A stretch of DNA of 64,000 bases from Alphaproteobacteria bacterium (GTDB lineage: Bacteria > Pseudomonadota > Alphaproteobacteria > Rhodospirillales > Casp-alpha2). Shown here piece after piece: positions 1 through 64,000 of this stretch (position 1 is its first letter; every line of letters starts with the position of its first letter). The position numbers were made by a program, and so were the translations under genes. The notes below the pieces were generated by a model. The model was not told the origin of the DNA. It made no database searches and was given only the letters and a program-made list of their open reading frames with translations. The stretch is from the NCBI GenBank assembly GCA_014382345.1, contig JACNJX010000085.1, positions 62,001-126,000 on the forward strand, given 5' to 3'.

Positions 1-954
1 AAGGACGATCGGCCCGCCCGGCTGCAGGACCATGGTCAGCAGCCCGGCGATGACGGCAATCAGCGCAACGCCGGCCAACACCCGGTTGCCGTCGCTGAGG
101 CGGTCGGCGACGCCGCCCCAGGTCACGCGGCCCAGCGCGCCGGCCGCCTGCAGGGCCGACAGCACGATGCCCGCCTGGACCAGCCCGTAGGCGAGGTCTT
201 CCACCAGCATGGTCACGGCAAAAGTCGACAGGCTGACCTGAACGGCAGAAAAACAAAATGCCGCCAGCGAAATCAGCTTGAGCGCCGGATGGCGCCAGAT
301 CATGCCCAGATCACGGACCGGGTTTTTCCTGAGAGTTGCCGTCCGGTCGCGGTCCTGATCCCAGCCGGCGTGAAACGGTTGCACCACAACGATCATGGCG
401 AGCGGCACGGCGGCAATGATCAGAAATGCCCATTGCCAGCCGAATTCCAGGCTCAGCGACGGCGCCGCCAAGCCGGCGGCCACGGCGCCCAGGGGCACGC
501 CGGTCTGTTTGAGCGAAAAAATAAAATTCCGGCTTTCTGGCCTGGAAACCCGGATCAGCAGATGCGTGGCGGACGGATTGGTCAGACCGTAGCCGAAGCC
601 GACCATCACCGAACCGACGGCAAAGGCAATCATCGACGGCACCGCCGACAGCGCCAGGCCGGAGCCGGCGAAGGCCAGCGCCATCTGGCTGGTCCTGAGC
701 GCGCCCAAACGCAGGATCAGCCCGGCGCTGACCAGGGATGTCAGAATTGCGCCTAGATAAATCAGGCTGACCTGATAGCCGATCATCGACGACGGCACCC
801 CGAAGGCGCGGGCCAGTTCCGGCGCGATGGCCGCAGGGACCAGCGTGCACAAGGTCGCCAACGCCTGCACCAACGTCGTAATGCCAACCACCGTGGCGGT
901 TGCCCGGCGCGGAATTCTTGTCCCGGATTGTTGTGCTTGTGGTTCGCCGACCAT
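1..954 (-). CDS. MFS transporter, partial (C-terminus beyond window)
   Basis: The frame is open from an ATG at 954 to the first base of the window (318 codons) with no stop, so the gene continues to the left. The translation is a series of hydrophobic segments separated by short basic loops. The loop after the fourth segment (GVPLGAVAAGLAAP) and the region GFGYGLTNPSA look like a major facilitator superfamily permease of the CynX/nitrate-type group. About eight to nine membrane segments are visible and the remainder is missing. The substrate cannot be told. The gene lies downstream of flgG on the same strand but is separated from it by a strong terminator, so it is probably transcribed alone. 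Confidence 0.75.
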   Translation of the reverse strand, partial: MVGEPQAQQSGTRIPRRATATVVGITTLVQALATLCTLVPAAIAPELARAFGVPSSMIGYQVSLIYLGAILTSLVSAGLILRLGALRTSQMALAFAGSGLALSAVPSMIAFAVGSVMVGFGYGLTNPSATHLLIRVSRPESRNFIFSLKQTGVPLGAVAAGLAAPSLSLEFGWQWAFLIIAAVPLAMIVVVQPFHAGWDQDRDRTATLRKNPVRDLGMIWRHPALKLISLAAFCFSAVQVSLSTFAVTMLVEDLAYGLVQAGIVLSALQAAGALGRVTWGGVADRLSDGNRVLAGVALIAVIAGLLTMVLQPGGPIVL

Positions 955-1026
955 AGGCCCCTTCCCTCTTTGAAGCCTGTATGGAGGATGAAGTAGCCCG
1001 AAGCAACGACGACCGCCACCGGGGTC

Positions 1027-1068
1027 GAAAAAAATCCCCCGGCCGCATTTTTGCCGCCGGGGGGATTT
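1027..1068 (-). terminator. Rho-independent terminator of flgG
   Basis: Read on the minus strand, a GC-rich stem pairs bases 1056-1068 with 1032-1043 (one bulged G). It is followed at once by a run of seven T (complement of 1028-1034). It lies about 50 bases past the flgG stop, which is the expected place for an intrinsic terminator, and it separates flgG from the MFS gene. Confidence 0.85.
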
Positions 1069-1117
1069 CGTTACCGGTAAATTGCCCGGCCCGGGATATT
1101 GCCCGTTGTCTCGTTTG

Positions 1118-1894
1118 TTATCTCGCCGGGCCCATCATCTGGTCGGCGGTCTGGATCACCTTGGAGTTCATCTCGTAAGCCCGTTGCGCCGCGATCATGG
1201 TGGCGATCTCGGTAATCGGGTCAACATTGGAGGTTTCCAGAAAGCCCTGCATTAACGACCCGTATCCGGCCTTGCCGGGATTGTCGATGGTGGCCGGGCC
1301 GGAAGACTGGGTCGCCTGAAAGAGGTTTGCGCCCATGGCCTTCAGTCCGCCTTCGTTAGGAAACGACGCGATCTGAATGGTGCCGACATTGCTGCCTGCC
1401 TGCCCGGCTTCCTCGGTGACGATGACCTCGCCGGACCCATTGATGGAAACATCAAGAGCGCCGACCGGAATGGTGATGCCCGGCTGCAACGGAAATCCGT
1501 CGGCCGAAACCATCTGGCCGTTGGCGTTCAGCTGAAACGTGCCGTCCCGGGTATAGGCGGTGTCGCCATTGGGCAGCAGAATCTGGAAATAGCCATCGCC
1601 CTGGATGGCCAGATCGAAAGAGTTCGACGTCGATGTCAGGGAACCTTGTTCGCTGACCCGGTAGATCGACGCCATGCGAACGCCGTGTCCGCTTTTCACA
1701 CCACCCGGAACGATCTTTCCGGCCCTCGACGACCTGGACGGCTTGCGCTCGGCGACATCGTAAATCAGGTCGGAAAATTCCGTCCGCCGGCGTTGGTATC
1801 CGGTGGTGTTCATGTTGGCGAGGTTGTTTGCCACCACTTCCGTATTATATTGCTGGGCCATCATTCCCGAGGCCGCAATGCGTAATGCTTCCAT
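1118..1894 (-). CDS. flgG: flagellar distal rod protein FlgG
   Basis: The protein (258 aa) builds the distal rod of the flagellar basal body, outside the inner membrane. Its N-terminus (MEALRIAASGMMAQQ, then VVANNLANMNTTGY) is the flagellar rod signature, and its C-terminus (FLETSNVDPITEIATMIAAQRAYEMNS) is the FlgG-type coiled-coil tail. Length is normal for FlgG (about 260 aa). It is the only flagellar gene in the window: no flgF, flgA, flgH or flgI lies beside it, although in most alphaproteobacteria flgG sits with them. A sigma-54-type promoter lies about 105 bases upstream and a strong terminator follows, so it forms its own transcription unit. It may be the sole flgG or a second copy; the window cannot say which. 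Confidence 0.93.
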   Translation of the reverse strand: MEALRIAASGMMAQQYNTEVVANNLANMNTTGYQRRRTEFSDLIYDVAERKPSRSSRAGKIVPGGVKSGHGVRMASIYRVSEQGSLTSTSNSFDLAIQGDGYFQILLPNGDTAYTRDGTFQLNANGQMVSADGFPLQPGITIPVGALDVSINGSGEVIVTEEAGQAGSNVGTIQIASFPNEGGLKAMGANLFQATQSSGPATIDNPGKAGYGSLMQGFLETSNVDPITEIATMIAAQRAYEMNSKVIQTADQMMGPAR

Positions 1895-1999
1895 TGGTCC
1901 CGTCCTTCTTCTTGTTCCCGTCTTTGCTCTTGAACGCCTTTCAGCCCTTTGTTCAGGGACCGTTTTGGGCGTTCGTTGGCATTTCGTTGCAGTTTTAAT

Positions 2000-2015
2000 T
2001 GCAGAATGCGTGCCA
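2000..2015 (-). promoter_or_regulatory. sigma-54 (RpoN) -24/-12 promoter of flgG
   Basis: On the minus strand the 16 bases read TGGCACGCATTCTGCA. This matches the RpoN consensus TGGCACR-N4-TTGCW at all conserved positions except one (C for the first T of the -12 element), with the required GG-to-GC spacing. The predicted transcription start lies about 90 bases before the flgG ATG. In alphaproteobacteria such as Caulobacter, many middle and late flagellar genes use RpoN with FlbD, so the position fits the gene's role. Confidence 0.75.
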
Positions 2016-2143
2016 ACCTTAGAATTCTTTTTATTTCAACGGGTTATGATGGTTGTTGAGGGGGTGTGGCGGGGTTTTGCCAAACGATCGGCAGGGCCTG
2101 CCCGGCAACTATTTCCGGGCCACGCCTTATCCTAAAAAATGCC

Positions 2144-2881
2144 TTATATTTCAATGATTTTACCGTCTTCGGCGGTCTCAAAATCCAGGCTTTTGACGCG
2201 TTCCAGCATATCCTCGTCCATATGGGTCAAAATCAGCCGTTTCGCGGCAATGTCATCGAGGTGTTCCATCAACGTCACCAGGTTCATGTGGAACCTGACC
2301 GGTTTGTCGTAAAAATTGGTCTCGGCGATGAACAGGTCCGCCCCCGACGCCGCCCGGCCCAGATTTTCGGACCAGCCGCCATCGCCGGAATAGGTCACCG
2401 TCTTGCTTTCCACCGTCACCCGGAGCGCGCACGCCGGCCCCTCGCCCGCCGAGTGGGCGGCCTGGTACGCCGTCAGGGACACCGGACCCACGCTCAAGAC
2501 GTGTTCGAGTTCGTATTCCTCGAAGCGCAAATCGAACCGCCACGGATTATTCTCCGCACCGGGGTAAAGCACCTTAAGCGAGTCCATGACCCGCTGCTCC
2601 GTGGTTTTCGGACCGACGATCTTGAGCGGGCGTTGGCGCTTGGTCGCGGAATGGGCATGTACCAGCAGGAATGCCACACCGCCGAAATGATCGCCGTGCA
2701 GATGCGACAGCAAAATCATATCGATGGAATCCGGATCGACGCCGCAGCGGTTCAGGCCGACCAGCGACGTCGCCCCGCAATCGATCAGGAAACGGGTGTC
2801 GGCGGCATCAACCAAAAAGCAGGTGTTCAGGCGACCGCCGGAACCGAAGGCGTCGCCGCTACCGATAAATTGAATTTTCAC
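2144..2881 (-). CDS. metallo-beta-lactamase-fold hydrolase (RNase Z/arylsulfatase-like)
   Basis: A 245 aa cytoplasmic protein of the metallo-beta-lactamase fold. The zinc-binding HxHxDH motif is at residues 60-65 (HLHGDH) and is followed by FGG, as in RNase Z-like and AtsA-like members. Further expected ligands are in the YSGDGGWSE region and near the C-terminal LTHMDEDM. The N-terminus (MKIQFIGSGDAFGSGGR) is the usual first strand and glycine loop of this group. It lacks the long exosite insert of true RNase Z, so a tRNA 3'-processing role is not supported. The adjoining gene upstream is the broken cation transporter, 18 bases away, suggesting they shared an operon. Substrate unknown. Confidence 0.85.
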   Translation of the reverse strand: MKIQFIGSGDAFGSGGRLNTCFLVDAADTRFLIDCGATSLVGLNRCGVDPDSIDMILLSHLHGDHFGGVAFLLVHAHSATKRQRPLKIVGPKTTEQRVMDSLKVLYPGAENNPWRFDLRFEEYELEHVLSVGPVSLTAYQAAHSAGEGPACALRVTVESKTVTYSGDGGWSENLGRAASGADLFIAETNFYDKPVRFHMNLVTLMEHLDDIAAKRLILTHMDEDMLERVKSLDFETAEDGKIIEI

Positions 2882-2899
2882 AAAGGCTTCCCCCTTTCC

Positions 2900-3856
2900 T
2901 TAAGGCTGTTGTTCGGTGTCAGGGGTGGCGGCCTGCAACTGACGCATATGGGCGGCGAAGCTCTGGGCTTCGATGAACACTCGTTTGACTTCCGGATGCG
3001 CCGTCTTGATAGCGGTTTCCATTTCGCTGACGCGACGCTCCACGTCATTGTCGCTCAGGCTTTCGGTGAAATCCAGGCTGATGGTCACCAGCACGTCGTC
3101 CGGCCCCAATTGCATGGTCAGGAATTCATTGATCGTGGCTCCGCCGGCATGGATCTCGATCAGGCCACGAATGCTTTTAATCACTGCCTTCGACGCACCC
3201 TCGCCGACCAGCAGGCCCTTGCATTCGTAAGCCAAAAGCGCCGCAACGACGGCCAGGATAATGCCGATGACGATGGAAGCCGCGCCATCCATCCACACCA
3301 AACCTGTCGCCTGTCCCAGCCAAATACCGGCAAAGGCGACGACAAGACCCAACATCGCCGCCGTATCCTCGAACAGGACCGTAAACAGGGCGGGATCCTT
3401 GCTCCGGCGCACGGCCTCCAGATACCCCATGCCTCCCTTCGCACGGGTGAATTCCCGGAACGCAATCAACCAGGCCCCGGCCTCGAACGCGAAGGCCACG
3501 CCAAGAACGATATAGTTGATGTAGACATCCTTCACCGGGGTCGGATGAAGAAGCTTCTCCACGCCTTCGTAAATGGACACCCCGGCGCCGACCGCGAAAA
3601 TCAGAATGGCAACGACAAAGGACCATAAATAGATTTCCCGGGCGTACCCGAACGGGTGATCGCCGTCGGCAGGACGCTGGGAACGCTGTATCCCGTACAG
3701 CAGCAGGGCTTAATTGCAGGTATCGACGACCGAATGAACGCCCCCGCTCATCATCGCCGAACTGCCGGTATAGACCGAAGCCGCGAATTTCGTTACCGCG
3801 ATCATCGCATTTCCCGCAAGCGCCGCGATAACGACTTTTCTCGAACCCGATGCCAT
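2900..3856 (-). pseudogene. cation diffusion facilitator transporter with in-frame stop at codon 49
   Basis: From an ATG at 3856 the frame encodes a cation diffusion facilitator (318 residues if read through). The N-terminal part shows membrane segment 1 and the metal-site motif HSVVD (H41, D45) of segment 2. Codon 49 is TAA (bases 3710-3712), where relatives usually have the Gln of a DTGNQALLL-type sequence. CAA to TAA is a single change, and C47 replaces the usual Gly. The frame then continues unbroken (ALLLYGIQRSQ, DHPFGYARE) through four more hydrophobic segments and the C-terminal cytoplasmic domain. Translation could restart at a GTG at 3580, but that would lack the metal site. This is either a pseudogene or a base-call error. 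Confidence 0.8.
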
Positions 3857-3940
3857 CCTAGCGCGCCTCCAGCCAGTCGTTTTTGAAGTGTCCCAAATTC
3901 TGCAACGCCGTTACGGAAATCATGTGCCTTTCCTATGTGC

Positions 3941-6076
3941 TCAGCGGCCTTCACGGTGCCAAGCCGTCATCAAACCGCCCAACACCAGTATCATAACCAA
4001 CAACCCCGGCAACAGGGGCACCTGGGCAAGGCCGGAAATCACGAAGGAGCGATTGGCCGTCAGCCCGGCCCAGCCGACACCGGATGAATCCCGTTCCGGC
4101 CGGGTGCGGCGGAAATCCGGCAACCCCTGGGCAATCCAATATACCCCGCCGCCGCTGGCCTTTGCTGTGGGGCGAAGCTTTTCATCTGTGGCGCGCAGAT
4201 CGCGGAATTCCAGAGGATTCAGCGCTCCCATGGTGGCCAGTGCGGTTTGTGTGCCGTCGGAAACCCTGTATAGCCCCGGCCCTGCCGCCGACATCACCGC
4301 CCGCCCCACGCCGTCGTTTGAGTCTTTCAGTTCCAGCGTCCGGTTTTCACCACCGGGAAGGGTCACCGTAACCTTCATGGCCTCCGGCTTCAGGCTGCGC
4401 CGTTCCACAATGAGACGCCCGCCCAAAATTTTTGCCTTCAGGCTTTCCTCTTCCAGGTCCGGTTCCTTCATCAGCCAGTGCGACAGGCGGCGCAACAGTT
4501 CCGCCTGCGGGCCGCCGCCTTCGAAATCCCGCGCCCAGAGCCAGATATGATCGCTTAGCAATTCCGCAACCCGCCCCTTGCCCTTGCGCTCCAGCAGCAA
4601 CAGTGGCCGCTCGCTCTTTCCGCGCATCAGGACCTGCCCGGACTTGGCCGCCGCTTCGATCTGCCGGAACCAGCGGCCCCAGGACGGAGACTTCGTTTCG
4701 GAGCCGGGTAGTCCCGCCGTCACCGGATGGCGGCGACCGGTTTCCGTCAGACGCGGGCGAAAGCCCCCTTCCAGCACCCGCCCCGTCGGCGGGGCCGGCA
4801 TGATCTTGCCCAGCGGCGTCTGGTATAGCGAACGATCAGAGGCAAATTCCGGACCAAGGGCCAGAAGCAGCGCGCCCCCGCCGTGGACGAAATCAGCGAT
4901 GTTCTTCAGGTAGGACGGCGGCAGGACATCGCGCACCACATAGCGGTCGAAAACGATCAGGTCGAAATCCGGCAGCTTGATCTCGAACAGTTCCTGGATC
5001 GGAAAGGCGATCAGCGCCAGTTCCCGAAGCGGCGTGAAGTCATCCTTTTCGGGCGGGCGAAGAATGGTGAAATGGACGAGGTCTACAGAGGGATCGGACT
5101 TCATCAGGTTGCGCCAGGTGCGCTCCCCCGCATGCGGCTGCCCCGACACCAGCAGCACCCTGAGCCGGTCGCGCACGCCGTTGATTTTCACCAAGGCCCT
5201 GTTGTTGACGGTGGACAGTTCGCCAGGCGCGGCGCCGACGCTTATTTCCACCACCGTAGGGCCGGCGTGGTCCAGTTTGAACTTGAAGGTCCCGTTGAGA
5301 CCGACGGGAACCCGCTGAACGATTTCCTGATTGTCATCATAGCGAAGCCGCACCTCGGCGAGGCGGTCCGTGAAGGACACCGCCTTTTTCCCAAGCCGGT
5401 CCTCGATCCGGTAGCGGATGGAAACCGGCTTGCCGACAATGCCGTATCCGGGGGCTTGTTCGATAACAAGACGGCGGTCCGTTTCACCGGGTTTTCCGGT
5501 CAACAGGACATGCACGGGACCAGGAATAACCGGGCCGGCCTTTTTACCGGCATCGGGAACATCGTGAACCTGTCCATCCGTAATCAGCACCGCGCCGGCA
5601 AACCGGCGGCGGGGAATTTCCGCCGTCTCCCGCACCAGGGCGTCAAACAGGCGGGTCCCCCCCTCTTTATCCGTGGCTTTTCCTGTGCCTCCGCTTTCTT
5701 TTTCGGCGGCACTCCCGGAAACCATTTCAGACCCTTTGCCCACCTCGATAACACGAATATCCAGATCGTCGAAACCGGACAACCGCTCACGGACCTTAGC
5801 CAGGGCGGCATCCGTTTGCTGGCGGCGTCCGCCGACGTCCTGGCTGGCGGAACGGTCAACGGCGATGACGGCGATGTCCCGTTGCGGCTGACGTTCCTCG
5901 CGCACCGCCTGGGGGTTGGCCAATGCCGCGGCCAACACCGCCAGTGCAAAAACCCGGAGCGCCCATCCCCGTCCGCCCCGCAACAGGGCCACGCCCGCAA
6001 GACACAGACCCAGGACGGCCAGTCCCGCGATCAGTTGCCAAGGCACCAGGGGAGCGAAGGACAGCGTGCTCGTCAT
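3941..6076 (-). CDS. membrane protein with VWA-like and glutamine-amidotransferase-like domains
   Basis: A 711 aa protein, last gene of the MoxR cluster. Two membrane helices (about residues 13-32 and 38-54) precede a von Willebrand A-like domain. That domain has the metal-ion-dependent adhesion site DRSAS at 74-78 and a later ITDGQVHD element. The middle region (RVLLVSGQPHAGERTWRN, FDLIVFDRYV, HGGGALLLALG) resembles the class I glutamine-amidotransferase-like fold seen in many Bat-type membrane proteins, but I see no catalytic Cys. A last helix (about 685-705) ends in a short basic tail. Its start overlaps the preceding gene's stop by 4 bases, so translation is coupled. The likely role is as a periplasmic scaffold for the MoxR ATPase module; the actual function is unknown. 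Confidence 0.7.
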   Translation of the reverse strand: MTSTLSFAPLVPWQLIAGLAVLGLCLAGVALLRGGRGWALRVFALAVLAAALANPQAVREERQPQRDIAVIAVDRSASQDVGGRRQQTDAALAKVRERLSGFDDLDIRVIEVGKGSEMVSGSAAEKESGGTGKATDKEGGTRLFDALVRETAEIPRRRFAGAVLITDGQVHDVPDAGKKAGPVIPGPVHVLLTGKPGETDRRLVIEQAPGYGIVGKPVSIRYRIEDRLGKKAVSFTDRLAEVRLRYDDNQEIVQRVPVGLNGTFKFKLDHAGPTVVEISVGAAPGELSTVNNRALVKINGVRDRLRVLLVSGQPHAGERTWRNLMKSDPSVDLVHFTILRPPEKDDFTPLRELALIAFPIQELFEIKLPDFDLIVFDRYVVRDVLPPSYLKNIADFVHGGGALLLALGPEFASDRSLYQTPLGKIMPAPPTGRVLEGGFRPRLTETGRRHPVTAGLPGSETKSPSWGRWFRQIEAAAKSGQVLMRGKSERPLLLLERKGKGRVAELLSDHIWLWARDFEGGGPQAELLRRLSHWLMKEPDLEEESLKAKILGGRLIVERRSLKPEAMKVTVTLPGGENRTLELKDSNDGVGRAVMSAAGPGLYRVSDGTQTALATMGALNPLEFRDLRATDEKLRPTAKASGGGVYWIAQGLPDFRRTRPERDSSGVGWAGLTANRSFVISGLAQVPLLPGLLVMILVLGGLMTAWHREGR

Positions 6077-8868
6077 TTGCCCAGCCTCTTCATGATTTCC
6101 GGCAGATGCACCTGATCGGCTTTGTAATTGCCGGTCAGGGTATACATCACCAGATTAATGCCGAAGCGATAGGACATTTCACGCTGGCGTTCGCCGCCGG
6201 GAACCACAGGAAAGATCGGGCGCTGCGCCGCATCCATGGCCCAGGCCGCGGCCCAGTCGTTGCCGCCGGCGATCACCGGGGAAACGCCGTCGTTGACCCG
6301 CTCGCCCGCGCGCTCCACCCACAAAGAGCCGCTGTTCCAACGACCGGGAAAATCCTTAATCAGGTAAAAGGCCCGCGTCAGTACGTGGTCGGGACCGACC
6401 GGCACCAGCGGCGGAATGTCCAGGCTGCGGGCAAGCTGTCCCAAAACCCGGGAATCGGCGCCGCCTTCGGCGCTACGGGTATCGAACAGGATTGTTCCGC
6501 CGTTGCGCAGGTAGCGGTTGACGTTGGCGCGCGCCGCCTGGGAGTTCAGAACACCGTCCAACGTCACCGGCCAGTACAGCAACGGGAAGAACGCCAGTTC
6601 GTCGCGCGCCGGATCAACGCCCTGGGGCGGGCCCAGTTCCGCCGCCGTGCGCCGCCGGAGAATAACATTGAGTCCCCTCAGCCCGGCTTTGCTGGTTTCG
6701 TCAATCTCTCCGTCACCAGTCAGGACATAGGCGAGCCGGGTTTCCAGGCTGTTTTCAAGCGCGAAGGCATTGGCTTGCGGGTCGGCGGCCCTGAGTTCGC
6801 CCATGGGCAACAGAACAAGCAACAGGGCAACAAAGGGAAAGGCCCGCCCGGCAAACTGAAGCAAGCCCCTGAGATAAAGGCTGGCGGCGAAATCAAACAG
6901 CGCCAGCACCAGGGCCAGCGTCAACAGCCACGGCCGGAAGTCCCGCTCCACCACCTTGCCGTAAAACGCCCGCGACACCCCGGACGGAAGTGCTGCAATG
7001 GGTTTGAGGGGTGCCAACTTCGCCGACAGATTCAACGCCCGGCGGGATGTGCTGGGTCCATAATACCCCGGCGGATGGGATGGCGATACCTGGGCCTTGC
7101 CGAAGTCCTCGGCGGCGATGGCCCGTGCGTTGGCCGCAGCGGGGCCCATACGCCCGAACCCGTCCAGGCTGGTCAGGGGTTCCAGGGGCGGGCGGGTGGT
7201 GGCGTTGGCGCCAGCCGTCCGGCCTTCGACCCCCTGGCTAAGCGCCACCAACCGCTTCAATATGTCCACGAACAGGCCGGACAACGGCAGGGACGACCAC
7301 TGAGCATTGGCCGTTGTGTGCACCAGAACCAGCCAGCCCTTGCCTTTTTGCTCCGCCGTCACCAGCGGGGTGCCGTCGTCCAGCCGGGCCCATGTCTTCT
7401 CCGCCAAATCCAACGCCGGTTGCGCCAACACCTGGCGGGAAACCGTCACGTCGTCCGGAATGGAAAAGCCGAAGAAAGGACTGGCTGCCTCAAAGGGCGC
7501 AAGCTTCGCCGGCTTACGCCACGACATGGCGCCGCCGATCACCCGATCACCCTGGCGCAACTTCACGGGCAGCAGCCCACCCGTAGCGTCCCCGCCTGTA
7601 AGGTCCCCGGCTGGCACATCAATGTCCGCCGTCGCCTTCGCCAGAAGCGGACCTGCGAACCGGACCACTACGCCGCCGGCATCGATCCAGCCTTCGAGGG
7701 TGTTCCGCTCGATTTTTTCGAGCCGGCCCGGATCGACCAAAACCATCACCGACAGGGGCCGTTTCAACAGGTCGGCAATGCGACCATGGCGGAGTTCGGT
7801 AAAGGGCTGCAAGGCGCGTTCAATGTAATAGAGATCGCTCAACAGGGGCTGATCGACGCCGGAACCGGCGCCGGACACCAGCCCGACCGGGCGACGGCGC
7901 CAGCGTTCGTCGGTCAGAATCACGGCCCCGGCCGTATCGGCATTTTCTATTTCCAGCCTTTGCAACTTGTTGAGCAGTTCCGTCGGCAGTGTCAAATTGG
8001 TTTCGGCAAGGGGGCGTCCGGCGGCAAAGGTCATCGGTTCGCGCGCCAGCAGCTTCCCCTTATCGCCCAGAGCGCGAAGCCAAATCGAAGCCAGCCCTTC
8101 CGCCGTGAGGCGTTCCGCCGTCAGCTTGAGCGTTCCGCCGTCGGCGACCGGCGGCTTAAGCACAAGCGCCTGTTTGCCGGGCGGGTCGCTAATCACCGTA
8201 ACCCCGCCCATGCGTTGCAGCGCCCCGGTCAGGCGCGCCATGGCCCAGGTATCTTTATCCGGCGTTTCCTCCAATCCGTCGCTCAGCCATAGCACGTCGC
8301 CGGGCCGGATCTCGGCCAAGGCATCGGGTGCCAGCAGCGGCGCCAGCGCGCGGGTGCGGTCCGTCGGCCAGGGCTTCGGCTGCAAGCCGTCGATGCGGGT
8401 ACGCACGTCCGCCGCAGGCATCAGGCGGACCACTGTGTCGGGGCTTCCGGTTTCGGGTCTGGCTGTAGTCACCAGCGCCACGGGACGGGACTCCCGTTCC
8501 GCCTGATCGGTAAATCCCGCTGCCAGAGCCTTGCGCGCCGCCCAGTTGGACGCCGCCGCCCAGCCATCATCGATGATAATGATGACCGGTCCCTTGCCGG
8601 TCATCCGGGCACCGGCGTTCAACAACGGATGGGCGGCTGCCAAAATGACCAGGGCTGCCAGGACAAGGCGCACGATCAACAGCCACAACGGAGTCTTGGC
8701 GGCGCTTTCCTCCCGTGTGCCCAACCCCATCAGCAAACGAACCGGCGGGAACGCGACAATCAATGGCGCAGGAGGGGTCAGCCGCAACAGCCACCAGATC
8801 ACCGGCAGCACCAGCAGTCCCGCCAGGGCCCAGGGAAAAGCAAAGGAAATGGCGCCCAGGCTCAACAT
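6073..8868 (-). CDS. BatA-type/DUF4159 membrane protein
   Basis: A 931 aa protein. The N-terminal 90 residues form the BatA-type double helix hairpin (FPWALAGLLVLPVIWWLLR, then PLWLLIVRLVLAALVIL). A VWA-like domain follows whose metal site is degenerate (DDGWAAA in place of DxSxS). The middle is a long periplasmic stretch. Two further hydrophobic segments around residues 650-700 precede a DUF4159 domain (about 700-925, with NVNRYLRNGGTILFDTRS and the C-terminal NLVMYTLTGNYKADQVH). Its stop overlaps the next gene's start by 4 bases, and its start lies 3 bases after the DUF58 gene's stop. The set MoxR, DUF58, DUF4159 protein and VWA protein recurs in alphaproteobacteria. Biochemical function is not established. 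Confidence 0.8.
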   Translation of the reverse strand: MLSLGAISFAFPWALAGLLVLPVIWWLLRLTPPAPLIVAFPPVRLLMGLGTREESAAKTPLWLLIVRLVLAALVILAAAHPLLNAGARMTGKGPVIIIIDDGWAAASNWAARKALAAGFTDQAERESRPVALVTTARPETGSPDTVVRLMPAADVRTRIDGLQPKPWPTDRTRALAPLLAPDALAEIRPGDVLWLSDGLEETPDKDTWAMARLTGALQRMGGVTVISDPPGKQALVLKPPVADGGTLKLTAERLTAEGLASIWLRALGDKGKLLAREPMTFAAGRPLAETNLTLPTELLNKLQRLEIENADTAGAVILTDERWRRRPVGLVSGAGSGVDQPLLSDLYYIERALQPFTELRHGRIADLLKRPLSVMVLVDPGRLEKIERNTLEGWIDAGGVVVRFAGPLLAKATADIDVPAGDLTGGDATGGLLPVKLRQGDRVIGGAMSWRKPAKLAPFEAASPFFGFSIPDDVTVSRQVLAQPALDLAEKTWARLDDGTPLVTAEQKGKGWLVLVHTTANAQWSSLPLSGLFVDILKRLVALSQGVEGRTAGANATTRPPLEPLTSLDGFGRMGPAAANARAIAAEDFGKAQVSPSHPPGYYGPSTSRRALNLSAKLAPLKPIAALPSGVSRAFYGKVVERDFRPWLLTLALVLALFDFAASLYLRGLLQFAGRAFPFVALLLVLLPMGELRAADPQANAFALENSLETRLAYVLTGDGEIDETSKAGLRGLNVILRRRTAAELGPPQGVDPARDELAFFPLLYWPVTLDGVLNSQAARANVNRYLRNGGTILFDTRSAEGGADSRVLGQLARSLDIPPLVPVGPDHVLTRAFYLIKDFPGRWNSGSLWVERAGERVNDGVSPVIAGGNDWAAAWAMDAAQRPIFPVVPGGERQREMSYRFGINLVMYTLTGNYKADQVHLPEIMKRLGK

Positions 8869-8871
8869 CTC

Positions 8872-9798
8872 CTAGCGCCCAGCCGTTTCCGACAACACCA
8901 GATACAATGCCATCAGCGAGGCTTCCGGCGAATGATCCGTATGGTGGGCGGCGTAGCTCCAGCCGAAGGATTTGGCGAGCGCCTCGATGCCCTGGTTATG
9001 CCGTTCCAGGCGATGAATGTATTTTTCGCGCATGGCTTCCACCCGGCCGATCAGGACGTCACCTTCGCCTTCCATGCCGTCAAACCGCACACGGCCCGCG
9101 AATGGCAGGGTTTCCTCGGCCGGGTCCAGAACCTGCACCAAATGGCCCCGGACGCCCTGATTGGCAAACGCCGAGACGGCCCGGTGAAGATCATCCAAAG
9201 GCGACAAAAAATCGCCGATCAGGACCACCCGGCCATAGCGGGGCAGAGCCTCGAACCCCGGCAGACCCCCCGGAGCACCATTGGCATCCGGGGTTTTTCC
9301 GTTCTTCTCCTGCGCCTCGATCATCGACCACAACTTCATCAACATGCCGCGCCCCGTAGACGGGATCATTCCGGTACCGAGAAGGGCGACGTGTTCGCCG
9401 CCCCGGATCAGCAGAGAGGCCAGCGCCAGTAGCAAAAGATCCGCGCGTTCGGTCTTTTCCGGCAAAGACGGGGACGAGCTAAACGACATGGAGGGCGAAC
9501 CGTCCCGCCACAACCACACGCTTTGCGCGGCTTCCCATTCGGTCTCGCGGACGTAGATGGGGACCGACTTGGCGGATTGCCGCCAGTCGATCAACTGGGT
9601 CGAATCGCTGTACCCGTAACGCCGGAACTGCCAGAAGGTTTCCCCCTGGCCGACGCGGCGGCGTCCGTGCACGCCTTGGGACACCGTCGCCGCGACCCGC
9701 TCGGCGGCGACCATCAGCGCCGGCAGGTGGGCGGACAGTTCCTCCGCCTTGTGGTGGGTGTCCCGTGAGCGGGCCTTGCTTGAACGGCTGGGTGCCAT
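8872..9798 (-). CDS. DUF58 domain-containing protein
   Basis: A 308 aa soluble protein of the DUF58 family, which accompanies MoxR ATPases. The family signature is clear: RRVGQGETFWQFRRYGYSD, then LIDWRQSAKS and IYVRETEWE, leading into a VWA-like core with the metal site DGSPS followed by MSF. The C-terminal half carries the expected VVLIGDFL and RGHLVQVLDPAE strands. I chose the ATG at 9798 (MAPSRSSKAR) because the frame upstream of it reads into the end of the MoxR gene and has no DUF58 character; this leaves a 22-base gap after moxR. DUF58 proteins are thought to act with MoxR in assembling or inserting metals into partner proteins (inference for this one). Confidence 0.85.
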   Translation of the reverse strand: MAPSRSSKARSRDTHHKAEELSAHLPALMVAAERVAATVSQGVHGRRRVGQGETFWQFRRYGYSDSTQLIDWRQSAKSVPIYVRETEWEAAQSVWLWRDGSPSMSFSSSPSLPEKTERADLLLLALASLLIRGGEHVALLGTGMIPSTGRGMLMKLWSMIEAQEKNGKTPDANGAPGGLPGFEALPRYGRVVLIGDFLSPLDDLHRAVSAFANQGVRGHLVQVLDPAEETLPFAGRVRFDGMEGEGDVLIGRVEAMREKYIHRLERHNQGIEALAKSFGWSYAAHHTDHSPEASLMALYLVLSETAGR

Positions 9799-9820
9799 AA
9801 TCCTGTGCCGGAACCGATTC

Positions 9821-10941
9821 TCAGGCCACCCGCTCGCACATCTTATCGATGACGCGGCCAAGCGTGACGCCTTCGGCGCGGGCCGAGAAGGTCAGGGCCA
9901 TGCGGTGACGCAGGATGGGATGGGCCAGGGCCAGAACATCGTCGATGCTGGGTGCGAGGCGGCCTTCTATCACGGCGCGCGCGCGGACGCCCAGCATCAG
10001 GGCCTGTGTGGCTCTCGGCCCCGGGCCCCAGGACACATGGTTTTGCACGTCGGTAATGTCACTGCCTTCGGGACGCCCGGCGCGGACGATCTCCAAAATC
10101 GCCTCGGCAACACTTTCGCCGACGGGCACCTGGCGGATCAGTTTTTGGGCCTTGATCAAAGTTTCGGCGTCCATCACCTGTTTGGGGGCCGCTTCCGGTT
10201 CACCGGTGGTGTGAACCATGATCTGGCGTTCGGCTTCAATGTCCGGGTAATCCACATCCACCTGCATGAAAAAACGGTCGAGCTGGGCTTCCGGCAGGGG
10301 ATAGGTGCCTTCCAGTTCGAGCGGGTTCTGGGTCGCCAGCACATGAAAAGGAAACGGCAAGTCGTGATAGTGGCCTGCGACGGAAACCCGGTGTTCCTGC
10401 ATTGCCTGCAATAGGGCGGACTGGGTGCGCGGACTGGCGCGGTTGATTTCGTCGGCCAGCAGCAACTGGCTGAACACCGGCCCCTTGATGAAGCGGAACG
10501 ACCGCTTTCCCGTATCCGATTCCTCCAACACCTCTGAGCCCAGGATATCGGCCGGCATCAGGTCCGGGGTGAACTGCACACGGCGTTCGTCCAACCCGAA
10601 CACCGTCCCCAAAGTCTCGACAAGGCGCGTCTTGCCGAGCCCCGGCACCCCGATCAACAGCAGGTGTCCGCCGGCCAGGATGGTGATCAGGGTTTCCTCG
10701 ATGACGCGGGACTGGCCGAAAATGACCTGGCCGATTCCGTCCCGGGCGGCGGCGATATCGTGGCCCAGCGTATCGATGGCGTCGATAAGCGCGTCCGAAT
10801 TGGCTACACTCTTTTTGGCCTTGCCGGAATTTGTTTTTTTTCCGGCTTCGCCGGTCTTGGTTGTTTTTCCGGCTTCGCCGGATGGGGCTTTCTTTTTTTG
10901 CCCGGTTTCGGTGTATTCTTCTTTTTGACGGTTTTTGTCAC
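9821..10941 (-). CDS. MoxR-family AAA+ ATPase (start in a different frame; needs a -1 shift)
   Basis: The body is a MoxR ATPase: VIFGQSRVIEETL, Walker A GVPGLGKT, Walker B LLLADEINRA, the sensor region VLATQNPLELEGTYPLPEAQLDRF, and the lid to the stop at 9821. MoxR chaperones work with DUF58/VWA partners, which follow directly. The reading frame extends upstream to a TGA at 10970-10972, but it holds no ATG, GTG or TTG before Walker A (first TTG at 10657). The only well-placed start is a GTG at 10941 with an AGGAGG site 10 bases ahead. That frame encodes a Lys/Pro-rich stretch and stops at 10804-10806. A -1 shift at the A7 run (10893-10899) or the A8 run (10834-10841) joins the two into a protein of about 373 residues with a basic N-terminal linker. 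Confidence 0.85.
10842..10899 (-). other. A-run and tandem stem-loops: candidate -1 frameshift site in moxR
   Basis: In the moxR message, seven A (complement of 10893-10899) are followed 11 bases later by the perfect hairpin CCGGC-GAA-GCCGG (10869-10881). A second identical hairpin follows (10842-10854), then a run of eight A. The known start frame must move to the -1 frame here to reach the ATPase. An A-run with a downstream stem-loop is the layout of known -1 frameshift sites, such as the one in E. coli dnaX. A miscounted homopolymer would look the same. Confidence 0.45.
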
Positions 10942-10979
10942 GGTGGCGTCCCCTCCTGTTTCTTGGTCTTCATGATACT

Positions 10980-11594
10980 ATGAGTAATAACGGAAACGTA
11001 CCCATCAATTTATCGTCATTGTCCGGAGGCCCGCTTGGCGCGTCCAGTTCCTCCGCGCCGCCGAAAGGCATGTCCCCGAAACCCGGCCAGACCGTGTGCG
11101 GCGACATCGATATGCGCATCGACGGCAACGGAACCTGGTTCCACCAGGGTTCTCCCATTGGCCGCAAGGAATTGGTGCGGCTGTTCGCAAGCGTCCTCCG
11201 GCGCGACGAAGACGGTGCCTACTGGCTCATCACGCCCGCCGAAATGGCCCGCATCCAGGTCGAGGACGCACCGTTCCTGGCCGTGGAACTGACCGCCACC
11301 GGCGAAGGGCCGGAGCAAACCCTGACGATCAGGACCAACCTGGACGCCACCGTCACCATCGGCGAAGAGCATCCGCTCAGGCTCACTTTCGATCCCGAAA
11401 CCGGGGAGCCCGCGCCCTACGTTGTCCTGAAGGGCGGCATCGAGGCCAAAATCACGCGCGCCGTCTATTATGAGTTGGTGTCGCTCGGCGTTAAAGAAAA
11501 CCCCGAAACGGAAAAAAATGACGCCACCGGACGTTTCGGTGTCTGGAGCGGCGGCGTTTTCTTTTCTCTCGGACAGCTGGACGCTATGGAATAA
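10980..11594 (+). CDS. DUF1285 domain-containing protein
   Basis: A 204 aa soluble protein of the DUF1285 family. Recognisable parts are the core DIDMRIDGNGTWFHQGSPIG near the N-terminus, LVRLFASVLRRDEDGAYWLITP, and the later strands (VEDAPFLAVEL, then GGIEAKITRAVYYELV). I used the ATG at 10980, since the stretch before it overlaps the divergent moxR start and carries no family similarity. It is divergent from moxR (38 bases between starts) and is followed by the CoA pyrophosphatase gene after 8 bases. This order (DUF1285, NUDIX, DUF6111, cca) is common in alphaproteobacteria. Function unknown. Confidence 0.85.
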   Translation: MSNNGNVPINLSSLSGGPLGASSSSAPPKGMSPKPGQTVCGDIDMRIDGNGTWFHQGSPIGRKELVRLFASVLRRDEDGAYWLITPAEMARIQVEDAPFLAVELTATGEGPEQTLTIRTNLDATVTIGEEHPLRLTFDPETGEPAPYVVLKGGIEAKITRAVYYELVSLGVKENPETEKNDATGRFGVWSGGVFFSLGQLDAME

Positions 11595-11602
11595 CCTTGG
11601 AC

Positions 11603-12220
11603 ATGACCAAAACGGACCTCTTTTTGATTCGCGAGCGGATCATCGAACGGCTGGACCGCAGCCCCGATGACATTCCGCCCATCCGCGGCGACCATGACCT
11701 CAACCCCGGCATGGAACCGGGGACTGACCTGACCCCGGCGGCGGTGCTGATCGGACTGGTCAATCACCCGGGCGGACTTTCTGTGCTACTGACCCAGCGC
11801 ACCGACCATCTGCACCACCATCCGGGACAGATCAGCTTTCCCGGTGGCCACACCGATCCCGGCGACACAACGCCGGAAGATACGGCGCTGAGAGAAACCG
11901 AGGAAGAGGTCGGCCTCGACCCCCGCCGCGTGGAACCCGTCGGCCGGCTCGGCCAGTACGTCACCCGGACGGGCTTTTCCATAACACCGGTGGTCGCCTT
12001 CATTGAGCCGCCCTTCGAGGTCCGCCCCGACCCCTTCGAGGTCGACGACGTCTTCGAGGTGCCGCTGGCGTTCCTGCTCGACCCGGCCAATCATGAGTGT
12101 CACAGCCGGGAAATCCGCGGGCAAATTCGCGAGTTTCATGCCATGCCCTATGAGGAGTATTATATCTGGGGCGCCACGGCCGGAATGTTGGTCAATCTGT
12201 ACGAGGTTCTGAACACGTAA
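11603..12220 (+). CDS. NUDIX hydrolase, CoA pyrophosphatase type
   Basis: A 205 aa NUDIX hydrolase, probably cleaving coenzyme A or acyl-CoA to acyl-phosphopantetheine and 3',5'-ADP. The Nudix box runs from GGHTDPGD through ALRETEEEVGL, matching G-x5-E-x7-R-E-U-x-E-E-x-G-U. It is preceded by LLTQRTDHLHHHPGQISFPGG, the sequence around the CoA-specific motif of this subfamily (NuDL/NudL type). The likely start is the ATG at 11603. The stop at 12218-12220 abuts the next ATG, so the two are translated together. Confidence 0.9.
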   Translation: MTKTDLFLIRERIIERLDRSPDDIPPIRGDHDLNPGMEPGTDLTPAAVLIGLVNHPGGLSVLLTQRTDHLHHHPGQISFPGGHTDPGDTTPEDTALRETEEEVGLDPRRVEPVGRLGQYVTRTGFSITPVVAFIEPPFEVRPDPFEVDDVFEVPLAFLLDPANHECHSREIRGQIREFHAMPYEEYYIWGATAGMLVNLYEVLNT

Positions 12221-12511
12221 ATGACCCGGATACTCCTTACCTATGTGCTGCCACTGGTGCTGCCGACGCTGATTTATGTGCTTTGGATCTGGAATGCCCG
12301 GCGCACGCACGAACCGGAACACGAAGACGACCTGCCGCCGGCCCTGCGCCAGGGGCCGTTGTTCTGGAGCCTGATATCCGGGTTCCTGTTGATGGTGGCG
12401 GGGCTGATCACCATCGCCCTGATGTCCGGCGACCCGCCCGACAGTGGAACGTATCAGTCGCCGCGCCTCGAGGGCGGAAAGATCCTGCCGCCCAGTTATA
12501 AAAAGAACTAG
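12221..12511 (+). CDS. small membrane protein, DUF6111 family
   Basis: A 96 aa protein with two membrane helices (about residues 4-23 and 48-67) joined by an acidic, charged loop (RTHEPEHEDDLPPALRQG) and ending in a short C-terminal tail. This matches the small DUF6111 proteins that sit between the CoA pyrophosphatase and cca in alphaproteobacteria (recognised by context and architecture, not by search). Its ATG directly follows the NUDIX stop codon, and cca begins 15 bases downstream. No function is known. Confidence 0.75.
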   Translation: MTRILLTYVLPLVLPTLIYVLWIWNARRTHEPEHEDDLPPALRQGPLFWSLISGFLLMVAGLITIALMSGDPPDSGTYQSPRLEGGKILPPSYKKN

Positions 12512-12526
12512 GCCCGGAGCCCCGTC

Positions 12527-13897
12527 ATGGTCTCCCTCACCGCCGCGCATGGACCGACCGGTAAGCTGTCTCCGCAGCCGTGGATGGAGGCACCGGAAAC
12601 CCGTGCCGTGATCGCGGCGCTGACGGCGGCGGGCGCCGATGTCCGGTTCGTCGGCGGCTGTGTGCGCGACGCGCTGGCGCACCGCCCACCCGTCTTGATC
12701 GGCGAGGCGGCATCCGAAAAAGCCATGCCCGACATCGACATCGCTACCCCGGACCCGCCGGACACCGTCACCGTCCTTTTGCAGGACGCGGGCATCAAGG
12801 TTATTCCCACCGGCATCAAACACGGCACCGTCACCGCCGTCATCGGCAAAAGCACGTTCGAGATCACGACGTTGCGCCGGGACGTCGACACCGACGGGCG
12901 GCGCGCCGTGGTCGCCTTTACCGATGACTGGCTGGTCGATGCCGGGCGCCGGGATTTCACCATCAACACGCTGTCGGCGACGCCCGATGGCGACGTCTAC
13001 GACCCCTACGACGGGATCAGCGATCTGGCGCACGGGCGCATCCGTTTCGTCGGCCAGGCGGATGAGCGCATCACCGAAGACGTGCTGCGGCTGCTCCGTT
13101 TTTTCCGCTTTTTCGGCGCCTACGGACGCCCGCCCGCCGATCCGGACGCGATGGCCGCCTGCCGCAAACACGCCGATAAACTGCCCAATCTGTCCGGCGA
13201 ACGGGTGCGGGCCGAAATGTTCAAGATTTTGCTATCGCCCGACCCGGCGGAACTGGCGGTGATGATGCGGGGCATCGGCGTGTTCGAGCATATCCTGCCC
13301 GAGGTTGGTGACGAGGCGGGTGACATCGGGCGCTTGCGCATGATCGCCTGGCTGGAAACCCGCGCCATAAAGATCGAGACCGTGACACCGGACCCGCTAC
13401 GCCGGCTGGCGGCGCTGATCGACACCGATGGCAAAGGGGCGGGCCGTCTCGCCGAACGCTGGCGGCTGTCCAATGCCGAGACGCTCCGCCTGGGCACCCT
13501 GGCCGCGCCGCCGGTGGTCCCGGACCCGGAGATGGATGAAGACGACCGCAGGCGCGCGCTGCACCGGCTCGGGTCTGAGGCCGTGCGCGACCTGGCGCTG
13601 CTGGCGTGGGCCGGGGAATTGGCGATCACGCCACGCCTGCCGAGACTCCGGACGGACGGCTGGATCGCGCTGCTGGAAAGCTGCGCCGGCTGGCAGGGCG
13701 TGACGTTTCCGCTGACTGGCGCCGACGTGCAGGCGCTGGGTATCGAAGAAGGCCCCCGCATCGGCGAACTGCTGGCAACCATCGAGGATTGGTGGGAACT
13801 GGGTGGCTACGCCGCCGGGCGCGCGGACTGCCTGGAACAACTAAAAACCATTGCCAGAAGTGGACCCGGTGGGGACCAATCCGGCGGAATAACGTAA
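12527..13897 (+). CDS. cca: CCA tRNA nucleotidyltransferase
   Basis: A 456 aa class II CCA-adding enzyme, which builds or repairs the CCA end of tRNAs from CTP and ATP. The N-terminal nucleotidyltransferase domain has the VRFVGGCVRD loop, the two catalytic acids in DIDIATP, and the RRDFTINTL motif. The neck and nucleotide-selecting region follows (DERITEDVLRLLRFFRF). The C-terminal half is helical and I see no HD phosphohydrolase motif. The length fits alphaproteobacterial enzymes. It is the last gene of the DUF1285-NUDIX-DUF6111-cca group. The start at 12527 has a weak GGAG-type site; the next Met (MEAPETRAV) is a possible alternative. Confidence 0.95.
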   Translation: MVSLTAAHGPTGKLSPQPWMEAPETRAVIAALTAAGADVRFVGGCVRDALAHRPPVLIGEAASEKAMPDIDIATPDPPDTVTVLLQDAGIKVIPTGIKHGTVTAVIGKSTFEITTLRRDVDTDGRRAVVAFTDDWLVDAGRRDFTINTLSATPDGDVYDPYDGISDLAHGRIRFVGQADERITEDVLRLLRFFRFFGAYGRPPADPDAMAACRKHADKLPNLSGERVRAEMFKILLSPDPAELAVMMRGIGVFEHILPEVGDEAGDIGRLRMIAWLETRAIKIETVTPDPLRRLAALIDTDGKGAGRLAERWRLSNAETLRLGTLAAPPVVPDPEMDEDDRRRALHRLGSEAVRDLALLAWAGELAITPRLPRLRTDGWIALLESCAGWQGVTFPLTGADVQALGIEEGPRIGELLATIEDWWELGGYAAGRADCLEQLKTIARSGPGGDQSGGIT

Positions 13898-13982
13898 CCA
13901 TGTGTCAACATCGCGCCCTTCCGCGGCCCCATATGCGCCGGGGTAGAAGGAAAAGGCGGTGGCGGGGGAAAAGAGTCAGACG

Positions 13983-14474
13983 TCAGGCGACACGCCTGCG
14001 GCGGTCCGTGCCGCTAAAAACACCACCCTCATGTCGGCGACGGTCAGGCCCGAAAAAATCCGGAACCCTGACGAATGGCCGGTTATGCTCGATCACTGAG
14101 CAAAGGCGAGAATAGATAGTTTTTGCAGAAACCGGTTTTGCCAGGAAATCAGTCATGCCCATGTCACGTGCTAAACAGACGTGGCGGTATTCCGTATTAG
14201 CCGTGCAAACGATCACCGGAACGAACGGATTGATACTGGCTTCGCTCTGACGGACCCGACGCAGAAAAGACATTCCGTCAAGGCCTTCTGTCCAGTCGCT
14301 CAGAATCAAATCAACAGGAAACTGCTGAAACATGCTCCATGCAATCTCAGGATCTGGAGTACTCTGAACTGTCGATACCCCAAACTCGCGGAAAACCTCA
14401 GTCAAAAGGTTCCTGATCAGCAGATGCTTCTCAAGAACCAATAGGTTCAACTCTTCCAGATTATACGAACGCAT
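13983..14474 (-). CDS. single-domain response regulator (CheY-like)
   Basis: A 163 aa receiver-domain protein. With the ATG at 14474 as start, the phosphoacceptor is D60 in DLILSDWTEGLDG. The conserved Thr is in VIVCTAN and the Lys in DFLAKPVS. After the receiver there is only a short basic tail (GPDRRRHEGG, then TDRRRRVA) and no output domain, as in many orphan alphaproteobacterial regulators. Upstream in frame there is only a TTG (14516), so the ATG is preferred, although a TTG start would add 14 residues. No histidine kinase is adjacent. A promoter with TATAAT at 14529-14534 (minus strand) gives a leader of about 48 bases. Confidence 0.85.
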   Translation of the reverse strand: MRSYNLEELNLLVLEKHLLIRNLLTEVFREFGVSTVQSTPDPEIAWSMFQQFPVDLILSDWTEGLDGMSFLRRVRQSEASINPFVPVIVCTANTEYRHVCLARDMGMTDFLAKPVSAKTIYSRLCSVIEHNRPFVRVPDFFGPDRRRHEGGVFSGTDRRRRVA

Positions 14475-14528
14475 CACTACTTTTCGCTTTGCGGGCGAAC
14501 CCTGTGCCTTGCTCAATCCTAAAAGTGA

Positions 14529-14556
14529 ATTATAGCATACAATGGTAACCGGTAAA
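14529..14556 (-). promoter_or_regulatory. promoter of the single-domain response regulator
   Basis: On the minus strand, TTTACC (complement of 14551-14556) and a perfect TATAAT (complement of 14529-14534) are separated by 16 bases. Transcription would begin near 14522, shortly before the response regulator. A second perfect TATAAT lies on the plus strand at 14571-14576 facing the small protein gene at 14732, but with no clear -35 partner. Confidence 0.55.
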
Positions 14557-14731
14557 GGTTCGGTTCAAAATATAATGATTTTAAACAAACCCTCATCAGG
14601 CCTGAAACAACCAACAAATATCCGCTTTTCCCTCGAAAGCAGATATCCCTCTAAAACGTCCACCCTCACCGCGCTCCCCCTATCCGGCGACTGGAGAGCG
14701 TGGTACGCTTTTCGGAGGCAAGGAGGTGAAG

Positions 14732-15094
14732 ATGGCGACAGAGGACACATGCTGCACGATCGTGCCGTACTTCAAGGTTCACGATGGCGAAATGGAGGCC
14801 TTCAAGGCCTTCTGCGAGCAGTTCGTCGAGAAAACCGAAACCGAGTCCAAATGTCTTTATTACGGTTTCAGTTTCGACGGCGACGAAGCGCACTGCCGGG
14901 AAGGCTATGAAGACGCCGCCGGGCTACTGGCGCATCTGGACAACGTCGGGGCGCTGCTGCAGGAAGCGCTGAAGATTGCCGACCTGACGCGGCTCGAGGT
15001 GCACGGCCCGGAAGAGGAACTGGCGGCGCTACGCGAACCGCTCGCCGGCCTCAGCCCCCAGTTCTTTACGCTGGAGTACGGGTTTCGGCGTTAA
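14732..15094 (+). CDS. small protein, antibiotic-biosynthesis-monooxygenase-like (ABM) fold
   Basis: A 120 aa protein. The sequence (TIVPYFKVHDGEMEAFKAFCEQFVEKTETESKC, then YYGFSFDGDEAHCREGYEDAAGLLAHLDNV) has the spacing of the ferredoxin-like ABM/quinol-monooxygenase fold: a strand, a long helix with a conserved Phe, and a second strand with a glycine. The start is fixed by an AGGAGG site at 14721-14726, five bases before the ATG at 14732. It stands alone between two minus-strand genes. Enzymatic activity is not certain; many family members are uncharacterised dimers. Confidence 0.75.
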   Translation: MATEDTCCTIVPYFKVHDGEMEAFKAFCEQFVEKTETESKCLYYGFSFDGDEAHCREGYEDAAGLLAHLDNVGALLQEALKIADLTRLEVHGPEEELAALREPLAGLSPQFFTLEYGFRR

Positions 15095-15112
15095 TCCTCG
15101 CTTCCAGCGGCG

Positions 15113-15949
15113 TCAGGCGCCTGCCGCCTCGCGCTCGTGCAGCACCGGCATCAGTTCGAAATAAGGCCGGGTGATGGGGGAGTTTGACGCCTCGAAGTCC
15201 TTGAACGGGCCGTCGAAGGCGATCTTTCCCTCATAGATCATCACCACGCGGGGATGCAGACGGTAGAGCAGGTCCTTGTCGTGGGTGATGATGACCGTGG
15301 TCCGTCCCCCGTCCTTCGCTGAATCTCCTTCGCCTTTATCATGGGTTTCCATAATCAGGTCGTGAATCTGCGCCGAACTGGTCGGGTCGAGACCGGTGGT
15401 CGGCTCGTCGTAATAGATGATCTTGGGTTTCATCGACAGCGCCCTGGCGACGGCCAGCCGCTTGGCCATGCCGCCCGACAGGCTGTCGGTGTGGGTTTCG
15501 AGAAAATCATCGTCTGCCGGCAGAGCCACCGCCGTCAATACGTCGCGGGCGATAGCGCGAATGGCGTCCTCGTCCATGTCCTTGATCTCCGTCAGCCACA
15601 ACTCGATGTTGTCGTAGACGGATCCGGAAAACAGGGCGTTGCGCTGGAACACGACGCCCCAGTGGGTGTGGATGTCGTCGATTTCCATGTCATCGAGATC
15701 GGCCAGGTCCGCCAGCGGCGCGTCCGCCTGACGGTAATCGGCGACCTGGACGGACCCTGCATCCGGCTGCATCTGGTTCAGGATATGGCTGAGCAACACC
15801 GTCTTGCCGCAGCCCGACCCGCCGACGATGGCGACGACCTCGCCCCGGCGGATATCCACATCGACCCCGTCCAGCACGACATGATCGCCGAAAGCTTTTT
15901 TCAGGCCCTCGATGCGGACTTCAAGCGGCTGCCGGTCGGCCTCGGTCAT
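15113..15949 (-). CDS. ABC transporter ATP-binding protein, MlaF-like
   Basis: A 278 aa ATPase of the MlaF type, which in the Mla/Ttg2/Mce systems drives phospholipid or hydrophobic-solute transport across the envelope. Visible motifs are Walker A GGSGCGKT, the Q-loop region GVVFQRNALF, signature LSGGMAKRLA, Walker B IIYYDEPTTGLDP, and the switch His in VIITHD. LFSGSVYDNI and the ALPADDDF-type helix before the signature favour MlaF over other ABC subfamilies. Unusually, no permease (mlaE), MCE protein (mlaD) or mlaC is adjacent: the next gene upstream is a thioesterase. It is thus an orphan ATPase here, perhaps serving an MlaE encoded elsewhere. Confidence 0.85.
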   Translation of the reverse strand: MTEADRQPLEVRIEGLKKAFGDHVVLDGVDVDIRRGEVVAIVGGSGCGKTVLLSHILNQMQPDAGSVQVADYRQADAPLADLADLDDMEIDDIHTHWGVVFQRNALFSGSVYDNIELWLTEIKDMDEDAIRAIARDVLTAVALPADDDFLETHTDSLSGGMAKRLAVARALSMKPKIIYYDEPTTGLDPTSSAQIHDLIMETHDKGEGDSAKDGGRTTVIITHDKDLLYRLHPRVVMIYEGKIAFDGPFKDFEASNSPITRPYFELMPVLHEREAAGA

Positions 15950-16036
15950 GGTGCGCGTCCCATTCTATAAGCCCATGCTAGGCCATCTGCCACGGCGGTC
16001 CTTGATATGGGTTAGGGGCGCCATGGCATTAAAAGT

Positions 16037-16483
16037 CTAGAGCGAAACCCTCTGCCCCGCCCAGTCCGGGGTTTCGGCCACCATCGCTTCCGTCATGGCG
16101 CGGGCCACGTCCTCGGGGATCGGGGCCGTGCGCCCGGTGTTGGCATCCACGTGCAGACCCATACATTCGAACGTTGCCCGCTCGATGCCGTCAACGGTCA
16201 TGATCTCGGCAAAATGCACACGCTTGGCATCGACCCCAAGGATCATGGTTGCGATCTCCATAACCGCGGGCGCGCGGACCTCTTTCAGATAACGGACATG
16301 GCTTTCGACAGTGTACAGCGCGCCGCCGGTGCGTTCGAAATACTCGGCCCCGATGCCGAACTTTTCCTGCAAAGCCCAGGTCGCGTTGGAAAACGCCACC
16401 AGATAATAGGCTTCGTTAAGATGCCCGTAATGGTCCAGCCAATCGTCCAGGACCGGTTCGGAATGCAGTTGGAAGATGGTCAT
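16037..16483 (-). CDS. acyl-CoA thioesterase (hotdog fold, 4HBT type)
   Basis: A 148 aa hotdog-fold protein. The catalytic loop DWLDHYGHLNEAYY carries the Asp-x-x-Gly-His pattern of 4-hydroxybenzoyl-CoA thioesterase relatives, followed by the hotdog helix (SNATWALQEKFG) and strands (YTVESHVRYLKEVR, then RVHFAEIMTVDG). It resembles the thioesterase domain linked with carnitine metabolism and the YbgC-like group. I chose the ATG at 16483 (MTIFQLHSEP), 20 bases after the hemF stop; the frame above it reads into hemF and is not homologous. Substrate unknown. Confidence 0.82.
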   Translation of the reverse strand: MTIFQLHSEPVLDDWLDHYGHLNEAYYLVAFSNATWALQEKFGIGAEYFERTGGALYTVESHVRYLKEVRAPAVMEIATMILGVDAKRVHFAEIMTVDGIERATFECMGLHVDANTGRTAPIPEDVARAMTEAMVAETPDWAGQRVSL

Positions 16484-16503
16484 GCCCCTCTCCACTCCTC
16501 CCC

Positions 16504-17388
16504 CTAAGGCCAGATCACTTCCGGCGGCAGCGACATCAGGATGGCTTCCGTATTGCCGCCGGTCTTGAGGCCGAAGGTGGTGCCGCGGTCGTAGAGCAGG
16601 TTGAATTCCACATAACGGCCGCGCTTGATGAGCTGGGCGCGGCGTTGCTCGTCGGTCCAGTCTTCGTCCATATGGCGGCGTGCCAGGTCCGGGTAGATGT
16701 TCAAAAACGCCCGGCCGACGTCTTGCGTGAAGGCGAAGTCGGCGTCCCAATTCCCGGTATTGAGCTGGTCGTAGAAAATGCCGCCGACGCCGCGCGCCTC
16801 GCCCCGGTGTGGCAGGAAAAAATATTCATCGCACCATTTCTTGAACTTCGGATAGTAACTGTCGTCATGCTTGTCGCAGGCCTCCTTATAAGCGGCGTGG
16901 AAATCGGCGGTGTCGGCGTCGACCGGGAACACCGGCGTCAGGTCGCCGCCGCCGCCGAACCAGCCCGTGGTGGTGACAATCATGCGGGTGTTCATGTGCG
17001 CCGCCGGCAGCAGCGGCGAACACGGGTGGATGACCACCGACACGCCGGACGCCCAGAACCGGGGATCTTCGTCGGCGCCGGGGATTTTATCGCGAAATTC
17101 GCCGGAAAACTCGCCGCGTACGGTGGAAACGTTGACGCCGGCCTTCTCGAACACGCGGCCCCGCATCACCGACATCACGCCGCCCCCGCCATTTTCTTCG
17201 CCTTCGGCATCATCGCGTTGCCAAGCGGTGCGCTCGAACCGGCCGGGCGGATTCATGGACGTCGGATTGGGCCCGTTGACGTCGTCCTCGACGGCTTCCA
17301 GCGCCGCGCACAACTGATCGCGGAAGCTCTCGAACCAGACCGAGGCCTGTTTCTTTTTATCATCGCTGCCGTACATGTCATCGTTCAT
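16504..17388 (-). CDS. hemF: oxygen-dependent coproporphyrinogen III oxidase
   Basis: A 294 aa enzyme that oxidatively decarboxylates coproporphyrinogen III to protoporphyrinogen IX with O2 in heme synthesis. Family signatures are all present: [20 protein letters not shown] region, [51 protein letters not shown] and [20 protein letters not shown]. The ATG at 17388 ([10 protein letters not shown]) overlaps the TGA of trmL as ATGA, which fixes the start and indicates coupling. Its location just upstream of the oppositely oriented bc1 operon is fitting for heme supply. Only this aerobic form is seen in the window; no hemN. Confidence 0.95.
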
Positions 17389-17849
17389 GGGGTCGGAAAT
17401 TCCTTCGTTTGACGAAGCGCCTCGCCCGCCACCATGGCCATGGCGGCGGCGACATTCAAGGACCGCATGCCGGTCGCCATGGCAATGCATATCCTGACAT
17501 CAACCGCATCATGGACCTCTTGCGGCACGCCTGCGCTTTCCCGGCCGACCAGCAAAACGTCATCGGCGCGATAGGAAACATCCAGATAACCGGTTTGCGC
17601 CTGCGTGCTCAACAGCACCAGACGGCCTTTTTCTCCCCTGGCGCGGGCATCCAAAAACGCCTGCCACGAGGAATGCTCGGTCCAGTCCAGTTGGTCCAGA
17701 TAATCCATGCCGGCGCGGCGCATCTGTTTTTCGGACAGCACGAACCCGCACGGTCCGATAATATCCACGCCCATCCCCAGACACGCCGCCGTGCGCATTA
17801 TGGCGCCTGCATTTCCGGGAATATCGGGCTGATAAAGCGCCATTCGCAT
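17385..17849 (-). CDS. trmL: tRNA (cytidine(34)-2'-O)-methyltransferase TrmL
   Basis: A 154 aa SPOUT-family methyltransferase that 2'-O-methylates the wobble base of certain leucine tRNAs. The N-terminus [22 protein letters not shown] is the family's substrate loop. The knot region has [14 protein letters not shown] and the C-terminal [24 protein letters not shown]. The start is taken as the ATG at 17849 (MRMALYQ); the next ATG is two codons later. It overlaps hemF by 4 bases. A promoter with a perfect TATAAT lies about 100 bases upstream. Confidence 0.9.
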
Positions 17850-17947
17850 GTCGGGCCGGTCCTTTGTAAAAGCGCCAGGGATGGGGGCGAAAAAGGTTTT
17901 GAAGGGGATAAAAGGGCCGAAAACGTCTTGCAACCAGTATTTTTTGT

Positions 17948-17953
17948 ATTATA
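17948..17953 (-). promoter_or_regulatory. -10 element upstream of trmL-hemF
   Basis: On the minus strand a perfect TATAAT occurs, with only a weak -35 (GTGTAT) 17 bases upstream. The predicted start gives a leader of about 90 bases before trmL. It is a candidate promoter for the trmL-hemF unit. Confidence 0.4.
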
Positions 17954-18038
17954 CCTTGCGCCCGGTTCGTATACACATGCACGGACTTTGAAAATCCAGT
18001 AATTCATTAATGTTTTCCCCGTTTCTCCAAGCCTGTTT

Positions 18039-18067
18039 TTTACCCGAGAAACGGGATAAGACATAAT
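18039..18067 (+). promoter_or_regulatory. candidate promoter of petABC
   Basis: TTTACC (18039-18044) and CATAAT (18062-18067) are separated by 17 bases and lie 51 bases before the petA start. The spacer contains a small inverted repeat CCCG-AGAAA-CGGG (18043-18055) that could be an operator. A GGAAG site precedes the ATG. Confidence 0.5.
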
Positions 18068-18117
18068 AGAGTATGTAATTTCTTCAAGACGGACGACGAC
18101 CGGAAAAGGAAGTTTCC

Positions 18118-18666
18118 ATGAGCGACACGGCAACCCCCACGGCAACCCCAGACGACAAGACCCGTCGTGACTTTTTACTCTTGTCCACTGCCACGGTAGG
18201 CGCGGTCGGAACGGCCCTGGCCGTCTGGCCGCTGGTTGATTCCATGAACCCCGCCGCCGACACGCTGGCGCTGTCGACCACCGAGGTCGATTTGGAACCC
18301 ATCGCCGAAGGGCAATCCATCACCGTCGTCTGGCAAGGCAAGCCGGTGTTCGTCCGCCACCGCACCGCCGCCGAAATCAAGGCCGCCGAGGCCGTCGGCC
18401 TGGGCGACCTGGTTGATCCGGAAACCGACAAGGACCGCGTCCAAAAGCCGAAGTGGCTGATCATGGTCGGCGTTTGCACGCATCTGGGCTGCATCCCGCT
18501 GGGCCAGAAAGCCAACGACCCGAAGGGGGAATTCGGCGGCTGGTTCTGCCCGTGCCACGGTTCGCACTACGACACGTCGGGCCGTATCCGCAAGGGCCCG
18601 GCGCCGAAAAACCTTCCGGTTCCGGCCTATACCTATCTCACCGACACCACGATCAAGATCGGATAA
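18118..18666 (+). CDS. petA: ubiquinol-cytochrome c reductase Rieske iron-sulfur subunit
   Basis: A 182 aa Rieske protein of cytochrome bc1, passing electrons from ubiquinol to cytochrome c1. The N-terminus has a twin-arginine motif (TRRDFLLL, R16-R17) and one membrane anchor, as expected for a TAT-exported, uncleaved Rieske protein. The [2Fe-2S] ligands are in C120-THLGC and C144-PCHGSHYD, with the disulfide cysteines C125 and C146 also present. The C-terminal strands ([12 protein letters not shown]) are typical. First gene of petABC, with 10 bases to petB. Confidence 0.97.
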
Positions 18667-18676
18667 GGGGCAGATC

Positions 18677-19930
18677 ATGAGCAGTAAATTTTTTGAGAAC
18701 CCCATTATCAAATGGGTCGAATATCGGCTCCCGATTTTCAGCTTCATCGACCATTCGGTGGGGTCGGGCTATCCGACGCCGAAAAACCTGAACTACTGGT
18801 GGAACTTCGGCTCGCTGGCCGGCGTCGTATTGGCGATCATGGTCGCCACCGGCATCGTTCTGGCCATGAGTTACACCGCGCATGTCGACTACGCCTTTGA
18901 ATCCGTCGAGCGCATCATGCGCGACGTCAATTACGGCTGGCTGCTGCGCTACATCCACATGAACGGCGGCTCCATGTTCTTCATCCTGGTCTATATTCAT
19001 ATGTTCCGGGGCATGTATTTCGGGTCTTACAAGGAACCGCGTGAATTGCTGTGGATCATCGGCGTGCTGATTCTCCTGGCGATGATGGCGACGGCGTTCA
19101 TGGGCTATGTGCTGCCCTGGGGCCAGATGAGCTTCTGGGGCGCGACCGTGATCACCAATCTGTTCTCGGCCATTCCGCTGGTCGGCGACGCCATTGTGAC
19201 ATGGCTGTGGGGCGGTTTTTCCGTCGACAACCCGACGCTCAACCGCTTCTTCTCGCTGCATTATCTGATGCCATTCGTGATCTTCGCGCTGGTCTTCGTT
19301 CACCTGTGGGCGTTACACGTACACAAATCGAATAATCCGGTGGGCGTCGACATCAAGGGACCGCAGGACACCATCCCGTTCCATCCCTATTACACCATCA
19401 AGGATGCCTTCGGCCTCGGCGTGTTCATGCTTTTCTTCATGTTCTTCGTCTTCTTCGCGCCCAACTTCTTCGGCGAGCCCGACAACTACATCAAGGCCAA
19501 TTCGCTGGTCACCCCGCCGCACATCGTGCCGGAATGGTACTTCCTGCCGTTCTACGCCATTTTGCGCGCGGTGCCGGACATCTGGTTCATTTCCGCTAAG
19601 CTGGGCGGCGTGATCGCCATGTTCGCCTCGATCCTGGTCCTGATGCTGCTGCCGTGGCTGGACCGCTCTAAAGTCCGCAGTGCCCGCTTCCGTCCCGTTT
19701 ACCGCCAGTTGTTCTGGGTCTTCGTCCTCGACTGCTTCATCCTTGGCTGGGTCGGCGCCAATTCACCGGACGCCGTGTTCCATGGCATTCCGTTCCTGTG
19801 GATCGGACAGACGGGAACGGCCTATTACTTTGCCCACATCCTGATCATCATCCCGCTGATCAGCATTCTCGAAAAACCGAAGACGCCGCCTGAAAGCATC
19901 AGCGCCGCCGTCACGCAAGCCGCGGAATAG
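18677..19930 (+). CDS. petB: cytochrome b of the bc1 complex
   Basis: A 417 aa integral membrane protein with eight helices that holds hemes bL and bH and both quinone sites. Visible signatures are the first His pair ([22 protein letters not shown]), the second His pair ([21 protein letters not shown]), the Qo-site loop [16 protein letters not shown], and [13 protein letters not shown]. The length is typical for alphaproteobacteria. It lies between petA and petC in the usual order. Confidence 0.97.
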
Positions 19931-19940
19931 GGGGAAACCG

Positions 19941-20732
19941 ATGATCAAAACAATGAAAAATTCCCTCAAAGCCGGCCTCGCCGTTCTCGCGCTTGCTGGC
20001 CTGATGACGCATGGTGCGGCCCCGGCACTGGCCTCGGCCGCCAAGGTCGAGCTTCCGGCCCGCAACTGGTCCTTTAACGGCATGTTCGGCACGTTTGACC
20101 GGGGCAGCCTGCAACGCGGCCTTCAGGTCTATCAAGAAGTCTGCGCCGCCTGCCATTCGCTGAAACTGGTCGCCTACCGGAATCTCTCCGCCATCGGCCT
20201 TAACGAAGACCAAATCAAGAAAATCGCCGCAGAATTCGAAGTCCAGGACGGCCCCAACGACGAAGGCGAAATGTACGCCCGCCCGGCCAGGCCGTCGGAC
20301 CGGTTCGTCGCGCCGTTCGCCAACGACAAGGCGGCCCGCGCGTCCAACAACGGCGCCCTGCCGCCGGACCTGTCGCTGATGACCAAAGCCCGCAAGGGCG
20401 GTGCCGATTACCTTCACGCGCTGCTGACCGGCTACAAGGAAACGCCGCCGGACGGGGTCAAGATGGGCGAAGGTATGCAGTACAATGTCTATTTCCCCGG
20501 CAACCAGATCGCCATGGCGCCGCCGCTGGCCGAGGACGCAGTGGAATACGCCGACGGCACCAAGGCGACGGCAGAACAACTGGCGGCCGACGTTTCCACC
20601 TTCCTGACCTGGGCCGCGGAGCCCGAATTGGAAGACCGCAAGCGGATGGGCGTCAAGGTGTTGCTGTTCCTGCTCGTACTAACGGCAATGATGTACGCGC
20701 TGAAACGCCAGATCTGGGCCGACCAGCACTAA
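19941..20732 (+). CDS. petC: cytochrome c1 of the bc1 complex
   Basis: A 263 aa cytochrome c1. A cleaved signal peptide (ending near ALASA, residue 33) precedes the heme c site C68-AAC-H72 (VCAACHSLK). The distal Met ligand is in the NQIAMAPPL motif. A C-terminal helix (VLLFLLVLTAMMYALKR) anchors the protein. It passes electrons from the Rieske centre to a soluble or membrane cytochrome c. The stop overlaps, tail to tail, the stop of the opposing VOC gene. Confidence 0.97.
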   Translation: MIKTMKNSLKAGLAVLALAGLMTHGAAPALASAAKVELPARNWSFNGMFGTFDRGSLQRGLQVYQEVCAACHSLKLVAYRNLSAIGLNEDQIKKIAAEFEVQDGPNDEGEMYARPARPSDRFVAPFANDKAARASNNGALPPDLSLMTKARKGGADYLHALLTGYKETPPDGVKMGEGMQYNVYFPGNQIAMAPPLAEDAVEYADGTKATAEQLAADVSTFLTWAAEPELEDRKRMGVKVLLFLLVLTAMMYALKRQIWADQH

Positions 20733-21541
20733 GCTTTAATATTCGGAACGAATGCGAGGGCGACGCCTGAGGCGTCGTCCGCCGCCACGGCGATGCGGCC
20801 TTCCGTGCGCTGATAGGCGATGGCGTCCTGGTCCAGAATTTCCGCCGTCCGCCCGACATCTTTAACGGCGATATCCAGCCCTTCCGGGCCTTCCGGTGCG
20901 TCCGGTGCGGCAGTTCGCAAGCACAACACCCCGCCGCTGACCTTTACCCGGACCGCGCCGTCCGCTTTCGACACCGCGCTCGCACCGAATAGTTCGCCAT
21001 AGGCCACAGCCGCACGTTCCGGGTCTTCGACGCGGGCGGTGACGGCACAAACCCCCATAGCCCCGTTGGCGTGGTCCAGCCATTGCGGCTGCCAGACCAG
21101 GTCACGGCTCAGGTGCTGGCACAAAAACCCCGGCGCGCCCGGCGTCGCCTCGGCAGGCAGGTGAACCAGCCGGAACGCCGGCTCAACCGTACCTTCCGGC
21201 AGGTCCAGCAGGCGTTTCAGGTCCTTTGGAGCCTCCGCGCCGAGGCCGGATAGTTGGGCATGGGCCGCATCTGCATCCTCCGTGGCGTAGGACACGCCAA
21301 GCAACCCCTCGCCGTTTTCTTCCAGCCGCTTGTCCAGATTATTGGTGAACTGGCTGGTATCGAGGATGCCGAGAAGCTCAAGATAATCATCCGGGAACAT
21401 GATGCAATAATTGGCCGTGCCCCAGCCGATGTGGCGGCCCCTGGGCGACAGGGTAAAGCCCAGCCGCCGGTACGCGTCACACGCCCGGTCCAGATCGGCA
21501 ACGCCGATGATGATATGGTCGAAACCCCCGATCATTCCCAT
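20729..21541 (-). CDS. VOC/glyoxalase-like domain protein
   Basis: A 270 aa protein built of two vicinal-oxygen-chelate halves. The first starts GGFDHIIIGVADLDRACDAYRRLGFTLSPRGRHIGWGTANYCIMFPDDYLELLGI, the pattern of the Glyoxalase_3 group, with metal-type residues His in FDHI and Glu in YLELLG. The second half (MGVCAVTARVEDPERAAVAYGELFG) is more divergent and lacks an obvious His. The start is ambiguous between ATGs at 21541 and 21535; the former is given. Reaction unknown. It is downstream of the small cytochrome gene on the same strand. Confidence 0.8.
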   Translation of the reverse strand: MGMIGGFDHIIIGVADLDRACDAYRRLGFTLSPRGRHIGWGTANYCIMFPDDYLELLGILDTSQFTNNLDKRLEENGEGLLGVSYATEDADAAHAQLSGLGAEAPKDLKRLLDLPEGTVEPAFRLVHLPAEATPGAPGFLCQHLSRDLVWQPQWLDHANGAMGVCAVTARVEDPERAAVAYGELFGASAVSKADGAVRVKVSGGVLCLRTAAPDAPEGPEGLDIAVKDVGRTAEILDQDAIAYQRTEGRIAVAADDASGVALAFVPNIKA

Positions 21542-21621
21542 CCCCCGAGTTTGCCGCTCCTCCCCTTGCGCGCAAGCGCAAAAGACAAACAAAAATACGG
21601 GGCCGGGCCTTGCTTCAGGTG

Positions 21622-22032
21622 TCAGTCGTTCTTTGCGCCCCGGTTGATCCAGCGCCGGATCAAATGCCGCTGCCACTTGCTCATGGGCTTGCGGGCGTGC
21701 GGCATATTGATTTCCGGCCTTCCCCTGCCCTCGATCAACGCGCTCAGGTTACTGGAGAAGGAATCTCCGGGAACGACAATGGGACCGTGCTTCGTCCCTC
21801 TCATGACCCCTTCGTAGGTGCTCAAATCCAAACCGGTCTTTTCCAGGCCCACGCCGCCCGGTTGGTGGCATTCGATACAATGCTCCTGAAGGACCGGCAC
21901 CACGCCCCGCTGGAAGCCGGCGTGATCGCCTGCCAGAGCCAGGTTCGACACCAGCCCGCCGGCGGCAATCATCAATATCGGGGTCCCCACGCCTCTTATC
22001 ACGTTTATCATCCGGTTCGTGCCCATAACCAT
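21622..22032 (-). CDS. small periplasmic c-type cytochrome, planctomycete-type heme domain
   Basis: A 136 aa secreted protein. A signal-peptide-like hydrophobic stretch (about residues 12-35) is followed by the heme site C52-IEC-H56 (HCIECHQPGG). The following pattern LDLSTYEGVMRGTKHGPIVVPGDSFSSNLSALIEG, ending in NMPHARKPMS, is that of the PSCyt1 domain (planctomycete-type cytochrome c), where the MP motif could supply the Met ligand. I chose the ATG at 22032, with GGAGG upstream; GTG at 22044 is also possible. The gene is divergent from a pair of zinc dehydrogenases, and a perfect FNR/FixK-type palindrome lies between them. It may carry electrons for that block (inference). Confidence 0.82.
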   Translation of the reverse strand: MVMGTNRMINVIRGVGTPILMIAAGGLVSNLALAGDHAGFQRGVVPVLQEHCIECHQPGGVGLEKTGLDLSTYEGVMRGTKHGPIVVPGDSFSSNLSALIEGRGRPEINMPHARKPMSKWQRHLIRRWINRGAKND

Positions 22033-22102
22033 TGTGGCCTCCACTATTCCGGAAAAAACACTTCGGCAATTCCAAAGCCTAGCAAACCTTTAGGGAAGAG
22101 GC

Positions 22103-22118
22103 TTTGACCGGCGTCAAA
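22103..22118. promoter_or_regulatory. FNR/FixK-type palindrome in divergent cytochrome/dehydrogenase promoter region
   Basis: The sequence TTTGACCGGCGTCAAA is an inverted repeat with 6-base arms and contains TTGA-N6-TCAA, the consensus for FNR/FixK/DNR regulators. It sits about 78 bases before the cytochrome start and about 93 bases before the dehydrogenase start, suitable for control of both. No fnr or fixK gene is in the window. Confidence 0.6.
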
Positions 22119-22203
22119 TCCACATGAAACCGGGGTTGTCGGAAGCCGGAGAAAACAGCATCATGGGCGCGATAAAATCCCCCTGAGCGGAATATCATCT
22201 TTT

Positions 22204-23268
22204 ATGAAGGCAGGCCCTGCACCAGAAACCAACCGCGTCGTCGCCTGTCTCGGCGGCGAAGAAACGGCGTTGGAAACCCGCCCCGCGCCGAAACCGGGAG
22301 CGGGAGAAATCCTGCTCGGACTCCGCGTCGTCGGCTTCTGCGGAACCGACCTGTTCAAGCTGGTCACCGGCAGTGCAGCGAAGGGAACCGTGCTCGGGCA
22401 CGAGGTGGTCGGACACGTCATCGCCACCGGATACGGCGTCGATAAGTTCTCCATCGGCGACCGCGTCGTCGTGCCGCACCACGTACCCTGCGGCGAATGC
22501 CTGTTGTGCCGGCGCGGCAACGAGACCATGTGCGACGTGTTCCGCGAAAACCTGATGGAACCGGGGGCGTTCGCCGATGTCATTCTGATCCGGCCCCGTG
22601 CCGTCGAGCACGCCGCCTACCGTCTGCCCGATCATCTGTCCGACGAAGCCGCCGTATTCATGGAGCCGGCGGGCTGCGTGTTGCGCGGCATCCGCCGGGC
22701 CGAGCTGCCGGGAGATGCAAGCGCCGTTGTTCTTGGCGCCGGTTCCATGGGGCTGTTGCACCTGCTGGTCTTGAAAGCAGCGCTGCCCGGCATCACCGTG
22801 ACCGTCATCGACCCGGTGGCCGAGCGCCGCGGTCTGGCCGGGGAACTCGGAGCAGACCACACCGCCGCCCCCGGCGCAGAGGCGCTGGACACCGTGCAGG
22901 CAGCAACGGGCGGGTTTGGGGCCGACGCGGCGTTCGATACCGTCGGCGGTAGCGGAACGCTGGAAGACGGCCTCAGGCTGACGCGCCAGGGCGGGGCCGT
23001 GGTGCTGTTTGCCCATGCGCCTGCAGACGACCGCGCCGGTGTCGACCTGAATTCCGTGTTCAAGTTTGAGCGCCGCATTATCGGCACCTATTCGGCGTCG
23101 GTGAAGGAGCAATCGGAAATCTTCGACCTGCTGGAAAGCGGCGCACTTGATCCGTCTCCGCTGGTCACCCACACCATGCCGCTGGATGACTTCACCCGTG
23201 GCGTGGCGCTGGTCAAGAACCACCAGGCGCTGAAAGTTCTGTTCACACCCTCGCAGGAGGCATTATGA
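22204..23268 (+). CDS. zinc-binding alcohol dehydrogenase (MDR family), first of a pair
   Basis: A 354 aa medium-chain dehydrogenase/reductase. Catalytic zinc ligands are the Cys of VVGFCGTDLFK and the His-Glu of VLGHEVVGH. The structural zinc loop has four Cys (HVPCGECLLCRRGNETMC). The Rossmann dinucleotide loop is VVLGAGSMGLLHL, and VIDP after it has the Asp that favours NAD. It is related to sorbitol/threonine dehydrogenases. Its TGA overlaps the ATG of a second dehydrogenase (ATGA), so the pair is co-translated. Substrate unknown, probably a polyol or sugar-type alcohol. Confidence 0.85.
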   Translation: MKAGPAPETNRVVACLGGEETALETRPAPKPGAGEILLGLRVVGFCGTDLFKLVTGSAAKGTVLGHEVVGHVIATGYGVDKFSIGDRVVVPHHVPCGECLLCRRGNETMCDVFRENLMEPGAFADVILIRPRAVEHAAYRLPDHLSDEAAVFMEPAGCVLRGIRRAELPGDASAVVLGAGSMGLLHLLVLKAALPGITVTVIDPVAERRGLAGELGADHTAAPGAEALDTVQAATGGFGADAAFDTVGGSGTLEDGLRLTRQGGAVVLFAHAPADDRAGVDLNSVFKFERRIIGTYSASVKEQSEIFDLLESGALDPSPLVTHTMPLDDFTRGVALVKNHQALKVLFTPSQEAL

Positions 23269-24353
23269 GCCTTCCGGATACCATGCCCAAAACCATGAAA
23301 GGCGCCATGCTGCTGGGACCCGAAGAGATCGAGGTTCGCGACGTCCCCGTGCCCCACCCCGGTCCCGGTGAAATCCTTCTCAGTATCGAGGCCGCGACCA
23401 CGTGCGGCACCGACGTCAAGGTCTTCCGGCGCGGCGGCCACCCCCGGATGCTGAAAACGCCGACCTTGTTCGGCCACGAAATGGCGGGCCGCGTCGCCAC
23501 CACCGGCGAGGGCGTCACCGGTTTTTCCGAAGGTGACGCCGTCGTCGTCGCCAATTCCGCGCCCTGCGGGGATTGCGGTCCCTGCCATATGGGCCGCGAG
23601 AACCTTTGTGAAGACCTGCACTACATCAACGGAGCCTTCGCCGAATTCATCCTGGTGCCCGAACGCTTCGTCGGGCGCAACACACACCACATCCCCGACG
23701 GCCTGTCTTTCGCCAAGGCGGCGCTGACGGAACCGCTGGCCTGTGTCCTGCACGGGCTGGATGCCTGCGAACTGGACCGGTATGGGCAGCACGCGGATGG
23801 GGGCGGCCCCGTCGACGTGCTGATTTTCGGCGCCGGACCCATCGGCTTGCTGTTCGTGGCGGCGCTGGCGCGGGATGGCCACAGGGTGTATCTCGCCGAC
23901 CCCAACCCCGGGCGCCTCGCCATGGGCACCGAACTGGGCGCGGCGCACACACTCGAGATCGAGCGCGGCGGCGGACAGGCCGAACGCATTAAGGCCGAGA
24001 CTCCCGATGGCCAGGGCGTCACCGTCGCCATCGATTCCTCGGGCGTACCGGAAGTCTGGTCTGACGCCATCCAGTGCGTGCGGCCAGGCGGACTGGTCAA
24101 TCTGTTCGGCGGCTGCGCACCAGGCACCTCCATCGAACTGGACACCCACCTGGTGCACTACTCGGAACTGACCATCAAGGGCGTCTACCACCATCGCCCC
24201 GACACCATCCGCCGCGCCCTGGCGATGCTCGCCGATCCGGGTTTCAAGGCCGACAAGCTGCTCTCCGCCGAGCGCCCCATCGATCAGGTCGAAGATGCGC
24301 TGCGCTCCATGATGAGCAAGGATGCTTTCAAGGTCGTGATTAAAGGCCGATAA
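23265..24353 (+). CDS. zinc-binding alcohol dehydrogenase (MDR family), second of a pair
   Basis: A 362 aa paralogue of the preceding protein. It has catalytic zinc ligands in TTCGTDVKVF and LFGHEMAGR, the structural Cys loop (SAPCGDCGPCHMGRENLC), the nucleotide loop LIFGAGPIGLLFV and an acidic residue (LADPNPGR) suited to NAD. The translation start may be the ATG at 23265, which overlaps the upstream stop, or a Met a few codons later (MPKTMKGAM). Two adjacent, similar but non-identical dehydrogenases suggest either a heteromeric enzyme or two steps of one pathway. The 3' end overlaps the opposing nitroreductase gene by 14 bases. Confidence 0.85.
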   Translation: MSLPDTMPKTMKGAMLLGPEEIEVRDVPVPHPGPGEILLSIEAATTCGTDVKVFRRGGHPRMLKTPTLFGHEMAGRVATTGEGVTGFSEGDAVVVANSAPCGDCGPCHMGRENLCEDLHYINGAFAEFILVPERFVGRNTHHIPDGLSFAKAALTEPLACVLHGLDACELDRYGQHADGGGPVDVLIFGAGPIGLLFVAALARDGHRVYLADPNPGRLAMGTELGAAHTLEIERGGGQAERIKAETPDGQGVTVAIDSSGVPEVWSDAIQCVRPGGLVNLFGGCAPGTSIELDTHLVHYSELTIKGVYHHRPDTIRRALAMLADPGFKADKLLSAERPIDQVEDALRSMMSKDAFKVVIKGR

Positions 24354-25074
24354 AAGTCGTAAACGCCTCGACCGGTTCGCGTTCCGTCACCAGCCCGTTT
24401 TCCGGCGCGTCCGGGTCCATTTTTCCCAGCGATATACCGCAGATGACGATTTCCTCTTCCGGAATTTCCAGCTGTTCGCGGATAATTTTATGATAAGGCG
24501 CGAACGCCGCCTGCGGGCAGGTGTGCAGCCCCATTCCCCGGGCCGCGATCATGATGTTTTGCAGGAACATGCCGTAATCGAGCCAGCTTCCGATTTCCAG
24601 AAACCGGTCGATGGTGAACATCAGCCCCACCGGCGCGTCGAAGAATTCGTAATTGCGGCCATGTTGGGCGTGCATCCTGCCCCGGTCGCCTTTTTCGATC
24701 CCCAACAGGCCGTATAGATCCCAGCCGACCTTGCGCCGCCGGCCCTTGTAGGGTTCGGGGAAGCTTAAGGGATAATAGTTGTATTCCCGCTCGTCCTCGC
24801 TGTGGTCGGCGTTATGAGCGTCCAGGATTGCCTTCGAGAGAGCCTCTCTGGCTTCACCGGCAACGGCATAGACCCGCCACGGCTGCATGTTGGTGCCGCT
24901 GGGAGCCTGACTGGCAAGGGCCAGCAACCGCTCCACTGTTGCCCGGTCCACCGGGTCGGGCAGGAAGCGCCGAATCGACCGGCGGGTCTTAATCGCCTGC
25001 TCGACGGTTTCGGCGGCGGGAACTAAATCCGCAATTGAATTTTCCGGGTCGGACACGGGTCTTTTCCTTTCCAT
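24340..25074 (-). CDS. nitroreductase family protein
   Basis: A 244 aa FMN-dependent nitroreductase-like protein. It has the FMN phosphate-binding start TRRSIRRFLPDPV, the SQAPSGTNMQPWRVYAV motif, and the C-terminal ICGISLGKMDPDAPEN element. The longer frame before the ATG at 25074 is rejected because it reads through the promoter. It likely reduces nitro or quinone compounds, or acts in cofactor turnover; the substrate is not predictable. It diverges from padR and shares a 128-base control region with two palindromes, so it is a probable PadR target. Confidence 0.87.
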   Translation of the reverse strand: MERKRPVSDPENSIADLVPAAETVEQAIKTRRSIRRFLPDPVDRATVERLLALASQAPSGTNMQPWRVYAVAGEAREALSKAILDAHNADHSEDEREYNYYPLSFPEPYKGRRRKVGWDLYGLLGIEKGDRGRMHAQHGRNYEFFDAPVGLMFTIDRFLEIGSWLDYGMFLQNIMIAARGMGLHTCPQAAFAPYHKIIREQLEIPEEEIVICGISLGKMDPDAPENGLVTEREPVEAFTTFIGL

Positions 25075-25120
25075 TGATCGTCCCTGCTGGAACCAGGGTT
25101 GCAGGATAACCATAAGGAGC

Positions 25121-25151
25121 CTATATATAGGGTTGATATATATCATTCCAA
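25121..25151. promoter_or_regulatory. operator/promoter region between nitroreductase and padR
   Basis: Two perfect palindromes stand close together: CTATATATAG (25121-25130) and TGATATATATCA (25134-25145). On the minus strand TTGGAA (25146-25151) and TATATA (25124-25129), 16 bases apart, form a promoter for the nitroreductase with the second palindrome in its spacer. The second palindrome also reads TTGAT-ATAT-ATCAT, one mismatch from an FNR box, and overlaps a TTGATA -35 candidate for padR. A repressor bound here would block both directions. Confidence 0.55.
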
Positions 25152-25202
25152 TATAGATACACCTTATTACGATTTTGCCCTATCAGCGGCAGGGATCAAG
25201 AC

Positions 25203-25748
25203 ATGGACTCAAAAACCCTTTGCCTCGGCGCCTTGATGCTCGGTGACGCCAGCGGCTACGAGATCAAGAAACTGTTCGAAGAAGGCCCGTTCAGCTACTT
25301 CCACCAGAGCAGCTTCGGCTCCATTTACCCGGCGCTCGGCAAGCTGATGGCGGAAGGCCTGGTCACCTGTGACGAACACGCTCAGGAGGGCCGGCCCGAC
25401 AAGAAAGTCTACAGCCTGACAGACAAGGGCCGTGCCGCCTTCCGAAAGGCGCTCTCCATTAATCCCCAGCGTGACAGGATACGGTCAGAGTCCATGTATA
25501 TGCTGTTCTTCGCGCACCTGTTGGACACCGGACATGTGCGCAAGGTCTACGACGGATATCTCGAAGGTTTCCGACAAAACATAGAATGCCTGGACGGCCT
25601 GAGTTCCGATGGGATCAGCCCGTCGCGCCAATTCGTTCGCGGTTTCGGCCGGACGTTCTATGAAGCCGCGGTCAAATATATGGAAGAAAACCGGCACATG
25701 CTGCTGCCCGAAGACGAAGCGCCAAAAGCCAAGGGAGACAAGACATGA
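25203..25748 (+). CDS. PadR-family transcriptional regulator
   Basis: A 181 aa regulator. The N-terminal winged helix-turn-helix is clear (LGALMLGDASGYEIKKLFEEG, SSFGSIYPALGKLMAEGLV, GRPDKKVYSLTDKGRAAF). The C-terminal helical domain (MYMLFFAHLLD, VYDGYLEGFRQNIECLD) is the dimerisation part of the longer PadR class. PadR proteins usually repress detoxification or efflux genes in response to small aromatic or drug-like ligands. Here it overlaps by 4 bases (ATGA) the adaptor gene of an RND pump, so the regulator and the pump are one operon and autorepression is likely. Confidence 0.9.
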   Translation: MDSKTLCLGALMLGDASGYEIKKLFEEGPFSYFHQSSFGSIYPALGKLMAEGLVTCDEHAQEGRPDKKVYSLTDKGRAAFRKALSINPQRDRIRSESMYMLFFAHLLDTGHVRKVYDGYLEGFRQNIECLDGLSSDGISPSRQFVRGFGRTFYEAAVKYMEENRHMLLPEDEAPKAKGDKT

Positions 25749-26851
25749 AACGGTCCCACCTGTCGGCACTCGCCATCGCCGGTGTTGTCTTTTTATGGCT
25801 GGCGTCCGGATTGATCGGCGGGGACCCCGCGCCTAGCCCTGAGAAAACCGCCAAACCTTCGGAGGATGCCGCATTAATTCAGGTCCGCACCCGCGACATG
25901 ACGGCGGAGAAACAGGCCAGCCAACTGATCGTGTTCGGGCGCACCGAAGCCGCCCGCACGGTCGCCCTGCGCGCGGAAACGGCGGGCCGTGTCGCCGCCA
26001 TCCCGCTCGACAAGGGGGTGGCTGCAAAAAAAGGCGAGGTGATCGTGCGCCTGACCCCGGACGATCGCCCGGCCCGCCTGAAGGAAGCCAATGCCGCTGT
26101 CGAACACGCCAAACTGGCCTATGAGGCGGCGCGCAAACTGTCGAAAAAGGCGTTCCGCTCCAAAGTCCAACTGGCCGAGAACAAGGCCCAGTTGGAAGCC
26201 GCCCGCGCCAGACGGGCGTCGATCCGCACCGAAATCAGCCAGACCGAAATCCGCGCCCCCTTCGCCGGCGTCGTCAACGACGTCACCGTCGAAGTCGGCG
26301 ATTACCTGAAAATCGGAGACGCCACCGCCACCGTTATCGAACTGGACCCGATGCTGGTAGTTGCCGAAATTGCCGAGCGTAACATCGGCCGCTTTCGCTT
26401 GGGCGGTTCGGCCTGGGCCCATGTCACCGGGCTTGGCTCATTTGACGGAACCGTCAGTTTCATTTCCCGGACGGCGACACCGTCGACTCGAACCTTCCGG
26501 GTCGAAGTGTCGGTTCTCAACCCAGACGGGCGCATCGGCGAAGGCATGACCACGGAGATGCGCCTCGATCTGGAAACGGTGCTGGCCCACCGGATATCAC
26601 CGGCGGTCCTGACCCTGTCGGATGAAGGCATCGTCGGCGTCAAGACGGTGAATGCGGACGACATGGTGGAATTTCACCCCATTCGGATCATTTCCGATGC
26701 GCCGGCCGGTATGTGGGTGGGCGGCCTGCCTGATCACATCCGGGCCGTCACCGTGGGGCAGGAATTCGTCAAGGTGGGCCAGAAAGTCCAACCCGTCCCG
26801 GAAAAGATTTCATCTGATAAGGCCTCATCTGATAAGAGGGGGGCCAACTGA
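25745..26851 (+). CDS. RND efflux periplasmic adaptor (MFP) subunit
   Basis: A 368 aa HlyD-type adaptor that links an inner-membrane RND pump to an outer-membrane channel. An N-terminal membrane segment (residues 6-24) precedes the lipoyl half (AETAGRVAAIPLDKGVAAKKGEVIVRL). The coiled-coil hairpin follows (about 95-160, KEANAAVEHAKLAYEAARK onwards), then the second lipoyl half (SQTEIRAPFAGVVNDVTVEVGDYL) and the beta-barrel. The tail near 26806-26835 has an in-frame tandem repeat encoding SSDK twice. The gene is coupled to padR upstream and to the permease downstream by overlap. Confidence 0.9.
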   Translation: MKRSHLSALAIAGVVFLWLASGLIGGDPAPSPEKTAKPSEDAALIQVRTRDMTAEKQASQLIVFGRTEAARTVALRAETAGRVAAIPLDKGVAAKKGEVIVRLTPDDRPARLKEANAAVEHAKLAYEAARKLSKKAFRSKVQLAENKAQLEAARARRASIRTEISQTEIRAPFAGVVNDVTVEVGDYLKIGDATATVIELDPMLVVAEIAERNIGRFRLGGSAWAHVTGLGSFDGTVSFISRTATPSTRTFRVEVSVLNPDGRIGEGMTTEMRLDLETVLAHRISPAVLTLSDEGIVGVKTVNADDMVEFHPIRIISDAPAGMWVGGLPDHIRAVTVGQEFVKVGQKVQPVPEKISSDKASSDKRGAN

Positions 26852-29800
26852 TGCTGGCCCTGATCGATACCGCCTTCGCTTATGCCCGCACGACGCTGTC
26901 CACGCTGGTGCTGATCCTGCTCACGGGGACAGTCGCTTACGTCAACATCCCCAAGGAAGCCGAGCCGGACGTCAACATCCCCATCCTCTATGTCAAGATG
27001 AGCCACGAAGGAATCTCGCCGGAAGACGCCGAGCGCCTTCTGATCCGGCCCATGGAGCAGGAATTGCGCGCCATTGAAGGGGTCAAGGAAATGCGCTCCA
27101 TCGGGTTCGAGGGCGGCGCCAACGTGACACTGGAATTCGAAGCCGGGTTCGATGTCGACAAGGCGATGAGCGATGTCCGCGAAAAGGTCGACCTGGCGCA
27201 GCCGGAACTGCCCGAAGACACGGACGAGCCGACCGTCCACGAAGTCAATATCAGCCTGTTCCCCGTGCTCGTTGTCACCCTTTCGGGCGCGGTTCCGGAA
27301 CGCACCCTGATACATCTGGCCCGCGAACTCCAGGACACCGTCGAAGGACTATCGAGCGTATTGAAGGTTGAAATCGCCGGCGACAGGGAAGAACTGGTCG
27401 AAGTCCTGATCGACCCGGCCAAGGTGGAAAGCTATGGCCTGTCCCCATTGGAAGCCATTGCGGCGTTCAAGAATTCCAACCTGCTGGTCGCCGCCGGCGC
27501 CCAGGACACGGGGCGCGGGCGGTTTTCGCTGAAAGTCCCGGGGCTGTTCGAGAACACTCGCGATGTCCTGATGCTGCCGATCATGACGGAAGGCGATTCC
27601 GTCGTCCGCATGGCCGATATCGCGGACGTGCGGCGCACCTTCAAGGACCCGGAAACTTTCGCCCGGGTCGACGGCCGGAACGCGCTGGCGCTGGAAGTCT
27701 CCAAACGTAGCGGCGAAAACATTATCGAAACCATCGAAACCGTGCGGCGTATCGTCGAAGACGAACGCCAGGCTTGGCCGGATGGGCTTCGCCAGGCAGT
27801 TCAGGTAAACTTTTCCCAGGACAAGTCCAAGCAAATCCGCACCATGCTCAACGACCTTCAAAACAACGTCATCGCCGCGGTACTGCTGGTCATGATCGTG
27901 GTCATCTGGGCCTTGGGTATCCGCACCGCCGGTCTGGTCGGAATCGCCATTCCGGGTTCGTTTCTGGCCGGGATCCTGGTGCTGGCGTCGATCGGCCTGA
28001 CCATTAACATCGTCGTTCTGTTCTCTTTGATTCTAGCCGTCGGAATGCTGGTGGATGGGGCCATCGTGGTCACCGAATTCGCCGACCGTAAAATGACCGA
28101 GGGCGAACCCCGCAACCGGGCCTATAGCCTGGCCGCCAAGCGTATGGCGTGGCCCATCATCGCGTCCACCGCGACGACGCTGGCCGCCTTCGCGCCGCTG
28201 GTATTCTGGCCGGGTGTCGTTGGCGAATTCATGAAGTTCCTGCCCCTGACCCTTCTGGCCACGCTCACGGCATCGCTGTTGATGGCATTGGTGTTCGTGC
28301 CGACGCTGGGCGCCTTTATCGGCAAGCCGGGTGCCGCCGACCCGGAAACCATGAAGGTCCTGGCCGCAGGGGAAACCCTGGACCACCTGCAACACGTACC
28401 CGGCCTGACCGGCGTCTACGTTCGGGCTTTGGAAACGGCCCTGAAGCATCCGGCTAAGATCATGGCCGGCGCCGTTGCGGTGCTGATCGCCGTGCAAACA
28501 AGCTATGCCATGTTCGGCAAGGGAATAGAATTCTTCCCCGCAGTGGAACCGGACTTCGCCAAGTTGCAGGTGCGCGCGCGCGGCAATCTCTCGGTTCAGG
28601 AAAAAAGTTCCCTGATGGCCGAGGTGGAACGCCATATCCTGGCGCTGAATACCGAGCGCGGTGAGTTCACGACCGTTTACACCCGCACCGGCATCGAACA
28701 GAACAGCCAGGAAGCCGAAGATATCATCGGCACCGTGACGCTCGAATTTACCGACTGGGACAAGCGCCGCAAGGCCGCCGTCATCCTGGCCGACGCGCAA
28801 GCACGGGTCAGCGGGCTGGCCGGGATCATCGTCAATCCGCGCGAGCAGGAACGCGGGCCGCCTGTCGGCAAGCCGGTGCAGATTCTGTTGTCGTCGCGCT
28901 TCCCGGAGCTCTTGATTCCGGCGACGGAGACAGTCCGCCGCCAATTCGACGGCATGGCGGGCCTGACCAATATCGAAGACAGCCGCCCACTGCCCGGCAT
29001 CGACTGGCAGATCATCGTTGACCGCGCGCAGGCGGCGAAATTCAACGCCAACGTGGACGTCGTCGGGCGCGCCGTTCAACTGGCGTCTACCGGCATCAAG
29101 CTGGGCGAATACCGGCCCGATGACAGCGACGAGGAAATCGATATCCGGGTTCGCTATCCCATGGCGTACCGCACCATCGACCAGCTCGACCACATCCGCG
29201 TCGTGACGCCTTCGGGCGCCGTGCCGATCAGCAACTTCGTCCGCCGCTCCGCCCAGCCCCGCGTCGGCACGCTGAACCGGACAAACGGCAACCGGACCAT
29301 GAGCATCAAGGCCGATCTGGCGCCGGATGTGCTGGCCGACGAAAAAGTTAAGGAATTGCAGGCCTGGCTGGAAACCGCCGCGCTGGACCCCCGCGTGAAG
29401 GTCGTCTTCAAGGGCGAGGACGAGGAGCAATCCAAGGCCAAGGCCTTTCTTGTCAAAGCCTTCGGCGTCGCGCTGTTCATCATGGCGATCATCCTGGTGA
29501 CCCAGTTCAACAGCTTCTATTCGGCGTTTTTGATTTTGTCCGCCGTGATCATGTCGACCATCGGCGTCTTTATCGGCCTGTTGGTCACCGGCCAACCGTT
29601 CGGCATCATCATGGGCGGCATCGGCGTGATCGCGCTGGCCGGCATCGTCGTCAACAACAACATCGTCCTCATCGACACCTTCGACCGCTTGAAGGAAACC
29701 ACGGAAACCCCACGCGAGGCCATCCTGCGCACCGGCGCACAACGCCTGCGCCCGGTGCTGCTGACGTCGGTGACGACGATCTTAGGGCTTTTGCCGATGA

Positions 29801-30012
29801 CGCTCGGCGTCAACATCGACTTTTTGACCCGGGACATCACCATCGGCGCACCGGCCATGCAGTGGTGGTCGCAGCTCTCAACCGCCATCGTCTTCGGCCT
29901 CGGCTTCGCCACCATCCTGACCCTGGTGGTGACGCCGTCGGCGCTGATGATAAAGGTCAACGTGCACGACTGGCTGGCGCGGCGGAGCAAACTTAAAATA
30001 GCGGACGCCTAG
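26851..30012 (+). CDS. RND efflux permease (AcrB-type)
   Basis: A 1053 aa proton-driven resistance-nodulation-division permease with two repeats of six helices and large periplasmic loops. The porter start is FAYARTTLSTLVLILLTGTVAYVNIPKEAEPDVNIP. Helix 4 carries LVDGAIVVTEFADRK, with one Asp (D402) where AcrB has an Asp pair (here the second is Gly403). Helix 10 has GIVVNNNIVLIDTF. It follows the adaptor with a 1-base overlap (TGATG). No outer-membrane factor is adjacent, so it probably uses a TolC-like channel encoded elsewhere. The 3' end overlaps the opposing gene by 4 bases. Substrates unknown. Confidence 0.92.
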   Translation: MLALIDTAFAYARTTLSTLVLILLTGTVAYVNIPKEAEPDVNIPILYVKMSHEGISPEDAERLLIRPMEQELRAIEGVKEMRSIGFEGGANVTLEFEAGFDVDKAMSDVREKVDLAQPELPEDTDEPTVHEVNISLFPVLVVTLSGAVPERTLIHLARELQDTVEGLSSVLKVEIAGDREELVEVLIDPAKVESYGLSPLEAIAAFKNSNLLVAAGAQDTGRGRFSLKVPGLFENTRDVLMLPIMTEGDSVVRMADIADVRRTFKDPETFARVDGRNALALEVSKRSGENIIETIETVRRIVEDERQAWPDGLRQAVQVNFSQDKSKQIRTMLNDLQNNVIAAVLLVMIVVIWALGIRTAGLVGIAIPGSFLAGILVLASIGLTINIVVLFSLILAVGMLVDGAIVVTEFADRKMTEGEPRNRAYSLAAKRMAWPIIASTATTLAAFAPLVFWPGVVGEFMKFLPLTLLATLTASLLMALVFVPTLGAFIGKPGAADPETMKVLAAGETLDHLQHVPGLTGVYVRALETALKHPAKIMAGAVAVLIAVQTSYAMFGKGIEFFPAVEPDFAKLQVRARGNLSVQEKSSLMAEVERHILALNTERGEFTTVYTRTGIEQNSQEAEDIIGTVTLEFTDWDKRRKAAVILADAQARVSGLAGIIVNPREQERGPPVGKPVQILLSSRFPELLIPATETVRRQFDGMAGLTNIEDSRPLPGIDWQIIVDRAQAAKFNANVDVVGRAVQLASTGIKLGEYRPDDSDEEIDIRVRYPMAYRTIDQLDHIRVVTPSGAVPISNFVRRSAQPRVGTLNRTNGNRTMSIKADLAPDVLADEKVKELQAWLETAALDPRVKVVFKGEDEEQSKAKAFLVKAFGVALFIMAIILVTQFNSFYSAFLILSAVIMSTIGVFIGLLVTGQPFGIIMGGIGVIALAGIVVNNNIVLIDTFDRLKETTETPREAILRTGAQRLRPVLLTSVTTILGLLPMTLGVNIDFLTRDITIGAPAMQWWSQLSTAIVFGLGFATILTLVVTPSALMIKVNVHDWLARRSKLKIADA

Positions 30013-30965
30013 AGCCAGTCTTCGATAAAGTCCTCGATGATGCGGTCCAGGCTTTCGTCTCCGGGCATGCCGAGCGTCTTGGCGCGGGTGTCTTCCATGA
30101 CCTGCGGCCACGACGAGACGATGGCCTTAACGGTTTCATCGTGCCGGGGCGTGATGGGGCCGAGGGTTATCCCCTTCGCCGCCGCGACGCGCTCCAGCGC
30201 CTCCATCATCTGCGTGACTGAATAGGAATTGTTGGGCAGGCCGACGACCCGGTCGGGGCCGATCTCCGCACCGTCCGCCTCCATCAACCCGACCAGCCCG
30301 GCGATGGCATTGCGCGCGCCGATCACCATCATGCGTGTGTCTTTATCCACCGGCAGGACGTGTTCCAAGCCCTGCAAGGGTTCGCGGAAAATTCCGGACG
30401 CGAAACCGGACGCCGCCGCGTTGGGTTGGCCGGGGCGGATGATTACCGTCGGTAAGCGTGCCACCCGGCCGTCGATATAGCCCTTGCGGGTATAGTCGTT
30501 GATCATCAACTCGCCCACGGCCTTGGTCATGCCGTAGGTGGTCTGCGGCGTAACACGGGTCATGTCGGTGACGGTGTCCGGCATCCCTTCCCCGCCGAAC
30601 ACAGCGAGGCTGGAGGCGAAAACGAGGCGCGGCGTGGCTTCCCGCGCCCTGAGAGCATCAAGAACGTGCCGCCCGCCGTCCAGATTGACCCGGATCGCGA
30701 GATCGAAGTCCTTTTCGCCGCCGGCGCTGACGACGGAGGCGAGATGAAAAACCCGGATATCGTCGCGGTCGATCAGCCCGAACACCTGATCGCGGTCGGA
30801 AATGTCACCGGCGACGGCCGTCGCCTTGCCGCCCAAGTCTTCGGGCAGAGTGTCGGGCACAACGGCGTCGAACAGGACGATGGACCCCACGTCCGCGCGT
30901 CCGGCCAGCACCTTGGCGATGCCAAGTCCCAAAAACCCGCAGCCGCCGGTAATGACGATTTTCAT
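30009..30965 (-). CDS. NAD-dependent epimerase/dehydratase-fold protein, D-erythronate dehydrogenase-like
   Basis: A 318 aa extended short-chain dehydrogenase. The nucleotide loop is TGGCGFLGLGIAK. The catalytic YxxxK is YGMTK, with the Ser/Thr in FASSLAVFGG. The stretch LPTVIIRPGQPNAAASGFASGIFREPLQGLE is that of the DenD group, which oxidises D-erythronate and similar C4 sugar acids in NAD-dependent catabolism. No other den-pathway gene (otnK, otnI or aldolase) is nearby, so the specific substrate is inferred. It is the last gene of a run of minus-strand metabolic genes. Confidence 0.8.
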   Translation of the reverse strand: MKIVITGGCGFLGLGIAKVLAGRADVGSIVLFDAVVPDTLPEDLGGKATAVAGDISDRDQVFGLIDRDDIRVFHLASVVSAGGEKDFDLAIRVNLDGGRHVLDALRAREATPRLVFASSLAVFGGEGMPDTVTDMTRVTPQTTYGMTKAVGELMINDYTRKGYIDGRVARLPTVIIRPGQPNAAASGFASGIFREPLQGLEHVLPVDKDTRMMVIGARNAIAGLVGLMEADGAEIGPDRVVGLPNNSYSVTQMMEALERVAAAKGITLGPITPRHDETVKAIVSSWPQVMEDTRAKTLGMPGDESLDRIIEDFIEDWL

Positions 30966-31004
30966 CGCTGATTGTCTATCACGGCGGCTGCGGTATTCAG
31001 GTGT

Positions 31005-31817
31005 TTATTTGAAGGTCCGGGTTTCGCCCAGCTTCATCACGACGACGTTGGTCGGAAAGTTTCCAAGCGCCGCCTTGAATTCCGCCGGCGTGCCCTTCAA
31101 CAATCCGAAGGTTCCGTAATGGAAGGGCACCACGGTTTTCGTCTTCAGCAGGTTTTTCACCGCATAGGCCGCGTGCGTCGGGTCCATGGTGAACCAGCCG
31201 CCGATGGGCAGGAAGGCGACGTCGGGCTTGTAGTATTCGGCGATGAATTTCATGTCGGCGAACACGCCCGTATCCCCCGCGTGATAGATGGTATAGCCGT
31301 CTTCCAGCTTGATGATGTAGCCCGCCGGTTCGCCGCCGGGGTGCATGCTCTGTTTCTTTTTGTCATCGGTGTAGACCACTTCGGACGAATGTTCGGCGCG
31401 CACCATGGTGATGGTGATGCCGTCGCCGATGGGTTTGACCGGACCCGACTTGTTGATCCGGACCAGTTGCTTCATGCCGATCCAGCCGAGCGTCGCGAAG
31501 GTGCGCCCCATGTCCGCATTGAGGACAATTTTGGCGTTGTTCATCTTGGCAATCTCGACGGAGTCGCCGACATGGTCGCCATGGCCGTGGGTGATCATCA
31601 CCAGGTCGACCTTGCCGAGCTTCTTGAGGTCTTTCAGCTCCTTCGGCGTTTTCGGGTTTTTGGTGATGAACGGATCGACAATGATCACCTTGCCACCCGG
31701 CGTGGTAATCTTCAGCGCCGATTGGCCGAACCACTGGATTTCTGCCGCTTCGGCGGCATGTACGGCGAAGGCCAAGGCCAAGGCCGCGACGGCGCACGTA
31801 ATTTTTCTGATCGTCAT
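31005..31817 (-). CDS. secreted metallo-beta-lactamase-fold metal-dependent hydrolase (UPF0173-like)
   Basis: A 270 aa protein with a cleavable signal peptide (hydrophobic residues 6-20, then HAAEAA) followed by a full metallo-beta-lactamase domain like UPF0173/UlaG relatives. The zinc motif HGHGDH is at residues 77-82. Other likely ligands are in RAEHSS, YHAGDTG and PFHYGTFG. Most family members are cytoplasmic, so export to the periplasm is notable. It stands alone, with about 85 bases upstream to the GST gene. Substrate unknown. Confidence 0.85.
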   Translation of the reverse strand: MTIRKITCAVAALALAFAVHAAEAAEIQWFGQSALKITTPGGKVIIVDPFITKNPKTPKELKDLKKLGKVDLVMITHGHGDHVGDSVEIAKMNNAKIVLNADMGRTFATLGWIGMKQLVRINKSGPVKPIGDGITITMVRAEHSSEVVYTDDKKKQSMHPGGEPAGYIIKLEDGYTIYHAGDTGVFADMKFIAEYYKPDVAFLPIGGWFTMDPTHAAYAVKNLLKTKTVVPFHYGTFGLLKGTPAEFKAALGNFPTNVVVMKLGETRTFK

Positions 31818-31902
31818 GATTGTTATCTCCCTGTTTGAGTGTGTTTCTTATTTTTGTGTAAAAAAATGTATACGAAGTTTTTGTTCCCCGCCAGATGGTT
31901 GC

Positions 31903-32532
31903 TTATTCGGCCGCCAGTTTTACGCCCTCATCGGCCATCACCTTTTTGACGGCGGGAACCTCCACCATGCGTTGGGCAAAGCGCCACAGGTTGGCATAGT
32001 CGCTGCTCGGCGGGGTAACGCGCAGACCCCAGCGGATATGCACCAGAGCCAGCGGATCGGCCAGCGTCATGCCGTCGCCAATCAGCCAGTCGCGTCCTTC
32101 CAGCCAGCCATTGAGACGCTCGAGGCACACGGCGAAGCGCTTGCGTGCCGATTCCCTGAGCTCTTCCTGCTCCGCTTCGCCCTCAAGCCAGCGGAACGGG
32201 CGTAGCCACAAACTGAACGCCGGGTGTTCCTGAGACGCCATGAACATCAGCAGCATCATCATGCGGGCGCGTTCCCACGACCCCGGCGGTGGCGAGACGC
32301 GGCCTTGACCGTACCTTTCGTCGATATGCAAAAGCATGGCGACGCTTTCCGTAATCAGCCCTTCCTCGGTTTCCAGGCTGGGGGCCTGGCCCATGGGGTT
32401 GACCGCCAGATGTTCCGGGCTGGTCAGCAGATCGCGGTCGACCATGGCCATTTCGTAATCGACGCCCAGATGTTCGAGGATGATATGCACCGCCATCGGG
32501 CACGCGCCGGGCAGGCCGTAAAGTTTCAGCAT
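31903..32532 (-). CDS. glutathione S-transferase family protein
   Basis: A 209 aa protein with an N-terminal thioredoxin-like domain (MLKLYGLPGACPMAVHIILEHLGVDYE; the cis-Pro/Glu-Ser element is TEEGLITESVAMLLHID) and a C-terminal all-helical domain (GWLEGRDWLIGDGMTLADPLALV), which is the GST pattern. The Cys of GACPM is in the position of the catalytic Cys in beta-class bacterial GSTs. The start directly follows the mtnA stop codon (TAA then ATG), so it is co-translated with mtnA. Confidence 0.87.
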   Translation of the reverse strand: MLKLYGLPGACPMAVHIILEHLGVDYEMAMVDRDLLTSPEHLAVNPMGQAPSLETEEGLITESVAMLLHIDERYGQGRVSPPPGSWERARMMMLLMFMASQEHPAFSLWLRPFRWLEGEAEQEELRESARKRFAVCLERLNGWLEGRDWLIGDGMTLADPLALVHIRWGLRVTPPSSDYANLWRFAQRMVEVPAVKKVMADEGVKLAAE

Positions 32533-33627
32533 TTATGCGTTCTCCGGGTAAAGCGCCGCAAGCCCCGCTTTGGAGGCCTCCGAGACGCCGCGTTCGGTGA
32601 TCAGGCCCGTCACCAGCCGGGCCGGCGTGACGTCGAAGGCGTAATTGGCCGCCGGGCTGCCGGGGGGCGAAATGGTAACGGTCTCGATGGTTCCGCTATC
32701 AGTGACCCCGGTGAGTTTGGTGACTTCGCCGGCGTCGCGCTGCTCAATGGGCACGTCCCGGACGCCATCGTCGATGGTCCAGTCGATGGTCGGGCCGGGC
32801 AGACCGACGTAAAACGGCACATTGTTGTCTTTCGCCGCCAGCGCCTTGAGATACGTTCCGATCTTGTTACACACGTCGCCCGCCGCCGTGGTGCGGTCAG
32901 TCCCCGTAATGCAGACATCGACCTGGCCATGCTGCATCAGGTGGCCGCCGACGTTGTCAACAATCAGGGTATGGGGCACGCCGTGCTGGCCTAGTTCCCA
33001 GCAGGTCAGGCTGGCGCCCTGATTGCGGGGCCGCGTTTCATCGACCCACACATGCACCGGAATGCCCGCGTCATGGGCCTTGTAAACGGGAGCCAGCGCC
33101 GTGCCCCAATCCACCGTCGCCAGCCAGCCAGCGTTGCAGTGGGTCAGCACATTGATCCGGTCGGGCTTGCCTTTTGCTTCCCAAATCTTCTCGATCACGC
33201 CGCGCCCGTGTTCGCCCAGGGACGAGCACATGTCGACGTCTTCATCGCAAATTTCCGCCGCCCGCGCGTAGGCCGCGGCGACACGGTTAGCCTCCGCCAG
33301 GGGCGCGAGCAAGGCTTTCAGGTCATCCAGCGCCCAGCGCAGGTTGACCGCCGTCGGGCGGGTCGCATACAGCACCTTATAGGCGTTCTCCAGCCCGGCA
33401 TCGGAGGTATCGCCCCGCATCGCCAGCGCCATGCCGTAGGCCGCCGTCGCCCCGATCAGCGGCGCGCCGCGCACCAGCATGTCGCGAATAGCCGTGGCCG
33501 CGTCGTCCAGCGTCGTCATGCCGGCGACGACAAACTCAAACGGCAGCTTCGTCTGGTCGATGATCTCGACCGTCGCGCCGTCTTCACCAAGCCAGATGGT
33601 GCGAGTCGGTTTGCCGTCAACCAGCAC
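32533..33627 (-). CDS. mtnA: S-methyl-5-thioribose-1-phosphate isomerase
   Basis: A 364 aa enzyme converting 5-methylthioribose-1-phosphate to 5-methylthioribulose-1-phosphate in methionine salvage. The family marks are [41 protein letters not shown] with the catalytic Cys, [15 protein letters not shown], and VDICITGTDR-type [23 protein letters not shown] with the catalytic Asp. The start is a GTG at 33627, two bases after the DUF1330 gene's TGA, consistent with coupling. The upstream partner mtnP lies in the same cluster. Confidence 0.94.
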
Positions 33628-33629
33628 GG

Positions 33630-33935
33630 TCAGTCCGCGCCTTCGACGGCGAACAGGTCGCGCACCGCGCTGTCGCCCAGCAGGTCATGGGCAGCCTGAT
33701 AGCCGTCGGAGCTATAACACGCTTCCGCCGCGTCCATGCTTGGGAATTCGATGACGACGATGCGTTTTTTCTCATTGCCCTCAAACGTCTTGGACGCGCC
33801 GCCGCGGGCAAGAATTTTGCCGCCGTGCTCGGCCAGCACCGGCCCCGCGGCCTCGGCATAGGCCTTTAGCTTGTCGGTGTCGTTGATGGCGTCATAGGCG
33901 CCGATCCAGTATGCCTTATGTGTATCTCTGGGCAT
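33630..33935 (-). CDS. DUF1330 domain-containing protein
   Basis: A 101 aa protein of the DUF1330 family, a small ferredoxin-like alpha/beta-barrel fold. Typical elements are [38 protein letters not shown] and [23 protein letters not shown]. The start at 33935 ([10 protein letters not shown]) is supported by a GGGAG site about 5 bases upstream. It sits between mtnP and mtnA in the methionine salvage group, as is often seen in alphaproteobacteria. No enzymatic function is known. Confidence 0.87.
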
Positions 33936-33957
33936 TTTTCTCTCCCTTGAATGACGA

Positions 33958-34881
33958 TTAATCGCCCAAAACCCGCCCGGCGACGGCGGATAGCTTTTCC
34001 ACCATCTTGGGGTCGCGGGCGTCGGGTTGGGTGATGATGGCGTTGTCGAGCGCGGTTTGGCAGCCGGCATGACAGGTTTCGGTGCGGCCCGACAGCCTCG
34101 GCGCGGCATCCTTGACCAGGGCGCGGGCCTTTTCCGCGTTTCCCAGCAGCACGCCGATGATGGCGTCGACAGTGACGTGATCGTGGTCCGGGTGCCAACA
34201 GTCGAAATCGGTGACCATGGCGACGGTGGCGTAACACATCTCGGCCTCGCGGGCGAGTTTGGCTTCGGGCATGTTGGTCATGCCGATGACGTCGCAGTTC
34301 CAGCTTCGATACAGTTCGGATTCCGCCAACGTCGAGAACTGCGGCCCTTCCATGGCGAGGTAAGTGCCGCCCCGCTGATAGGGGATATCCAGGGTTTTTA
34401 TGGAGTCTTCGATGGCATCGCCGAGGCGTGAACACGCCGGATGGCCCAGCCCGACATGGGCCACCAGCCCGGTGCCGAAAAAGCTTTTCTCCCGCGCAAA
34501 AGTGCGGTCGATGAATTGGTCGGCGATGACAAAGGTGCCGGGCGGCAATTCTTCTTTGAACGAGCCGCAGGCGGACACCGAAAGGATCTCGGTCACGCCG
34601 GCGCGCTTGAGGGCGTCAATATTGGCGCGGAAATTCAGCTCCGACGGCGGAATCTTGTGGCCGCGCCCGTGCCGGGGCAGGAATACCATTTTTTGCGCCC
34701 CATGATCCGTTGAAAGCTCACCCATCAGCAATTCGTCCGACGGTTCGCCGAAGGAAGACGTAACCTTTTCCCAGCGGGTGTTTTCCAGCCCGTCGATGTC
34801 GTAGACGCCGCTGCCGCCGATGACGCCGATGACGGGAGGTGTGCCGGGGATGGTTTCCGGTTCGTTTTCCGGGGCCGCCAT
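33958..34881 (-). CDS. mtnP: S-methyl-5'-thioadenosine phosphorylase
   Basis: A 307 aa purine nucleoside phosphorylase-family enzyme that splits methylthioadenosine to adenine and methylthioribose-1-phosphate. Signatures include IGVIGGSGVYDIDGL, FLPRHGRGHKIPPSELNFRANIDALKRAGVTEILSVSACGSFKEE, the substrate loop YLAMEGPQFSTLAES and VIGMTNMPEAKLAREAEMCY. The first ATG (34881) shares a base with the TGA of the dienelactone hydrolase gene. It provides the substrate (after phosphorolysis) for mtnA, downstream. Confidence 0.94.
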   Translation of the reverse strand: MAAPENEPETIPGTPPVIGVIGGSGVYDIDGLENTRWEKVTSSFGEPSDELLMGELSTDHGAQKMVFLPRHGRGHKIPPSELNFRANIDALKRAGVTEILSVSACGSFKEELPPGTFVIADQFIDRTFAREKSFFGTGLVAHVGLGHPACSRLGDAIEDSIKTLDIPYQRGGTYLAMEGPQFSTLAESELYRSWNCDVIGMTNMPEAKLAREAEMCYATVAMVTDFDCWHPDHDHVTVDAIIGVLLGNAEKARALVKDAAPRLSGRTETCHAGCQTALDNAIITQPDARDPKMVEKLSAVAGRVLGD

Positions 34882-35552
34882 CAGCCGAGGGCCCCGGCGA
34901 ACAGGTCGAGGGTTCGCACCCGTGCGGCTTTCATGGAGTCTTCATCGTAGCTGCCGCGCCGGTCGCAATTGAAGCCGTGCCCGGCGTCGTAGAGATACAC
35001 GTCCAGGTCCGGGTGGGCCTTGGAAATGGCGTCGACCTCGTCCAGCGGGATCGAGGCGTCTTCGCGCCCGAAATGCAGGATCGTCGGGCACTTGGGGGTT
35101 TCGCCGATCAGATCGATGATGCCGGCGCCGTAATAGCACGCGGCGGCGTCGAAATTGAGCCGGCAGGCGGCGGCCCAAACAACCACGGCGCCCCAGCAGT
35201 AACCCGTAATGCCGACTTTTCCGGCGCTTTTCACCGCTTCATAGGCCGCAGAAACATCGGCCATGACGTTATCGAGGTTCTCGTTGCCCTTGGCCTTGAA
35301 CTCGCGCCCGACGGCGATGTCATCGGCCTCATAGCCCAAATCCACGCCCTTCTCGAAGCGGTCGAACAGCGCCGGCGCGATCGCCAGATAACCGTCCTTG
35401 GCAAAGCCGTCGGCGACGTCCTTGATATGCACGTTAACGCCGAAAATTTCCTGAATGACGACGACCGCGCCCCTTGGTTCACCATCGGGTTCGGCGCGGT
35501 AAGCGTCGAGAACGTGGCCGTCGGTGGCAGTCAGTTGAATGATTTCGCCCAT
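34881..35552 (-). CDS. dienelactone hydrolase family protein
   Basis: A 223 aa alpha/beta-hydrolase of the dienelactone hydrolase family. The catalytic Cys lies in VGITGYCWGAVVVW, the Asp in FGREDASIP, and the His in DAGHGFNCD. The N-terminal VVVIQEIFGVNVHIKDVADGFAKDGY stretch is characteristic. It probably hydrolyses a lactone or ester, but no chlorocatechol genes are nearby, so a general cytoplasmic hydrolase role is more likely. Start ATG at 35552 with GGGAG five bases upstream. The gene leads the run that includes mtnP, DUF1330, mtnA and GST. Confidence 0.88.
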   Translation of the reverse strand: MGEIIQLTATDGHVLDAYRAEPDGEPRGAVVVIQEIFGVNVHIKDVADGFAKDGYLAIAPALFDRFEKGVDLGYEADDIAVGREFKAKGNENLDNVMADVSAAYEAVKSAGKVGITGYCWGAVVVWAAACRLNFDAAACYYGAGIIDLIGETPKCPTILHFGREDASIPLDEVDAISKAHPDLDVYLYDAGHGFNCDRRGSYDEDSMKAARVRTLDLFAGALG

Positions 35553-35674
35553 GATTGCTCCCTGTATATTGCGTGCTTTTAATTGGCCGCCAGCCTAGCG
35601 CAAAACCGGAAAATGCAAAACACCTGGACGATGTTGAATTTATCCTGCGGTCTATAAAAACTTTTTAATCCCCC

Positions 35675-36166
35675 TTACCGCGACGGCTCCAAATACAGAT
35701 ACCCCAGGCCCGCCGCGACGCCGAAGCCGCGTGCGCTTTCCAGCGCCAGCGGTTGCAGGGTCAGGTGATTTTTGCCTGCTCCGATCAGCGCCTGCGCGCC
35801 GGCGCCGACGCCGACGGAGGCCGATGCCCGCCCGCCGATATATTTCCCGGCCAGGGGGTGCGAACCGCCGACGTTTCCGGTGGCCCCCAACACCGTAAAG
35901 ACGAGGGTTTCAGACTTGTTCCAGTTGAGATCGATGCCGAGCCCGATGCCGGTCTCACCCTTGTAGATCGCCTGGCGCTCACCGGTGATGGAGGTGAACA
36001 CGCATTTCACCTGCACGGTGGAATGGATCAAGAGATTGGTCCCGGAACCCGGAATCTGCGTGCACTTCAGAACACCCAGCTTGACCCCGGCATGGCCCGC
36101 CCCTGCGGGCGCGCCCGCGCCGATCAACACCAAGCCCAAAAACAATGCCGTAATGGTTTTTTTCAT
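35675..36166 (-). CDS. DUF992 domain-containing secreted protein
   Basis: A 163 aa protein with a cleaved signal peptide (KKTITALFLGLVLIGAGAPAGA). The mature part matches DUF992: GVKLGVLKCTQIPGSGTNLLIHSTVQVKCVF, KGETGIGLGIDLNW, GKYIGGRASASVGVGAGAQALIG, and a final LALESARGFGVAAGLGYLYLEP. Two conserved Cys could pair. DUF992 is common in alphaproteobacteria and of unknown function. The ATG at 36166 is preferred to an upstream start because it opens the signal peptide. The gene is monocistronic. Confidence 0.88.
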   Translation of the reverse strand: MKKTITALFLGLVLIGAGAPAGAGHAGVKLGVLKCTQIPGSGTNLLIHSTVQVKCVFTSITGERQAIYKGETGIGLGIDLNWNKSETLVFTVLGATGNVGGSHPLAGKYIGGRASASVGVGAGAQALIGAGKNHLTLQPLALESARGFGVAAGLGYLYLEPSR

Positions 36167-36275
36167 TGGCGATAACTCCCATGGAAAAGACTTTTCACAG
36201 GATAGCACTTTGATGATATGGGGAAAGCCCGGATGGCCGTCTGGTTAAATGCGTGTGTGTGAAGGGGGGTATTGT

Positions 36276-37376
36276 TCAGACGTTAAACCGGAACAGCATC
36301 ACGTCGCCGTCCTTGGTGATGTAATTGCGGCCTTCCTGGCGCATCTTTCCCGCGTCCTTGGCCGCCTGTTCGCCGCCGAGCGAAATATAATCGTCGAAGG
36401 AAATGGTTTCCGCGGCGATGAAGCCCTTGGCGAAGTCGGTGTGGATAGTGCCGGCCGCCTCCTGCGCCGTGGCGCCTTCGGAGATGGTCCAGGCGCGGAC
36501 CTCTTTCGGACCGACAGTGAAGAACGTCAGCAGCCCGAGAAGCTGGTAGCCTGCGCGGACGACACGGGCCAAACCGGTTTCGGTCAGGCCCAGGCTTTCC
36601 AGAAACTCCGCCCGTTCCGCCGGGTCGGTCAGCTGCGCCACCTCTTCTTCGATCTTGGCCGAAATCACCACCGAGCCCGAACCTTCGTCCGCGGCCATGG
36701 CGGCGGCCTTCGCGCTCAATTCATTGCCGTCTGCGGCCGAGTCTTCATCCACGTTGAGGACGTAGAGAACCGGCTTCGACGTTAACAGCCCCAGCATGCC
36801 GAAGGTCTTGCGTTCATCGTCGGAAACGTCGAGCGTTCGCGCCGGTTGCCCGTCTTCCAGAACCTTCAACGCGCGTTCCGCCAGGGCTAGTTCGGCGATT
36901 GCCGCCTTGTCCTGGCCGCGCGCCTTTTTGGTCAGCGGCTCAATGCGCTTAGCCAAGCTTTCCATATCCGCCAGCATCAGTTCCGTGGTCACCGTCCCGG
37001 CATCGCCCACCGGGTCGGCGGCCCCGTCTACGTGGGTGACGTCACCGCCGTCGAAACAGCGCAGCACATGCACGATGGCATCGACTTCGCGGATATTGCC
37101 GAGAAACTTGTTGCCCAGGCCTTCGCCCTTGGAGGCGCCCTTGACCAGACCGGCGATATCGACGAATTCCAGTTGCGTCGGCAGCACCTGTTCCGGATTA
37201 GCGATCCTGGCCAGCGCGTCGAGGCGGGGATCGGGTACCGAGACCCGGCCCACGTTGGGCTCGATGGTGGTAAACGGAAAATTGGCGGCTTCCGCCGCCT
37301 GGGACTCGGTCAGGGCATTGAACAGCGTCGACTTGCCGACGTTGGGAAGTCCGACGATACCGCAGTTAAAGCCCAT
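36276..37376 (-). CDS. ychF: ribosome-associated ATPase YchF/OLA1 type
   Basis: A 366 aa Obg-family protein that hydrolyses ATP instead of GTP and associates with the ribosome. P-loop GLPNVGKSTLFNAL, switch I (AANFPFTTIEPN), G3 DIAGLVKGAS and the NxxE in place of NKxD (LNVDED) are those of YchF. The C-terminal TGS-like domain ends RAWTISEGATAQEAAGTIHTDFAKGFIAAETISFDDY and DGDVMLFRFNV. It overlaps pth by 11 bases and is co-transcribed with it. Confidence 0.95.
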   Translation of the reverse strand: MGFNCGIVGLPNVGKSTLFNALTESQAAEAANFPFTTIEPNVGRVSVPDPRLDALARIANPEQVLPTQLEFVDIAGLVKGASKGEGLGNKFLGNIREVDAIVHVLRCFDGGDVTHVDGAADPVGDAGTVTTELMLADMESLAKRIEPLTKKARGQDKAAIAELALAERALKVLEDGQPARTLDVSDDERKTFGMLGLLTSKPVLYVLNVDEDSAADGNELSAKAAAMAADEGSGSVVISAKIEEEVAQLTDPAERAEFLESLGLTETGLARVVRAGYQLLGLLTFFTVGPKEVRAWTISEGATAQEAAGTIHTDFAKGFIAAETISFDDYISLGGEQAAKDAGKMRQEGRNYITKDGDVMLFRFNV

Positions 37377-37989
37377 TTTCGTTATCCGTTTCGTTTTTGG
37401 TTTTCGGTTTGTTATTTCTGGGTGGATTGACGTCGGCGGCCACCCGGCTCATGAAATCGGCGTCCTTGGCGTCCATCAACAAGGCGGCATGATCGGCGAT
37501 GGCGGCGAGAAGCTTGTCCAGCCATTCGCCGTCGGCCTTGGAAAAATCGTTGAGCACATGACCCGTGACCCGGTCCTTGTCGCCCGGATGACCGATGCCC
37601 AGCCGCACGCGGCCGTAATCGGGACCGATGTGGCCGTGAATGGACCGCAACCCGTTGTGCCCGGCATGGCCGCCGCCCCGTTTGACGCGGACCTTGGCGG
37701 CATCCAAATCGATCTCGTCATGCAGGACGATGATGTCTTCGGGAGCGATCTTATAGAACGCACAGGCCGCGGCGACGGCGCGCCCGGAGTCGTTCATGAA
37801 GGTTTCGGGTTTAAGCGCCAGCACTTTTGCGCCGTCGATCAGTCCTTCGGACAAAAGGCCGTGGAACTTCTTGCGAAAGGGCTGGAAGCCAAAACGCTCG
37901 GCTATCACGTCGATGGCCATGAAACCGATATTGTGGCGGTTCTTGGCGTATTCGGATCCCGGATTTCCCAGGCCGACCAGCAATAGCAT
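37366..37989 (-). CDS. pth: peptidyl-tRNA hydrolase
   Basis: A 207 aa enzyme that frees tRNA from peptidyl-tRNA released by stalled ribosomes. The first strand LLVGLGNPGSEYAKNRHNIGF includes Asn and the catalytic His. KPETFMNDSGRAV and DDEIDL-type LHDEIDLDAAKVRVKRGGGHAGHNGLRS follow. The C-terminus has a basic/asparagine-rich extension. It overlaps ychF, and rplY lies 24 bases upstream: the usual rplY-pth-ychF operon. Confidence 0.96.
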   Translation of the reverse strand: MLLLVGLGNPGSEYAKNRHNIGFMAIDVIAERFGFQPFRKKFHGLLSEGLIDGAKVLALKPETFMNDSGRAVAAACAFYKIAPEDIIVLHDEIDLDAAKVRVKRGGGHAGHNGLRSIHGHIGPDYGRVRLGIGHPGDKDRVTGHVLNDFSKADGEWLDKLLAAIADHAALLMDAKDADFMSRVAADVNPPRNNKPKTKNETDNENGL

Positions 37990-38013
37990 GGCGCGTCCTC
38001 CGCCGGGCGGAGA

Positions 38014-38703
38014 TTACTCCTCGCCGCCCTCGGCTTTCTCTTCGCCATCGGCAGCCTCTTCACCTTCGCCTTCTTCGCCTTCGACGCCCTCTCCTTCTTC
38101 CACGCCTTCTTCGCCTTCTTCCTCGATCTCGACCAGAAGCGTCGGGGCGGCGATGGTGGCGATGGTAAAGTCGCGGTCGGAAATGGTCAGTTCCACGTCT
38201 CCAGGCAGTTCGACAGAGCTAATGTGGACGCTGTCGCCGATATCCAGGCCGGTCAGGTCGACGGTGATGCTTTCCGGAATGCTGTCCGGGTTACAGAGCA
38301 TTTCGACCGTATGGCGGACAACGTTGAGAACGCCGCCACGCTTGATACCGGGGCTTTCTTCATGGTTTTCGAAGATCACCTGAACATCGATATTGAGGCG
38401 GGTGGAAGCGCTAAAGCGCATGAAGTCCACATGAATGGGCTTGTCGGTCACGGGATCAACCTGCAGGTCACGAGCCAGGACCCTATGTTTCTGTCCGCCG
38501 ACTTCGATTTCGAACACGCGGGCGAAAAAGCCGGGGCCACGAAGCTGCTTTTGCAGATCCATAGGGTCGATGGAAATCAACACCGGTTCTTCTTTGTTCC
38601 CATAGATAATGCAGGGGACACGGCCGGCGCGGCGGGTCGCGCGGGCGGCGCCCGTGCCTGACATATCGCGCGCTTCGGCGGCGAGTGCTATCGATTGAGC
38701 CAT
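38014..38703 (-). CDS. rplY: 50S ribosomal protein L25 (CTC form)
   Basis: A 229 aa long-form L25 (general stress protein CTC). The 5S-rRNA-binding N-terminal domain (LAAEARDMSGTGAARATRRAGRVPCIIYG) is followed by the beta-barrel CTC domain (IPESITVDLTGLDIGDSVHIS). The C-terminal 45 residues are extremely acidic and repetitive (runs of Glu and Gly from EEEGEEGVEE on), encoded by a GAA/GAG/GGC-rich repeat at 38014-38130 that may vary in length. It heads the rplY-pth-ychF operon. Confidence 0.94.
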   Translation of the reverse strand: MAQSIALAAEARDMSGTGAARATRRAGRVPCIIYGNKEEPVLISIDPMDLQKQLRGPGFFARVFEIEVGGQKHRVLARDLQVDPVTDKPIHVDFMRFSASTRLNIDVQVIFENHEESPGIKRGGVLNVVRHTVEMLCNPDSIPESITVDLTGLDIGDSVHISSVELPGDVELTISDRDFTIATIAAPTLLVEIEEEGEEGVEEGEGVEGEEGEGEEAADGEEKAEGGEE

Positions 38704-38770
38704 AATAAATTCTCCTTGGTTTCGCCCAGCCGGATATCACATCAGGTGCCGGCGGCGATTTGCCTTCCGA

Positions 38771-38795
38771 AAGGCGGGGGATACATACCCGCCTT
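38771..38795 (-). terminator. hairpin downstream of prs, possible weak terminator
   Basis: On the minus strand AAGGCGGG and CCCGCCTT form a perfect 8-base stem around a 9-base loop. Only three T follow, so it is a weak intrinsic terminator or part of the rplY leader, in the 130-base gap between prs and rplY. Confidence 0.35.
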
Positions 38796-38833
38796 GGCCC
38801 GCCCGGTCAATCAATGAAGTGAAGTTTTTCCGT

Positions 38834-39766
38834 TTAGTCGAACAGGCTGGAAACGGACGTTTCCTCACTGATCCGGTTGATCGCCTCCGCGATCAGCGGC
38901 GCGATGGTTAATTGCTCGATATTGTGGGACACGCGGACCGCTTCGGTACCCTGGATGGAATCCGTAATCACCAGTTTTTCCAACGGTGAAGACGACACCC
39001 GGGCGACCGCGCCGCCGGACAAAACGCCGTGCGTCACATAGGCATGCACCGATGTCGCACCCTGTTCCATCAGGGCCTCGGCGGCGTTGCACAGGGTGCC
39101 CGCCGAATCGACGATATCATCGACCAGGATACAGCAGCGGTCCTTGACGTCGCCGATAATGTTCATGACTTCCGACACACCGGCTTTTTCACGGCGTTTG
39201 TCGATGATGGCGAGGTCCCCGTTGACCCGCTTGGCAAGTCCCCTGGCGCGCAGCACGCCGCCCACGTCGGGCGATACGATGACCAGATCGTCGCCGTTCA
39301 ACTTGTCCTGGATGTCCTTGACCAGCACCGGAGCGGCATAAAGATTATCCGTCGGGATATCGAAAAAGCCCTGAATTTGGCCCGCGTGCAGGTCCATGGT
39401 CAGCACCCGGTCGGCGCCGGCTTCGGTAATCAGGTTGGCGACCAGTTTCGCCGAAATCGGCGTCCGGGGGCCGGATTTGCGGTCCTGGCGGGCATATCCG
39501 AAGTACGGGATGACCGCCGTGATCCGCCGGGCCGAGCCACGCCGAAGCGCATCCAGCGCCACCAGAAGCTCCATCAGGTTGTCATTGGCTGGATAGGACG
39601 TCGACTGGATAAAGAAAACATCCTCGCCGCGGACGTTTTCCTCGATCTCGACAAACACTTCCATATCCGAAAAACGCCGGATACTGGCTCTGGTCAAAGG
39701 CAGGTTGATGCAGGCGGATATCGCCTCGGCCAGGGGCCGATTACTGTTGCCGGCAAGAATTTTCAT
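38834..39766 (-). CDS. prs: ribose-phosphate pyrophosphokinase
   Basis: A 310 aa enzyme making PRPP from ribose-5-phosphate and ATP, for nucleotide, His and Trp synthesis. The catalytic flexible loop has [11 protein letters not shown], the divalent-cation and ribose-binding elements are [16 protein letters not shown] and DVGGVLRA, and the PRPP loop is [22 protein letters not shown]. Length and start ([10 protein letters not shown]) are normal. It has its own promoter in the 190-base gap before it. Confidence 0.97.
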
Positions 39767-39805
39767 GATGTCCCGATTGCTCCGTCGAGGATTTGGAGGC
39801 GGCGA

Positions 39806-39834
39806 AATCTATCAGCCCCCCGGCCCCCTGTAAA
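39806..39834 (-). promoter_or_regulatory. promoter of prs
   Basis: On the minus strand TTTACA (complement of 39829-39834) and TAGATT (complement of 39806-39811) are 17 bases apart. Transcription would start about 35 bases before the prs ATG. Just upstream is a perfect hairpin GGGAAC-GGC-GTTCCC (39849-39863) that could be an operator or an end structure for the lipoprotein transcript. Confidence 0.5.
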
Positions 39835-39958
39835 TGTGAATCCATCGCGGGAACGGCGTTCCCACTCCCCCGTTATTAAATGCGTCTTTAAAACACTCCG
39901 GTCTTTGACCCGTTTCCTCTGTTTCCTCTCTCCGAAGGCGCTGCGTCATAGTGGTGCC

Positions 39959-41437
39959 TCAGGGCGGTGGAAGGGCGCGCCCCGGCACCCGTGGCATGTC
40001 CGCGCGTCCGGTGAACTTGATTTTGCGGCTTCTGGACGTTTGTTTGCGCTCGATCCCGAACAGTTCCTGAATGCCGGCGATGGCGGCGAGAGAAACGATG
40101 TCCGCCACCCGCCCCCAGGTTCCGTTGAGGCTTCCTGCCTTGATCGCGTTTTCCTGCACCGCCTTGCCCACTTCGTCACCATCCACGGTATTGACCGCCC
40201 ACACGATCCGGGCCTGCTGGTGGCCATTGATGGCGGCGCTGAGTTCAACATTGCCTTCGATCACGAAACCGGCCTGACGGGGGTCTTCCGTCACCGTCAG
40301 GTCGCTTTTGCGCATCGCCGTTTTCATGGAGCTAAGCAGCGCCGTATTGCCGTCGCCCGGCGCGCCGCGAACAACTTTGACCAGGAACGAGGGCCTTTTC
40401 CAGCCGACCGGCGGCGGGTTGGGAACAATAGCGCTCGGCCCCTCTTGCGGGACCGGCATCAGGATGGATTTGTCCTTGCGCCGGATTTTGTTTTTCGGCG
40501 GCGCCTTCTCCCGGTCTTCCGGCACCTTCATCAGCACACGGGGGCGACCGACATTTTTCACACTTTTCTTTACGGATTCAGAACTGGACTTAACCGTCGG
40601 GCCTGCCTTGCGCCGCGTCTCTTTTCTAAACACCCCGGAAACCTTGTCGGTCAGGACCGCCACCGCTTGTTGGTCGGTGGGGCCTTTGATTCGAGCCCGA
40701 ATCACAGGACGGATCACGGTTTGGGGCCGGGGCGCGGCAACCAAATTCGTAACCCGCGCCGCAACAGGTTCGCGCACGCCTGCCGGGGCCGCGGAATCGC
40801 GGATCGCAGCTTCCCTGAGAGCCGCCTGCCGCACAGCCTGTTCCCTGGCCGCTGTGTCCGTCACGACCGGTTTCATACCCACCGGCATGGCCATGGGGCT
40901 GACATAGTTCTGTACCATCTCGGCGACACGCGGACCGGCGTCGAAGACCAGAAGGTTGATCGCCTCCGCTGAACCGGTTCGCCACAGATTGGCATCGACG
41001 ACGATTTGCTGGCGGTATTCGGCCACCACTGTCCCGTAGGGCGCGCGCAATTCCCAAACCGCCGTCGCCCAGATGACGGAGCCGCGTTGCTGGGCTTCGT
41101 CGATACGCCCGACGATACTCGGACCCATTTCATTGATTTTTTCCGCCAGCACCGCCGGTTTCCCCACATCGCGGAGAGATGCCACCACGGCGTCGGCGAG
41201 AACCAGGGGGGCTGGTCCACCGGCGCCTTTCACCGGAACGACGAAAATCAGATTGGAGGAATCCACGGACGCCTTGAACCCATCGTCCTGGGCTGCTTCC
41301 ACCGCCGCCGTTTCCGGTGCAGCGGCTGGAGTCTGCGCTCCCCCCAGGCCGACAAGATTTGTCAGGCTGGACTGACAACCGCTAAGGCCCGTGAGGGCAA
41401 ACAAGACAATGGTTAATGTGCGAAGAATGCGCTGCAT
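39959..41437 (-). CDS. large outer lipoprotein, paralogue of the next lipoprotein
   Basis: A 492 aa lipoprotein: signal sequence ILRTLTIVLFALTGLSGC with a lipobox ending at C21. An N-terminal globular domain follows (FVVPVKGAGGPAPLVLADAVVASLRDVGKPAVL to MVQNYV), then a long low-complexity, Arg/Lys/Pro-rich linker (about residues 210-340). A C-terminal domain (FLVKVVRGAPGDGNTALLSSMKTAMRKSDL through IAGIQELFGI) completes it. Both globular domains recur in the adjacent lipoprotein (41753-42781). No known family is recognised. It lies between pgeF and prs, with a 315-base gap upstream. It might bind envelope components, but function is unknown. Confidence 0.75.
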   Translation of the reverse strand: MQRILRTLTIVLFALTGLSGCQSSLTNLVGLGGAQTPAAAPETAAVEAAQDDGFKASVDSSNLIFVVPVKGAGGPAPLVLADAVVASLRDVGKPAVLAEKINEMGPSIVGRIDEAQQRGSVIWATAVWELRAPYGTVVAEYRQQIVVDANLWRTGSAEAINLLVFDAGPRVAEMVQNYVSPMAMPVGMKPVVTDTAAREQAVRQAALREAAIRDSAAPAGVREPVAARVTNLVAAPRPQTVIRPVIRARIKGPTDQQAVAVLTDKVSGVFRKETRRKAGPTVKSSSESVKKSVKNVGRPRVLMKVPEDREKAPPKNKIRRKDKSILMPVPQEGPSAIVPNPPPVGWKRPSFLVKVVRGAPGDGNTALLSSMKTAMRKSDLTVTEDPRQAGFVIEGNVELSAAINGHQQARIVWAVNTVDGDEVGKAVQENAIKAGSLNGTWGRVADIVSLAAIAGIQELFGIERKQTSRSRKIKFTGRADMPRVPGRALPPP

Positions 41438-41752
41438 TACCTGAACTTCGGAACCCGCCTGAACCAGCCTGAAAAAGAAATCAAAGCCCTTTTCAAGGCC
41501 ATCTCATTTGTAAAACCCCGGCGCCCAGAACGCCTTTTCCAACAACCACGGAGACCGCCGCCGCAAAACAAAAGAAGACGACGGACCGCGAATCGCTCTG
41601 CCCACTTAAATCTACCAAATATGGGGGGTCTTTTCACCGGAAAGGAAGAATCCCACCATCCCTAGCAGAAGCAGCCGCCTTTACCAAGGCCTCAGAGAGG
41701 CCGTGGTAAAGGCCTGCGCACGTCTTGCTAAATTGTCCTTAACTATTTGGAA
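41438..41752. other. 315-base gap between the two lipoprotein genes with a strong hairpin
   Basis: No convincing gene is present. The main feature is an almost perfect inverted repeat: 41678-41693 pairs with 41697-41712 (15 of 16 pairs, one A-G mismatch, 3-base loop). No T-run follows on either strand, so it is not a classic terminator. A 66-codon Arg-rich frame at 41437-41637 on the minus strand ends in TAATG with the lipoprotein start, but has no features of a real protein. Confidence 0.5.
41678..41712. repeat. near-perfect inverted repeat (stem-loop)
   Basis: CCTTTACCAAGGCCTC pairs with GAGGCCGTGGTAAAGG around a loop of AGA. In the minus-strand transcript it lies about 40 bases past the stop of the upstream lipoprotein gene, so it may stabilise or end that message. 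Confidence 0.6.
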
Positions 41753-42781
41753 TCAAGGAGTTTTCTTAAGGCGTTGCAGGCCTTCAAGTTCAAGGCTTGG
41801 GGGCGGCAGGGTGAGCTTCTTTTTGGACAGGGGAATCTCCGTATTCAATACCCGTTCCGGCGGGCCCAAGCGGGCCGGGGATGTGCCCGCCGCCCGTAAA
41901 ATGCCCTGGATTCCCTCTAGTGCGGCTTCGGCGACAATCACCGCGACCTCCCCCCAGGCGGCGGCGAAGGTTCCCGCCCGGACCAGGTTCTTCTGCGTCG
42001 CCTTGCCGATTTCGCGGTCGTCCGTCGTCGATACGGTCCAGACGATCTCCACCCGTTGCAGGTTGTCGTTGTCGGGCGGCCCGACATTGACAACCGTATC
42101 CAGAACGAATTCGGCGTACCGTTTGTCCCGGGCGACGATAAGCCCGGCCCCTTTTATGACGGCTTTGATCGCGCGCTTCAGGGATTGGTTTCCGTCGCCG
42201 GGGGCGTTTTTCACGGTGTTGATCCAGACGCCCGCAAGTTTCGGCTTCACCGGGTCGCGCTTCGCTTCCCTGTTTTTTTCATCCTCGCCGATTAGGGCGG
42301 AAATGATTTCGGGCGCGTTTTCGCCGACGTCCGCGATCACGTCGGCCGATCCGAAATCCCAATCCCGGCGGCTGCCATGCACACCCTCCACCTCGACGCC
42401 TATAGGTTTGCCGTCATAATCGAACAAGGTCCAGGTTATCAGCACCACGTAGGGCAGATCGGGATTGTCCTTGTTCAGCGACGCCTCGCCCTTGAGCGTA
42501 TAGCGGCTGTTGGCGCGCGGGTTGGTGGTGGCGTGGATGCCGCGCTTTTGGAAACCTTCGGCGACGGCGTCGGTCAACAACTTCGACATCGGCCTGGATA
42601 CGCCATTGATCGACTGCACCAGGATTCCTCTGGCCGCCGCTTCTGTGACAAGCGGGTTGGCGGGGGCCTCGGGCGCAGGCTTGAACGGCCGCGGCAGAGG
42701 CCCGCAGGACACGGCAAGGACCTGAAGCAGGACCAAAGCCAGAATCTGGGCCAGAGCCGTAATTGGGAAGCGGCGCCTCAT
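41753..42781 (-). CDS. lipoprotein, paralogue of the adjacent large lipoprotein
   Basis: A 342 aa lipoprotein: signal FPITALAQILALVLLQVLAVSC with a lipobox Cys (VLAVSC). The first domain (ILVQSINGVSRPMSKLLTDAVAEGF to ENAPEIISALI) is like the N-terminal domain of the neighbour. The second domain (VWINTVKNAPGDGNQSLKRAIKAVIKGAGLIV, VEIVWTVSTTDDREIGKATQKNLVRAGTFAAAWGEVAVIVAEAALEGI) aligns with the neighbour's APGDGN ... GIQELFG domain. It lacks the long linker. The ATG at 42781 overlaps the stop of a 22-codon frame (ATGA). Function unknown; the pair looks like a tandem duplication that diverged. Confidence 0.75.
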   Translation of the reverse strand: MRRRFPITALAQILALVLLQVLAVSCGPLPRPFKPAPEAPANPLVTEAAARGILVQSINGVSRPMSKLLTDAVAEGFQKRGIHATTNPRANSRYTLKGEASLNKDNPDLPYVVLITWTLFDYDGKPIGVEVEGVHGSRRDWDFGSADVIADVGENAPEIISALIGEDEKNREAKRDPVKPKLAGVWINTVKNAPGDGNQSLKRAIKAVIKGAGLIVARDKRYAEFVLDTVVNVGPPDNDNLQRVEIVWTVSTTDDREIGKATQKNLVRAGTFAAAWGEVAVIVAEAALEGIQGILRAAGTSPARLGPPERVLNTEIPLSKKKLTLPPPSLELEGLQRLKKTP

Positions 42782-42846
42782 GTCACTGCGCAGGCGACCA
42801 TAAAGGCCAGGATCAGGGCGGCCGTGATGATGAACATATGCGGCAT
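42778..42846 (-). CDS. 22-residue hydrophobic microprotein, coupled to the lipoprotein
   Basis: An ATG at 42846, six bases past the pgeF stop, opens a 22-codon frame whose TGA overlaps the lipoprotein ATG (ATGA). The peptide starts MPHMFIITAALIL and ends FMVACAVT, a single membrane-spanning segment with a VAC sequence near the end that is reminiscent of a lipobox but does not match it well. It resembles entericidin-like small envelope peptides only in general character. The exact fit between pgeF and the lipoprotein and the ATGA overlap argue that it is translated. It could instead be only a coupling leader. Confidence 0.4.
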   Translation of the reverse strand: MPHMFIITAALILAFMVACAVT

Positions 42847-42852
42847 GGCCCG

Positions 42853-43650
42853 TTACCCGTCCGCCAGCAGGATCGCCGACAGCCCCCGGCCATAGTCCTG
42901 CTCGCCGCGATGGGTGGCGCGCCGGTAGCTGAAAAAACGATGTTCGTCGGCGCAGGTATCTCCGGCACAGGTCTCGAAGGCTATGCCGAGAACGTCCAGC
43001 TTCCGGCCTATATACCCCGGCAAATCGAACAGGAAATGCCCGTCCCGTGTCGAGGGCCGAAAGAATCTCCCGTTGGCCGGGTCGGCGTCGGCGAAACGCA
43101 CCCGGAACTCCGGCCCGACTTCGTAAGAATCCTGGCGGATGCACGGACCGATGGCCGCCCGGATGCGTGACGGCTCCGCGCCAAGGCTCCTCATCGCTTC
43201 AACCGTGGCTTCGGTAATGCCGCCCAACGCGCCTTTCCAGCCGGCATGGGCGGCCCCGATCACGCCCTTTCCGGAATTGGCCTGCGTATCTGCGAACAGC
43301 ACCGGGACGCAATCTGCGGTCAGGATTCCCAGCGCCACGCCGGGCCTGTTGGTCACGGCGGCGTCGGCTTTTGGCGCGTCGCCCGGGTCCCAAGGCTCCT
43401 CGACGACGGCGACATCCGGCGAATGGACCTGATAGAGCGTCACCAAATTCACCGCGCGCCCGACCTCACCTGCATCCTCGACAAGGCGGGTCATCGCGCG
43501 GGTCCGGTTGGCCGCGACATGGTCGGGGTTGTCGCCGGATCCGAAGCCGCAATTCAGCGAACCGAAAAGCCCCTGGCTGACGCCGCCCGCACGAGTGAAG
43601 AAGGCGTGCCGAACACGGCCGGATTGGTTTAGGGATTGTGCGGTAATCAT
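42853..43650 (-). CDS. pgeF: peptidoglycan editing factor / polyphenol oxidase PgeF (YfiH family)
   Basis: A 265 aa YfiH-family protein. In E. coli this family hydrolyses misincorporated L-Ser from peptidoglycan precursors, and relatives show adenosine-processing or laccase-like activity. Marks are RHAFFTRAGGVSQGLFGSLN, YQVHSPDVAVV with the first His, ALGILTADCVPVLFAD with the Cys, and GAAHAGWKGALGGI with the second His. Length is normal. The midA gene lies upstream on the same strand (29 bases away). Confidence 0.92.
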   Translation of the reverse strand: MITAQSLNQSGRVRHAFFTRAGGVSQGLFGSLNCGFGSGDNPDHVAANRTRAMTRLVEDAGEVGRAVNLVTLYQVHSPDVAVVEEPWDPGDAPKADAAVTNRPGVALGILTADCVPVLFADTQANSGKGVIGAAHAGWKGALGGITEATVEAMRSLGAEPSRIRAAIGPCIRQDSYEVGPEFRVRFADADPANGRFFRPSTRDGHFLFDLPGYIGRKLDVLGIAFETCAGDTCADEHRFFSYRRATHRGEQDYGRGLSAILLADG

Positions 43651-43679
43651 GAGCTTTAATGTACCAGCCGGAAGCGGAT

Positions 43680-44786
43680 TTATTCAAATCCGGGCGGCAC
43701 CGGCAGGCCGGGACTGGTCAGGGCCACGACCTTGAACAAATGCCCCATGCCCTCATCCGACGTCAGCCGCGTCAAAGCCTCGGCAATTTCCTGGGCGTGT
43801 GCTGGCGAGGCCCCGGCCAGAGCCTCGGCGCGGGCCTGAATGCTGAGTCCGGCCAGGAACCGGCCCTGGGTGACGGGACCGTACACCACGGCGCCCGCGT
43901 CGGCGGCCTCTTCACTCAGCGCCCCGAAATCCACATGCGCCGTCAGGTCGGCGGTGCCCGGCTGCGACAGGGGTTCGTGATAGGCGTGATCCTTGACCGC
44001 CTGCAGGGTTTCGCCGCAGGCCGTGCGCTCGTGGCCGTAATCGATAAACAGCACGCAACCGGGGTGTCTGTTCAGGCGTGCCGCCATGCCCTGGACCAGC
44101 GCCTTGGCCGCAGGGCGGGTTTCGATGATGTCGCCGGGCGACGCGGCCAGGTCCGGCGGCACGGCGCCGTCCTGGGTGGCCGCGTCGGACAGGGTGAATT
44201 GAAAACCGTTTTCGGATACGTCTACCAGACGCTCGCGCCAACCGTCGTCCGTCATTTGATACTGGTGGATCGGCAAGGCGTCCAGGAACTCGTTGCCGAT
44301 AGCGGCAAACGGGCCTTCGGGAACCTCGGAAAAGTCGCTGATCCAGCGCAACGCCTGGGCCCGGCGCAGTTCATCCCCAGTCCTGGCCAGCAGAGTTTCC
44401 TCCTGCACGCCCTTGAGCGCCGGGCTGATTTCCACCAGCGACAGGGACAGGGATTCGAGAAACCCCTCCACGCCCCGCCCGGCGCGCAGCACATCGGACA
44501 TCAGGGTGCCGCGACCGGGGCCGAGTTCGACCAGATGGAAGGGGTCCACTTCGCCCATCACCTGCCATTGGATAGCACTCCATAGCCCGATCAGTTCACC
44601 GAACATCTGGCTGATTTCCGGCGCCGTGATGAAGTCGCCGCCGCGTCCGAACGGATCCTGACCCCTGCCCTGTCCCATGTAATAGCCGAGCCGGGGATGG
44701 CCGAGGGCATCGTCCATATACCGGGCAACCGTCAACGGGCCTTCGGCGGCGATACGCTGGCGGAAATGTTCGCTTAAACCCGGCAT
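43680..44786 (-). CDS. class I SAM-dependent methyltransferase, MidA/NDUFAF7 family
   Basis: A 368 aa protein of the MidA/NDUFAF7 (DUF185) family. Mitochondrial NDUFAF7 dimethylates an arginine of complex I subunit NDUFS2 during assembly, so a role in complex I assembly is plausible. Seen: IAAEGPLTVARYMDDALGHPRLGYYM, GRGGDFITAPEISQMFGELIGLW, the SAM-binding LVELGPGRGTLMSDVLRA, and GNEFLDALPIHQY. The start is the ATG at 44786 (MPGLSEHFRQ), 5 bases after the lgt stop. The longer frame upstream reads across lgt and is spurious. Confidence 0.9.
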   Translation of the reverse strand: MPGLSEHFRQRIAAEGPLTVARYMDDALGHPRLGYYMGQGRGQDPFGRGGDFITAPEISQMFGELIGLWSAIQWQVMGEVDPFHLVELGPGRGTLMSDVLRAGRGVEGFLESLSLSLVEISPALKGVQEETLLARTGDELRRAQALRWISDFSEVPEGPFAAIGNEFLDALPIHQYQMTDDGWRERLVDVSENGFQFTLSDAATQDGAVPPDLAASPGDIIETRPAAKALVQGMAARLNRHPGCVLFIDYGHERTACGETLQAVKDHAYHEPLSQPGTADLTAHVDFGALSEEAADAGAVVYGPVTQGRFLAGLSIQARAEALAGASPAHAQEIAEALTRLTSDEGMGHLFKVVALTSPGLPVPPGFE

Positions 44787-44791
44787 GCTTT

Positions 44792-45586
44792 TCAGGCTTT
44801 CCGGTGCGGGCGCAGCATCAACCACAGCCCGGCCATGATCAACGGCGCGGACAGCCACTGTCCGGTGGTGGAACCGAAGCTCAGGAATCCGATGTGCGCG
44901 TCCGGCTGCCGGAAAACCTCGACGACCGTTCGCGCGCCGCCGTAGCCGGCAAGGAATACACCGGTGAGAAACCCTGGTCGGCGGCGCAACGCCTCGTTTC
45001 GCGACAACCACATCAAGACCGCGAACAGCATCACGCCTTCCAGGCAGGCCTCATAAATCTGGCTCGGATGGCGGGGCTCGGAGCCGCCACGGGGAAAGAT
45101 TACACCCCACGGGGCATCGGTGACGCGGCCGAACAGTTCCCCGTTGATGAAATTGGCGAGCCGCCCGAAGAACAGTCCGATAGGCGAAACGCAGGCAACC
45201 CGGTCGGCAAACAGCCAGAGATCTATTCCCCGCCTGCGGCAGAAAATAATGGTGGCGACGATAACGCCCAGCAACCCGCCGTGGAACGACATGCCGCCCT
45301 GCCAGAGCGCGAACACGGCCAGCGGATTTTCGAGATAGGCCCCCAGGTTATAGAACAGCACGTAGCCCACACGCCCGCCCAGGATCACCCCCAAAGTCGC
45401 CCAGACCAGATAATCATCAGCCTCTTCCAGGCTTGCCACCTCGGGCGTTCGCCGCACCATACGGCGCAATACCTGCCAGCCCAGCAACAGGCCGCCGATA
45501 TAGGCCAGCGAATACCAGCGGATGGCCAAAGGCCCGAAACTGATAATCACCGGGTCGATGGCTGGAAAAGGAATGGCGAAGATCAT
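44792..45586 (-). CDS. lgt: prolipoprotein diacylglyceryl transferase
   Basis: A 264 aa inner-membrane enzyme that transfers diacylglyceryl from phosphatidylglycerol to the lipobox Cys of prolipoproteins. Conserved parts are GGMSFHGGLLGVIVA with the essential His-Gly-Gly, the Lgt signature GLFFGRLANFINGELFGRVTD, and PRHPSQIYEACLEG. Seven hydrophobic segments are seen. Followed closely by midA. It can act on the two lipoproteins encoded a few genes downstream. Confidence 0.96.
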   Translation of the reverse strand: MIFAIPFPAIDPVIISFGPLAIRWYSLAYIGGLLLGWQVLRRMVRRTPEVASLEEADDYLVWATLGVILGGRVGYVLFYNLGAYLENPLAVFALWQGGMSFHGGLLGVIVATIIFCRRRGIDLWLFADRVACVSPIGLFFGRLANFINGELFGRVTDAPWGVIFPRGGSEPRHPSQIYEACLEGVMLFAVLMWLSRNEALRRRPGFLTGVFLAGYGGARTVVEVFRQPDAHIGFLSFGSTTGQWLSAPLIMAGLWLMLRPHRKA

Positions 45587-45607
45587 GCCGGGCGATTCAT
45601 GTCCTGC

Positions 45608-46594
45608 TTAACGGTACGGATCATCGGTATTGAGAAAGCCGGTGACGTATTCCCGGACACCGTCCTCGAGCGAGGTAAAGGGCTTGTCATATCCGGCGGC
45701 GCGGATGCGGTCCATATTGGCTTGGGTGAAATACTGGTACTTGGCGCGAATTTCGACCGGCGTATCGACGTATTCGATCTCCGCCTCCTGGCCCAGGGCG
45801 CCATACACGGCGTGTGTCAGATCCTTGAAACTGCGGGCCTGGCCGGTGCCGCAATTGAACAGGCCGCTAACGCCGGGGGTTTTCAGCAACCACTGGACGA
45901 TATCGACGCAATCGCCGACCCAGACGAAGTCCCTGAGTTGTCCGCCGTCCTCGTAGTCCGGATTATGGGACTTGAACAGCGTCGCCGTTCCGCCGTCCCG
46001 CGCATTGGGAAAGACCTGGGAGACGACGCTGCGCATACGGCCCTTGTGGTATTCGTTGGGGCCGTAGACGTTGAAGAACTTCAGCCCCGCCCACTGTGGC
46101 GGGCGCGGTTCGTTGTCGGCGATCATGCGCGCGACCCGGTGGTCGAACAGGTTCTTGCTCCAGCCGTAGGCGTTGAGCGGGCGAAGCGCGGCGAGAGCGT
46201 CGAGCGAGCCGTCGTCATCAAAACCCAGCGCGCCGTCGCCATAGGTAGCAGCGGAAGACGCGTAGACCAGGCGCACCCGGTGTTGCGTGCACCAGTGCCA
46301 GATATCCAGCGACAGGTGGAAATTGGTGTCCATAATCAGGTCGACATCGGTTTCCGTGGTCGACGAGATGGCGCCCATATGGATGACGGCCTCGATGTTG
46401 GAGGCGTTTTCGTCGAGGAATTCGAACAGGTTTTCGGGCGCCACCACATCCCACAGCCCACGCTTGGCGACGTTGCGCCACTTATCGGCCTCATGCAGGC
46501 GGTCGCAGACAATGACCTTGCCGGCGCCTTGTTCTTCGAGCGCGCAAACGATATTCGATCCGATAAAACCGGCCCCGCCGGTGACGACGTACAT
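45608..46594 (-). CDS. hldD: ADP-L-glycero-D-manno-heptose 6-epimerase
   Basis: A 328 aa extended short-chain dehydrogenase that converts ADP-D-glycero- to ADP-L-glycero-beta-D-manno-heptose for the LPS inner core. Nucleotide loop TGGAGFIGSNIV, active-site Ser/Thr in YASSAATYGDG, catalytic YGWSK. The run LKFFNVYGPNEYHKGRMRSVVSQVF is characteristic of the RfaD/HldD group. It lies 21 bases upstream of lgt and diverges from ubiK. No other heptose gene is adjacent. Confidence 0.9.
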   Translation of the reverse strand: MYVVTGGAGFIGSNIVCALEEQGAGKVIVCDRLHEADKWRNVAKRGLWDVVAPENLFEFLDENASNIEAVIHMGAISSTTETDVDLIMDTNFHLSLDIWHWCTQHRVRLVYASSAATYGDGALGFDDDGSLDALAALRPLNAYGWSKNLFDHRVARMIADNEPRPPQWAGLKFFNVYGPNEYHKGRMRSVVSQVFPNARDGGTATLFKSHNPDYEDGGQLRDFVWVGDCVDIVQWLLKTPGVSGLFNCGTGQARSFKDLTHAVYGALGQEAEIEYVDTPVEIRAKYQYFTQANMDRIRAAGYDKPFTSLEDGVREYVTGFLNTDDPYR

Positions 46595-46653
46595 TGTGCA
46601 GCCTTGCCAATCCGTTTCGAAGTCAGAGTCTTATAAGTCTCCCAGTCACAAGC

Positions 46654-46683
46654 CGCAAGGTTAGGCCGTTGCACAACCTTGCG
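46654..46683. promoter_or_regulatory. 9-base inverted repeat overlapping the ubiK -35 element
   Basis: CGCAAGGTT (46654-46662) and AACCTTGCG (46675-46683) are perfect inverted copies 12 bases apart. The right arm covers the first bases of the predicted -35 of ubiK (TTGCGA, 46679-46684). It looks like an operator for ubiK, hldD or both. Confidence 0.5.
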
Positions 46684-46707
46684 ACAGGGCCCGCACGGGA
46701 ACATAAT
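46679..46707 (+). promoter_or_regulatory. promoter of ubiK
   Basis: TTGCGA (46679-46684) and CATAAT (46702-46707) are 17 bases apart, with predicted transcription about 40 bases before the ubiK ATG. Confidence 0.55.
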
Positions 46708-46752
46708 ACACGTCCCCTTTCAGCCGCCCGGGAAATATCAGGGAGATCACAC

Positions 46753-47118
46753 ATGCAGACACGCGCGAAAATCTTCGACGACCTTGCCAAGGTCGCGGGC
46801 GGGGCGGCTTCGACCCTGAGCGGCCTCAAGGGTGAGGTCGAAAACCTGGTGCGCCATCAGATCGAGCGCCTGCTCAGGGACGCCGACATGGTGCCCCGGG
46901 ACGAATTCGACGCCGTCAAAGCGGTCGCCGCCAAGGCCCGGACCGAACAGGAAGCACTGGAAAAACGGGTCCGCGAACTGGAAAAAAAACTCGGCATCAA
47001 GGCGCCCGTTAAGGCCAAGGCCAAGGTTAAACCCCAGGCTAAAACAAAGGCTAAAACAAAGCCGGGGGCGAAGCCCAAAGCCAAAAAGGCCCCGGCAAAA
47101 AATAAGTCGAAGAAATAA
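46753..47118 (+). CDS. ubiK: ubiquinone biosynthesis accessory factor UbiK with Lys/Ala/Pro-rich tail
   Basis: A 121 aa protein. The first 80 residues are the UbiK/BMFP family: an amphipathic helix (AKIFDDLAKVAGGAASTLSGL), the central VENLVRHQIERLLRDADMVPRDEFDAVKAVAAKARTEQ, and a trimer-forming coiled coil (LEKRVRELEKKLG). UbiK helps UbiJ and the aerobic hydroxylases of ubiquinone synthesis in E. coli. Residues 80-121 form an unusual basic tail of K, A and P repeats (about half Lys), built from short DNA repeats such as AAGGCCAAGGCC. A tail of this type suggests nucleic-acid or membrane-surface contact, which is inference. Confidence 0.88.
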   Translation: MQTRAKIFDDLAKVAGGAASTLSGLKGEVENLVRHQIERLLRDADMVPRDEFDAVKAVAAKARTEQEALEKRVRELEKKLGIKAPVKAKAKVKPQAKTKAKTKPGAKPKAKKAPAKNKSKK

Positions 47119-47152
47119 CGCCTCCCCTGCCCCAGCCGTCACCCCTGGGCCC

Positions 47153-47161
47153 TTATCCACA
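47153..47161 (+). other. perfect DnaA-box sequence
   Basis: TTATCCACA matches the DnaA box exactly. It is in the 222-base gap after ubiK. A single box is not an origin, but DnaA could regulate the neighbouring gene. The rest of the gap is the leader of the YbjN gene. Confidence 0.4.
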
Positions 47162-47340
47162 GAAAAATAGCGCCTCGCGGCAACACACTCTTGCGCCCGA
47201 GTCCGGCTTGGGGCAATCTATCCCTTGTAAGGATCGGGGGTGGCTCCACAATATATGGTACCAGTCACTATATATGGGAGAAAAGCCCGTCCGGTCCGGG
47301 TTTCAGCCCCGTTCGGGGCGCTAGTAAGGGGGAAGCGGGC

Positions 47341-47844
47341 ATGGCGACTCTTAACATCCAACACGAAACCTTCAACTCCAATCCGCTGGACGTGGTCGAA
47401 CACCTGGTCGAAGACAACGACTGGCCTTTCGACCGCCGCGGCGATGATGAAATCGCCTTTCAAATTCCAGGCTCCTGGTGCGATTACAGCCTGTTCTTCG
47501 CCTGGAACGAGGAAGCCGGCGCCGTTCATTTCAGCTGCGCCTTCGACATGCGGGTGCCGGAAGACAGAAAGCCCTTCGTCGACGAACTTTTGGCCATGGT
47601 GAACGAGAAACTGTGGATGGGGCATTTCGGCGTCTGGACCGATGAAGGCTTGCCAATGTTCCGCCACGCCATGCCCATGCGCGGCACCCAGGGCCCGGCC
47701 CTGGGGCAAATTGAAGATCTGGTGGATGTGGCGGTCCTGGAATGCGAGCGCTTCTACCCCACCTTTCAATACGTCATCTGGGGCGGCAACACGGCGGCCG
47801 AAGCCGTCCAGGCGGCGATGATCGACACCGTGGGCGAGGCCTGA
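47341..47844 (+). CDS. YbjN domain-containing protein
   Basis: A 167 aa protein. The sequence NPLDVVEHLVEDNDWPFDRRGDDEIAFQIPGSWCDYSLFFAWNEEAGAVHFSCAFDMRVPEDRKPFVDELLAMVNEKLWMGHFGVWTDEGLPMFRHAM is that of the YbjN family (type III secretion chaperone-like fold). This family is widespread in alphaproteobacteria, usually just upstream of proC. Start chosen at the ATG at 47341, after a GGGGGAAGCG site. The C-terminal helix EDLVDVAVLECERFYPTFQYVIWGGNTAAEAVQAAM is conserved. Function unknown. Co-directional with proC (49 bases to it). Confidence 0.85.
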   Translation: MATLNIQHETFNSNPLDVVEHLVEDNDWPFDRRGDDEIAFQIPGSWCDYSLFFAWNEEAGAVHFSCAFDMRVPEDRKPFVDELLAMVNEKLWMGHFGVWTDEGLPMFRHAMPMRGTQGPALGQIEDLVDVAVLECERFYPTFQYVIWGGNTAAEAVQAAMIDTVGEA

Positions 47845-47893
47845 ACAGGGTTTTCCGATAAGGCGCGTCCACCAATTCAGGACCCATATCACG

Positions 47894-48715
47894 ATGGGCG
47901 AAACCATACTCCTTGTAGGTTGCGGCAAGATGGGCGCGGCCCTTCTGGGCGGCTGGCTGGATCAGGGCATTAAGGCATCCGATATCACCGTCATCGAACC
48001 CTTTGCGGAAACCGCAAAAGCCGTGGCAGAACGCCATGGCGTCAATGTCCTGGCGGACATGTCGGAGTTTTCCGAGAATCCATCCCCGGATACCGTAGTT
48101 TTCGCGGTCAAGCCGCAGTCCATGGACGACACCGTCCCCGCCTATGCCCGGTTTACACCAGAGGGCGGGGACACGGTGTTCCTATCCATCGCCGCCGGCA
48201 AGACCATCGCCTATTTTCAAGGGTTACTCGGCACCGAGGCTGCCATCGTCCGCGCCATGCCGAACACGCCAGCGGCGATTGGCCGCGGCATCACCGTGGC
48301 CGTGGCCAATGCCGCCACCAATGACAGCCAGATCAAACGCTGCGACGGGCTGTTACAAGCCGTCGGCGCGGTCGCCTGGGTCGATGACGAGCACCTGATG
48401 GATGCGGTCACGGCGGTCTCCGGCAGCGGCCCGGCGTATGTTTTCTTATTGGCCGAATGCATGGCAGACGCCGGGATCGAAGCCGGCCTGCCGGCGGACC
48501 TGGCCCGCCAACTGGCGCGGGCAACCGTCTCGGGCGCCGGTGAGCTTCTGCACCGGTCTTCGCAAACGGCGGCAGACCTTCGCACCAATGTGACCAGTCC
48601 CGGCGGCACCACGGCGGAGGCGTTGGATGTCCTTATGAATGAAAAAGGACTCCGGAACCTGATGACCCGGGCCATCAACGCCGCCGCCCGGCGGTCCCGG
48701 GAACTGGCCGGTTAG
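47894..48715 (+). CDS. proC: pyrroline-5-carboxylate reductase
   Basis: A 273 aa enzyme that makes proline from pyrroline-5-carboxylate with NAD(P)H. Rossmann loop LLVGCGKMGAALLGGW; later VFAVKPQ, RAMPNTPAAIGRGITV, and the C-terminal signature AVSGSGPAYVFLLAECMADAGIEAGL and TSPGGTTAEALDVL. The length is typical. Lies between the YbjN gene and a TetR gene on the plus strand. Confidence 0.97.
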   Translation: MGETILLVGCGKMGAALLGGWLDQGIKASDITVIEPFAETAKAVAERHGVNVLADMSEFSENPSPDTVVFAVKPQSMDDTVPAYARFTPEGGDTVFLSIAAGKTIAYFQGLLGTEAAIVRAMPNTPAAIGRGITVAVANAATNDSQIKRCDGLLQAVGAVAWVDDEHLMDAVTAVSGSGPAYVFLLAECMADAGIEAGLPADLARQLARATVSGAGELLHRSSQTAADLRTNVTSPGGTTAEALDVLMNEKGLRNLMTRAINAAARRSRELAG

Positions 48716-48781
48716 CCCCCACCTGATTGCCAACACCGCCTAAAATCGGCGACAATATACCGCTTCGAAAAGGGGAGTCCC

Positions 48782-49408
48782 ATGGTGAAGAAAACCCGTA
48801 AAACGAGCCGGACGTCGAAAGGCACGGCGGCGCCCGGTGATCGCGTCATCAACGCCGCCCTGGGCTTGGCGGCAGAGCGCGGTTGGCGCGGACTGAGCCT
48901 GGCGGACATCGCCGAAGGGGCCAGATTGACGCTGGCCGAAGTGCGAACCCTGTTCCCCTCCAAAGCCGCTATCCTACAGGGTTTCACGCGGCGCACGGAC
49001 GAGCGCGTTCTGGCTGCCGGCACGGCGGATGGATCGTCACCCCGCGACCGCCTATTCGATGTGCTGATGCGGCGTTTCGATGTTCTGCAACCGCACCGGG
49101 ACGCCGTTCGCAGCATTGTCCGCGATGTCGCCCTCGATCCTCTGGCAGCGATTTGCCAGGGACCGCAGTTGTTGTGCTCCATGGCCTGGATGCTGGAAGC
49201 GGCCGGCCTGTCTTCCGCTGGTATTGACGGCGCCATACGAACCAAGGGATTGACCGTGGTCTACCTGCGCGCCCTGGCCGCTTGGCTTAACGACGACAGC
49301 GCCGATTTATCGAAAACCATGGCCGCGCTGGACCGGGGGCTCGCCCGCGCAGAACGTTTGGCCGGGGTTTTTTGTTCCACAAGACAGGCCGAAACCAAGA
49401 CCGCCTGA
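48782..49408 (+). CDS. TetR-family transcriptional regulator
   Basis: A 208 aa protein with an N-terminal basic tail, then a TetR helix-turn-helix (RVINAALGLAAERGWRGLSLADIAEGARLTLAEVRTLFPSKAAILQGF). The C-terminal helical domain (RRFDVLQPHRDAVRSIVRDVALDPLA, WMLEAAGLSSAGIDGAIRTKGL) resembles COQ9-like TetR-fold proteins as well as true regulators. Since ubiK is 2 kb away, a COQ9-type lipid role cannot be excluded. Start supported by GGGGAG eight bases upstream. It is close to the tRNA-binding gene downstream. Confidence 0.8.
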   Translation: MVKKTRKTSRTSKGTAAPGDRVINAALGLAAERGWRGLSLADIAEGARLTLAEVRTLFPSKAAILQGFTRRTDERVLAAGTADGSSPRDRLFDVLMRRFDVLQPHRDAVRSIVRDVALDPLAAICQGPQLLCSMAWMLEAAGLSSAGIDGAIRTKGLTVVYLRALAAWLNDDSADLSKTMAALDRGLARAERLAGVFCSTRQAETKTA

Positions 49409-49453
49409 GCCGCCCCCCAGAGAACCACAAAGTGAACCACCAAGAGATACACT

Positions 49454-49789
49454 ATGGACATCACCTTCGACGACTTCGCCAAGGTCGACGTCCGTGTCGG
49501 CACCATTGTACGGGCCGAACCCTTTCCGGAAGTTCGCAAACCGGCGATCAAGCTGTGGGTCGATTTCGGCACGGACATCGGCGAGAAAAAAACATCGGCC
49601 CAGATCACCCGGCATTACGATCCCGACACCCTGCCCGGACGCCAGGTCGCGGCGGTGATAAATTTTCCGCCCCGCCAGATCGGAAAATTCATGTCGGAAG
49701 TGCTGGTGCTCGGGTTCCCAGATGATGACGGCGAGGTCGTCCTGATCGGCCCCGGCCACCCGGTGCCCGACGGCGGGAAACTCTATTAA
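49454..49789 (+). CDS. tRNA-binding domain protein, CsaA-like
   Basis: A 111 aa single-domain OB-fold protein of the EMAP/tRNA_bind type, as in CsaA. Seen: FDDFAKVDVRVGTIVRAEPFPEVRKPAIKLWVDFGTDIGEKKTSAQITRHYDPDTLPGRQVAAVINFPPRQIGKFMSEVLVLGF. CsaA in Bacillus has chaperone-like and SecA-binding activity. In alphaproteobacteria the role is not known. Start ATG at 49454. The 3' end stops 10 bases short of the converging histidine kinase gene. Confidence 0.88.
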   Translation: MDITFDDFAKVDVRVGTIVRAEPFPEVRKPAIKLWVDFGTDIGEKKTSAQITRHYDPDTLPGRQVAAVINFPPRQIGKFMSEVLVLGFPDDDGEVVLIGPGHPVPDGGKLY

Positions 49790-49798
49790 TTTTTGGAT

Positions 49799-51799
49799 TT
49801 AATCGCCGGAATCAATCTGTTCGGCAACGACGGTTTTCAGCTTGTCCGGCTGGATCGGTTTCTGGATGACCTGATAGCCGCTGGCGGTGGCCTCTTGCAG
49901 GCGGCCGGGCTCGATGTCTCCGGTCAGCAGCAGGCCTGGGATTTTTTCTCCCCAGCGTTCCTGAATATCGCGGATGGCGTGGCTCCCCTTGTTGCCCTGC
50001 TGCAGCCGGTAATCCGCGATGACCAGGTCGGGTGCCCGGTTTTCCTCGGCCAGACGCTCCATTGCTTCGCGCGAGGACGCCGCCGTAACCGTGGTGAACC
50101 CCCAGCTTTCCAACAACAGGCTGAGCGCATCGCGCACCGCCGGGTCGTCGTCGATTCCGACCACCAGGGCGCCGGTAGCGTCTTCGAAGGCATCCCTCAC
50201 GGCCTCCTTGTGATCGGCCACAGCTACCCCACCTTCGTCAATGGGAACGCGGACGCGGAACACGGACCCGCCCGATGGAGGCTGGGAGACCTCGATGGTG
50301 TGGTTCAGCAGTTTCAGCAGCCTCTCGACGATAGCCAGCCCCAGACCGAGACCGTTTCGCAGAATGCCGTCTTCTTCTTCGCCCTGATAAAATTCCTCAA
50401 AAATCCGTTCCCTCTGGTCTTCGGGGATGCCGGTTCCGGTATCCCAGACCTCGACCCATGCGTGTTCGCCCCGCCGGCGGCACCCGAACACGATACGCCC
50501 GTGCCTGGTATTGGTGACGGCATTGACCAGAAGATTACGCAGCACCCTGTCCAGCAGCCCCGGATCGCTCCGCACAGACAACGTCGACGGCACATGGACC
50601 AGTTCCAGGCCCTTTCTTTGCGCCAGCGGTTCAATTTCCTCCGCCAGCCGCGCCGTCAATTCGCCGATGGTAAAGCGCCGGGTTTCCGGCACCACCAGAT
50701 CGGCCTCCAGTTTGGAGATATCCAAAAGGCCGTTTAACAGTTCCTGCAGGGATTTCGAAGAGGCTTGAATCTTGCTGATGATTTCGCCGCTAACCGCATC
50801 ATGCTGGCGTCCCGCCAGGACATCCACGAACATGGCCAAGGCCTGCATGGGCTGGCGCAGGTCGTGGCTGGCGGCGGCGAGAAAGCGGCTTTTCGAAGCG
50901 CTGGTCATTTCCGCCTGTTCCTTGGCCCTGGCCAGATTGTCTTCGCTCCTTTTCTCCCCCGTCATGTCCTGGATCATGGCGAAAAAACCTACGACCTCGC
51001 CGGCCGGCGAAATATCGGGAATCAGGCTGCCGCGGACAAAGGTGCGCCCGGCTTCGCGGTAATCGACCCATTGTTCAAAAAAGACGTTTTCTCCCGCCAA
51101 CACCCTGCCCAAGACGGGTTCGAGCTGTTTGCAGGTATCCGGTCCGTTGATTTCATCAATTGTGTGGCCGACGATCTGGTTGCGCCTACGGCGAAAATGT
51201 TTTTCATAGGCCAGGTTACAAAAACGGTAGCGCCGGTCCTTGTCGATATAGGAAAACAGCGCCGGCATGGCGTCGGAAAAAAGGCGCAGCCGTTTTTCGC
51301 TTTCCTTGAGCGCCTCTTCTGTACGCCGGCGCTCGGTCACGTCCCGGCCAACGCCGTGACATTCCACAAGGCCCCCTTGGCCGTCGAAAATTCCGATATT
51401 CGTCCAGTTCAACCACCGACGCATCCCGTCATGACGGATGGCGGCATATTCGAATTCGACGGTCGGAGACTCCCAGCTAAGATCTGCCAAGCTTTGTTTG
51501 AAGGCATTTGCATCCGCCTCGGACAGAAAACTGCCGACCGGTGTGCCGATCAATTCCTCCCGGCTTTTATTGTAAAACCGGCAGTAAGCCTCGTTAGCGA
51601 AGATCCGCGTACCGTCCGCATCCCAGCGGCAGATCATGTCCTTCTGATCTTCGATCATCGCCTGATAGCGCGTTTCCCCTTTTTCGGAATCGTGCAAGCG
51701 ATCTTCGGACATCTGGTGACGGTAGGCCTGAACAAGCCAGCCGAGAAACCCGGCCAGAGCCAAGAGCACCAGTATCAGATCAAGCAGTTGGTGTTGCAT
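49799..51799 (-). CDS. PAS-domain hybrid sensor histidine kinase
   Basis: A 666 aa hybrid kinase. One N-terminal membrane helix (residues 5-24), PAS domain 1 (about 40-155), PAS domain 2 (about 170-285), HisKA with H312 in ASHDLRQPMQAL, and a HATPase domain follow. That domain has DPGLLDRVLRNLLVNAVTNT, WDTGTGIP and GLGLGLAIV. A C-terminal receiver has acceptor D596 in LVIADYRLQQ. The SHDLRQP type is often paired with NarL-type regulators; such a gene lies 24 bases upstream. The signal sensed by the PAS domains is unknown, and no cofactor-binding residue is evident. Confidence 0.9.
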   Translation of the reverse strand: MQHQLLDLILVLLALAGFLGWLVQAYRHQMSEDRLHDSEKGETRYQAMIEDQKDMICRWDADGTRIFANEAYCRFYNKSREELIGTPVGSFLSEADANAFKQSLADLSWESPTVEFEYAAIRHDGMRRWLNWTNIGIFDGQGGLVECHGVGRDVTERRRTEEALKESEKRLRLFSDAMPALFSYIDKDRRYRFCNLAYEKHFRRRRNQIVGHTIDEINGPDTCKQLEPVLGRVLAGENVFFEQWVDYREAGRTFVRGSLIPDISPAGEVVGFFAMIQDMTGEKRSEDNLARAKEQAEMTSASKSRFLAAASHDLRQPMQALAMFVDVLAGRQHDAVSGEIISKIQASSKSLQELLNGLLDISKLEADLVVPETRRFTIGELTARLAEEIEPLAQRKGLELVHVPSTLSVRSDPGLLDRVLRNLLVNAVTNTRHGRIVFGCRRRGEHAWVEVWDTGTGIPEDQRERIFEEFYQGEEEDGILRNGLGLGLAIVERLLKLLNHTIEVSQPPSGGSVFRVRVPIDEGGVAVADHKEAVRDAFEDATGALVVGIDDDPAVRDALSLLLESWGFTTVTAASSREAMERLAEENRAPDLVIADYRLQQGNKGSHAIRDIQERWGEKIPGLLLTGDIEPGRLQEATASGYQVIQKPIQPDKLKTVVAEQIDSGD

Positions 51800-51823
51800 G
51801 GCGTCTCCGGAAAGGGAGGATAT

Positions 51824-52483
51824 TTAAATGCGGGACTGGGGTGCTCCCGGTGAAGGGGATTCCACCAATCCCTGCGCAGTCGCCGCGAAAACCGCTTCCG
51901 TGCGGTTGTTGACGCCTAAGGCCTTCAGCAGGGCCGCCACATGCAATTTCACGGTTCCTTCGGCCAATTTCAGTTCCGAAGCGATCTTCTTGTTGGAATA
52001 CCCGCGCGCGATATAGCCCAGAACGTCCCGCTGGCGCGGCGTCAATCGGGGCGGCGGCGGAACCCTGGCGGGCGGATCTTCTTTTTCCCAACCGACCATG
52101 GACGGGGGAAGATACGTGCCACCGGACAGAACCCGTTCCAGGGCGACACGGATGACTTCGCTGTCGAGCGCCTTCGGAATATAGCCCGACGCGCCGCAAC
52201 CCATGGCCCGGCGCACATCCTCGTTGCTTTCGTTGGCCGAAACGACGACGACCGGAACCTCGTCCAGCCGATCGCAAAGGGCCGACAGGCCCGTAAAGCG
52301 TTCCATACCCGGCATGGACAAATCCACCAGCGCCAGATCCAAGTTCTTTTCCGAACCGGCAACGGTCAAGGCTTCCGGATAATCGGTGGCCTCGACAACG
52401 CTGATTTCAGAATCCACGCCAGCAAGAACCAGACGCAAACCGTCCCGAAACAGGGCGTGATCGTCGGCAAGAAGTATCTTCAC
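51824..52483 (-). CDS. NarL/LuxR-family response regulator
   Basis: A 219 aa regulator with an N-terminal receiver (acceptor D54 in LALVDLSMPGM; Lys in SGYIPKALDSEV) and a C-terminal LuxR helix-turn-helix (LTPRQRDVLGYIARGYSNKKIASELKLAEGTVKLHVAALLKALGV). It precedes and probably pairs with the hybrid kinase. The gene upstream on the same strand is the EnvZ-like kinase, 248 bases away across a region with a CRP-type palindrome. Confidence 0.92.
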   Translation of the reverse strand: MKILLADDHALFRDGLRLVLAGVDSEISVVEATDYPEALTVAGSEKNLDLALVDLSMPGMERFTGLSALCDRLDEVPVVVVSANESNEDVRRAMGCGASGYIPKALDSEVIRVALERVLSGGTYLPPSMVGWEKEDPPARVPPPPRLTPRQRDVLGYIARGYSNKKIASELKLAEGTVKLHVAALLKALGVNNRTEAVFAATAQGLVESPSPGAPQSRI

Positions 52484-52688
52484 AGGTTCTTTGCTTTCCT
52501 TTTTGGCCCCTATCCTACCGTAAAGACGAAAGAACGGGGCATTGTAGCCAACAAACCTACTTTTGTTGCGGAAAATTTAAAAACATAAACCCACTTCACA
52601 CGATGAATAAAAGACCAAGTGGGTGAAATTTACTGAAAAAGTCCCTCAAATACGCTGAAATCACATCATAGTATTCATCTAACGCCGT

Positions 52689-52710
52689 GGGTGTGATCAC
52701 CGTCACACCC
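52689..52710. promoter_or_regulatory. perfect CRP-type palindrome (TGTGA-N6-TCACA)
   Basis: GGGTGTGA (52689-52696) and TCACACCC (52703-52710) are perfect inverted arms around six bases, containing TGTGA-N6-TCACA. It lies just past the EnvZ-like kinase stop and about 205 bases before the NarL-type regulator. It may control the latter, or act as a hairpin ending the kinase transcript, although no T-run follows. Confidence 0.5.
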
Positions 52711-52731
52711 TGGAGGTGACTGGTTTCCGGA

Positions 52732-54045
52732 TCATAGAGGAACCCGCAAACGCACCCGCAGGCCTCCATTGGGGGAATCCCCAAGAGCCATGTCGCCGCC
52801 GTGGCTGCGGATGACATCGCGCGCAATGGTCATGCCGAGCCCGACCCCGCCGGTGCCGGGATTGCGTGAGCCTTCGATCCGGTAGAAGGGTTTGAAGACG
52901 TTCTCGCGTTCTTCTTCCGGGATACCCGGACCATCGTCGTCAATGGTGACTTCGACAGCATCTTCCCTGAGCCCGGCGCGAACGGAGACATGCTCGGCGT
53001 ACTGAATGGCGTTGTCGATCAGGTTGGTCAGACAGCGGCGGAAGGCATTGGGCCTGAGCGACGCCGTCAACTGGCCCTCCGTATGCAAATCGACGGCCCC
53101 GCCCCGCCTGCGCGCCTGAGCCGCGGCCTCATTCAAAAGCGCCGTCACGTCCGTCTTGCTGGGTTCCTCCGCGCCCTCGCCCCGGGCAAACGCCAGATAG
53201 CCATCCAGCATGTGTTCCATTTCGGCGATGTCGCCTTTCAGGTCTTCCATGCCCGGTCCCGCCCCAATCATTTCAAGTTGCAGTTTCATGCGGGTCAGCG
53301 GTGTGCGCAGGTCGTGGGATACGCCTGACAGCATATCCGTGCGCTGGCTTATCTGGCGCAGAATGCGTTCGCGCATGACCAGGAATGCTGAAGAGGCTTG
53401 ACGAACCTCTGACGCCCCTTCGGGCTTAAATTGGAAAACGTCGCGGCCTTTGCCGAAATCGTCGGCGGCCATGGCCAGCCGGCGGATCGGCTTGACCTGG
53501 TTGCGCATGAAAATGGTCGCCACCACGAACAGGATCAGCGACGTGCCGACCATCCACAGCACGAAGACATAGGCCGTCGAGCTGAACAGCCGCTTTTGCG
53601 TCGTGGTTACGTGCAAAACACCCGACGCAAGCTGTACTTCGATAAGCACGGCGCGGTCGATGGTATCGGTATCCAATTGGAATGGCTTGGAGACATGGGA
53701 GATCATGGCCCTGGCCATCATCCGCTCCATCAGGCCGCTGGGCGAACGCGTTACGTTGGGAAGAACCGCGCCTTCTTTCAGCGACACCACCAGCCCCATG
53801 TTGCCGGCGGCGACGTTGAATATCCGTTCCCGGCTTTCCGCATCGGGAGCCCGCCGGATCAGGCTAATGACGGCGGCGATATCGCCGGCCACGCCACGGG
53901 CCAGCTTCAACGTCACCTTGTCCCAGTGGGTTTCATAGAAAATAACAGCCGAGACCAGTTGCAGGATCACCAACGGCGTCACGATGATCAGCAAGGACCG
54001 GCCCAGCAGGCTTTTCGGCAGATATTTCTTGACGGTCAGGCTCAT
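52732..54045 (-). CDS. EnvZ-like sensor histidine kinase
   Basis: A 437 aa kinase: helix 1 (about 15-38), a periplasmic sensor of about 120 residues with no known domain, helix 2 (about 160-182), HAMP (NQVKPIRRLAMAADDF), HisKA with the phosphoacceptor in SGVSHDLRTPLTRMKLQLEM, and HATPase (NLIDNAIQYA, DDDGPGIP, GGVGLGMTIARDVIRSHGG). It is of the EnvZ/RstB type. It follows the OmpR-type regulator at 54064 by 18 bases, and they clearly form one system. Confidence 0.92.
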   Translation of the reverse strand: MSLTVKKYLPKSLLGRSLLIIVTPLVILQLVSAVIFYETHWDKVTLKLARGVAGDIAAVISLIRRAPDAESRERIFNVAAGNMGLVVSLKEGAVLPNVTRSPSGLMERMMARAMISHVSKPFQLDTDTIDRAVLIEVQLASGVLHVTTTQKRLFSSTAYVFVLWMVGTSLILFVVATIFMRNQVKPIRRLAMAADDFGKGRDVFQFKPEGASEVRQASSAFLVMRERILRQISQRTDMLSGVSHDLRTPLTRMKLQLEMIGAGPGMEDLKGDIAEMEHMLDGYLAFARGEGAEEPSKTDVTALLNEAAAQARRRGGAVDLHTEGQLTASLRPNAFRRCLTNLIDNAIQYAEHVSVRAGLREDAVEVTIDDDGPGIPEEERENVFKPFYRIEGSRNPGTGGVGLGMTIARDVIRSHGGDMALGDSPNGGLRVRLRVPL

Positions 54046-54063
54046 GGTTATCCCGCTTGGGTC

Positions 54064-54747
54064 CTAATCCGGACGCAAAACATAGCCTTTGCCGCGAACG
54101 GTCTGCAGATAGCGCGGCAGTTTCGGTTGTTCCTCTATCTTACGACGAAGACGCGTGACTTGAACATCTATGGCGCGACCGCCGCCGCCGGCCCCGGTCA
54201 GCGAAATCAATTCCTCGCGGCTGAGAATTTCGCCCGGCTGGCGGGCCAGCGCGCCCAGAAGCGCCGCCTCCACGTCGGTCAGGCGAATTGCCTGACCGTC
54301 ACGGCTGAGTTCACCACGGGCGGGAAAGAACACGACATCGCCCAGCCGCACATCATCCGGCGGGGCGCTGGGCGAAGGTATCCGCCTAAGAATGTTATGT
54401 AGCCTGAGCAGAAGTTCCTTCGGCTCGAACGGCTTGACCAAATAGTCGTCCGCGCCCCGCTCCAGGCCATTGATGCGATCTTCCGGCTCGCCCATGGCAG
54501 TCAGCATGAGGATCGGAATCTTGCTTCTGGCACGCAGGTCTTCGGCGAACTCCAGGCCGGTTTCTCCCGGCATCATCAGGTCCAGAACGATAATGTCGAA
54601 CGCGAACGTAGTCATTTTGCCGCGCGCGTCGGCGGCGTCCGACGCCGTCACCACCATGAACCCGTGTTCTCCGAGAAACTTGCCGAGAAGGTCCCGCAGG
54701 CGGTTGTCATCGTCAACGACAAGAACGTGCGGCAGGCCTTCGTTCAT
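54064..54747 (-). CDS. OmpR-family response regulator (PetR-like)
   Basis: A 227 aa regulator: receiver with D56 in DIIVLDLMMPGETGLEF, conserved Lys in DDYLVKPFEPKELLLRL, and a winged-helix DNA-binding domain (RLTDVEAALLGALARQPGEILSREELISLTG, then RAIDVQVTRLRRKIEE, and VRGKGYVLRPD). A MarR-type gene immediately precedes it with a 4-base overlap. A MarR/OmpR pair of this kind is known as PetP/PetR in Rhodobacter capsulatus, where it is needed for cytochrome bc1 production. That makes the petABC operon at 18-21 kb a candidate target (inference). Confidence 0.88.
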   Translation of the reverse strand: MNEGLPHVLVVDDDNRLRDLLGKFLGEHGFMVVTASDAADARGKMTTFAFDIIVLDLMMPGETGLEFAEDLRARSKIPILMLTAMGEPEDRINGLERGADDYLVKPFEPKELLLRLHNILRRIPSPSAPPDDVRLGDVVFFPARGELSRDGQAIRLTDVEAALLGALARQPGEILSREELISLTGAGGGGRAIDVQVTRLRRKIEEQPKLPRYLQTVRGKGYVLRPD

Positions 54748-55271
54748 CGGGGTATCCCCACGCGCTTGCGATCGTCTTCGTTGATCAGCCCGCGCAACAC
54801 ATCCAGGAACCCCTGAACCGAATCCTGGCCCGCTTCACGGTAGGCGGCTTCAATCCACCGGCTTTGCCGTTCGGTCAGACGGCGTTCCAGGTTGGACCCC
54901 TTGGCCGTTAAGTACAGACGTCGGCGGCGCCGGTCGGCGGCGTCGGTCCGTTGCAGGACGAAGCCTTCCTCGATGAGTTGGCTCAACACCCGAGACAGGC
55001 TTTGTTTGGTGATCCGGAGAATCTTCAGCAATTCCGAAACGCTCATACCCGGATGGGCGCCGATGAAATAGATGACCCGGTGATGGGCGCGGCCAAAGCC
55101 GAAATCCGCCAGCAGCGCATCCGCCTCGCCGGTGAAATCCCGGTAAGCGAAAAACAGCAACTCCATTGCCGGGCGCAGTTCCCCTTCTCCGGAAGTCTTC
55201 TCTTCCGGAGATTTTTCAACCGGGGGCAGTGAGCCGGTTTGCTTTCGGGCGATAGGCCCCGGATCGGTCAT
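54744..55271 (-). CDS. MarR-family transcriptional regulator (PetP-like)
   Basis: A 175 aa winged-helix regulator. The HTH and wing are LADFGFGRAHHRVIYFIGAHPGMSVSELLKILRITKQSLSRVLSQLIEEGFVLQRTDAADRRRRRLYLTAKG. The first 35 residues are charged and variable. It overlaps the OmpR-type gene by ATGA and is divergent from ilvE across a 134-base region containing a perfect TTGACA (55331-55336). With the adjacent regulator it resembles PetP-PetR. Confidence 0.88.
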   Translation of the reverse strand: MTDPGPIARKQTGSLPPVEKSPEEKTSGEGELRPAMELLFFAYRDFTGEADALLADFGFGRAHHRVIYFIGAHPGMSVSELLKILRITKQSLSRVLSQLIEEGFVLQRTDAADRRRRRLYLTAKGSNLERRLTERQSRWIEAAYREAGQDSVQGFLDVLRGLINEDDRKRVGIPR

Positions 55272-55405
55272 GAACGGACTCCGTTACACGCTGCATAAGA
55301 AACAGCGGAACAAAATTTAAGTCAGTGTTATTGACATATATGCCCAAGAATGTTACCTAACGCAAGAACCTTTTGAATATTTTGCAATTTACGAAAGAAA
55401 ATTTC

Positions 55406-56311
55406 ATGGAGAGTATTCCCTTTGACGACCGGGACGGTCAGATCTGGTTCAACGGTAAACTGATTCCCTGGCGGGACGCCAAGCTGCATGTCCTCAGCCA
55501 CGCGCTGCATTATGCCTCGTCCGTATTCGAAGGCGAGCGTTCCTACGGCGGCAATATCTTCAAACTGACGGAACATTCCGAACGGCTGGCGTTCTCCGCC
55601 AAGGCGCTTGGCTTCGAACTGCCCTATTCGGTCGCCGAAATCGACGCAGCCTGCATCGAAACCTGCAAGGCCAACAACATCGTTGACGGCTACGTGCGCC
55701 CCATCGCCTGGCGTGGGTCGGAAATGATGGGCGTTTCGGCGCAGGCGTCGCGCATCAATGTCGCCATCGCCGCCTGGGACTGGCCGTCCTATTTCTCGCC
55801 CGAGGCGCGGATGAAAGGCATTCGCCTGAAAACCTCCAAGTGGCGCCGTCCGTCACCGGAAACGGAACCGGTGCACGCCAAGGCGGCGGGGCTTTACATG
55901 ATCTGCACGCTGTCCAAGCATGACGCCGAGCAACAAGGCTATGACGACTGCCTGATGCTGGACTGGCGCGGCCAGGTGGCCGAGGCCACGGGCGCCAACA
56001 TCTTCATGGTCTTCGGCGACGGCAAGCTGCACACGCCGACGCCCGACTGTTTCCTCGACGGCATCACCCGGCGCACGGTAATCGACCTAGCCCGCGCGCG
56101 CGGCATCGAGGTCATCGAGCGCGCCATCATGCCCGATGAATTGAAGGACGCGACGGAAATCTTCCTCACCGGCACGGCCGCCGAAGTCACCCCGGTCGGC
56201 TTGATCGACGAGCGCACGTTCACCGTCGGCGAAATCAGTAAATGGATGATGGACGACTACGACAAGGCCGTCGGCAAAGTACCGTCTCAGGCGGAGTCGG
56301 CGGCGGAGTAA
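55406..56311 (+). CDS. ilvE: branched-chain amino acid aminotransferase
   Basis: A 301 aa class IV PLP aminotransferase, catalysing the last step in Ile, Leu and Val synthesis. Seen: WFNGKLIPWRDAKLHVLSHALHYASSVFEGERSYGG, the PLP Lys region PVHAKAAGLYMICTLSKHDAEQQGYDDCLMLDWRGQVAEATGANIFMVF, and DGITRRTVIDLARARGIEVIER. The ATG at 55406 (MESIPFDDRD) is the conserved start. A perfect -35 TTGACA lies 70 bases upstream, but the -10 is poor. Confidence 0.94.
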   Translation: MESIPFDDRDGQIWFNGKLIPWRDAKLHVLSHALHYASSVFEGERSYGGNIFKLTEHSERLAFSAKALGFELPYSVAEIDAACIETCKANNIVDGYVRPIAWRGSEMMGVSAQASRINVAIAAWDWPSYFSPEARMKGIRLKTSKWRRPSPETEPVHAKAAGLYMICTLSKHDAEQQGYDDCLMLDWRGQVAEATGANIFMVFGDGKLHTPTPDCFLDGITRRTVIDLARARGIEVIERAIMPDELKDATEIFLTGTAAEVTPVGLIDERTFTVGEISKWMMDDYDKAVGKVPSQAESAAE

Positions 56312-56326
56312 GAGGCCAAACAGGCC

Positions 56327-57154
56327 CTACAGATTGCCCCCCGGCTTACCGAGCGCGATCTCCGTCAATTCCTTTGTGATGTAGTCGAAGGCCTCGTCGA
56401 CGGAATCCGTCTCGAAGAAAAGTTCCAGGTCTTTGGCCTCGATCGTACCGTGCTTGACCAGCGCCTCCATATTCAGGACATCGGACCAGAATTCCGTGCC
56501 GTAAAGCACGATCGGCACCGGCACCGAAAGCTTTTCCGTCTGCATCAGGGTCAGCACCTCCATCAGTTCGTCCATGGTTCCGAAGCCGCCCGGGAAGATG
56601 ATGATCGCCTTGGCCAAGTAGACGAACCAGAATTTGCGCATAAAAAAGTAGTGAAACTCGAAGTTTAGCTCGCGGGTGATGTAAGGGTTGTCGTTCTGTT
56701 CGTGCGGCAGCGAGATATTGAGCCCCGCATTGATGCCGGACACCTCGCTGGCGCCCCGGTTGGCAGCCTCCATGATCCCGGGGCCGCCGCCAGAGCAGAC
56801 GATGAAGCGACGGTCCGTGCCTTCCAGCCCCTTCGACCACTCGGTCAGCCGGCGCGCAAGCTCGCGGGCATCCTCGTAATAACGCGACATCTTGAGATCG
56901 CGCTCGCACGTCTCGATATCCGCTCCACCACCGCCATCGGCCTTGGCCGCCTCCAGGGCTTTTTCGGCCTCTTCGCGGGGCTTGATCCGGGACGAACCGA
57001 AAAACACCACCGTGTCCTGAACGTCCATGTTTTCGAAACGGTTATGGGGCTCCAGGTATTCCGACAGGATACGTAGCGTCCTGGCCGCGTTGGAATACAG
57101 GAAGCGGTCATTCTGATAGGCCTTGGACGGCCAGTCGGGATTGTCATCGACCAT
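56327..57154 (-). CDS. LOG-family protein (TIGR00730), possible cytokinin riboside 5'-monophosphate phosphoribohydrolase
   Basis: A 275 aa Rossmann-like protein of the LOG/lysine-decarboxylase-like family. Marks are VVFFGSSRI, VCSGGGPGIMEAANRGA and the catalytic PGGFGTMDELMEVLTLMQT. Family members split nucleotide monophosphates to base and ribose-5-phosphate. This longer type, with an N-terminal extension, is common in alphaproteobacteria. ATG at 57154 chosen (MVDDNPDWPS); moaE lies 5 bases upstream. Exact substrate not known. Confidence 0.9.
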   Translation of the reverse strand: MVDDNPDWPSKAYQNDRFLYSNAARTLRILSEYLEPHNRFENMDVQDTVVFFGSSRIKPREEAEKALEAAKADGGGGADIETCERDLKMSRYYEDARELARRLTEWSKGLEGTDRRFIVCSGGGPGIMEAANRGASEVSGINAGLNISLPHEQNDNPYITRELNFEFHYFFMRKFWFVYLAKAIIIFPGGFGTMDELMEVLTLMQTEKLSVPVPIVLYGTEFWSDVLNMEALVKHGTIEAKDLELFFETDSVDEAFDYITKELTEIALGKPGGNL

Positions 57155-57159
57155 ATGCG

Positions 57160-57612
57160 TTACTTCTCTATCCAGCGCTCGGCGGCGGCGTCGTCGGACG
57201 AGCGCGCGTCCACCCATTGGCCGCCGTCCGGCGTGACCTCGCGTTTCCAGAACGGCGCCTTGGTCTTCAGCCAGTCGATCAGGAAGTGCGCCGCCTCGAT
57301 TGCCGCTTGGCGATGCGCCGAGGCCGCCGCCACCAGGACGATGCGGTCGCCGGGGGCTAGTTCGCCATATCGGTGAATAATCAACGTATCGGCCAGCGGC
57401 CAGCGGCTGCGGGCTTCGGCCTCGATCTCGGCCAGTGCCTTTTCGGTCATCTCCGGATAATGCTCGAGCGTCATCGTCTCGATCGGCTTATCGCCGGCCA
57501 TATCCCGGACCAGGCCGACGAAGCAACTGACCCCGCCGACATCCAGGTTTCCGTCCGAAAGCTTTTCCAGTTCCCGCCCGACGTCGAAATCCTCCGCCTG
57601 TACCCGGATCAT
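57160..57612 (-). CDS. moaE: molybdopterin synthase catalytic subunit
   Basis: A 150 aa MoaE, which with MoaD adds two sulfurs to cyclic pyranopterin monophosphate. Typical: SCFVGLVRDMAGDKPIETMTLEHYPEMTEKALAEIEAEA, IIHRYGELAPGDRIVLVAAASAHRQAAIEAAHFLIDWLKTKAPFWKREV, where the last part holds the catalytic Lys residues. Three bases separate it from moaD. Confidence 0.96.
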   Translation of the reverse strand: MIRVQAEDFDVGRELEKLSDGNLDVGGVSCFVGLVRDMAGDKPIETMTLEHYPEMTEKALAEIEAEARSRWPLADTLIIHRYGELAPGDRIVLVAAASAHRQAAIEAAHFLIDWLKTKAPFWKREVTPDGGQWVDARSSDDAAAERWIEK

Positions 57613-57615
57613 CCA

Positions 57616-57867
57616 TTAGCCCCCCGTCACCGGCGGGAAAAAAGCGATCTCGTCACCGGCAGCAACGGGATGGTCGACGCCGACGTATTCCTGATTGACG
57701 GCAACGCGGACCATGGCCTCGTCGGAAAAGGCTTCCGTATAGCCGCCGCCGCGCCCGATCTGCCATTCGATCAGGTCGGCCACCGTGGCGACCGTGTCCG
57801 GCGGGGTCACGTCCTCTTGCGAAAGTCCGGCCTTTTCCCTGAGCCAGGCGAAATACAGCAGCTTCAT
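57616..57867 (-). CDS. moaD: molybdopterin synthase sulfur carrier subunit
   Basis: An 83 aa ubiquitin-like protein ending in the required Gly-Gly (FFPPVTGG), whose thiocarboxylate donates sulfur. N-terminal LLYFAWLREKAGLSQED is the standard first strand and turn. It sits in the order moeA, moaD, moaE on the minus strand. Confidence 0.95.
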   Translation of the reverse strand: MKLLYFAWLREKAGLSQEDVTPPDTVATVADLIEWQIGRGGGYTEAFSDEAMVRVAVNQEYVGVDHPVAAGDEIAFFPPVTGG

Positions 57868-57871
57868 TCCT

Positions 57872-59143
57872 TCACCTTCCGGTTACTTCGTTGAACGGCA
57901 GGAACGGAACCATCATACCCTGTTCCAGCCTGTCGGTGTCTTCGTCCAGTTCGACCAGGCCGTCGGCCTCGACCATGGAGCTCAAAATCCCCGCCCCCGA
58001 CGAATGGTATTTCATGGCCACGGGATGCCCGGCAGCGTTGATTTCCAGTTTCACCCGTGCCCATTCGCGCCGTCCCTTTTTCTTTTTATAGTCAAACCCG
58101 GCCTCAACCGGGAAGTGATGCGCCGTCACGTCGCCCGCGCCCGATAACAACAGCACCAAAGGCCGTCCGACCACCAAAAACGTCACCATCGCCGCTACCG
58201 GGTTGCCGGGCAGGCCCAGGAAAGCGACGTCGTCGACCTGGCCCAAGGCAATGGGGCGGCCCGGCTTAATCGCCAGCCGCCAGAAATTGATTTGGCCTAA
58301 GCCTTCCACCGCGTCCTTGACGTGGTCTTCCTCACCGGCGGATACGCCGCCCGAGGTGACCAATAAATCGTGACCGGAGGCCGCTTTTGCAAGGGCGGCG
58401 GATATGGCGTCGGCGTCGTCTTTAAGGATGCCTAAGTCCGTCACCGCGCAGCCGAGGCCTTCCAGCAACGCCATCACGGCATAGCGGTTGGCGTCATAAA
58501 TGCAGCCTTCATCGGCTTCTCCGCCGGGATCACGGACCTCGTCGCCGGTGGAGAATACCGCAACGCGAAGCCGCGAAAAGACCTTGAGCGTAGCCCTGCC
58601 GACCGACGCCGCCAGACCGATCTCCTGCGCCCTGAGCCGCTGGCCGGCGCGGATGATGACGTCGCCCGCCTTGACGTCCTCGCCGGCGAAGCGGCGGTTG
58701 GCGCCCTGTTTCAGGCCCGCGGGCAGCACCACCACATCCCCCTCAGAGGTGCAGTCCTCTTCCATAAAGACCGTGTCCGGCCCCCCATCTTCCCCATCGG
58801 GCATCGGCGCGCCGGTGAAAATACGGTACGCCTGCCCCCGCTCGGCGGGCCGTTCCAGCGGATGACCGGCGGCGATGCGCCCGGATACGGCAAGCCGCGT
58901 GTCGCCGTCCGCCTCAAGATCATCGAAATTGACCGCATAGCCGTCGACGGCGCTGTTGTCGTGAGGCGGCACGTTGCGGTCGGATTTTACGTCTTCGGCC
59001 AGGATGCGCCCCTGGGCCTCGCGCAACGCCACGGTTTCCATCCCCATCACCGGGCCGACGCTGTCTTTCAACCGGGCCAGCGCGTCATCCAGGGGCATCA
59101 GCTCGCCGCCGAAGGCGAAACAGTCGTCCTTAAGCTGCGCCAT
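57872..59143 (-). CDS. moeA: molybdopterin molybdenumtransferase
   Basis: A 423 aa MoeA, which inserts molybdate into adenylylated molybdopterin. Domain marks are the start LDDALARLKDSVG, DVKSDRNVPPHDNSAVDGYAV, the RIFTGAPMPDGED motif, VFSTGDEVRDPG with YDANRYAVMALLEGLG, and VTSGGVSAGEEDHVKDAVE, then ALGQVDDVAFLGLPGNPVAAMVTF. It overlaps mobB by 14 bases. The length is normal for MoeA. Confidence 0.95.
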   Translation of the reverse strand: MAQLKDDCFAFGGELMPLDDALARLKDSVGPVMGMETVALREAQGRILAEDVKSDRNVPPHDNSAVDGYAVNFDDLEADGDTRLAVSGRIAAGHPLERPAERGQAYRIFTGAPMPDGEDGGPDTVFMEEDCTSEGDVVVLPAGLKQGANRRFAGEDVKAGDVIIRAGQRLRAQEIGLAASVGRATLKVFSRLRVAVFSTGDEVRDPGGEADEGCIYDANRYAVMALLEGLGCAVTDLGILKDDADAISAALAKAASGHDLLVTSGGVSAGEEDHVKDAVEGLGQINFWRLAIKPGRPIALGQVDDVAFLGLPGNPVAAMVTFLVVGRPLVLLLSGAGDVTAHHFPVEAGFDYKKKKGRREWARVKLEINAAGHPVAMKYHSSGAGILSSMVEADGLVELDEDTDRLEQGMMVPFLPFNEVTGR

Positions 59144-59669
59144 CGTGGACCCCCGATTCCAGGCCCGTATGGCCGATGATGAAGTCGGCGATGGCCTTGA
59201 TGTCGTTCAGGCTGATCAGCGGAACCCCCCGCCCCGCCAGTCCGGGCAGGTCGGCGGCCTTGGCGTCACTGGCGACGGCGACGATGCTCTGGTCTTCCGC
59301 CGCCAACAGGGGCTTGCCGACGGCAGGGCGGTAGATTTCCATTTTTTGATGGTTGTGTGACTTGAAACCTTCGATCAGCACCAGATCGACGTCTTCCATG
59401 CGGGCCAGAAGATCGTCAATGGACGGTTCGGGGGCATCCCGGTTTTCGTGCAAAATCGCCCACCGGCTGGAACCGGTAATCAGCACCTCGGTCGCGCCGG
59501 CCATGCGGTGTTCAAAGGAATCCTTGCCTTTTTTATCGATGTCGAAGTTGTGGTGCGTGTGCTTCATGGTCGAAACCGTGAGGCCCCGCCCGATCAGTTC
59601 CGGCAACAGCCCGGACACCAGCGTCGTTTTGCCGGAACCGCTCCACCCGACGAGGCCGAAAATTTTCAC
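59130..59669 (-). CDS. mobB: molybdopterin-guanine dinucleotide biosynthesis protein MobB
   Basis: A 179 aa GTP-binding adaptor for MobA in MGD formation. P-loop GWSGSGKTTLVSGLL; MKHTHHNFDIDKKGKDSFEHRMAGATEVLITG; DLVLIEGFKSHNHQKMEIYR. Overlaps pgsA by 4 bases. MobA itself is not in the window. Confidence 0.93.
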   Translation of the reverse strand: MKIFGLVGWSGSGKTTLVSGLLPELIGRGLTVSTMKHTHHNFDIDKKGKDSFEHRMAGATEVLITGSSRWAILHENRDAPEPSIDDLLARMEDVDLVLIEGFKSHNHQKMEIYRPAVGKPLLAAEDQSIVAVASDAKAADLPGLAGRGVPLISLNDIKAIADFIIGHTGLESGVHDGAA

Positions 59670-60289
59670 GCGTTTTCTCCGTCCTTATCGGAACCGGACA
59701 CCGGTGGGTCTTCCGGCCCATGGTCGGTTTCCGTAATGTGGCGCAGACCGGCGCGCAGATAGTCATATCCGGTCACCAGGGTCAGGATCGCCGCCCCCCA
59801 CAGGCCCCAGATGCCGACCTCTGTCGTCGTCAGCGGCCCGAAATCGGGACCGGACGGGCCGATCAGCAGAAAGCCCAGCGCCAGCATCTGGATCGTGGTC
59901 TTCCATTTCGCCAGTGTCGTCACCGGCACGCTGACCTGAACCTGGGCCAGGAATTCACGCAACCCCGAGACCAGGATTTCCCGGCACAGAATGACCGCCG
60001 CCGGCAGCACCGTGAGGCCGGAAAAGCGGTCGATCCCGACCAGCACCAGCAACACCGACGCGATCAGCAGTTTATCCGCGATAGGGTCGAGAAAACGCCC
60101 GAACGCCGATTGCAGGTGCCAGGCCCGGGCCACGAAGCCGTCGAAGAAATCGGTCACGCAGGCATAGGTATAGGCGCCAAAGGCCAGCCAGCTACCCAGC
60201 GGGTCTTTCACGAACAGCAACAAACCGATCAAAACCGGGATCGCGATAATCCGCGAAAACGTCAGGATATTGGGTAGATTCTTCCACAT
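59666..60289 (-). CDS. pgsA: CDP-diacylglycerol-glycerol-3-phosphate 3-phosphatidyltransferase
   Basis: A 207 aa integral membrane enzyme making phosphatidylglycerophosphate. The CDP-alcohol phosphotransferase motif is FDGFVARAWHLQSAFGRFLDPIADKLL (D-G-x2-A-R ... G-x3-D-x3-D). The N-terminal MWKNLPNILTFSRIIAIPVLIGLL is typical. C-terminus extends with a charged tail. Lies between uvrC (36 bases upstream) and mobB. Confidence 0.95.
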   Translation of the reverse strand: MWKNLPNILTFSRIIAIPVLIGLLLFVKDPLGSWLAFGAYTYACVTDFFDGFVARAWHLQSAFGRFLDPIADKLLIASVLLVLVGIDRFSGLTVLPAAVILCREILVSGLREFLAQVQVSVPVTTLAKWKTTIQMLALGFLLIGPSGPDFGPLTTTEVGIWGLWGAAILTLVTGYDYLRAGLRHITETDHGPEDPPVSGSDKDGENA

Positions 60290-60325
60290 GGTCCGATTCC
60301 AGAATACGACGCGGGCATTCTAGCC

Positions 60326-62272
60326 TTACTGCTCCGTTTCGTGAAACCATTCATAAATCCGGTTGGCCGTGGTCCTGTTGATGCCGTCTACGGCTTCCAG
60401 ATCGGTGCGCCCCGCCTCGGCCACCGCCTTGGCCGCGCCGAAATGATGCAACAACGCTTTTTTCCGCTTCGGCCCGATCCCAGGAACGTCATCCAGCAGC
60501 GAGCGCACCAGCGCCTTGGACCGCTTGTTGCGGTGCGTACCGATGGCGAAGCGGTGCGCCTCGTCGCGCAGCCGTTGCAGAAAAAACAACACCGGGTCGC
60601 GGGGCGGCAGCGACAGCGGTGCTTGGCCATGCAGGAAAATGCGTTCCCGCCCAGCGTCGCGGTCGGGGCCTTTGGCGATGGCCGCCACATCGACCCCGTC
60701 GATGCCCAGCTCGGCGAACACCTCCAGCGTCACGCCCAACTGGCCTTTGCCGCCGTCCACCAGCACCAGGTCCGGCCACTGGCCGCCGGTGCGGTCCGGG
60801 TCTTCCTTCAGTGCGCGGGAAAACCGGCGCCGCATGACTTCGCGCATCATCGCGTAATCATCCCCCGGCGAGAAGCCTTCCGAGGCGGTTTCGGCGGCCC
60901 CCTCCCTTGCGCCCCGGATGTTGAATTTCCGGTAGGCCTTTTTCATCAGCCCTTCCGGCCCGGCGACAATCATCGCGCCGACCGCCTTGGTGCCGGAAAC
61001 GTGGCTGTTGTCATAAACTTCGATGCGTTCGGGTACACCGTCCAGGTCCAAGGCCTGGGCCAAGCCGTCCAGCAACCGGCGCTGCGTGGCGCTTTCGGCC
61101 ATGCGTCGTTGCAGCGCGTCGGCGGCATTGGAGACCGCGTACTGGATCAGGTTGCGTTTGGCGCCGCGCGCCGGGCGCAACAGGCGCACCGAACGCTCGG
61201 CCCGGACGGACAGGGCCTCTTCCAGCAACGCCTTGTTGGGCGGCGTATGACTGAGCAGGATCAGCTTCGCAGGCGGCGCCTTGGAATAAAACTGGCCAAG
61301 GAAAGCCTCCAGCACCGCTTCCTGGGAATCATCGCGGGCGTGGCTGGGAAAGTAGGCGCGGTTGCCGTAACTGGCGCCGGCGCGGAAGAAAAACACCTGC
61401 ACGCAGGTCTGCCCGCCGGCCTGATGCACGCCGATGGCGTCGGCCTCGCCGATGCCCGTCAGGTTGATATCGTGCTGCGCCTGAATCCGGGTCAGCGCGC
61501 GGATGCGATCGCGGTAGGCGGCGGCCTGCTCGAACTCCTCGGCGTCGCTGGCGGTTTGCATAAGGGCTGCGAAATGATCCTGAATCCTGCGCGAACCGCC
61601 GGTCAGAAAGGCGCGGGCCTGTTCGACGGACTCCCGGTATTCGTCCTCGCCGATGCGGCCCACGCAGGGCGCTGAACAGCGCTTGATCTGATGCAGAAGG
61701 CAGGGCCGGGTGCGGCTGGCGAACACCGTGTCGGTGCAGGACCGTAAAAGAAACGCGCGTTGCAGGGTGGCCAGCGCATCGTTGACCGCCCACACGGAGG
61801 CAAAAGGCCCGAAATAATCCCCCTTGCGGCTTTGCGCTCCGCGGTGCTTGAGCACCTGGGGATACGGATGATCCCCGGTCAGCAGGATCGAAGGAAAGGA
61901 TTTATCATCGCGCAACAGGATGTTGTAGCGCGGCCGATAGCGCTTGATCAGGTCGGCTTCCAGCAACAGCGCTTCCGCCTCGGTGTGGGTGGTGACGAAT
62001 TCCATCGCCACCGTTTCCAAAACCATGCGCCGTGTCCGATTAGCCTGATTGGCCAGACGGGTGTAGCTGGTCACGCGATTTTTTAGGTTCTTCGCCTTGC
62101 CGATATACAGAACGTCGCCCTTGGCGTTGATCATGCGGTAAACGCCGGGACCACCGGGCAGCGTTTTCAGATACCCCTGAATGACAGCGGCGCCGGCGGC
62201 GGGTCCACCGTCTGTCTCCGGGACCCCGTCTGGCGTCCTGTCTCGGGAAATCGATTTCGGCGTTTTCGACAT
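60326..62272 (-). CDS. uvrC: UvrABC system protein C
   Basis: A 648 aa excinuclease subunit that makes both incisions in nucleotide excision repair. Domains: GIY-YIG (LPGGPGVYRMINAKGDVLYIGKAKNLKNRV, about 38-110), Cys-rich region (CLLHQIKRCSAPCVG), UVR domain (about 230-265), RNase H-like domain with DNSHVSGTKAVGAMIVA and DLVLVDGGKGQLGV, and C-terminal helix-hairpin-helix repeats (LDDVPGIGPKRKKALLHHFG). Start ATG at 62272. It starts the run uvrC-pgsA-mobB-moeA-moaD-moaE-LOG. Confidence 0.97.
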   Translation of the reverse strand: MSKTPKSISRDRTPDGVPETDGGPAAGAAVIQGYLKTLPGGPGVYRMINAKGDVLYIGKAKNLKNRVTSYTRLANQANRTRRMVLETVAMEFVTTHTEAEALLLEADLIKRYRPRYNILLRDDKSFPSILLTGDHPYPQVLKHRGAQSRKGDYFGPFASVWAVNDALATLQRAFLLRSCTDTVFASRTRPCLLHQIKRCSAPCVGRIGEDEYRESVEQARAFLTGGSRRIQDHFAALMQTASDAEEFEQAAAYRDRIRALTRIQAQHDINLTGIGEADAIGVHQAGGQTCVQVFFFRAGASYGNRAYFPSHARDDSQEAVLEAFLGQFYSKAPPAKLILLSHTPPNKALLEEALSVRAERSVRLLRPARGAKRNLIQYAVSNAADALQRRMAESATQRRLLDGLAQALDLDGVPERIEVYDNSHVSGTKAVGAMIVAGPEGLMKKAYRKFNIRGAREGAAETASEGFSPGDDYAMMREVMRRRFSRALKEDPDRTGGQWPDLVLVDGGKGQLGVTLEVFAELGIDGVDVAAIAKGPDRDAGRERIFLHGQAPLSLPPRDPVLFFLQRLRDEAHRFAIGTHRNKRSKALVRSLLDDVPGIGPKRKKALLHHFGAAKAVAEAGRTDLEAVDGINRTTANRIYEWFHETEQ

Positions 62273-62647
62273 ACCCTATTATGCCCTCCGAAGACGTGAC
62301 GCCCGCTTGTTGGACGAAAAAAAATCAAACGCGTTTAATTTAAATTTTATCAACCCGGAACTATCCACGAAACCTGTGGATAAGGTTGTTGAAAAGCCTG
62401 AGTCCCGAGCATAGCCCCTTACCATAGCGTGATTTTTTAAACTTTGCCTGATTTTTAGGCATAGTTTTAATGCGTTGAAATAAAAAGAGAATTTTTATTC
62501 GTGCTTTAACGTGAACCGGAATTGTAAATGACTGTCATGAAACAGACACATATGGTTACAATGTTTGCCCCTGTGCACAACTCACCGTAAAGGTATCGGC
62601 GATGGCGTATTGGGAGATCAACTTCGCGGTTGCTTTAATTCTCGAAT
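62273..62647. other. 375-base AT-rich gap upstream of uvrC
   Basis: No gene is visible. The region is clearly AT-rich compared with its surroundings. It holds an inverted pair of DnaA-box-like sequences (62362-62383), the perfect palindrome AAACGCGTTT (62329-62338), a 5-base hairpin around 62445-62461, and an inverted repeat ATTGTAA/TTACAAT (62521-62527 and 62556-62562). The uvrC promoter must be here, but I see no clear -35/-10 pair. Confidence 0.5.
62362..62383. repeat. inverted pair of DnaA-box-like sequences
   Basis: TGTGGATAA (62375-62383) is a perfect DnaA box on the minus strand. CTATCCACG just before it is a second box with two mismatches in the opposite direction. The shared TATCCAC/GTGGATA arms (62362-62368, 62376-62382) also form a 7-base hairpin. 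Confidence 0.5.
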
Positions 62648-63067
62648 CTATACTTCGGAATTAAACCGTTCAATTTCGACACCGACGCTTTGTGCACCTT
62701 CCAATATGTCCAATTTCTCTACCCGGACACGGGCCGAAAGCACGCGTGCGTCCTTCAGACACATTCCGGAGATGTCTTCGGCCAGGGTTTCGACCAGATT
62801 GACATGCCCGCGTCCGATGATCTTACCAACGCCATCGGCCAGTTTCTCGTAACACAGCACGTTGTCGATGTCGTCGTTGATCGCTTGGCCGTTTTCGTCA
62901 ACGGCCAGATCCAGGTTGATGCGGACACGCTGGTGGGCCTGTTTCTCATGACCATGAATGCCTATGGAACAGTTGACGACCAGATCGCGGATGAATACAT
63001 GGCGGATCGAGCGAGACGCATCGGCGACCTTCGGCACCTCAAACAATTTTAGGGTATTCGCGGTCAT
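62648..63067 (-). CDS. folB: dihydroneopterin aldolase
   Basis: A 139 aa FolB, which splits 7,8-dihydroneopterin in folate synthesis. Marks are HVFIRDLVVNCSIGIHGHEKQAHQRVRINLDLAV, DNVLCYEKLADGVGKII, NLVETLAEDI with the catalytic Glu, and the conserved late VRVEKLD region. It follows a pteridine-reductase-like SDR by 12 bases. The N-terminus is about 15 residues longer than in E. coli. Confidence 0.93.
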   Translation of the reverse strand: MTANTLKLFEVPKVADASRSIRHVFIRDLVVNCSIGIHGHEKQAHQRVRINLDLAVDENGQAINDDIDNVLCYEKLADGVGKIIGRGHVNLVETLAEDISGMCLKDARVLSARVRVEKLDILEGAQSVGVEIERFNSEV

Positions 63068-63079
63068 GCTGGGTTTAGC

Positions 63080-63847
63080 CTATTCCTCTTCCGCCGTACC
63101 CGGCGCCCAGCCAAGATGCTGACCGCCATCGAGCACGATCATTTGCCCCGTCATGGACGGAGCGTCAAGCACGAACTGGATCGCCCGGCAGATCTCTTCC
63201 GGCATGGCCGGGCGCGACAAAGGCTGCGCGGACCATTGGCGTTGGAATTGTTCTTCCGTTTGATGAATGCTAGCCAGGGTTGGGCCCGGACCGATCGCGT
63301 TGACGCGGATCGACGGCGCCAAGGCCAGCGCCAGGTTCTGGGTCAACCCCCACAACGCCACTTTGGACACCGTATAAGAGGTAAAAAACGGCGTCACGTT
63401 CCAGACCCGCTGGTCGATCAGATTGATAACATTTCCGTTTTCGCCATCCGGCAACTGCCTGACGAAGCCTTGCGTCAATTGAAAGGGCGCCCGCAGGTTA
63501 ACCTGCATGTGGGAGTCCCAGGAGGCTTTCGTCGCCGTCTCCGGCGTGTCCTTTTCAAATACGGAAGCGTTGTTGATCAGGCAGTTTAGCGGACCGACGG
63601 CCTGCCTAGTCTGATCGATAAGCCTGCTGGCTCCGTCTTCATCGGCCAGATCGGCCTGCACCACGGCGGCCTTGCCGCCCATTTCGGCAATTTCGCCGAC
63701 AACGACTTTGGCTTCCTCGGCGGACCGATTGTAATGGACCGCCACGGTCCACCCGGATTTTGCCAAATCCAGGGCAATGGCGCGGCCGATACGCCGCGCC
63801 GCGCCGGTCACCAGAGCCGTTTTCAGGGTGCTGTCACTATCCGTCAT
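63080..63847 (-). CDS. SDR-family oxidoreductase, FolM/pteridine reductase-like
   Basis: A 255 aa classical short-chain dehydrogenase. The NADPH loop TGAARRIGRAIAL has the arginine-bearing TGxxxRxG form found in FolM and PTR1 pteridine reductases rather than the usual TGxxxGxG. Further marks are LINNASVFEKD, the INLIDQRVWNVTPFFTSYTVSK region, with Asp-Gln where most SDRs have Ser (again as in PTR1), the catalytic YxxxK in YTVSK, and VNAIGPGPT. Together with folB next door, this suggests a dihydrofolate or dihydromonapterin reductase. Start at 63847. Confidence 0.85.
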   Translation of the reverse strand: MTDSDSTLKTALVTGAARRIGRAIALDLAKSGWTVAVHYNRSAEEAKVVVGEIAEMGGKAAVVQADLADEDGASRLIDQTRQAVGPLNCLINNASVFEKDTPETATKASWDSHMQVNLRAPFQLTQGFVRQLPDGENGNVINLIDQRVWNVTPFFTSYTVSKVALWGLTQNLALALAPSIRVNAIGPGPTLASIHQTEEQFQRQWSAQPLSRPAMPEEICRAIQFVLDAPSMTGQMIVLDGGQHLGWAPGTAEEE

Positions 63848-63916
63848 GGGCCGGAGAATGGGCGATCCGGCCCTTTGATGCAAGGCCTCTCGGGCCACCC
63901 CTCATCATCAACCGGA

Positions 63917-64000
63917 TCAGACCTGGAACAAGCCCGCCGATACCCCGGTATAGCCGATAAAGCCGATATAAAGGGCCAGGAAAAAGGCCCCGCTCCAACG
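63917..64000 (-). CDS. C-terminal fragment of a membrane protein, possibly a Ca2+/Na+ antiporter
   Basis: The last 28 codons before a TGA at 63917-63919 read RWSGAFFLALYIGFIGYTG and then VSAGLFQV, an almost fully hydrophobic segment. This looks like the last helix of a CaCA-family antiporter, which often ends in such an E/SGA-type helix, but the gene is cut by the window end, so the family is only a guess. Confidence 0.4.
   Translation of the reverse strand, partial: RWSGAFFLALYIGFIGYTGVSAGLFQV

Follow-up and report, generated by a model that had tools for sequence, protein, structure and literature searches.

A conserved 22-codon frame next to lipoprotein genes is probably a membrane microprotein gene of Alphaproteobacteria

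Gene order around the lipoprotein genes

The window, by which we mean the entire 64,000-nucleotide stretch of DNA analysed here, belongs to an assembly of 3.07 Mb and carries on its minus strand, in this order, lgt, midA, pgeF, a 22-codon frame, lipB, lipA, prs, rplY, pth and ychF. The gene directly upstream of the 22-codon frame, pgeF (42853–43650, minus strand), encodes a peptidoglycan editing factor according to its family match, and a PF02636 match marks the next gene (43680–44786, minus strand) as a midA-type SAM-dependent methyltransferase. The other genes are named from their sequences: we take 44792–45586 (minus strand) to be lgt, for prolipoprotein diacylglyceryl transferase, and 38834–39766 (minus strand), the downstream border of the conserved cluster, to be prs, for ribose-phosphate pyrophosphokinase; rplY, pth and ychF were presumed likewise, and these genes then served as tblastn references. 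Across 40 loci from 39 related genomes, most of the contigs that are long enough keep the order lgt-midA-pgeF-lipB-prs-rplY-pth-ychF; the exceptions include two loci in which lipB stands without adjoining lgt, midA and pgeF (L050, L068) and one from which prs is absent (L062).

The arrangement lgt-midA-pgeF-22-codon frame-lipB-prs is likewise conserved across related genomes. The first-pass annotation had put lgt next to the lipoprotein genes, and this must be amended, as midA and pgeF separate lgt (45586–44792) from the small frame. Lgt modifies every lipoprotein of a cell, so its neighbourhood carries little functional information. At one locus an M24-family peptidase gene (L042:4156-5304, PF00557) lies between pgeF and the small frame; M24-like frames separate the two in related genomes as well, and the small frame then stays beside lipB.

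Two paralogous lipoproteins

The gene lipB (41753–42781, minus strand) encodes 342 residues with the lipobox LAVSC, Cys26 and a mature sequence beginning CGPLPRPF, and lipA (39959–41437, minus strand) encodes 492 residues with the lipobox LSGC and Cys21; a signal peptide with a lipobox cysteine can be read in both. Their C-terminal domains are 39% identical over 119 residues, and BLAST gives no significant match between their N-terminal domains. Profile comparison with hhalign relates the N-terminal domains to each other (97.8%, E 9.5e-13), finds the C-terminal domains to be the closest pair (100%, E 2e-46), identifies the N- and C-terminal domains of LipB as related copies (98.5%, E 3.8e-15) and matches those of LipA weakly (58.9%, E 9.3e-5). 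Judged by these profiles, LipA and LipB are paralogous and each carries two domains of one kind in tandem, which refines the earlier description of N- and C-terminal domains common to both proteins; the long basic linker described with them joins the two domains of LipA.

That the lipoproteins belong to no recognised family stands at the level of sequence, where neither has a family match above its cut-off, and falls at the level of structure, where Foldseek and VIA recognise the fold of LipB. An AlphaFold model of mature LipB built on 58 sequences (pLDDT 84.4) has two beta-alpha-beta-beta-beta-alpha domains, the arrangement of which is uncertain because the pTM is 0.49, and both searches return matches for both domains, which are predicted to have the TolB-N/LptE/PelC/CsgG fold. 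In Pfam, TraT (PF05818) matches LipB over residues 176–241 only, with 18.3 bits against a cut-off of 31 (E 0.0022). LptE (PF04390) gives no match at E ≤ 1 with the LipB of the window, and one of 30 homologs matches it at E 0.0037. We considered and rejected LipB as the LptE of this genome, because another protein, encoded on contig C95, passes the LptE cut-off.

The nearest named LipB, at 67% identity, comes from a Rhodospirillales metagenome bin, and a search for lipB on plasmids returned no match. The family to which the window belongs (f1) has second genes resembling lipA, as does one locus of another family (L071). In two genomes lipB encodes a single protein of 561–562 residues with an extra domain of the C-terminal type (L059:5784-7469, L060:6051-7733); its two C-domain matches lie in one frame, as if the domain of LipA had been joined to LipB. 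The fold and the lipobox are what suggest that LipB and LipA are probably outer-membrane lipoproteins, each made of two domains of the TolB-N/LptE/PelC type, acting as periplasmic scaffolds. A conserved lipoprotein family of the class, previously without a name, gains a predicted fold in this way.

A lineage-specific hairpin between lipB and lipA

The strong stem-loop noted earlier between the two lipoprotein genes is indeed present, as an inverted repeat at 41677–41713 whose 17-nt arms (41677–41693 and 41697–41713) form 16 of 17 pairs (94%) around a 3-nt loop. Its folding energy is −33.6 kcal/mol, and none of 200 shuffled sequences is as stable (z −6.4). It was rejected as an intrinsic terminator, having no T run or T tail and no call in the terminator scan, and as a repeat element, since the genome holds a single full copy and the other three matches are pieces of 17–23 nt. 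The nearest relative has a broken stem at the same offset, and across 17 sequences, the window included, only unrelated stems are otherwise found. Rfam has no family at 39500–43700, and with the unbroken stem not kept in the relatives examined, the hairpin was set aside as a conserved RNA as well. It is lineage-specific, and may influence the stability or processing of the mRNA between lipB and lipA.

Conservation of the 22-codon frame

The 22-codon frame (42778–42846, minus strand) encodes MPHMFIITAALILAFMVACAVT, with Pro2, an aromatic residue or histidine at position 3, small residues at positions 14 and 18, and Cys19. It begins 6 nt past the pgeF stop and its end shares an ATGA with the start of lipB, just as the first-pass annotation had it for this hydrophobic frame (42846–42778). 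That annotation had named lack of conservation as grounds for giving the frame up; the frame proves to be conserved. A first scan of the 40 relatives' loci, which looked for short hydrophobic frames starting MP, applied a hydrophobicity filter only and did not require a cysteine, finds the frame upstream of lipB at 35 of them. It was not found at the other five (L041, L064, L069, L070, L071), two of which, L041 and L071, do not include the start of lipB. Exactly 22 residues are encoded by 28 of the 35 frames, and Cys19 is present in 34, with tyrosine in its place in L061.

A search of named genomes with the single lipB sequence gave no match, and a search with a lipB alignment succeeded; its best 80 of 464 matches make up our named set. 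An N-terminal LipB match is present at 78 of these 80 loci and the frame at 70, by a scan that required Cys at positions 17–20 and no Lys or Arg in residues 1–19; scanning these loci without the cysteine requirement recovers them as well. The two sets overlap, and the named one contains clusters of close relatives, so its 70 frames are not independent cases. Their usual form starts MP[Y/H] and has 22 residues (50 of 70, range 21–26); position 3 is Tyr in 45, His in 23, and Phe and Trp in one each, position 18 is Thr in 43, Ser in 19 and Ala in 3, and Cys19 is present in all 70. Counting that of the window, there are 60 distinct sequences of 22 residues.

At two loci the microprotein is four residues longer, with the cysteine at position 23 (L205, L209; genomes G309, G233), one has the peptide without the usual start codon (L115), and one has the frame cut by a contig end (L117). 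Four records titled Mesoflavibacter sp. or Asaia bogorensis (L122, L114, L131, L146) bear an alphaproteobacterial lipB locus, and these bin names may be wrong for those metagenome records.

No Pfam or NCBIfam family covers the microprotein; its best NCBIfam match is CbdX, with 2 of 50 members and a best E of 0.0075. Among the titles and abstract beginnings of open-access papers listed by our searches, none describes the microprotein or the locus, and six exact start motifs matched no paper there.

Distribution and independence from lipB

A profile of the microprotein (A3) matches 88 of 289 alphaproteobacterial genomes with 89 hits at E ≤ 0.0124, leaving 201 genomes of the class without a match at that threshold, so that the family is patchy. 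Among 397 genomes drawn from the whole phylum it matches 13 at E ≤ 0.1, 11 of them within the class; the two matches outside are both partial (E 0.031 and 0.051). In a second such draw, of 367 genomes, the lipB profile (A4) matches 24, every one of them from the class. The two genes are linked: 65 of the 89 microprotein hits lie on the same strand within 700 nt upstream of lipB, and the microprotein is matched in 67 of 107 genomes with lipB versus 21 of the 182 in which the lipB profile finds nothing. The remaining 40 of the 107 have no microprotein match at threshold, and in 20 of these below-threshold genomes the DNA upstream of lipB was read, revealing the frame in one (G148) and its absence in 19. 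Of three further below-threshold lipB genomes, G309 and G233 have the longer forms described above, and a scan saw no frame in G197.

An alternative is that the frame serves as a regulatory leader or a coupling ORF: its translation would control the gene downstream, lipB or prs, through attenuation, arrest or termination-reinitiation, and its peptide would be functionless. The ATGA overlap in the window is in keeping with such a leader, as is the end of 58 of the 65 lipB-linked matches no more than 73 nt from the lipB profile match. The gene to be regulated is not always downstream, however. The 21 of 88 microprotein genomes without a lipB match retain the microprotein, which is evidence against a pure lipB leader; the order pgeF-microprotein gene-prs occurs without lipB at ten loci (L168, L169, L215, L216, L219, L220, L221, L223, L224, L226). 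In family f41, represented by two genera, the microprotein gene lies away from pgeF, lipB and prs, 3–5 nt past the stop of what we take to be gatB, whose strand it shares, and it is the last gene there (L217:3046-3111, plus strand; L218:2987-3052, minus strand). The gene that follows, presumably an enoyl-CoA hydratase gene, is convergent at both loci, so that nothing is led there. Conservation, moreover, extends over the full length of the span, where one hydrophobic residue replaces another, and is not concentrated in a C-terminal arrest motif. We therefore rejected the frame as a lipB leader, and a regulatory leader of any of these kinds now seems quite unlikely.

The view of the small frame and lipB as one obligatory unit is likewise not supported, with the 21 of 88 genomes on one side and the 40 of 107 on the other; it had tied the microprotein too closely to lipB, and the microprotein is the most valuable part of the locus. 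One genome (G066) has two differing copies of its gene on separate contigs (C409 and C454; L229, L182), and one of these may be foreign, given an assembly contamination of 7%.

Cys19 lies outside a normal lipobox

With an invariant cysteine after a hydrophobic stretch in the named set, Leu, Met or Val at −3, Ala or Val at −2, and lgt within the same cluster, the peptide could be read as a minimal prolipoprotein, in which Lgt lipidates Cys19 and only 3–8 residues stay behind after cleavage, anchored by their lipid. A lipobox has Gly, Ala or Ser before the cysteine, whereas the residue at −1 of Cys19 is Thr in 43, Ser in 19 and Ala in 3 of 70; in the same set of loci the lipobox of lipB has Ala in 62, Gly in 12, Ser in 2 and Thr in none of 76. 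A positively charged n-region ahead of the span is also missing: no Lys or Arg occurs in residues 1–19, including in the 35 microproteins of the first scan, where charge was not a filter. Hydrophobic residues also follow the cysteine, as they would if the helix continued. As far as sequence can tell, Cys19 lacks a normal lipobox, and we regard a minimal prolipoprotein as highly unlikely.

Selection acts on the encoded peptide

For codons 2–19 of the microprotein gene, pN/pS is 0.16 among pairs with at least 90% nucleotide identity and 0.18 among pairs with 80–90%, and the most distant pairs reach 0.59. Four codons are used for Pro2, and both cysteine codons for Cys19. These patterns indicate selection at the protein level. 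Strict Shine-Dalgarno-like motifs precede 18 of 70 microprotein starts versus 848 of 10641 ATGs of the same loci; the comparison speaks for a gene, the small number of starts with such a motif against one. A permutation test showed no conserved face of the helix (p 0.42 and 0.46), which also counts against the reading, and in 16 loci read for a fusion to the upstream gene, as a pointer to a partner, none was seen.

That so short a frame is a chance ORF, or owes its conservation to overlapping DNA or RNA signals, is scarcely credible against this protein-level selection, the fixed register of Met1, Pro2 and Cys19, and the single genome in 289 (a hit inside a 472-residue frame) matched at the same E by a column-permuted decoy of the profile that itself matches 88; the absence of a protein or Rfam family for the frame weighs neither for nor against this reading.

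Proposed role of the microprotein

Conservation, protein-level selection, linkage to its neighbours and independence from lipB lead us to conclude that the 22-codon frame is probably an independent alphaproteobacterial gene, for a microprotein that spans the inner membrane once and is most plausibly an accessory subunit of an inner-membrane protein. The gene would usually be co-transcribed with pgeF and lipB, as gene order suggests, and in the window its ATGA places it for translational coupling to lipB. Once translated, the peptide would lose its start methionine, as expected from proline at position 2; Pro-[Tyr/His] would then lie on one side of the membrane, a stretch of 14 uncharged and mostly hydrophobic residues would span the bilayer, and the small-Cys pair T/S18-C19 would sit near the opposite face. 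In its most likely mode of action the microprotein would pack on a larger inner-membrane protein, stabilising or tuning it, and residues 14, 18 and 19 may form the contact or a reactive site.

A bolder and rather unlikely proposal is that modification of Cys19, by lipidation despite the non-canonical site or by a disulfide at the membrane surface, is the whole function of a class-wide 22-residue membrane peptide. If true, the alphaproteobacterial envelope would contain a minimal thiol or lipopeptide device that stands alone, encoded beside genes for lipoprotein modification and cell-wall editing.

On our preferred reading, an accessory membrane microprotein, this is a new family of a known kind, widespread and below the length at which gene finders usually call genes. 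Its cultured carriers include Roseomonas aerilata DSM 19363, Falsiroseomonas bella and Neoroseomonas lacus, in which the fixed motif and near-invariant residues make it directly testable.

Comparison with known systems

The predicted domains of LipB share their fold class with LptE and are grouped by Foldseek and VIA-align with folds that include TolB-N. They align with PelC (Foldseek E 3.5e-5), with LptE and, among the matches listed, with the DUF330/PqiC protein 2iqi (Z 11.2, rmsd 3.7, 114 aligned), CsgG (Z 10.6, rmsd 3.2, 114 aligned) and TraT (Z 10.3, rmsd 3.2, 111 aligned). LipB differs from TolB-N, PelC, LptE, PqiC, CsgG and TraT in having two tandem copies per protein, and its best sequence match to a solved chain has an E of 2.3.

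CydX, KdpF, AcrZ and MgtS are single-span bacterial membrane microproteins that act as accessory subunits. The microprotein described here resembles them in being very short, with one hydrophobic span, and in being encoded beside larger genes where annotation easily misses it; homology was compared for CbdX alone, and the weak matches of two of 50 microproteins to that family are best read as composition. What sets the new family apart from CydX, KdpF, AcrZ and MgtS is its length of 22 residues, its charge-free span, its near-invariant Cys19 and its MP[YH] start.
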